24,371 nucleotides of DNA from a virus, in the IMG/VR virus record IMGVR_UViG_3300032293_000109, positions 1 to 24,371 of that record, one strand, 5' to 3'. A program made the position numbers and the translations under genes. Below, in pieces: positions 1 through 24,371 of this stretch (positions within the stretch are counted from its first letter, which is position 1; the number at the start of each line of letters is the position of its first letter). The notes under the pieces were generated by a model. The model ran no database searches, was not told the origin of the DNA, and saw only the letters and a list, made by a program, of their open reading frames with translations.

Positions 1-180
1 ATGCGGTCGAGGGGACTAGCCTCACCCGACCGAGCCGATGCTCTTGCTTTGTGTTTAAGTGGTGGCAATGTTAACCTTGACTTGACTTTCCCCACCGAGC
101 GTCCAACTTGGCGGATGTTAAGTCAGATCATGTCGGAGGCGAGTGACCCCGTTATGGCTGGCTTTGACGCAGGAGGATAA
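1..180 (+). CDS. Terminase large subunit, C-terminal end (partial)
   Basis: The reading frame open from base 1 and stopping at 178-180 encodes the last 59 residues of a protein whose beginning lies outside the window. The segment SRGLASPDRADALALCL is the hallmark end of the terminase nuclease domain: a conserved SPDRADAL stretch carrying the last acidic residues of the RNase H-like fold. The large terminase is the ATP-driven motor and nuclease that cuts concatemeric phage DNA and pumps it through the portal, and the portal gene follows about 500 bases downstream, as expected. The ATG at base 1 is probably an internal methionine, not the true start. The identification depends on this short motif and on context, but both agree. 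Confidence 0.8.
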   Translation: MRSRGLASPDRADALALCLSGGNVNLDLTFPTERPTWRMLSQIMSEASDPVMAGFDAGG

Positions 181-185
181 ACACT

Positions 186-356
186 ATGAATATATGGAAC
201 TGGATTACCGCAAACTGGCAAGAGATTGTCGCCGCTGTTGGTGGCGTTGTCTTGGCCGCACGCATCATTGTTAAACTTACCCCCACCCCCGCTGACGATT
301 CTTTCTTGGAAAAGATTGTGTCTTTCCTAAAGACAATCGGGCTAAATATCAAATAA
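186..356 (+). CDS. Small single-span membrane protein, holin-like
   Basis: This gene encodes 56 residues beginning MNIWNWITANWQEIV. A strong Shine-Dalgarno, AGGAGGA at 171-177, overlaps the end of the terminase gene and sits about 8 bases before the ATG. One hydrophobic stretch, around residues 17-31 (EIVAAVGGVVLAARIIVKL), can span the membrane, and the short tail ends with a second amphipathic piece (FLEKIVSFLKTIGL). Single-span proteins of this size next to spanin-like genes are often holins or antiholins, which set the timing of lysis by perforating the inner membrane. No diagnostic holin motif is visible, so the lysis role is inferred from size, topology and the lipoprotein gene pair just downstream. 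It could instead be another small membrane protein of the phage. Confidence 0.6.
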   Translation: MNIWNWITANWQEIVAAVGGVVLAARIIVKLTPTPADDSFLEKIVSFLKTIGLNIK

Positions 357-362
357 TCTTTT

Positions 363-551
363 GTGCTGCGTGCAATCCTTGAGATCATCGCAGCCGTGTT
401 TCGCATCATCCCAGGTTGGAAAGACAAGCGCACCCAGAACCTTGAAGGCGATTGGCGCAAGAACCGTGATGCTATTGACGGCGATCTGCGTAACGAGTCT
501 TGGTGGTTGCGCAACAACGACCCCAGTAACAAACACAACGGGAGCAGTTGA
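363..551 (+). CDS. Small membrane-anchored protein, possible Rz-like spanin subunit
   Basis: A GTG-initiated frame of 62 residues starts 6 bases after the previous stop. The N-terminus (LRAILEIIAAVFRIIPGW) is hydrophobic enough to anchor in the inner membrane, and the rest is charged and hydrophilic (KDKRTQNLEGDWRKNRDAID, then NESWWLRNN). The 3' part overlaps, in another frame, a lipoprotein gene at 442-681. A membrane-anchored protein overlapped by a lipoprotein frame is the classical Rz/Rz1 arrangement, in which the two subunits join across the periplasm and fuse inner and outer membranes at lysis. This protein is much shorter than usual Rz proteins and shows no long coiled coil, so spanin function is only a suggestion. 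No ribosome-binding site is evident, and translation may be coupled to the upstream gene. Confidence 0.5.
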   Translation: MLRAILEIIAAVFRIIPGWKDKRTQNLEGDWRKNRDAIDGDLRNESWWLRNNDPSNKHNGSS

Positions 552-681
552 GGCTTTAATGCGAGATGAAAACTATTCTGCTGTCCGTACTGCTGATCCA
601 AAAGTACGCGCTTGGGCAAAGCGTGCTTTACATTACGTCAACGATCTGTCATTTGAATTGAGTAGGGAGCGTAACAAATGA
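442..681 (+). CDS. Small lipoprotein overlapping the preceding gene, possible Rz1-like subunit
   Basis: The frame encodes a typical lipoprotein signal: positively charged MKAIGAR, hydrophobic VMLLTAICVTSL, then lipobox LGGC. I chose the TTG at 442 because it gives the proper K/R n-region; GTG 466 and ATG 469 are alternatives that would lack it. The lipid-attachment cysteine is residue 23 of 79. The mature part (ATTTPVTNTTGAVEAL onward) is helical and charged, not proline-rich as in many Rz1 proteins. The first 110 bases lie inside the previous gene in a different frame, and the end overlaps the portal start as ATGA at 678-681. The lipoprotein assignment is strong. The spanin role is inferred from gene overlap and from the holin-like neighbour. 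Confidence 0.6.
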   Translation: MKAIGARTVMLLTAICVTSLGGCATTTPVTNTTGAVEALMRDENYSAVRTADPKVRAWAKRALHYVNDLSFELSRERNK

Positions 682-2567
682 GCGATAAATACACCCGCCG
701 CACTGAATATCACGACCGCATCATTGATAGCTTAAACCAGCGCGAGACTTGGGAGAACCGCCAGCGGTTGTTTTACCAAGCCAGATACTTTGGGGTTAGG
801 CGCAAGACTAAACCTTGGCCTACCGCCGCTGACCTTCACGTCCAGCTAATTGACGGCGCGATTGAGAAGTTAAAACCTAGCTTCGTCAACAGCGCAATTG
901 GCAATGACATCCTTTCCAGCTTCGTCCCGATGCGCCAGCAGTTAACCCCGATTACCGTATCTGCCGAGCGTTGGTTTGATTACAAGATGCGCGAGCAGTC
1001 TAACTTCCAGAAAGAGATTGTTTCGGTCATCGACAACTTGCTTCTCTACGGGCGCGGGTTAGCCAAGGTAGTCTGGAACGAGGACAAGAAGCAGATTGCC
1101 TTTGAGGCAATTGACCCGTTCCACGTGGTCGTACCGGCTTACTGCAAGAACTTGGCAGATGCAGATTTCATCGTTCACATCATTTCTATTTCAGTCGACA
1201 GCTACAAGACCAACCCGCTTTACAAGCAGGACAAGGAATTTGTCAAACGCATCAGCGGCAAGGTCAACGAATCGGTTGGGCTACGCAGCGAGATTCAAGA
1301 TGAGATTTACAGGCGGGAGGGGATTACGCAGGAGTCGGGCAATGATACTATCATCTTGTGGGAACTTTACACCCCGTCCAAGGACGGCTGGAAGGTTGAA
1401 ACCTACAGCCCGCTGGACGTGGAGACGGATGTTAGAAAACCTTTCACCTTACCTTACGAACACGGCGAACCACCTTTTGTCGATTTCCCCTATGAGTTGA
1501 CAGGGGGCGGTTGGTACAGTCCCAGAGGAGTCGCAGAAATCCTCCTCCCTGGTGAGAACCTGCTCAACAAACTCAAGAACTCATTGAGCGACTACGTTGA
1601 ACTGGCCAACCGACCCGTCTTTGAAGCACAGAATCCGATCTCGCTCAACACGGCAAATCTAAAGATGCAACCTGGGCAGATCCTGCCCCAAGGCTTAAAG
1701 CCCGTACAATTTAGCCAACCACCCTTCGACTTCCAGCGTTTGATGATGGAGGAGAAGATGTCGGCTGAACAGCGCATGGGTCAGTTTGATATGGGTGCTA
1801 GCTCGCAGTACCAAATCTCGGATCGCAAGACTGCGACTGAGGTTGCCGCTATCCAAGCCCAAGCCGCTGCTTCGGGCGATCTACGTAACCGCATCTTTAG
1901 GATGAGCCTGTCGCACCTCTTTAGGCAGTGCTGGTCGCTTTATGTGCAGTACGCCAAAGAGGACTTGCTGTTTAGGTACGCTGAAGAGACTGGTCAGATG
2001 GTTCCAGACGGCATCCACGCCGAGTATTCGATTGAGCCAAAGGGCGGGCTGGACTTTATCAACCGCCAGTTTGCCTTGCAGAAGTCAGTAGCGCGGATGC
2101 AGATGTTCCAAAATAATGTTTACATCAACCAAGGCGAGTTGGTAAAGTCGGTGCTTGAACAAGACGATCCCTCGCTGGTCCGCAGACTCTTCCAAGATCC
2201 GCAAGCCGCTTCTGGAGACCAAGCTGAAGATCAAGCGACTGAGATTGCAACGATGCTCGCCACTGGATTCCCAGTCGCAATCAAGCCTAGCGACGATCAC
2301 AAAGCGCATATATCTGTTCTCTTCGCATTTAACCAAGCGGCTCAACTCCGCCAGCAGCCGGTCGACCAGAGTGCAATGCAAGTTCTAATGGCGCACTTAC
2401 AACAGCATTTGCAGGCGTTGGAACAGATCGATCCCAACACATCCCGCGCTATCCAGAAACAGCTTCGTGATGCGGCCAAGGCAGACACTCGCCAACAAGG
2501 GCAAGCGGTAGGGGCAACACCTACTGAGGGTCAGCCGATGCAACAGGCCGCGCCGATGCCTGCTTGA
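678..2567 (+). CDS. Portal protein
   Basis: This encodes 629 residues, a usual length for podovirus-type portals. The portal is a dodecameric ring at one capsid vertex. DNA enters and leaves through it, and terminase, adaptor and scaffold dock on it. Visible hallmarks are the N-terminal helical part with WPTAADLHVQLIDGAIEKLK near residues 46-65, the DNLLLYGRGLAKVVWNED segment near residues 114-131 (the common 'early stem' pattern of portals), and IDPFHVVVP just after it. The C-terminal 100 residues are Gln/Ala-rich and helical (RQQPVDQSAMQVLMAHLQQH), like the helical barrel and disordered tails of P22-type portals. It sits between terminase and scaffold/capsid, the expected order. The start ATG overlaps the lipoprotein stop by 4 bases. 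Confidence 0.88.
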   Translation: MSDKYTRRTEYHDRIIDSLNQRETWENRQRLFYQARYFGVRRKTKPWPTAADLHVQLIDGAIEKLKPSFVNSAIGNDILSSFVPMRQQLTPITVSAERWFDYKMREQSNFQKEIVSVIDNLLLYGRGLAKVVWNEDKKQIAFEAIDPFHVVVPAYCKNLADADFIVHIISISVDSYKTNPLYKQDKEFVKRISGKVNESVGLRSEIQDEIYRREGITQESGNDTIILWELYTPSKDGWKVETYSPLDVETDVRKPFTLPYEHGEPPFVDFPYELTGGGWYSPRGVAEILLPGENLLNKLKNSLSDYVELANRPVFEAQNPISLNTANLKMQPGQILPQGLKPVQFSQPPFDFQRLMMEEKMSAEQRMGQFDMGASSQYQISDRKTATEVAAIQAQAAASGDLRNRIFRMSLSHLFRQCWSLYVQYAKEDLLFRYAEETGQMVPDGIHAEYSIEPKGGLDFINRQFALQKSVARMQMFQNNVYINQGELVKSVLEQDDPSLVRRLFQDPQAASGDQAEDQATEIATMLATGFPVAIKPSDDHKAHISVLFAFNQAAQLRQQPVDQSAMQVLMAHLQQHLQALEQIDPNTSRAIQKQLRDAAKADTRQQGQAVGATPTEGQPMQQAAPMPA

Positions 2568-3358
2568 TTAAGAACGTAGAATTTAATGTAACCCCGCAAG
2601 AGCGGGTAAAGTTATTCTTGGACGATGAACAATTCGGCCAAGAACTAATGCTCAAGTATTTTGCAAAAGAAAGCGTATACGAGCCAGAAACATTCTTACT
2701 ATTTAAGCGTCTGCTCAAAGAAGGCGACACCTTCATCGACATTGGCGGTCATGTCGGATTCTTTTCCATAGTATCCTCGGCACTGGTTGGCGTGTCTGGC
2801 AGGGTCTACACTTTCGAGCCAGAGCCTAAAAATTATCTGCACTTGTTACAACACATCCAAGTTAACAATTTGCGCAACATTACACCTCACTGCTGGGCAG
2901 TTGGTGATCAATCCAAGATGGTAGTGTTCAATCAAAACCAAGATTGTGATGGCGGTCATTCGCTGTGGGATTGCGGTAAGTTTGGTAACAATGTTAAAAG
3001 CCGCGAGAATCCAGTTAGGATAGCTACCTATATGGCATCCTTGGATGTAGAGCTTGCTGGCAGGGATCTGTCAAAATTAAAGCTGGTTAAGGCGGATGTG
3101 GAGGGAGCAGAGGAGCTAGCCCTGCGCGGGATGGAACAAATCTTAAAGACACACCAGCCGTTTGTTGTGGCTGAGATTCATGAATTTGGCTTAAATCAGA
3201 TGGGTAGCTCCGGACAAGCCTTGCGCAAGTACATGGAAAGTCTTGGTTATATTACTTATCTACTAGAAAAAGAAGAACCAGAATCCTTAGTTGGCAAACC
3301 ACTTCCCAATAAAGAATTTGTCTATAACGTGCTGTTTGCCGCTAAAGACCTACCATGA
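2564..3358 (+). CDS. FkbM-family SAM-dependent methyltransferase
   Basis: This encodes 264 residues. The start is taken as TTG at 2564, overlapping the portal stop, because the region after it already reads like the family; an internal ATG at 2648 would remove the first 28 residues. Motif I of Rossmann methyltransferases is clear (TFIDIGGHVGFFS, residues 56-68), followed by the acidic ribose-binding residue in VYTFEPEP (81-88). The FkbM signature KADVEGAEELAL is at residues 176-187. FkbM-type enzymes O-methylate sugars or other small hydroxylated groups. In phages they occur as cargo genes, and a role in modifying host surface glycans or a virion component is possible but not shown here. It splits the usual portal-scaffold order together with the HNH gene, and the DNA is AT-richer than the portal gene. 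Confidence 0.85.
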   Translation: MIKNVEFNVTPQERVKLFLDDEQFGQELMLKYFAKESVYEPETFLLFKRLLKEGDTFIDIGGHVGFFSIVSSALVGVSGRVYTFEPEPKNYLHLLQHIQVNNLRNITPHCWAVGDQSKMVVFNQNQDCDGGHSLWDCGKFGNNVKSRENPVRIATYMASLDVELAGRDLSKLKLVKADVEGAEELALRGMEQILKTHQPFVVAEIHEFGLNQMGSSGQALRKYMESLGYITYLLEKEEPESLVGKPLPNKEFVYNVLFAAKDLP

Positions 3359-3807
3359 GAAAACTACGCAGAGGCGACACAAGAGAAGACGGAATGATAT
3401 TCTGGTCATACTCATTCAACAATGAAATATGGCTAACACCAGAAAAACTGGCAATACGCAACCAGAAAAAATTAGCTTGGCAAAGAAAGAATGTTGATCC
3501 AATACAAAACAGAAAAAATGTAATGGAGTGGACAAAAAATAATTATGCTAGGAAGCTTGCGCGTGTCAGAAAATACCAAGCAATCAAGAGAAACTCAAAA
3601 GTATTGTGTGGCAAAAGCAATGTAATACATACTTTTTATGAGGCAGCCCGAAGGGTTGGGAGGTGCTTAGGAATAAAATTTCACGTAGATCATATTGTCC
3701 CACTTTCACTAGGCGGTTCTCATCATCAAAACAATCTGCAATGGGTTCCATATATTTGGAATCTATCAAAGCATAACAGGGAAAGCGGAAAGATATTTTC
3801 ACTGTAA
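3355..3807 (+). CDS. HNH endonuclease
   Basis: This encodes 150 residues, overlapping the FkbM gene by ATGA. The HNH core lies at residues 109-141: FHVDHIVPLSLGGSHHQNNL, with His113 as the likely general base after Asp112, Asn126/127 in the middle, and a closing K139-H140-N141. The N-terminus, MRKLRRGDTREDGMIFW, is a motif often seen at the front of free-standing phage HNH nucleases. The middle (residues 38-80) is Lys/Arg-rich and probably binds DNA. Such genes behave as homing endonucleases or as mobile cargo in phage late operons; some terminase-adjacent HNH proteins assist packaging, but this one is downstream of the portal. It is distinctly AT-rich against its neighbours, which fits recent acquisition. 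Confidence 0.85.
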   Translation: MRKLRRGDTREDGMIFWSYSFNNEIWLTPEKLAIRNQKKLAWQRKNVDPIQNRKNVMEWTKNNYARKLARVRKYQAIKRNSKVLCGKSNVIHTFYEAARRVGRCLGIKFHVDHIVPLSLGGSHHQNNLQWVPYIWNLSKHNRESGKIFSL

Positions 3808-3814
3808 ATGATTT

Positions 3815-4141
3815 ATGATAAAACTATTGAGAGCATTTAAGTTTTTTATCCGCCAACAAGAGTGGGTTAACGAGCCTGTGTGGAACAGCGAAGACGAGAA
3901 GGCGTGGACAAACTTTCTGTCCACACCTACTGGGAAGAAGCTTAGTCTTATACTTTTGAACCTTACCTTACGCCAAAACGCATCCGCAGTAATGAAAAAG
4001 CAAGAAGAACTTGCGGAGGCGTGTGGGCGTGCTAATGGATATAGGGCATGTGTTGCGACCTTAGAATCGCTCGCATCCCAAAAACTCAACTCCGCCATCC
4101 CAGGCTACGGGGACGGATCGGATGAACCAGTAGCCGAATAA
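3815..4141 (+). CDS. Hypothetical protein before the scaffold gene
   Basis: This encodes 108 residues that I do not recognise as a named family. It opens with a basic, aromatic piece (MIKLLRAFKFFIRQQ), followed by a Trp-containing acidic region (EWVNEPVWNSEDEKAWTNF). A long helical middle, KKQEELAEACGRANGYRACV, contains two of its three cysteine-free flanks and two cysteines, and the tail is acidic (GDGSDEPVAE). Position between the cargo genes and the scaffold, and the compact helical pattern, suggest a small head-assembly or packaging-associated protein, but that is only context. The start ATG lies 7 bases after the HNH stop without a good ribosome-binding site. Confidence 0.6.
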   Translation: MIKLLRAFKFFIRQQEWVNEPVWNSEDEKAWTNFLSTPTGKKLSLILLNLTLRQNASAVMKKQEELAEACGRANGYRACVATLESLASQKLNSAIPGYGDGSDEPVAE

Positions 4142-4189
4142 CCTTTAGGTAGAATGACTCCCTACCGACAAGAGTAAGAAAGGGTCAAA

Positions 4190-5149
4190 ATGGCGGAATT
4201 GACTAACCTATCCGAAGCAGATGTATTGGCTTTAGCGAAGGCGGCAGATGAAGGCACGGAACTCGCGCCCACCCTGTCCCAAGTTGAAGCGGTAACAGAA
4301 ACTAAGGAGACGGCCAGCGGCGATACCTTGGAGACACCCGCGACTCCCGAAACCACCGAAACTAAATCCACATCGAATGATGTGGTGACGGATGAGGTCC
4401 CTAAGACTGAAACCGTATCAACCAAAAGTTCTTTAACAACGCAATCTGATGAATCCAAGTCGGAGTCGGCTTCCGAAAAGAAGCCAACACGATATGAGAA
4501 AGCAAAGTCGCGTCTTGAAAAGGAATGGGAAACACTGCGAGCAGAGAAAGCCAAGTTGCAGGCCGAGCGGGAAGCCGCCCAGGCCTCGGTTGGAAAAGCT
4601 GCTGCGCAGGAGAAACAAACTTCAACTCGCAAGTTTAGCGCGGAAGATTATCGGGAAGCAGCAAAGAGCTACCGTGATGAAGGCCGCGATGATCTTGCAA
4701 AACTCGCTGAAAACAAAGCCAGCGAGATTGAGGTTGAGTACAGGAAAGAGCAAGAGGAGAATGTCAAAGGCGAGCTAAAGTCCGCTTGGGACAAGAACCT
4801 TTACGAAGAGGTCGAGGCTAACCCCGATCTCAAAGACTCTTCCACCAAACTTTACAAGGCGGTATCGGAGATGCTACAGAACCACGCCATCCTGCGTAAC
4901 TACCCAGCGGGGATTAAGGATGCGGTGGGTATCGCCAAAATTAGGCTTAAAGCGGAGTCCGCCTCCGATTTGGAAAAGAAGGTTGCAAAGTATGAGTCAG
5001 AATTGGCTCAACTTAGAAAGGCCACGACACCGGCAAGCGGTCAGCCTTCTGCACCCGCCCGACAGAAACAGTTTCACGAACTGTCCAGCAATGAACAGGA
5101 AAAGGAGTTGTTACGAATGGCAGCGGAAGCAGACAGGATGGGAGTTTGA
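4190..5149 (+). CDS. Capsid scaffolding protein
   Basis: This encodes 319 residues, strongly acidic and mostly helical, placed directly before the major capsid gene. The first 100 residues are low-complexity Thr/Glu/Ser-rich (for example VEAVTETKETASGDTLETPA). The middle, around residues 100-145, is a likely coiled coil (RYEKAKSRLEKEWETLRAEK), and another charged helix runs near 160-200. The C-terminus (KQFHELSSNEQEKELLRMAA, then ADRMGV) is a short helical end of the sort that contacts coat protein in scaffolds. Scaffolds organise capsid and portal during prohead assembly and then leave. Sequence conservation in this class is low, so the call rests on composition, length and position. Ribosome-binding site AGAAAGG is at 4177-4183. 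Confidence 0.75.
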   Translation: MAELTNLSEADVLALAKAADEGTELAPTLSQVEAVTETKETASGDTLETPATPETTETKSTSNDVVTDEVPKTETVSTKSSLTTQSDESKSESASEKKPTRYEKAKSRLEKEWETLRAEKAKLQAEREAAQASVGKAAAQEKQTSTRKFSAEDYREAAKSYRDEGRDDLAKLAENKASEIEVEYRKEQEENVKGELKSAWDKNLYEEVEANPDLKDSSTKLYKAVSEMLQNHAILRNYPAGIKDAVGIAKIRLKAESASDLEKKVAKYESELAQLRKATTPASGQPSAPARQKQFHELSSNEQEKELLRMAAEADRMGV

Positions 5150-5175
5150 CAGGTTAGTGGTACAGGAAAAATAAA

Positions 5176-6204
5176 ATGGCTAATGTTACTACAGGCTCTG
5201 TCTCTTCACAGTTTCAGGCCTTCTTCTCAAAGTCACTCTTAGAGAGGCAAATCCCCTTGCTCCAGATGGAGCAGTTTGCCCAAAAGGTTCCGTATCCGAC
5301 GAAAACTGGCGGCAACAAGACCGTCCGTTTCTTCCGATTCGACAACCCCAGCATTGCTTCAATCATCTCGCTGTCGGAAGGCACGAGTCCTACTGCTGGT
5401 ACGGGCGAGCGTCAGCTCACCCTCTCCACGGTCGAAGCCACGTTGGAACAGTTCGGATCTAGCATCGTCCTCACCGACGTATTGCTGGCCACCGAGCTAT
5501 TCAATCACTTGGCCCAGGCTACTAAGCAACTCGGTGAAGATGCAGCTCTCCATGCCGACACCCTCTCGCACCGCGCGTTGGTGTTGAACACGACTGCCTC
5601 CACGACTGCTGGTACGACTGTCTCTGCGGCGGCTTATTCCCGCTTCGCACAGAACGGAACCAACGGAACCAACTTCCAAGCGGCATCCACGGCTAACGCC
5701 GCGATGACTGCTTTGGATCTTCTGGATGCCGCGACTGCCCTCAAGGTCAACCGCGCTCCTAAGATCAAAGATGGTTACGTCCTCGTTGCTCCTCCTCAGG
5801 TCACCCGTGACTTGATGAACGACGATGACTTCCTTCGCGTTTCCTCCTACAGCACCCCCGATGCCATCTACAAAGGTGAAGTCGGTCGTCTGTTTGGCGT
5901 GAGCGTAATCGAAACCACCAACAACTTAACGGCTGGAACTGCTGCTTACGGTGTAAATACCGAAGCAACCGGCTCCAACTACGCCAGCATCGTACTCGGT
6001 GGGCAAGCCTTCGGCGTGCCTCACATGACAGCGGTTGCGGCCACTGGCTCGCCTTACGCGCCTAAGGTCACAATCCTCGATGCTCCTGACAAGTCGGACA
6101 TCTACGGTCAGCGCACCATCGCATCGTTCAAAACCTTCTATACTGCGAAGCAATTGAACCCTGCGTTCTATCGCGTTGTCTGGTCGAAGTCTAACTTCGC
6201 CTAA
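5176..6204 (+). CDS. Major capsid protein, N4-gp56 family type
   Basis: This encodes 342 residues and follows the scaffold. The pattern of the N4-gp56 family is visible: N-terminal FSKSLLERQIPLLQMEQFAQ (residues 15-34), the early strand KTGGNKTVRFFRFDN (43-57), the region TLSTVEATLEQFGSSIVLTD (81-100) and its helix, then the central VAPPQVTRDLMNDDDF and the domain GEVGRLFGVSVIETTN. The C-terminal DIYGQRTIASFKTF, leading to RVVWSKSNFA, closes the P domain. These proteins have the HK97 fold and build the icosahedral shell. Codon use is cleaner and GC-richer than the neighbours, as is usual for a highly expressed coat gene. A strong RNA hairpin follows 49 bases after the stop. Confidence 0.85.
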   Translation: MANVTTGSVSSQFQAFFSKSLLERQIPLLQMEQFAQKVPYPTKTGGNKTVRFFRFDNPSIASIISLSEGTSPTAGTGERQLTLSTVEATLEQFGSSIVLTDVLLATELFNHLAQATKQLGEDAALHADTLSHRALVLNTTASTTAGTTVSAAAYSRFAQNGTNGTNFQAASTANAAMTALDLLDAATALKVNRAPKIKDGYVLVAPPQVTRDLMNDDDFLRVSSYSTPDAIYKGEVGRLFGVSVIETTNNLTAGTAAYGVNTEATGSNYASIVLGGQAFGVPHMTAVAATGSPYAPKVTILDAPDKSDIYGQRTIASFKTFYTAKQLNPAFYRVVWSKSNFA

Positions 6205-6213
6205 GTTATCTAT

Positions 6214-6564
6214 ATGGGAGCCATGCTAGTAATCGGTATGGGTCCTCGGAAAGCTGGGGAGGGTAAAACCTCCCCAGCCTCTTCCAGCGAGAAATCTATG
6301 CCCAAGGAAGGTCTTGTTCGCTTGCCCATGTCCATGCTTGAGATGGATGGTGGCGAAGGCGAGATGACCCCTCCAGAGGCGGGTGACTCGGTGGAACTCA
6401 CTGGCACAGTCGAAAAGGTTGACGGCGATACTGTCTTCGTCCGCATCAATGATGCGATGGCGGAAGCAGAGCCGATGGCTGAAGTAGATGAAGAGCCAGA
6501 GATGTCCGAAGAGGATAAAATGCGTAAGTTGGCAGAGGAAGCTGACGAGGAAAGCTACAGCTAA
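6214..6564 (+). CDS. Acidic hypothetical protein after the capsid gene (start uncertain)
   Basis: The longest reading is 116 residues. From about residue 29 on it is a compact unit: MPKEGLVRLPMSMLEMDGG, a short beta segment (GDSVELTGTVEKVDGDTVFV), and a very acidic helical tail (DEEPEMSEEDKMRKLAEEAD). The start is not decided. ATGs at 6214, 6223, 6238 and 6298 are all in frame and none has a convincing ribosome-binding site. The ATG at 6298 would leave a perfect hairpin at 6253-6278 untranslated between the capsid gene and this one, giving an 88-residue protein, and I find that attractive. Function is unknown. Position suggests a head-associated small protein. Confidence 0.6.
   Translation: MGAMLVIGMGPRKAGEGKTSPASSSEKSMPKEGLVRLPMSMLEMDGGEGEMTPPEAGDSVELTGTVEKVDGDTVFVRINDAMAEAEPMAEVDEEPEMSEEDKMRKLAEEADEESYS
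6253..6278 (+). terminator. Strong hairpin downstream of the capsid gene, terminator-like
   Basis: GCTGGGGAGG (6253-6262) and CCTCCCCAGC (6269-6278) form a perfect 10-bp stem with the loop GTAAAA. GGAA at 6248-6251 and TTCC at 6282-6285 can extend it across a small internal loop. It begins 49 bases after the capsid stop. No run of T follows, so it is not a textbook intrinsic terminator. It could be a partial terminator, an RNA-stabilising 3' end for the abundant capsid message, or a structure inside the next gene if that gene starts at 6214. Confidence 0.5.
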
Positions 6565-6845
6565 TGCCGATCTACCAGTACACCGACACCCGTAACGGAT
6601 CAGTCGTTGAACTGGAGAAAACGGTTGCTAAGAGGGATTCAGTCCCTAGCTATCTGAGAAGGTCGACTGTGCCACAACGGTTGACAGTATTTGGAACGGG
6701 AGAATCCCCGACCGATCCAACGCTGTCGAATACATCAACAATTATGAAGGGGTACTACAAACAAGAACAAAAACTTGGGAGTAGGTTCAAAAGCGACTTT
6801 AGCGCGGATCAAGTGAAACGTGTCTGGGGTCGCAAAGGAGATTAA
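6564..6845 (+). CDS. Small hypothetical protein with an FmdB-like N-terminus lacking cysteines
   Basis: This encodes 93 residues; its ATG overlaps the previous TAA by one base. The start MPIYQYTDTRNGSVVELEK resembles the opening of FmdB-type zinc-ribbon proteins (MP-Y-Y-C pattern), but all metal-binding cysteines are absent, so zinc binding is not expected if the relation is real. The remainder is basic: RRSTVPQRLTVFGTGE in the middle and KSDFSADQVKRVWGRKGD at the end. Similar small proteins occur near phage head genes, but I cannot assign a job. It is probably co-expressed with its neighbours at 6214 and 6848. Confidence 0.55.
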   Translation: MPIYQYTDTRNGSVVELEKTVAKRDSVPSYLRRSTVPQRLTVFGTGESPTDPTLSNTSTIMKGYYKQEQKLGSRFKSDFSADQVKRVWGRKGD

Positions 6846-6847
6846 CT

Positions 6848-7045
6848 ATGTCAGATATTTATGTGCGTAGGGAAGCACTGGCCAAAAGCCGTCCTTTCCG
6901 TCTTGATACAGCCAAAGAAACGCAAGTAGTTGAAATTACCAGCACAGCTACTGGCGGAACATTCAGCACGAATGCTACCAGCCTTGGCGCATTGTTGCTC
7001 AAAGTAAACGGAACAGCGGTAAAGATTCCGTTCTACACAGCGTAA
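6848..7045 (+). CDS. Small hypothetical structural-type protein
   Basis: This encodes 65 residues starting MSDIYVRREALAKSRPFRLD and ending in a beta-prone segment, LGALLLKVNGTAVKIPFYTA. A good ribosome-binding site, AAAGGAG at 6835-6841, precedes the ATG. The Thr/Ser/Gly-rich middle (VVEITSTATGGTFSTNATSL) matches the style of the following small genes. I recognise no family. Location between capsid and fibre genes suggests a decoration or fibre-associated part. Confidence 0.55.
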   Translation: MSDIYVRREALAKSRPFRLDTAKETQVVEITSTATGGTFSTNATSLGALLLKVNGTAVKIPFYTA

Positions 7046-7047
7046 TC

Positions 7048-7287
7048 ATGTCCCGCGCTTTAGATAAATTCCAGGGTGGCAACGGGTTTACCGTTGGCAC
7101 TGCTGGAACTGCTGCGTCTGGCTATTGGGCAATACAGATGCTTGCCGACACCACGTTTACTACTATCAGCGGAAATTACGATGGTACGCTGACAGGTATA
7201 TCAATTGGTTCTGGCAATATCATCTACGGCGAGTTTAACAGCTTTACTGCTGGGACTGGCCGAGTGATTGCATACAAATCGGCCTAA
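7048..7287 (+). CDS. Small Gly/Thr-rich hypothetical structural-type protein
   Basis: This encodes 79 residues, immediately after the 6848 gene with only 2 bases between. The protein is Gly/Thr/Ser/Ala-rich with alternating hydrophobic residues (GFTVGTAGTAASGYWAIQML, then SIGSGNIIYGEFNSFTAGTG), which suggests a compact beta fold. No signal peptide or membrane segment is visible. It is likely a minor virion protein by position and composition, but the function is unknown. No clear ribosome-binding site is present, and coupling to the upstream stop is likely. Confidence 0.55.
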   Translation: MSRALDKFQGGNGFTVGTAGTAASGYWAIQMLADTTFTTISGNYDGTLTGISIGSGNIIYGEFNSFTAGTGRVIAYKSA

Positions 7288-7303
7288 TGGGATTAGCAGT
7301 CAA

Positions 7304-7331
7304 CCCGCCAAAGGTTCAAGTCCTTGGCGGG
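7304..7331 (+). other. Hairpin with a tRNA T-loop-like loop
   Basis: CCCGCC (7304-7309) pairs with GGCGGG (7326-7331), and AAGG (7311-7314) pairs with CCTT (7322-7325). One A is bulged at 7310, and the 7-base loop is TTCAAGT. GGTTCAAGTCC matches the T-arm consensus of tRNAs, but no tRNA body is present. The element sits in the 62-base gap between the genes at 7048 and 7350. Moderately T-rich DNA follows, so a weak terminator or a regulatory hairpin is possible. The 10-mer GTGATTGCAT occurs on both sides (7264-7273 and 7331-7340). Confidence 0.55.
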
Positions 7332-7349
7332 TGATTGCATTGTTATTTT

Positions 7350-7715
7350 ATGCCTTCGCTAAGTCTTAACGTTGGATTAAACAACGGAAGAAAACTTCCC
7401 TTTGGTGGTGGAGCCGCACCCAGCGGGATTCCTGTGGCCACAGTAAATCTGGTTATTGATTTTGGAAGCGGTGATCCTAGGAATGGAACTTACATTAGGT
7501 TTTCGTCCGATGCGGGGCTTCAATGGACTAATTCAAGTTACAGCAATTATTATTCCCTAGTTCCGCCTAATTTCTATTATGGTAACACCCAAACTTGGTC
7601 TTTCTGGGATGGGGATCAAAGCAACCCAGTAGATCCCACAAATCCCAGTACAGATGAAAACTCCATCCCTACATCGGGATGGACAAATCCGGCCATCACC
7701 ATCACCGCCGCTTGA
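7350..7715 (+). CDS. Hypothetical fibre- or head-associated protein
   Basis: This encodes 121 residues. I use the ATG at 7350; a TTG at 7335 would add five residues. The opening SLSLNVGLNNGRKLPFGGG is a motif seen at the front of small phage fibre-region proteins. It continues with a beta-rich domain (VATVNLVIDFGSGDPRNGTY), then an aromatic, Asn/Tyr/Ser-rich stretch (WTNSSYSNYYSLVPPNFYYG), and ends in AITITAA. The composition fits an exposed, non-enzymatic virion or receptor-interacting protein. I recognise no named family. It follows the T-loop-like hairpin, and no ribosome-binding site is visible. Confidence 0.55.
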   Translation: MPSLSLNVGLNNGRKLPFGGGAAPSGIPVATVNLVIDFGSGDPRNGTYIRFSSDAGLQWTNSSYSNYYSLVPPNFYYGNTQTWSFWDGDQSNPVDPTNPSTDENSIPTSGWTNPAITITAA

Positions 7716-7740
7716 TGAACCACACCTAGCGTGATAAACT
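7712..7740 (+). promoter_or_regulatory. Possible sigma70-type promoter
   Basis: TTGATG (7712-7717) and TAAACT (7735-7740) are separated by 17 bases and lie just before the gene at 7756, whose ribosome-binding site AAGGA is at 7744-7748. The hexamers match the sigma70 consensus in 4 of 6 positions each. It coincides with one of the few intergenic gaps in this region. The evidence is only the hexamers and spacing. Confidence 0.25.
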
Positions 7741-7755
7741 AAAAAGGACAAATAT

Positions 7756-8169
7756 ATGGGCTGGCAAACTAACCGCATCTTGGAGACTATTGGTACTGCC
7801 ACCGGCGGTACGCAAAGCATTAACTTTAACCTCGAAGCAATCGAGGCTTTAATGGTTACATTGCAGGCTGACGTTGCTGATGGCATTCGCCCGCCCAACT
7901 CTACAACTGGAGGAACTGGTCCTACCGACTTCACCTCGACTAGCTACGGCACGATTGCAACGGCAAGCACTGGCAGGCTGGGATGCACCATCTTCAATTC
8001 TGGCCCAGGCAACCTCCACGTTATGCTAGGCACAGCAACTGCAAGTACGTCAGCCTTCAGCGTTAGACTAAGTGCTGGAGATTACTATGAAGTCCCATTC
8101 AACTACACTGGCTTGATCGGCGGTATCTTTGCCACCGCTGGAACTGCTGAAGTAACGCAGTTGAGTTAG
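7756..8169 (+). CDS. Hypothetical virion protein with a fibre-like beta domain
   Basis: This encodes 137 residues with a good ribosome-binding site (AAAAAGGA at 7741-7748). The N-terminus is helical (SINFNLEAIEALMVTLQADV, residues 21-40). The C-terminal half, RLGCTIFNSGPGNLHVMLGT through SVRLSAGDYYEVPFNYTGLI and AEVTQLS, resembles a beta domain that recurs in phage fibre and decoration proteins (pattern N-x-G-x-G-x-L-x-V-x-L-G, then a ligand-free YEVPF/YTG turn). It may be a head-decoration or fibre-base protein. Function is inferred from fold-like pattern and position only. Confidence 0.6.
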   Translation: MGWQTNRILETIGTATGGTQSINFNLEAIEALMVTLQADVADGIRPPNSTTGGTGPTDFTSTSYGTIATASTGRLGCTIFNSGPGNLHVMLGTATASTSAFSVRLSAGDYYEVPFNYTGLIGGIFATAGTAEVTQLS

Positions 8170-8178
8170 GAGGGGAAG

Positions 8179-8661
8179 ATGCCTCTTTTTCGCCCAACTC
8201 CGCTAATCTTTACTCTTTACGATACCACTCTTACACAATCTGCCTCTACTTCATTCGTTTCATCAGCAACTCAAATCACTCTTCCTGCTGGAACTTATCA
8301 ATATGAAGGGTGGCTAGGCGGAGATACTGCCTCAACCACAGGCGGAGTACACCTGCAGATTTCCTCAATAACTGGGTCTGGTTGTTTTATAATTAGAGTA
8401 AGCCGTGGTAACGGATATTTTTCATTAACCGTAGACCAAGGAGCAACCAGAAGGGCAGATACAAATGCTCAACTCCACGCAAACGTTATTATGGACGGAG
8501 GGGCAACTGCCAAAAATGTTTCTGGCTGGATAAATGGAACTTTAATCCTAACAAGCGCGCAAACTTTTGGATTTCAAATTGCTCAAAGATCCGCAACAGA
8601 TGCAAGCAATCCAGCAATTATGTCTACTGGATGTTACATCAAGTACACTAAAATAGCCTAA
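8179..8661 (+). CDS. Hypothetical jelly-roll-like virion protein
   Basis: This encodes 160 residues, preceded by a strong ribosome-binding site, AGGAGGGGA at 8168-8176. The pattern ITLPAGTYQYEGWLGGDTAS near residues 33-52, with VHLQISSITGSGCFIIRVSR and the later GWINGTLILTSAQTFGFQIA, is that of C1q/TNF-like or related jelly-roll domains in phage fibres: 'LPAGTY' opening, alternating strands, and a final TGCYIKYTKIA strand. Such domains bind receptors or cap trimers. The DNA is AT-richer than the 7756 gene, suggesting separate ancestry. A fibre or decoration role is likely; the exact family is not established. Confidence 0.55.
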   Translation: MPLFRPTPLIFTLYDTTLTQSASTSFVSSATQITLPAGTYQYEGWLGGDTASTTGGVHLQISSITGSGCFIIRVSRGNGYFSLTVDQGATRRADTNAQLHANVIMDGGATAKNVSGWINGTLILTSAQTFGFQIAQRSATDASNPAIMSTGCYIKYTKIA

Positions 8662-8795
8662 TGCCCCTCCTCCTCCTTGCCCTCTTGCTCTGCTCCTGCT
8701 CGCCCAAGCCAGCGGACAGCAATGTGCTACCCCGCTACTCGGACATGGGGGCTGCGGAAGATGCAGGAGCAGTAAGTTCTGGTAATGTCAAATGA
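8661..8795 (+). CDS. Very small lipoprotein
   Basis: This frame of 44 residues begins at the ATG overlapping the previous TAA by one base (TAATG); an in-frame stop at 8649-8651 leaves no earlier start. MPLLLLALLLCSCSPKPADS is a short lipoprotein signal with lipobox LCSC and the lipidated cysteine at residue 13. The mature part has only about 32 residues (SPKPADSNVLPRYSDMG and onward). Tiny outer-membrane lipoproteins of this sort are typical of Rz1-like spanin subunits, and a coiled-coil/membrane protein lies close by at 9057. The last four bases overlap the next gene as ATGA. Confidence 0.6.
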   Translation: MPLLLLALLLCSCSPKPADSNVLPRYSDMGAAEDAGAVSSGNVK

Positions 8796-9079
8796 AACGG
8801 ATTTACTCATGGATGCTACGAACTGGTTTACGATTCTTACTGACGGGCAACGATTACGCTTGTTTCAAAGAGGCGTGGAAGTGCGCGGAGGAAACCAACA
8901 ACCGTTCCGTCGGCCTAAAATATATCGGCTCAGTCAAGCACCTCTTATCAGTCAACCGCTCGATCCGCAAGATGGTACAAGACGGGCGGGATCGGGACGA
9001 GATTACCGCCGCCTTGGTTCACTTAGCCGTCAGCCTAAAATACTTGGAGAGTCGCAATGAGCAACGAGCAGATATCTGA
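8792..9079 (+). CDS. Small hypothetical protein in a lysis-like cluster
   Basis: This encodes 95 residues. It overlaps the lipoprotein gene by ATGA and the following gene by 23 bases, so it is in a tightly coupled trio. The N-terminus MKRIYSWMLRTGLRFLLTG could be a weak membrane or signal segment. The rest is helical and charged (CFKEAWKCAEETNNRSVGLK, then VNRSIRKMVQDGRDRDEITA and AVSLKYLESRNE). A competing frame at 8785-9060 is less protein-like, with many Arg/Pro/Gln and no regular pattern. I do not recognise the family. A lysis or regulation role is suggested only by its neighbours. Confidence 0.5.
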   Translation: MKRIYSWMLRTGLRFLLTGNDYACFKEAWKCAEETNNRSVGLKYIGSVKHLLSVNRSIRKMVQDGRDRDEITAALVHLAVSLKYLESRNEQRADI

Positions 9080-9284
9080 TTTGCGGGTCACTTTGGCTAG
9101 GTTAGAGGAGCGTCAAATCCAGCTTTTCTCCATGGTGGAAACCTCACTTGCAAACTACGCAGATGTTGCTAATAGATTGAGTGCGCTGGAACACTTGCGG
9201 ACGAAGGTTCTGGCTGTAGCTGGGCTAATAGGGCTTGCTTGCTCAATGGCCTGGGATGTCCTCAAAAGCCGCCTTTCTAATTAG
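9057..9284 (+). CDS. Coiled-coil protein with one membrane segment, XhlA/holin-like
   Basis: This encodes 75 residues. Residues 1-47 form a heptad-like helix (DLRVTLARLEERQIQLFSMV, then ANYADVANRLSALEHLRTK), followed by one hydrophobic span (VLAVAGLIGLACSMAWDVL, residues 50-68) and a short polar end, KSRLSN. This layout is that of haemolysin XhlA-type proteins, which in phages sit in lysis cassettes with holins and endolysins. No holin family is proven by sequence, and the lysin of this phage lies far away at 22207. The start overlaps the previous gene, with a possible ribosome-binding site GGAGAG at 9046-9051. Confidence 0.6.
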   Translation: MSNEQISDLRVTLARLEERQIQLFSMVETSLANYADVANRLSALEHLRTKVLAVAGLIGLACSMAWDVLKSRLSN

Positions 9285-9292
9285 GAGACTAA

Positions 9293-10123
9293 ATGCCCAC
9301 ACTTGGAACACAAAACATCAGCACTAGCTATCCACAGCTTCTCAAGACCTTTGGGACTGGCGGGCTGGATGGCACGCTTCAGGTCATTACCGATGGGGAT
9401 AACACCTCCTCGGCTCTGTCTGTGTCCACCTCTGGCGTGGCCAGCACCGGCAGCCTTGAAGTGGTGGGAACCAGCCTGCTGACGGGTGCAGTCACCTTTG
9501 GCACTAGCTTCACCGCCTCTACCGGCACAGCTACAATTGGCGCAGCGGTTATTGGTGCGACTACCTTCACCACTGGCTTTACCTCTTCTACTGGTACGAA
9601 CACCTTGGGAACGGCTTCAATTGGCACAGCGTCGATTGGAACGGCTACGATTGGGACGGCAACGATTGGGACAGTTTCTGGCGCAACTATCTTTACCACT
9701 GGCTTTACCTCTTCTACTGGCACAAACACCCTTGGGACAATTGCCTCGACCACCTTTACCAGCACTGGTCTTGCGACAGTTGGTACTCTGAAAGTTGGTG
9801 CATCTGGTCCAAGCCTTACGGCGGTAACATTTGCAACCGCAGCTTATGCTGGCGCGACAGTACTTGATATTGACCACGTAACAACAGGATCGAATGTAAG
9901 CACTGGCACGCTTGCAGCATCTGGAGCTGTTCTTGGCGACTTTGTCATTGGCAATATAAATTCAATTGGATCTACAACTGGAGCAACGCCTGCTGGATTA
10001 TTGCAAGACTTTAGGGTTGAGTCAGCGGGTGTATTGCGTTTTACAATTTTCAATTCCACCCAAACAACCGGCACAATACCAGCAGGAACAATCTTCGCAA
10101 CCGCACTAAGGTTTACGGCTTAA
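9293..10123 (+). CDS. Repetitive fibre protein 1
   Basis: This encodes 276 residues, extremely rich in Thr, Gly, Ser and Ala, with ribosome-binding site TAGGAGA at 9282-9288. The N-terminus (TQNISTSYPQLLKTFGTGGL) is probably the virion-attachment end. Residues 93-149 contain two copies of TTGFTSSTGTNTLGT exactly 42 residues apart, and between them are five 5-residue units of the form GTASI/GTATI (15-bp repeats at 9608-9682). Such regular short repeats suggest a trimeric beta-solenoid or fibrous shaft. The C-terminus (VESAGVLRFTIFNSTQTTGT) looks globular. It is likely a tail or head fibre that contacts the host; the receptor is unknown. No enzyme motif is visible. Confidence 0.7.
   Translation: MPTLGTQNISTSYPQLLKTFGTGGLDGTLQVITDGDNTSSALSVSTSGVASTGSLEVVGTSLLTGAVTFGTSFTASTGTATIGAAVIGATTFTTGFTSSTGTNTLGTASIGTASIGTATIGTATIGTVSGATIFTTGFTSSTGTNTLGTIASTTFTSTGLATVGTLKVGASGPSLTAVTFATAAYAGATVLDIDHVTTGSNVSTGTLAASGAVLGDFVIGNINSIGSTTGATPAGLLQDFRVESAGVLRFTIFNSTQTTGTIPAGTIFATALRFTA
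9569..9720 (+). repeat. 26-bp direct repeat pair in fibre gene 1
   Basis: The segment starting ACCACTGGCTTTACC and ending TTCTACTGG is identical at 9569-9594 and 9695-9720. The copies are 126 bases (42 codons) apart and in the same frame, and similarity continues downstream as TGTNTLGT in both. This is an internal duplication within the fibre shaft. Confidence 0.85.
9608..9682 (+). repeat. Five 15-bp tandem repeats in fibre gene 1
   Basis: Five in-frame units encode GTASI, GTASI, GTATI, GTATI and GTVSG, starting at 9608, 9623, 9638, 9653 and 9668. Third codon positions differ between copies, so the repeats are not brand-new, but the number of units could vary between relatives by slippage or recombination. 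Confidence 0.85.
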
Positions 10124-10127
10124 TTTT

Positions 10128-11168
10128 ATGGCAATGATAGATCGCAACTTTACCTTCGCAACCAACGGCACGGTTAGTGCTGCTGATTTGCATAACCTAA
10201 TTGATTCAGCCACGATTTACCAGGATCTCATTACCGGCCAACTGCCAATCACCAGCGTTGGCACAAACTATGAATTATTGATTGCTGATGGAACTAACCC
10301 CAACGCCGCACCCAATGCGGTCACGGTGTATGACTTGTTTGAGGACGCACTGACAGCTGGTACTTATACCAACGCAAACATCAGCGCAGCGTTGACCTAC
10401 GGCACTGCCACGGGAACTAGGTTGGTTTCCGCAAATGCTACAATCACGACTGGCACAATTACGACTGGGGTTATACCTAGCCTTACCGCCGGCACAACCA
10501 CATCGACTGCGGCCACGATTACCAGCGGAACGATTACTAACTTGGCCAGCACTACTGGAACGATTGCTACGCTTAACAGCACTACTGGAACGATTGCTAC
10601 CCTGAACAGCGCAACTGGCACAATCACCAATCTATCCACAACCCTTGCTGGTGATTTCACAATTAGCAACGGAACAGGAACGCTTGGGACAAGCGGAGCA
10701 ACCGCTGGAACTTATGGAAGTGTAACCGCAATTCCATTCTTAACTGTCAATGCAAAGGGAATAATTACATCCGCAACAACTGGAACTTTCTCGTCAACTC
10801 CTGCGGATGGGTCAATCACATTTGCAAAGCTCTCAACTTCAGCAACTGAAGCGGACAATGTGGCGAAACGCACAGCAAAGGCTTGGGTAAATTTTAATGG
10901 AACTGGAACACCAGCCATACGAAGTGATTTTAATGTAAGCTCAATTACGGATCACGGAACTGGGGATCAGTCAGTAAATTTTGATGCGGCATTTTCTGAC
11001 TCCAATTATTGTGCCGTGATTGGATTTGAACAGACTGACGCAGCTTCATCCACAATGGCGGCTGGGATCAAGACGATGAGTACATCTTCGGTAAGAATTA
11101 AATGCGAAAGGTCTAACGGCGGAGATGAGGATCTTCAATTTTTATGCCTAGCCGCATTTTCACTATGA
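10128..11168 (+). CDS. Tail fibre protein 2 with decapeptide repeats and a receptor-type tip domain
   Basis: This encodes 346 residues. The N-terminus, MAMIDRNFTFATNGTVSAAD followed by LHNLIDSATIY, is typical of the virion-binding end of phage fibres that also carry a later ITFAKL segment. Residues 134-173 hold four 10-residue repeats (GTITNLASTT, GTIATLNSTT, GTIATLNSAT, GTITNLSTTL). The middle, LTVNAKGIITSATTG and DGSITFAKLSTS, is a common fibre pattern. The C-terminus, KAWVNFNGTGTPAIRSDFNV followed by SSITDHGTGDQSVNFDAAF, is a widespread fibre tip domain, ending with AAFSL. Two small assembly-type genes follow directly, as usual for fibre modules. An alternative start at 10134 would remove two residues. 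Confidence 0.8.
   Translation: MAMIDRNFTFATNGTVSAADLHNLIDSATIYQDLITGQLPITSVGTNYELLIADGTNPNAAPNAVTVYDLFEDALTAGTYTNANISAALTYGTATGTRLVSANATITTGTITTGVIPSLTAGTTTSTAATITSGTITNLASTTGTIATLNSTTGTIATLNSATGTITNLSTTLAGDFTISNGTGTLGTSGATAGTYGSVTAIPFLTVNAKGIITSATTGTFSSTPADGSITFAKLSTSATEADNVAKRTAKAWVNFNGTGTPAIRSDFNVSSITDHGTGDQSVNFDAAFSDSNYCAVIGFEQTDAASSTMAAGIKTMSTSSVRIKCERSNGGDEDLQFLCLAAFSL
10527..10646 (+). repeat. Four 30-bp repeats in fibre gene 2
   Basis: Units start at 10527, 10557, 10587 and 10617. Units two and three are nearly identical (GGAACGATTGCTAC followed by CTTAACAGC or CTGAACAGC). Each unit encodes GT-I-x-x-L-x-S-x-T, a regular hydrophobic pattern expected of a fibre shaft. Confidence 0.85.
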
Positions 11169-11353
11169 ATAAAATAATTATTTATGACAATGGTGTTGGA
11201 GTTTCGGTAATTTATCCATCACCGAACTGGAACGGAACACTAGAAGAACTAGCCACCAAGGACGTACCCGCTGGCCGTCCATACAAGATTGTGGATGCCT
11301 CCGAAGTTCCTTCCGACCGCACCTTCCGCAACGCATGGGAGTACCAAGAATGA
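11165..11353 (+). CDS. Small fibre-module protein, tail-fibre-assembly-like
   Basis: This encodes 62 residues from the ATG at 11165, overlapping the fibre stop by ATGA. Sequence MNKIIIYDNGVGVSVIYPSP, then ATKDVPAGRPYKIVDASEVP and RTFRNAWEYQE, matches a small protein very often found immediately after phage tail fibre genes (pattern DVPAG-PY-IVDAS-hPxDRTFRxAWE). Those genes are commonly annotated as fibre assembly or chaperone-like, although a biochemical role is rarely shown. It is coupled to the next gene by another ATGA overlap at 11350-11353. Confidence 0.7.
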   Translation: MNKIIIYDNGVGVSVIYPSPNWNGTLEELATKDVPAGRPYKIVDASEVPSDRTFRNAWEYQE

Positions 11354-11589
11354 TTATTGTAAATCCAGATAAAGCCAAAGCAATTTGGAAGGATAAGTGG
11401 CGTGAGGCTCGCAAGCCCCTTCTTGCCTCCCTCGACATTGAATTTATGAAGGCTGTTGAGGCTGGTGACTCCGAGAAGCAGGCTGAAATTGCATCAAAGA
11501 AACAAGCCTTGCGTGATGTGACTCAGACTGAGATCAACGGCAACACGCCCGAAGAGATTAAGGCTGTTTGGCCGAGCGTGCTGAATTAA
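11350..11589 (+). CDS. Small helical fibre-module protein
   Basis: This encodes 79 residues from the ATG at 11350. It is helical throughout: MIIVNPDKAKAIWKDKWREA, ARKPLLASLDIEFMKAVEAG, then SKKQALRDVTQTEINGNTPE and EIKAVWPSVLN. Proteins of this pattern (KAK...R..R.P.L..LD..FM.A.E.GD, KQ.LRDVT) regularly accompany the previous gene in phage fibre modules and are annotated as fibre or tail assembly proteins. A chaperone role for the fibres is plausible by position. An upstream ATG at 11335 would add five residues, but the ATGA coupling favours 11350. Confidence 0.65.
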   Translation: MIIVNPDKAKAIWKDKWREARKPLLASLDIEFMKAVEAGDSEKQAEIASKKQALRDVTQTEINGNTPEEIKAVWPSVLN

Positions 11590-11601
11590 GAAAGGGCATA
11601 A

Positions 11602-12297
11602 ATGACCCTAACTGAAATCGCCCAATACGCAGGCGAGAAGATTGGCAAGACCGATGCCGATACGCTTACCTTCCTGCAAAAGTCAGCCAGCCTAAACTAC
11701 AGGCGGGTGTGGAACTTTGCTGCTTGGCGCGAGACTGTTACCACCTCTACCTACTCAGTCGGCACGGCCAGCAGGACTGTCTCCCTTGGCTCCAACGTGG
11801 AGAACCCTCTTTCAGTAGCTTACAACGATGCTGAAATTCAAGCGATGGATCTGGCTACCATCGTTAGCCAAGACGCTAATTTGCTGGATGAGGACACAAC
11901 TGGCACGCCTGCTTTCTACTATTTCAAGGGGCGTAACACCGGCGGGACTGCCGAGTTAGACCTCTACCCCAAACTAGATACCACCAGCACCAACACGCTC
12001 TTAGTAGTGCAAAAGCTCCAGTGCCTAACCCGCACTAACCTGGTCGTAGATTTTCCTCCCTCTGCCAACGCCATTGCCGACGAACTACGCTTACCCCACG
12101 TTAGCCACGTTGTCTTAGCCTTGACCCACGCTGATGCCTTGGAGCGGGAGCGGCAGTACGGCAAGGCGCAAGTTGTCACGCAGGCAGCTAACGCCGACCT
12201 GGCGGCGATGGCCAATTACGAGTTGTCCCAGGTTGGCGGGATGAAGCAGATTACCCCAGTTGGCTTGGGCGATTTAGGCATCGAAGAGATTATCTAA
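11602..12297 (+). CDS. Tail adaptor / head-tail connector protein
   Basis: This encodes 231 residues with ribosome-binding site AAAGGG at 11591-11596. It starts with a helix (MTLTEIAQYAGEKIGKTDAD), then LTFLQKSASLNYRRVWNFAA WRETV, a pattern of phage adaptor proteins in which helices bind the portal ring. A beta segment (TYSVGTASRTVSLGSNVENP) and a C-terminal helical hairpin (VVLALTHADALERERQYGKA) follow. It sits directly before the tail nozzle gene, the usual adaptor-nozzle order in short-tailed phages. The role would be to join portal and nozzle. Family membership is inferred from pattern and position. Confidence 0.7.
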   Translation: MTLTEIAQYAGEKIGKTDADTLTFLQKSASLNYRRVWNFAAWRETVTTSTYSVGTASRTVSLGSNVENPLSVAYNDAEIQAMDLATIVSQDANLLDEDTTGTPAFYYFKGRNTGGTAELDLYPKLDTTSTNTLLVVQKLQCLTRTNLVVDFPPSANAIADELRLPHVSHVVLALTHADALERERQYGKAQVVTQAANADLAAMANYELSQVGGMKQITPVGLGDLGIEEII

Positions 12298-12302
12298 CCA
12301 CT

Positions 12303-14183
12303 ATGGCGTATTTCATAGATGCCACCGACGATGTGTTGGCGTTTGATGGTATCCGCTCCTTTACCGGCGGACAAGCCAGCGGACTCCAATCTGACCAGTT
12401 AGCCCAGAACCAAGTACAAAGGTTGGTCAACATGACCCTTTCCCCAAAGGGCAATCTGGAGACTCGGCGCGGGGTAACTAGCTTTAATACGACCGCTACA
12501 TCCCAACAAGGATCAATCGGTGGGATGGCTTACTACGATACTACTGGCACGGAAGATTTAGTTACTGTGACCGAAGGCAGGCTGTATACGATTGATTCTG
12601 GCGGCACAGCCGACCTCCATCCTGCTGACGAACTTTGGGGTGCGGTCAACCGAACTTGGGATGCGGAAGTCCAGCAATGGGCAGATGGTTATGTTGTGGC
12701 TTATACCTCCAAAGTTTCTATGGCGCAGTTTAACAACAAAATGTTTCTGGCAGATGGCGATGACGATTTACACTTTTTTGATGGTAACATTGTCCAACGG
12801 CAGGGTGGTAAGGTAAGGGCAATAACCGTTACAACCGCAGGCTCTGGGTATACCAGCGCGACCGCCATTATTACCGGACCTAACTGGGGCGGGGAATTGC
12901 CTACTTTAATTACCAACGTAGCTGGCGGAGCGGTGACGGGGGTGGTGGTAGTCAATGGCGGTTCTGGCTACGGCTACACGCCTACGGTTACGATTATTGG
13001 CAACGGCTCTGGGGCTACGGCTACGGCTACGGCCAGCCCACCGCCCCAGGGGTTACAGACGATTATCAATGCTGGTAACAGGTTGTTTGGCGTTGGCTCT
13101 GGTGCAAACCGCAACACACTTTACGCCTCGGACATCCTAGATCCTTCCGTGTGGGATTTGACAAACAGCGTGGTAGTTAACGGCGATGATGGCGATGAGA
13201 TTACCGCTATTGTGCCTTACTTTGAGAATCGTATTATTGTATTCAAGCGACGCAGGATATTCCAAATCACCATCCCGCCCGACATGACCAGTGCGGCTGA
13301 TTGGACCATATCGATCATTTCCAATAACATTGGGTGCGTGGCGGGGGCATCAGCCATCCAAGTTAACAGCGACATATTCTTTCTGTCTGACGATGGCATC
13401 AGGTCGCTCATTCGGTCTGCTTCGGACGACTTTACCTCAGTCGGCTTGCCTATCTCGGAAGTTGTTAAGGACGTAATCCAAGAAATCAATACAGCGCAGA
13501 TTGGCATTAGCACTGCGGCTTACTACGACAATAGGTATCTACTTGCCGTACCTACAGGCTCCAATAACTTTAACGACACCATTTTGGTCTATAACACTAT
13601 TCTGGGAGCGTTTGAGGGAACTTGGACACCGAAGGTAATGCAGTTTGCCTTGACCAATTTTGAAAGCGAAGGCTTGCGGTTAATGATGAAATTGACCACC
13701 GGCCAGATTAACAAGTACAGCGGATACAAGACACCAGCTCAAACTACGTCAGCAGATTATGTGGACTTTGGCATCCAATCCAACGGGACAAGCGTTGGCA
13801 CGTTTGATTTTAGCTCGTCCGTCCGTACCCGCGATATGGACTTTGGCGATCCATTTGCTCAAAAACATGGTAGCAATTTCGAGATCATCTTTGATGATTC
13901 GTATTCTAACAATGCTACTATTGCCATTCAGCGGGACAGCGATGTTGGCGATGTGGAAGTGCAGCCCAACCTAAATATTGCCAGCACCGTGTTGGTACTG
14001 CCATTTGTCCTGCCAGCCGTTCTGCCTACTTCGGTTAAGAAACGCATTGCTTCCGATTTGCGTGCTTACGAAAAGTGGCGGTTAATCAACATCAGTGTTA
14101 CCTCTGAGGCAAACAAGATGGCGGTTAGGCAGATTACCGCAGCCGCCAACCCCGATACCATTGAGGTGCAAAAGACGATATGA
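12303..14183 (+). CDS. Tail nozzle (tail tubular B / P22 gp10-like) protein with an inserted repeat domain
   Basis: This encodes 626 residues. The pattern GLQSDQLAQNQVQRLVNMTL, then SPKGNLETRRGVTSF (residues 28-62), is the typical opening of short-tail nozzle proteins. Later blocks such as NAGNRLFGVGSGANRNTLYA, WTISIISNNIGCVAGASAIQ, DDGIRSL and AYYDNRYLLAVPTG look like blades of a beta-propeller. Around residues 168-245 lies an insertion with two copies of an 'I-x-V-x-x-x-GSGYT-x-P/A-x-V/A-T-I-x-G' motif (TTAGSGYTSATAIITG; VNGGSGYGYTPTVTIIGNGS). The nozzle closes the tail and forms the tip channel. The insertion may add exposed surface for host binding. The stop overlaps the next ATG (ATGA). 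Confidence 0.75.
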   Translation: MAYFIDATDDVLAFDGIRSFTGGQASGLQSDQLAQNQVQRLVNMTLSPKGNLETRRGVTSFNTTATSQQGSIGGMAYYDTTGTEDLVTVTEGRLYTIDSGGTADLHPADELWGAVNRTWDAEVQQWADGYVVAYTSKVSMAQFNNKMFLADGDDDLHFFDGNIVQRQGGKVRAITVTTAGSGYTSATAIITGPNWGGELPTLITNVAGGAVTGVVVVNGGSGYGYTPTVTIIGNGSGATATATASPPPQGLQTIINAGNRLFGVGSGANRNTLYASDILDPSVWDLTNSVVVNGDDGDEITAIVPYFENRIIVFKRRRIFQITIPPDMTSAADWTISIISNNIGCVAGASAIQVNSDIFFLSDDGIRSLIRSASDDFTSVGLPISEVVKDVIQEINTAQIGISTAAYYDNRYLLAVPTGSNNFNDTILVYNTILGAFEGTWTPKVMQFALTNFESEGLRLMMKLTTGQINKYSGYKTPAQTTSADYVDFGIQSNGTSVGTFDFSSSVRTRDMDFGDPFAQKHGSNFEIIFDDSYSNNATIAIQRDSDVGDVEVQPNLNIASTVLVLPFVLPAVLPTSVKKRIASDLRAYEKWRLINISVTSEANKMAVRQITAAANPDTIEVQKTI

Positions 14184-14548
14184 CGGCTGTTGAGTACATT
14201 GAGGAGAGTGGCGTGCCGGAGTCCATGTGGCCTAACCTAGAGGCTTGGTACGGCTGGTTCGAGAAGCAAGGGATGGTTGGGGTGGTTAAGGATGGGGAGG
14301 AGATAGCAGGCGTGGCTCTGGCTAGGTGTCTAAAGGATGGGCAAGAGCCTAAGCATTATGAGCATACTGAAGATGGGGAGAATGTGTTTGTGGATTTGAC
14401 TATCTCCTCAAAAGGTGCTAAATCCTTACGATGCTTGCTGTTGCTCCTTTGGGAGCGTTTTGGTCCTCGCAAGCGGATCACCTTTAATCGTTCTGGAAAA
14501 CCAAGGAGTTACGACTATATGACATTTATGCGAAAGGCTAGGGTTTAA
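14180..14548 (+). CDS. GNAT-like protein
   Basis: This encodes 122 residues. The pattern MVGVVKDGEEIAGVALARCL (residues 32-51), VFVDLTISSKGAKSLRCLLL (70-89) and KRITFNRSGKPRSYDYMTFM (98-117) follows the strand-helix order of small acetyltransferase-like proteins: strands, a short loop where acetyl-CoA would bind, a helix, then a closing strand and helix. The classical Q/R-x-x-G-x-G/A loop is not clearly present, so catalytic activity is unproven. The gene lies between the nozzle and the internal virion genes, where T7-like phages also carry a small protein required for virion maturation. This is a positional analogy, not a demonstrated homology. Confidence 0.55.
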   Translation: MTAVEYIEESGVPESMWPNLEAWYGWFEKQGMVGVVKDGEEIAGVALARCLKDGQEPKHYEHTEDGENVFVDLTISSKGAKSLRCLLLLLWERFGPRKRITFNRSGKPRSYDYMTFMRKARV

Positions 14549-14552
14549 CACC

Positions 14553-15026
14553 GTGGGTAGCCCATCCATTCCTGCACCTCCTCCTCCGCCCGATCCAGCG
14601 GCGGTAGCGCAGGCTAATGCAGATGCGTATAAGAAGAACATTGATACCTACATTGAGAAAGCCCCAGCGATGGCAGAGCTTGAGAATAAGCTTCGTCTGC
14701 AATATATGCCAGCCCAGCGTGGCTTGGAACGCCAGCTATCAGCCCTAGACCAGCAAGCTGGGGTGCAGGCTGGGATGCAGCTAGAACGCCAATACGGACC
14801 ACAGCGTACCCTAGAATCGCTCCGCAGGCAGTATGAAACTAGCCCACAAGCGTATGCCTTGAATCGTGGATTAGGCGATCAGATGACTCGCCAGTTCGAG
14901 CGCCTCTACGGAACTAGCCCATACGCATCAGTCGAGCAGAGTGTCGCGTTCAATCGCCAGCCAGGGCCAGTTGATTTCTATGGAACAGTTGGAACAAACA
15001 TTTCCAGCCCAACGCTAAAGGCTTAA
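14553..15026 (+). CDS. Small internal virion-type protein
   Basis: This encodes 157 residues starting at GTG 14553. It opens with a proline run (SIPAPPPPPDPAAVAQANAD) and continues as a helical, Gln/Arg/Tyr-rich protein (ERQLSALDQQAGVQAGMQLE, QTRTL-like pieces, TRQFERLYGTSPYASVEQSV). No enzyme motif or membrane span is seen. It is first in the set of internal virion genes, as the smallest ejection protein is in several podoviruses. It probably forms part of the ejected core or tail-inner structure. No convincing Shine-Dalgarno is visible except AGGG at 14540-14543. Confidence 0.55.
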   Translation: MGSPSIPAPPPPPDPAAVAQANADAYKKNIDTYIEKAPAMAELENKLRLQYMPAQRGLERQLSALDQQAGVQAGMQLERQYGPQRTLESLRRQYETSPQAYALNRGLGDQMTRQFERLYGTSPYASVEQSVAFNRQPGPVDFYGTVGTNISSPTLKA

Positions 15027-15027
15027 T

Positions 15028-16617
15028 ATGGCAGCAGCATATCGTTTTTATCCTGGGCAAGTTCAAGATGATCGTTATCCGACAAGATACAAGGTTAATG
15101 ATGATGGAACAATTTCTACTTTGCAATCTCCAGCAATAGGCGACAGAAATCAAAAAAGAATAAACATAGAAAACTACAGCAAACAATCTGGTGGTTTTCC
15201 TTTTACAAATATAGCCGACGCTCAGAATGAAGTTTCAAGAAAACAACGGGTCGACATTAAAAACCTACAAGACACATACGAAAAGCGGTTGGCCGATGTG
15301 ACAAGCCAAGAAAATACTCGCAACTCTCTTGCTTCTCAGATCCAAGCATTAACTGCTGGAGGCTTGGGAATGCAAAATCCAAATGCAGGACCAGAGTTTG
15401 GCCAAGCCCTATCCCAACTTTCCGCTGATCGCAATTACGGATCTTCTGATCTTGGATCAAGACTTAACTTTCAAGTCTCAGACGATCAAATTGTTCAAGA
15501 TTACAATAACTCAAAGCTATCCCGCCTAAACAGCGTGATTGAGCGTGGCAACACGCAGATTGCTGGCATTCAGGAGCGTCTAAATGCGGCCAATCAGCTA
15601 TTAGCTGGCTTACCCGCTGGTGACGCTCGCAGGACTGGTTCAGAAGTATTCATCAAGCAACTCAACGATGACTTGAAGAGCGTAACCAGCGCAGTCACAG
15701 GCGCGCAGGATATGCAAAAGAATTTCAAGCCTATCACGATGGATAGCCCCGAAGGGCTAAAGGAGATCACATCTTTCCGATCTTTTGTCCAGCTACCCGA
15801 AGAGCGTGCTTCCCAACAGCTTTTCCAGATTGATCCAGATTCATACCGTACTGCGGTTGGCTTGGGTCAGCAGTATCGCCAGATGGCAACTGAGCCAATT
15901 GGTGCTACGACAACGCCAGAGACTGAGCAGATTCGTCAGACCATCGAGGACGAGGCTCTTAACCAACTACGCCTTGGATCGACCATTGGTGCGGAAGAAC
16001 GGCGTGGTTATGAGCAATCCATCCGAGCCGCACAGACTGCCCGTGGCAACGTCTTTGGCCTTGGACCGGCAGTACAAGAAGCCTCACAGATCGGTGCGGC
16101 TGGCGAAGCCCGCAAGCTGGCACGCTACGGGGCAGCACAGAGCTTCCTTGGATCTGGCTTGTCGAGTGGTGATGCGCTCAAAGCTGACTTGGCTTTCCGT
16201 GATGCACTCCAGCAAAACAGGCTGGGTGCAGCTTCCAACTTTGTTGCTGGCGGACCTTCCATCGCCAACCTCGCTGGCGCACGCACAGCCCAGCAGCAGG
16301 CTGCAATGCAGAGCTACATCCAAGCCAATCAAGCATTGCCTGGTGGGTTTAATCAACAGCCGTCTACGGCGGCGAACTTCTATCAAGCAGTGGACCAGCA
16401 GATTCCAGTTCAGCTTACCAATGCGTTTAACCAGCTTTATCGCTCGCAGGCTGATTACGGGGCTAGCACCTATGGTGCGCAGGTTGGCGCAATTTCTAGG
16501 CAGCAAAGTGGGGCGCAGCAGTTCGCATCTATTGCTGGTGGTATTGGTAGTATTGCTGGCGCAGCCGCACCAGGCGGATTGTTTGGCGGACCAGCATCTA
16601 ATGCATTCTTTAGGTAA
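15028..16617 (+). CDS. Internal virion (ejection) protein, 529 residues
   Basis: Ribosome-binding site AAAGG at 15018-15022 precedes ATG 15028. The first 150 residues (MAAAYRFYPGQVQDDRYPTR, then AQNEVSRKQRVDIKNLQDTY) are AT-richer than the rest. Residues 150-330 are helical with heptad-like stretches (LSRLNSVIERGNTQIAGIQE). The region IEDEALNQLRLGSTIGAEER to FGLGPAVQEASQIGAAGEAR and the Ala/Gln-rich part AQQQAAMQSYIQANQALPGG is typical of podovirus ejection proteins. The tail is Gly/Ala-rich (GGIGSIAGAAAPGGLFGG), possibly membrane-interacting. It would be packed in the head and ejected with the DNA. There is no detectable catalytic motif. The gene ends with tandem stops TAA TAA. Confidence 0.65.
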   Translation: MAAAYRFYPGQVQDDRYPTRYKVNDDGTISTLQSPAIGDRNQKRINIENYSKQSGGFPFTNIADAQNEVSRKQRVDIKNLQDTYEKRLADVTSQENTRNSLASQIQALTAGGLGMQNPNAGPEFGQALSQLSADRNYGSSDLGSRLNFQVSDDQIVQDYNNSKLSRLNSVIERGNTQIAGIQERLNAANQLLAGLPAGDARRTGSEVFIKQLNDDLKSVTSAVTGAQDMQKNFKPITMDSPEGLKEITSFRSFVQLPEERASQQLFQIDPDSYRTAVGLGQQYRQMATEPIGATTTPETEQIRQTIEDEALNQLRLGSTIGAEERRGYEQSIRAAQTARGNVFGLGPAVQEASQIGAAGEARKLARYGAAQSFLGSGLSSGDALKADLAFRDALQQNRLGAASNFVAGGPSIANLAGARTAQQQAAMQSYIQANQALPGGFNQQPSTAANFYQAVDQQIPVQLTNAFNQLYRSQADYGASTYGAQVGAISRQQSGAQQFASIAGGIGSIAGAAAPGGLFGGPASNAFFR

Positions 16618-16623
16618 TAATTT

Positions 16624-17391
16624 ATGCCAGCAATAACACAAGCAGCGCGTGACTATGATAAAGCCATGCAGCAAATGCAATATGATAAGGCCATGAAGTC
16701 TGAGCTTGAACTTCAGAAGCTTCAATTTGATGTAGCGAAAGCACGCGAAGAGGCTGATATGTCAACAGCAATTGGAAGATCGTCAAAAGCTGCTGATGTT
16801 GCTGCTTTTCTTGAGCAAGAAAAACAAAGGGAATTCGGCATTCCGATTGGTGAACAAATGGCATCGAAGATGGTGGCTCAAGGTGGACCAAGTATTCTTG
16901 AAGCCACAAAGATGCAGGGACAACTTGATGTTGAAGCTAGGGCAAGGCAAGCAAGAGTTGAGGCCGCAAAGAATTACTTGGCTGGCGAGAAATCCTTGCT
17001 TCCAACTGCCGACATAAACCTTGGCGGAGTGAAGCGAACTGTTCTTGCTCCAGAGGCCGGCATGGCTGGAGCAGATATTTATACTCAAATTTACCGCACT
17101 CAAGTTCCTCAATTGGCCGCAACTTATGAGGCAGAGGGCCAGCCAAGAGATACAGCAATTAAAATGGCAAGTGCGGATGTAAGGAGCAAACTTACTGGAG
17201 CAGCATCAAGCGGGAAAATTCCCCTAATAGCTGCGAATGGAAATCCTATTTTTGTTACTGTACCTCAAGCAGCACAATTGCTAGATTCTGACATAACTCC
17301 TCAATTTATGAAAAATCAACTAAGAGAAGCCCTTGGAGGCAAGGAAGAACCAGCGGCTGCAAATTGGGTTAAAACAAGACTAGGCAGATAA
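16624..17391 (+). CDS. Internal virion-type protein, 255 residues
   Basis: Predominantly helical and charged: MPAITQAARDYDKAMQQMQY, SELELQKLQFDVAKAREEAD and RARQARVEAAKNYLAGEKSL form long helices or coiled coils in residues 10-120. The second half (AGADIYTQIYRTQVPQLAAT, then DTAIKMASADVRSKLTGAAS and PQFMKNQLREALGG) is also helical. It lies between the 529-residue ejection protein and the 1604-residue giant, so it is probably the middle member of an ejection set. The sequence is not recognised as a named family. Codon composition is AT-leaning compared with the 3' part of the previous gene. Confidence 0.55.
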   Translation: MPAITQAARDYDKAMQQMQYDKAMKSELELQKLQFDVAKAREEADMSTAIGRSSKAADVAAFLEQEKQREFGIPIGEQMASKMVAQGGPSILEATKMQGQLDVEARARQARVEAAKNYLAGEKSLLPTADINLGGVKRTVLAPEAGMAGADIYTQIYRTQVPQLAATYEAEGQPRDTAIKMASADVRSKLTGAASSGKIPLIAANGNPIFVTVPQAAQLLDSDITPQFMKNQLREALGGKEEPAAANWVKTRLGR

Positions 17392-17392
17392 C

Positions 17393-20300
17393 ATGGCTGA
17401 AGCCCTAGAGCTATCATCAGCCAATCGTATTCGGCAACTGGCGGGGATGCCCGTAGAGCCAGAGCCAGCACCAAAACTAGAAGAACCTCCGGCGTGGAGT
17501 GAGGTCAAGGCTTCCGAAGATTACAAGACTCTTACCTATCCAGAGCAAGTTAACTTGGCTCAACAGTGGGGCGCGGAAACAAAACAGTACGCATCCACGC
17601 TTAAAGACTACACGCCAGAGCAAGATGCAGAGATTGATGACTTCGTAAATACGCAGGCCGTGGATGTGCCGACCAATGTAAAGGTTGCGGCTGGTGCTGC
17701 TGGTCTGGTAAAGGGATCGGCCTCGGTGATGGGCGGGATTGCCGGAGGGTTGGGAGGGCTTGCAGTTGGTGGGCCTGTTGGAGCAATTGCTGGGGGTGTA
17801 GGTGGAGCAATAGCGGTTGGCGAACTAGCCGAGGCTGGTCTGCAAAAGTTTACACCTAATGTGGCTAGGGCAAGGGAGTTTGCTCCCACTGCTGCTACCG
17901 TAGGCGAATATGCGCCTTCTGTTGTAATGGGTACGGTTGGTGCGAAGCAATTAGTCCAAGCTGGCAAAACATTGTTTCAAGAACTAGGCGCGAAACGAGC
18001 CGCGCAGGAACTGGGCAAGACTGTAGCCACGGGGGCTGGGATAAGTGCTGGGGTTGGAACGGGCGTGAGGGCAGTTACTGGCGGAGAGGTTACGCCTAGC
18101 ACAATCGCCACAGATGCCTTATTCGGTGCGGCCTTTGCTGGGCTGGGGAGTGGGTCAAGGATTAAGGGGTACAACCGAGATCAAGCGTTGTCGTTGAATG
18201 AAAGGGTTAAGGCTGGTACTGCCACAAAAGCGGAGTTTAGGGATTGGAATGGCATACTGGCCGAAGCACAAAGAACACAGGCAAGGGGCGTAGCTGGAGC
18301 AAGGCGCACTGAAGTAGAACTAGGTGGACGCAGGGTATTAGATAAGACTGAACTTACCCCAAGCAAACAGCCGCAAGTAACGCCACAACCTACCGCCGAG
18401 CTACCCGCGCCTAGGCCTGTTGTGCCGGAACTACCCGAAGCTGGTGTGCGCGGAATTGTCCGTGGCACACAAGCCGACACAGCAGCGATGCAACGGCGTG
18501 GAATCATTACGCCAATGCAGGAAAGCCTAGTCGACCTAAACGATCCAGTACCGAGAACGAATGTATTTACAACCGAATCCCAAGGCATCAATCGTGAGGC
18601 GATTATTCTGGGGCCACAATTTGAGATTGTGCAGGAAGGTCCGATTGTTACGCCAAGGACTCAGTTGCCGACAACGGAGAGGTTGGCGTTGCCAGGCAGA
18701 ACAGATGAGCCGTTCAGGTCAGCCGAGGAAGCAGCTAAAACTATAGAACTAGAAAAGGGCATGGAGGAGAGGATTAGGCAATCTCCGCAGGGGGGTAAGG
18801 GATTAAGAAAGGACTTGAGAGCGCAAGAACCAATCCTTACCCCAGACGAGGAAATGGCCATCTCAGAAAGACAATTTGAAAAAGAAAGATTGGTTACAAG
18901 TAATCCCTCTCAAGATCAAATTGAATATCCAGAAGCAGCTTTGGCTGAAATGATTGAGCCGCCCTACCGACCTATTGATTCGGATGTAATAGATTTTATA
19001 ACACAAAATGGAGGGATACTTTCAAAAACTTCTGCCCGCAGAGAAAAGAATTTGGAATTATACGGGAAAAAAGCTGGTTCTGGCGTAAAGCGTTTAGCAG
19101 AAGAAACTGGTATAGCAGAGTACGACTCAATGCCAGAAATGGATTTTTACGAAAAAACTCAAGTCTACAGAAAACAAGGATTGGCATTAGATGAAATGGC
19201 TCAAATGGCGTACGATCAATTGGGCGTTGGAGACGGAACTTCCAGCACATTTGGATCTATAATTGCTCAAGCACTTGCCACAAGAAGAAAACTAAGAACC
19301 CCCGATAGGGCATTTGAAAGTCAGAAAAAGTTTATTAAAGATGTTTTGATTCCGTCAAAAGAACTTACTCCAATTTCTGCTCAATCTCTTGTAGTCGGTG
19401 ATATTTTGCAGGCGAAACAAGGGGACATCAGGGTTATTGATATTAACCCCGACACAATGGAGCCAATTCTTGACGGAGGCGACAATTATGGCCAACAGAC
19501 CATAAAGACAGATTCTCATGTTTTTGTAAAAACTGTTAACAATCGGAGCATACCTACTATGCCTCGCCCTATGCGTGGCAAGGCTGGTGAGGCTGGGTTT
19601 ATTGTGTCTGATGTGCAGGAAGGCGCGGCCAAGGTAGCGCAGAAGTGGCTCACCACAGAAGGCAATCTTCCCAAAGAGATGTTTGACATCATGGAAGCGA
19701 AGGGATCGCGCACGCAGGCGATGCTCAAGCAGATTGATTTTACGCTGGCAGATTTGGGCAGGGCAGCGAAAGCATTGAATGGCACAGCAAAACTCACGCC
19801 ACAGCAATCCAGCCAGCTTGACGGATTCTTGCGCGGACGAGCCGCTGTAACCACGCTACCAGAGCCTTTCCGGCCCATCGCCTCACAGATGCGTAGACAG
19901 TTGGACAACCTTTCCGAACAGTTAATTGAGGTTGGCGCGTTTAGTGAAGAGCCAGGACCGTCTGGAGTAAGCAAGGCTGATATTGTCAGAGCAAACAAGG
20001 AGGAGTACCTAACCCGATCTTACGAGGGCAGGGAAAATCCTAAGTACACTGTCGAATTGGTTAAGCGCAGAAATCCAGTCGCGTATGCTAATGCTGAGAA
20101 CTTCGTCCGCACGCAAATGAAAGCCGCTAACCCCAATGTGACCGAGGCTGAGGTACAGGGCAAGATTAAGCAGTATGTTGAAGGAGGCCGAGATAAACCT
20201 TTTGAGTCGTTAATTGATGCCGCCACGCTAGGCAAGAACCTTGGCATAACCAAGAAGCGATTAGACATTCCCAAAGAGATTCGTTTCCTTATGGGCGAAT

Positions 20301-22207
20301 ACACCGATCCCGTTATTAACTATGCTCGGTCAGCCAGCAAGATGATTGACCTTCTGCAAAAGCAGGAGATGTTAAATAAACTTAAAGACTTTGGAGTTGC
20401 CAATAAACTGTTCTTTGAAAGGCCAACCGGCAATGCGATAACTCAGATTGCGGCAGATGGATCGGATACCCGCTCGCCGTTAAATGGCTTGTATGCAGAG
20501 AAGGATTTGGTCGATGCGCTGGAAAACTTTGAGATGTTTCATAAGGGCGGAACTGCATTTCAGCTTTACTCAATGGCGAATGCTTGGGTTAAGTGGGGCA
20601 AGACAGTTGGAAGTATTCAGGCTCAGTTTAGAAATCCTATTTCAAACGTGCTGATTGAGGTGGTCAACGGCAACTTTAATTTCGGCGGTAATCTTAAACC
20701 CATTAAAACCGTCTTAGCCGACTTTGGTGTACCAGCAATGGACACCAAGGAGGGCAGAGCTTACCTGACCCGCGCCGCTCAACTAGGCGTATACGACAAC
20801 ACTGTTCTGAATGAGTTTACGCAAATGCTTAAAGACGCACAGCAGTACAAAGGATCTACGATTGATTACGCTGAAATGCTGGCGGGTAAAAGTGCTAATG
20901 TCTTAAAGAAAGGTGTTGGCGCACTGAATAAGACTTACAGGGCTGGAGATAATTTGTTCAAGCTGATGGCTTGGGAGAATGAAACCAAGCAACTAATGGA
21001 CGGCAGGGGGTTGTCACGCCTAGAGGCTGAAGTGATTGCAGCCGAGCGCGTCAAAAACACAAGGCCAACCTACTCGCGTGTGCCAAGGATTATTAAAGCC
21101 TTCCGCCTGCAACCTTTAATTGGAAACTTTGTTTCTTGGCCTTCAGAGATGTTGCGGATTTTGCCCAATACACTGAGGTATGCGGGCGAGGACATGAAAA
21201 CACCTGGTATGCGTAGATACGGGTTACAAAGGTTAATAGGAATGCTGGCGGGAACATCTGCGGTTTACGGTTTGGTTGAGCTTGCCAAGTGGGCTACTGG
21301 ATTTAATGATCGTAAGGCAGATGCGTTAAGAAGGTTTGTTGCGCCGTACCAAAAGAACGCTGCCCTAATGCCTACTGGGATGGATGGCAAGGATGTTGGT
21401 TATGTGGATATATCCTACACCAGCCCATACGAAATCTTTATGGGACCAGTGCAAGCTGTGGCTGCTGGCCGAGATCCAGAAGAAAAGATTTTGGGTGCAA
21501 TCAAAGAATTTACAGAGGCTTATATTGGGCCAAGCATTTTGGCTAATTCCATTATATCTGCGTACTACGGAAAAACTCCACAAGGCAGAACTATTCGCAA
21601 TCCGCAGGACACCTTTACCGATCAATCCTTGGACGTAATTTCTTATGTCCTACGTCAAAACGAACCAGCTACTGTATCGCAAATCCGCAGGATCGGATAC
21701 GCTCTATCTGGCCAACCCGACACATCTGTCTCTCGGTATGGCCGTATCTACAAGCCATCCGAGGAATTGTCCGCGCTGTTTGGTATTCGTCCTCAATCTA
21801 TCAACGTATCCAAGGCATTAGAATCGAAGGCATCTAGGTTTAACTCCAACATAGCCGATGTGGGCAGGATCTTTACCGAGACGTATGGCGCGGTGGGTAA
21901 CGTGCCGGAAGCTAATGTGCGGGAGCAGTTTGAGAAGATGCAGAACAGGCGCAGGGTTATGTTCGATGAAGCCAACAAAGATTTTCACGCTGCAATGATG
22001 CTGGGGTTGTCTAGGTCGGAAGCCATCTCCGCTATGCGCTCCGGCGGGATGGGCGTAGATAATGCGTCAGCTATCGCCAATAATAGGTATCGGGATTACA
22101 AGATTAGTAAGTCACTCACAAAAAGCATGAGGCGCGAACTATCTCCAGAGGAGATGCAGAAGCGTCAAGAGATAGGCCGAGAGCTTATGATGCAACAAGG
22201 AGAGTAA
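17393..22207 (+). CDS. Giant internal virion / polyvalent-type protein, 1604 residues
   Basis: The largest gene of the window. Residues 97-150 are a glycine-zipper hydrophobic zone (VKVAAGAAGLVKGSASVMGG, IAGGLGGLAVGGPVGAIAGG) able to enter a membrane. Residues 320-480 are Pro/Glu-rich and linker-like. Around residues 489-720 an AT-rich block carries FITQNGGILSKTSARREKNL and LALDEMAQMAYDQLGVGDG, which recalls small modules of large polyvalent phage proteins. The last 850 residues (YLTRSYEGRENPKYTVELVK; VGSIQAQFRNPISNVLIEVV; YRAGDNLFKLMAWENETKQL; FRLQPLIGNFVSWPSEMLRI) resemble a large domain of phage polyvalent/ejection proteins of the LPD38 sort. No protease or lysozyme active site was found. 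It likely forms the DNA-translocating channel, by analogy with T7 gp16. The TAA overlaps the lysin ATG. Confidence 0.65.
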   Translation: MAEALELSSANRIRQLAGMPVEPEPAPKLEEPPAWSEVKASEDYKTLTYPEQVNLAQQWGAETKQYASTLKDYTPEQDAEIDDFVNTQAVDVPTNVKVAAGAAGLVKGSASVMGGIAGGLGGLAVGGPVGAIAGGVGGAIAVGELAEAGLQKFTPNVARAREFAPTAATVGEYAPSVVMGTVGAKQLVQAGKTLFQELGAKRAAQELGKTVATGAGISAGVGTGVRAVTGGEVTPSTIATDALFGAAFAGLGSGSRIKGYNRDQALSLNERVKAGTATKAEFRDWNGILAEAQRTQARGVAGARRTEVELGGRRVLDKTELTPSKQPQVTPQPTAELPAPRPVVPELPEAGVRGIVRGTQADTAAMQRRGIITPMQESLVDLNDPVPRTNVFTTESQGINREAIILGPQFEIVQEGPIVTPRTQLPTTERLALPGRTDEPFRSAEEAAKTIELEKGMEERIRQSPQGGKGLRKDLRAQEPILTPDEEMAISERQFEKERLVTSNPSQDQIEYPEAALAEMIEPPYRPIDSDVIDFITQNGGILSKTSARREKNLELYGKKAGSGVKRLAEETGIAEYDSMPEMDFYEKTQVYRKQGLALDEMAQMAYDQLGVGDGTSSTFGSIIAQALATRRKLRTPDRAFESQKKFIKDVLIPSKELTPISAQSLVVGDILQAKQGDIRVIDINPDTMEPILDGGDNYGQQTIKTDSHVFVKTVNNRSIPTMPRPMRGKAGEAGFIVSDVQEGAAKVAQKWLTTEGNLPKEMFDIMEAKGSRTQAMLKQIDFTLADLGRAAKALNGTAKLTPQQSSQLDGFLRGRAAVTTLPEPFRPIASQMRRQLDNLSEQLIEVGAFSEEPGPSGVSKADIVRANKEEYLTRSYEGRENPKYTVELVKRRNPVAYANAENFVRTQMKAANPNVTEAEVQGKIKQYVEGGRDKPFESLIDAATLGKNLGITKKRLDIPKEIRFLMGEYTDPVINYARSASKMIDLLQKQEMLNKLKDFGVANKLFFERPTGNAITQIAADGSDTRSPLNGLYAEKDLVDALENFEMFHKGGTAFQLYSMANAWVKWGKTVGSIQAQFRNPISNVLIEVVNGNFNFGGNLKPIKTVLADFGVPAMDTKEGRAYLTRAAQLGVYDNTVLNEFTQMLKDAQQYKGSTIDYAEMLAGKSANVLKKGVGALNKTYRAGDNLFKLMAWENETKQLMDGRGLSRLEAEVIAAERVKNTRPTYSRVPRIIKAFRLQPLIGNFVSWPSEMLRILPNTLRYAGEDMKTPGMRRYGLQRLIGMLAGTSAVYGLVELAKWATGFNDRKADALRRFVAPYQKNAALMPTGMDGKDVGYVDISYTSPYEIFMGPVQAVAAGRDPEEKILGAIKEFTEAYIGPSILANSIISAYYGKTPQGRTIRNPQDTFTDQSLDVISYVLRQNEPATVSQIRRIGYALSGQPDTSVSRYGRIYKPSEELSALFGIRPQSINVSKALESKASRFNSNIADVGRIFTETYGAVGNVPEANVREQFEKMQNRRRVMFDEANKDFHAAMMLGLSRSEAISAMRSGGMGVDNASAIANNRYRDYKISKSLTKSMRRELSPEEMQKRQEIGRELMMQQGE
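18860..19555 (+). other. AT-rich module inside the giant gene
   Basis: This stretch corresponds to residues about 489-721 of the 1604-residue protein. It is visibly AT-richer than the DNA on both sides and encodes a charged module with a GGILSKTSARRE motif, a helical block (KGL/GLALDEMAQMAYDQLG) and a small beta part (SAQSLVVGDILQAKQGDIRV). The boundaries are estimated by eye from base composition. It may be a horizontally acquired domain cassette. Confidence 0.45.
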
Positions 22208-22935
22208 TGGCGAAATTTGACATCAGCGGGGCGGCTTCTCGTTTTACTGGGTTAGAACCCCGTATGCGGAATGAGTCTATCCGCAAAGAACTAGAGCCAT
22301 ACACGGCTGCGCCACAACAACCACCAGAACAGACCGCAAGGATTGAACCTATGAGCGAATACGTTAGACCACCAACAGAACCACAACCATCTGGCGAACT
22401 TCCGCTACCATTGCAAACCGTGGAATGGGAAGGTCGCAAGGACAAGCAGGGAAATCTTGCCGTCTACAAGTTGCCATCTGGAGATATGGGTGGAAACTTT
22501 GAAGTAGCTGGAATCAATGACCGATACCATCCAGAAGCATTCAAAGCCATCTCATCGCTCCCAGCGCAAGAAAGAGCGAAAGCTGCGGCAGAGTACATCC
22601 AAGGATACACCGCGCCACTTGTCGAAAGACTCCCCCAACCACTCCAGCCATTCACGCAGGATCTCGCGTTTAATCGTGGGCTGGGCGGTGCAACGAAATA
22701 CATCCAGCAAGGACTAAACGCTCTTGGTCAGAAGGTGGCGGTGGATGGTGGGTTTGGTCCTAAGACATTAGCCGCGATCAATCAAGTTGAGCCAAGAGCA
22801 TTGATGCGTGCGGCCAGCGATGCTCAATTGCAGGATGAATACAAGCGAGCAGAGCTTGATCCAAACCGAAGGAAATTCATTCCTGGCCTAGAGGCCAGAA
22901 TTAGGAATAGATTGTCAACCTTTGGGCAGGGCTAG
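22207..22935 (+). CDS. GH108-like lysin with C-terminal peptidoglycan-binding domain
   Basis: This encodes 242 residues with ribosome-binding site GGAGAG just before a TAATG junction. Residues 1-65 form an N-terminal extension, Pro/Glu-rich (YTAAPQQPPEQTARIEPMSE). The domain from residue 71 on has VEWEGRKDKQG with Glu73/Glu75, a candidate catalytic acid, then PSGDMGGNFEVAGINDRYHP (90-109), corresponding to the D-x-GG region of GH108 lysozyme-like enzymes. The C-terminus has the PG_binding_3 pattern: DLAFNRGLGGATKYIQQGLN (152-171), VAVDGGFGPKTLAAINQVEP (177-196), FIPGLEARIRNRL. It would hydrolyse peptidoglycan for entry or lysis. The linker and its position with the ejection genes would suit a virion-associated lysin, but endolysin is equally possible. 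Confidence 0.7.
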   Translation: MAKFDISGAASRFTGLEPRMRNESIRKELEPYTAAPQQPPEQTARIEPMSEYVRPPTEPQPSGELPLPLQTVEWEGRKDKQGNLAVYKLPSGDMGGNFEVAGINDRYHPEAFKAISSLPAQERAKAAAEYIQGYTAPLVERLPQPLQPFTQDLAFNRGLGGATKYIQQGLNALGQKVAVDGGFGPKTLAAINQVEPRALMRAASDAQLQDEYKRAELDPNRRKFIPGLEARIRNRLSTFGQG

Positions 22936-23309
22936 GGCTTCCTCATACTGGAACTTGCGCCTCCAGATACAATGGTTGCCCCGCCAGATCCAAAGAAAAC
23001 ATCTCCAGAGCCATATCTGATTCCAGTTCTTCCAGCAAAGATGTCTCCATTTCTTGAAACAATTCCTTTTGGACAAGAATATACGCCATTATTATCCGTG
23101 TATACTCCCTTGGGAGTTATGTAAACATCTCCATTCCGCAATATCAATTTACCATTAACTAATGCTTGGTCGTTACTTAAAATAACAGCAAATCCTTTCT
23201 CCCCATAAACTCCTCCAACAAATGCCTCCATTTTGCCAGCATCCTCATCATCCGCCATTCCCGATGCCATCAGCATCGCCATCAGTGTTATAGTTGTTAT
23301 TGCTTTCAT
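22932..23309 (-). CDS. Exported repeat protein on the opposite strand
   Basis: This is the only convincing - strand gene. It encodes 125 residues and starts with a signal peptide, MKAITTITLMAMLMASGMA, with likely cleavage after Ala19, before an acidic DDEDAG. From residue 59 it consists of four imperfect 13-15 residue units: NGDVYITPKGVYTD, NGVYSCPKGIVSR, NGDIFAGRTGIRYG and GDVFFGSGGATIVSG, suggesting a small beta-solenoid or hairpin stack, with one Cys (79). The stop shares CTAG (22932-22935) with the lysin stop. No ribosome-binding site is seen; a promoter-like motif lies just upstream at 23319-23345. I recognise no family. An exported cargo protein of the phage that acts in the host envelope is a guess from the signal peptide and orientation. 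Confidence 0.7.
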   Translation of the reverse strand: MKAITTITLMAMLMASGMADDEDAGKMEAFVGGVYGEKGFAVILSNDQALVNGKLILRNGDVYITPKGVYTDNNGVYSCPKGIVSRNGDIFAGRTGIRYGSGDVFFGSGGATIVSGGASSSMRKP

Positions 23310-23318
23310 AGGAAAAAG

Positions 23319-23345
23319 TCTCTAGCACAAACCGAAATCCGTCAA
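23319..23345 (-). promoter_or_regulatory. Promoter-like motif for the - strand gene
   Basis: On the - strand TTGACG (23345-23340) is followed after 15 bases by TAGAGA (23324-23319), and the ATG of the gene starts at 23309. The wording TTGACGG-TTT-GG and CTAGA-ACT is repeated on the + strand before the gene at 23963. The spacing is short for sigma70 and the transcript would be nearly leaderless. It lies in the 38-base gap between divergent genes. Confidence 0.35.
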
Positions 23346-23347
23346 GC

Positions 23348-23731
23348 ATGAAATTAACATCACGCCAAATTGGTGCAGTTGGGGTGGCTCGCGTCACCGG
23401 CGCGTTACTGCGGTGCGGGTATTCGGTGTTGTTACCTTACGAGGATTTTTCTGGCTATGATGTAGTGGCTGAGAAGAATAATAAGTTCTTCCGCATCCAA
23501 GTTAAGACCGCGCAAACTGTAGAGGCAGGACGCACCAAGTATCGCTTCAGCACTAGCAGCGGGAATGGATACAACATCCCCAAGCGTGCTATCAGTGGCG
23601 TGGATTATGTGGCCTGCTGGGGGATGAACGATGATTTATTTTGGCTGTTGCCAATTGCCAAGTGCAGATCGGTGACAACTAAGCTTTGCCCATCGACAGG
23701 ACAGAGTTGGCGTGTATTCCAGAACCTATGA
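23348..23731 (+). CDS. PD-(D/E)xK family nuclease
   Basis: This encodes 127 residues starting MKLTSRQIGAVGVARVTGAL. The fold pattern is clear: an N-terminal helix (GAVGVARVTGALLRCGYSVL), then SGYDVVAEKNNKFFRIQVKT with the acidic residue Asp38 and the Q-x-K pair Gln51-Lys53, the usual PD-(D/E)xK active-site variant. The continuation (TKYRFSTSSGNGYNIPKRAI, then DYVACWGMNDDLFWLLPIAK) agrees with phage/prophage nucleases of the Holliday-resolvase-like group. It may cut branched DNA or act as a defence or homing nuclease; the substrate is not evident. It diverges from the - strand gene over 38 bases and has no visible ribosome-binding site. The stop overlaps the next ATG. Confidence 0.7.
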   Translation: MKLTSRQIGAVGVARVTGALLRCGYSVLLPYEDFSGYDVVAEKNNKFFRIQVKTAQTVEAGRTKYRFSTSSGNGYNIPKRAISGVDYVACWGMNDDLFWLLPIAKCRSVTTKLCPSTGQSWRVFQNL

Positions 23732-23907
23732 ACGAGGCGCAAGCATGGGAAAAGTTTGAGGAAGCTATGCGCGATGTGGAATCATTCGATGAGGCGATGG
23801 CGTGGTTAAACAAGAATCCAGAAATACGAGAAGGACTGACCGTGTTTGAGATGATGAGAAACTTTAATAAGGACATTAGAGACGCTAATAAGTATAACCG
23901 CAATTAG
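23728..23907 (+). CDS. Small helical hypothetical protein
   Basis: This encodes 59 residues from ATG 23728, overlapping the nuclease stop as ATGA. It is acidic and helical: MNEAQAWEKFEEAMRDVESF, then DEAMAWLNKNPEIREGLTVF and EMMRNFNKDIRDANKYNRN. No family is recognised. Coupling to the PD-(D/E)xK gene suggests a partner or regulator, but no motif confirms this. An in-frame upstream start at 23686 would add 14 residues and lie inside the nuclease gene. Confidence 0.6.
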   Translation: MNEAQAWEKFEEAMRDVESFDEAMAWLNKNPEIREGLTVFEMMRNFNKDIRDANKYNRN

Positions 23908-23925
23908 GCAGTAGCACATTTTGTG

Positions 23926-23955
23926 TTGACGGGTTTGGGGGTGGCTGGCTAGACA
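23926..23955 (+). promoter_or_regulatory. Promoter-like motif before the last nuclease gene
   Basis: TTGACG (23926-23931) and TAGACA (23950-23955) are separated by 18 bases and precede the ATG at 23963. The same words, TTGACGG-TTT-GG and CTAGA-ACT, occur before the - strand gene. The -10-like part lies inside a perfect inverted repeat at 23947-23961. The -10 match to the sigma70 consensus is weak. Confidence 0.3.
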
Positions 23956-23961
23956 CTAGCC
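23947..23961 (+). promoter_or_regulatory. Inverted repeat overlapping the putative -10 region
   Basis: GGCTAG (23947-23952) and CTAGCC (23956-23961) flank ACA, forming a perfect 6-bp inverted repeat that ends two bases before the ATG at 23963. It could be an operator or a small RNA hairpin covering the start region. Confidence 0.3.
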
Positions 23962-23962
23962 C

Positions 23963-24371
23963 ATGGGCAAGATCAATAGCCGAGCTAAGGGAGCGCAAGG
24001 GGAGAGGGAGTTGGCGGGATACTTGCGGGAACAGGGCTGGCAGAAGGCTAGGCGCACCCAGCAATACGCTGGCAACCCAGAGGGCGGTAGCGGGGATGTA
24101 GTCTGCGAGAATTTCCCATTTCATATCGAAGGCAAACGATGCCAAGCACTCAAGCCCGAAGAGTGGATGGCGCAGGCCAAGCGGGATTGTCCAGCGGGTA
24201 AGATCCCAGCGGTGTTCTTCCGCCGCAATGGGCGCAAGGAATGGCTAGTAGTTTTAACCGCTGATGATGTTTGCGAGCTGGCGCGGCAACTTGCCCCAGC
24301 CAGAGAAATAAAGATCGACTATATGCCATCGACCGATGTAAAAGGTTTTTATGTCACTAGCCCGCACGACC
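23963..24371 (+). CDS. Holliday-junction-resolvase-like PD-(D/E)xK nuclease (partial, runs off the end)
   Basis: The first 136 residues are in view; the end is outside the window. The start is fixed at ATG 23963 because an in-frame TAG lies at 23957-23959. The archaeal Hjc-like pattern is visible: SRAKGAQGERELAGYLREQG (residues 6-25, with Glu14/Glu16), then GGSGDVVCENFPFHIEGKRC (41-60) with Asp45 and Glu56-x-Lys58, the PD-(D/E)xK catalytic set. KPEEWMAQAKRDCPAGKIPA and FFRRNGRKEWLVVL complete the core. These enzymes resolve branched DNA during phage replication or recombination before packaging. It lies 55 bases after the 23728 gene, behind a possible promoter. Confidence 0.75.
   Translation, partial: MGKINSRAKGAQGERELAGYLREQGWQKARRTQQYAGNPEGGSGDVVCENFPFHIEGKRCQALKPEEWMAQAKRDCPAGKIPAVFFRRNGRKEWLVVLTADDVCELARQLAPAREIKIDYMPSTDVKGFYVTSPHD

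Follow-up and report, generated by a model that had tools for sequence, protein, structure and literature searches.

The window analyzed here is a stretch of 24,371 nucleotides, i.e., positions 1 to 24,371 of the IMG/VR virus record IMGVR_UViG_3300032293_000109. Toward its 3' end it carries a small minority-strand gene, for which no Pfam or PHROG match was obtained at E 0.001, a PD-(D/E)XK endonuclease gene and a nuclease gene (Table 1). It had been proposed that the small gene and the nuclease gene, which lie on opposite strands, are both preceded by the composite motif TTGACGG-TTT-GG followed, after a gap, by CTAGA-ACT. A pattern search of the 24,371-base record confirmed this exactly: the only two exact matches run from 23345 to 23317 on the minus strand (site 1) and from 23926 to 23957 on the plus strand (site 2), and the reversed pattern, used as a control, has none. 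The gap measures 6 bases at the minus-strand copy and 9 at the plus-strand copy, and the distance from ACT to the ATG is 7 bases at site 1 and 5 at site 2. When up to two mismatches are allowed, the 14-mer occurs at five places in the record, with zero mismatches at sites 1 and 2 only. Among the 45-nt stretches upstream of 194 ATG ORFs (at least 60 aa, nested starts included) the two sites form the sole pair, under a criterion that was set after the motif had been seen; any such pair before ORFs arose in 3 of 200 dinucleotide shuffles.

Table 1. Features of the locus, with coordinates in the window.
Feature	Coordinates	Strand	Remarks
Small gene, 125 aa	22932..23309	-	N terminus resembles a signal peptide (by eye); 7 nt between -10 and ATG
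Site 1 -10 element GAGACT	23317..23322	-	17 bp from -35; alternative register TAGAGA 23319-23324, 15 bp
Site 1 -35 element TTGACG	23340..23345	-	TTGAC in 68/69 unique sites
PD-(D/E)XK endonuclease gene (PF11645)	23348..23731	+	Start 2 bp from site 1 -35
Site 2 -35-like element TTGACG	23926..23931	+	TCGAC in 55/69 unique relatives
Inverted repeat GGCTAG-aca-CTAGCC	23947..23961	+	Spans site 2 -10
Site 2 -10-like element TAGACA	23950..23955	+	18 bp from -35, 7 nt before ATG
Nuclease gene	23963..24371, runs off record	+	PDDEXK_15 PF24608; phrog_244 RusA-like resolvase; first gene after site 2

Conservation of the Two Sites in Related Phages

Relatives were collected from IMG/VR by four viral scans with the nuclease as query, each returning 281-326 relatives, of which the best 80 were used, so that the sample consists of close relatives. 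Counts are given as unique sequences because many contigs occur repeatedly among the loci; these unique sequences are not independent of each other. For site 2 the sample comprises 224 loci, which yield 80 distinct 42-nt sequences preceding the nuclease, and for site 1 it holds 69 distinct sequences from 202 loci (13 of 215 were too short). Wherever a locus extends far enough, the genes detected by tblastn stand in the order endolysin-like gene, minority-strand gene, PDDEXK_5 gene and nuclease. Site 2 is directly preceded by a small gene in the window, as in all six relatives checked; the idea that the stop of this gene is read through into site 2 was considered on paper and rejected, as the frames disagree between relatives.

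The composite motif is not conserved as a single unit. Its first half, TTGACGG-TTT-GG, is retained in only 6 of the 80 unique site 2 sequences, all from the close clade of the window, and in 26 of the 69 unique site 1 sequences; CTAGA-ACT is retained in the same six at site 2 and in 48 of 69 at site 1. In the close relatives the composite instead resolves into two conserved elements. If the -10 boxes are GAGACT (site 1) and TAGACA (site 2), they lie two bases apart in the CTAGA-ACT alignment, with spacers of 17 and 18, and the alignment of the original prediction thus probably placed the two boxes 2 bp out of register. What the two sites have in common is TTGAC and TA[A/G]; the spacing and the final base of the -10 differ, and no enrichment was found, so that the notion of one motif common to two genes holds only in part. 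Conservation among the relatives argues more strongly than the shuffles that the sites are real.

At site 1, TTG[A/C]CN-N16/17-NANANT-N6/7-ATG is present in all 69 unique sequences and in 202 of 202 long-enough loci, a pattern that allowed some freedom in spacing and that itself demanded the A2, A4, and T6 seen in all 69. The spacer is 17 bp in 66 unique sequences and 16 bp in three, and the -10 hexamers are GAGACT (43), GATACT (10), GAGAGT (5), CAGACT (4), CAGAGT (2), GAGATT (2), and one each of GAAACT, AAGACT, and GATATT. Every one of the 69 thus combines a TTGACA-like -35, a -10 with A2 and T6 and a spacing within 16-18 bp, a layout that is sigma70-like and from which the transcript, with a start ca. 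7 nt after the -10 as in promoters of that type, should begin at or beside the ATG. Since TA just upstream of the -10 (GANANT) is retained in 65 of the 69, TAGAGA with a 15-bp spacer is a possible alternative register; we prefer the NANANT register with 17 bp because of its spacing and its constant A2 and T6, and the kept TA slightly lowers our confidence in the explanation put forward below. The relatives of the minority-strand gene (22932-23309) have similar signal-peptide-like N termini followed by several very different glycine-rich mature parts, which differ like a swapped cassette even between the close relatives L009 and L010 (by eye, in the 23 of 69 proteins inspected).

Site 2 follows T[T/C]GACN-N17/18-TARNNN-N6/7-ATG in 69 of 80 unique sequences, with a spacer of 18 bp in 65. 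Its -10 hexamers are TAAACC (33), TAAAAC (14), TAGACA (11), TAGACC (7), TAACAC (2), and TAGAAC (2). A2 and the spacing fit the sigma70 type, but a final T is found in none of these 69, and for that reason site 2 was not filed as sigma70. Among the 11 sequences that deviate, seven (one clade) carry a 78-aa ORF as an insertion ahead of the nuclease and two (L173 and L181) a 77-aa ORF; L204 is truncated, and in L119 the two boxes are retained with a spacer of 13 bp. In all ten inserted-ORF loci examined (L019, L020, L029, L060, L066, L155, L163, L173, L181, and L215) the inserted ORF is itself preceded by a TTGAC...TAG...ATG site, as would be expected of an operon promoter. The 77-78-aa ORF of L019, L155, L215, L173, and L181 lies between site 2 and the nuclease, and its end crosses the nuclease start codon; the ORF of L019 gave no PHROG match.

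Inverted Repeat over the -10 of Site 2

A perfect inverted repeat of at least 5 bp spans the site 2 -10 in 59 of the 69 unique sequences. Its arms are GGCTAG-CTAGCC in the window and, for example, GGTTTT-AAAACC, GTTGGT-ACCAAC, or CATCG-CGATG in relatives, with TGGCTA-TAGCCA before an inserted ORF. Site 2 arms thus differ between lineages yet remain complementary, and site 1 lacks such a repeat. When the halves were exchanged across lineages, the mean repeat length fell from 5.50 to 4.62, 5.30 to 4.48, and 5.50 to 4.29 bp at three clustering levels with 14, 10, and 8 representatives; the observed mean was reached in 142, 196, and 59 of 20,000 permutations, respectively, and in none of 5000 when six inserted-ORF loci were added. 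No repeat signal was obtained in the controls, i.e., at site 1 (own vs. exchanged halves 2.67 vs. 2.70, p 0.72) and in the stretch upstream of site 2 (3.00 vs. 3.10). A shuffle test on single sequences, run on 11 representatives (among them L155, which is coding sequence from an inserted-ORF locus and not site 2), gave p 0.02-0.03 in six and >0.1 in five. No single sequence is therefore striking, and it is the cross-lineage test that carries the claim of a covarying repeat. Two lineages, L018 and L016, are without a good repeat (stems of 3 and 4), and single pairs are broken in members of lineages. The symmetry center lies between -2.5 and +5 bp relative to the -10, the loop is 3 to 11, and the repeat ends 0-7 nt before the next ATG in 17 of 17 representatives, in three of them the ATG of the inserted ORF. 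An Rfam search of 22800-24371 gave nothing at E 1.

Promoter Class and Further Sites

The original prediction of a phage-specific promoter is not supported: site 1 has a sigma70-type layout, the motif is present in only two copies in the record, and no match to sigma-70 region 4 was obtained in the 11 records of the phage group searched, a search in which the controls responded but the records may be fragments. T7-type RNA polymerase was likewise found in none of the 11 records, a weak result as no control responded. A promoter class dispersed over the genomes was also considered and rejected, since in 20 records there was no enrichment over reversed patterns (TTGAC-N-CTARNC gave 23 matches vs. 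20 for the reversed pattern). A looser pattern, TTGACN-N16-18-[TG]ANNNT-N5-8-NTG, searched for ahead of ORFs of 40 aa or more, has 13 matches on 11 contigs, i.e., seven at site 1, three before the small gene that diverges from the small terminase gene, and three before other small ORFs, two of which have TTG starts. With 59 permuted -35 words the mean was 3.6 matches, and one of the 59 reached 13 or more.

The gene divergent from the small terminase gene is preceded by TTGACA-N16/17-TATGTT or TAGATT-N6-ATG in G004, G010, and G011 and by TTGACA-N17-CATCTT-N6-ATG in G003 and G006, and the small terminase gene of G003-G006 has TAGGGT or TATAGT 6 nt before its start (by eye). The short intergenic region that the small terminase gene and the small divergent gene have in common in G006 (5628-5699) bears starts of the leaderless type on either strand. 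Several first genes thus have such starts, and the composite motif does not form a class of its own.

Interpretation of the Sites

The proposal that both transcripts are nearly leaderless gains sequence-based support from the spacing and the -10-to-ATG distance conserved in the relatives. At both sites the -10 box ends 6 or 7 nt short of the start codon, within the 6-8 nt expected of a leaderless gene, and by eye no Shine-Dalgarno sequence is present at either site of the window. The explanation that we consider probable, with moderate confidence, is that sites 1 and 2 are leaderless host-polymerase promoters and that the repeat at site 2 is most simply a control site. Host RNA polymerase would use both sites, giving mRNAs that begin at or within 1-2 nt of the ATG; site 1, of the sigma70 type, would drive the small minority-strand gene, and site 2 would act like such a promoter for the nuclease, or for whichever gene stands first there, with the repeat as a DNA operator or an RNA hairpin restricting the time of nuclease synthesis. 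Early-class expression, as originally suggested, is plausible at site 2 because it fronts the nuclease and, in the relative G006, a gene of an exonuclease family that lies two genes further along. A consensus promoter scan lists neither site, since their -10 boxes match TATAAT poorly.

In leaderless bacterial genes, a TANNNT -10 is reported to precede the start codon by about 12 bp (PMC3160421). The phage -10-like boxes similarly start 12-13 nt before the ATG without a Shine-Dalgarno sequence (by eye), and site 1 has the A2 and T6; in contrast to the genes in that account, position 1 at site 1 is G, C, or A, site 2 has no T6, and the phage sites possess a conserved -35. A chance resemblance, with neither site being a promoter, would be compatible with the pairs found in shuffles and with a composite that, beyond TTGAC and TA[A/G], is mostly unconserved at site 2. 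However, each site on its own keeps its boxes at near-fixed spacing (69/69 and 69/80 unique sequences), and we consider coincidence very unlikely. It is highly improbable, too, that TAA/TAG at site 2 merely serves as a stop codon in frame with the nuclease ATG that follows. TAR is indeed in frame in 63 of the 69 unique sites, where its third base is always A or G, but it is out of frame and nonetheless kept in the other six, the clade of the window among them, it is also kept before the inserted ORFs examined (13 nt), and a stop codon leaves the distance to T[TC]GAC unexplained.

For the repeat, a DNA operator whose repressor has a different specificity in each lineage is a reasonable though tentative reading, which fits the position of the repeat over the -10 and its changing arms. 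RNA folding at the repeat (mean z -0.92, n = 11 lineages) is matched by that of the antisense strand (-0.95), as would be expected of a DNA element. The wandering symmetry center and the variable loop, however, are unlike the site of one dimer, and no HTH_3 match exceeded the cut-off in 11 records; the two below it both fall, by position, in the small terminase gene. A possible but rather unlikely alternative is a switch as described for the T4 genes e, soc, I-TevI, and mobE, in which the promoter lies inside a hairpin (PMC2988022, PMC3014915): read-through messages from upstream would fold against the nuclease AUG and be silenced, and the leaderless message of the site itself would lack the hairpin and be translated. 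As in T4, insofar as these reports describe it, the promoter overlaps an inverted repeat just before the gene start and the upstream genes are co-oriented with the nuclease; the constant proximity of the repeat to the next ATG and strong folding (z -3.2) in two of the 11 lineages also agree with such a switch. Unlike in T4, site 2 has no Shine-Dalgarno sequence to hide (by eye) and is not a T4 late promoter, and the folding is weak on average and equally strong antisense, being unremarkable in nine of the 11 lineages. Mismatches in the repeat are not clearly in favor of RNA pairing either: G-T outnumbers A-C by 11 to 5, but six of the 11 G-T are one pair in one lineage, and this count left out eight sequences of two lineages with stems <5 bp. 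The least probable reading is that the nuclease, which carries the label of the RusA-like Holliday-junction resolvase family, binds the cruciform of the repeat by its shape and so represses its own leaderless promoter; this would leave the arms free to change and to slide in register while they remain complementary. I-TevI is reported to repress itself via an operator over its own promoter that resembles its homing site (PMC2988022). The nuclease similarly has a possible binding site over its promoter, whereas the arms at site 2 vary in sequence.

Judged by titles and abstract openings, the papers listed in searches on leaderless starts in Verrucomicrobia, leaderless phage promoters with operators, resolvase-cruciform autoregulation and leaderless phage start maps include none evidently on this case. 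The phages concerned are known from metagenomes only, and leaderless promoters in them would hint at the host and at the mode of translation used by this uncultured group. A covarying repeat over a promoter, with arms free to change, would offer a simple testable case of either structural control or drifting repressor specificity.

Host and Other Genes

Leaderless starts are reported to make up ca. 10% of the mapped starts in Akkermansia vs. 0.4% in E. coli (PMC4782308). The best-ranked relatives of the TerL of G006 in the phage collection are Akkermansia phages (36-39% identity); the window itself is without TerL. Both observations suit a Verrucomicrobiota host but do not show one: in the phage collection, the major capsid protein of the window had matches to Streptomyces phages and gut phages only. 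A genome search with the nuclease alignment returned 44 distant relatives in varied bacteria, and a match was present in 9 of the 288 genomes that belong to the same class as a genome with the title Verrucomicrobia, which is a lead and not a host assignment. The PDDEXK_5 query found no relative in the host genome search, and ARAGORN found no tRNA genes. For the 1604-aa protein, the match is to a virion structural family. The segment from the portal gene to the capsid gene contains an FkbM-type methyltransferase gene (2564-3358) and an endonuclease VII/HNH-like gene (3355-3807), the Pfam HNH match of the latter being below its cut-off.
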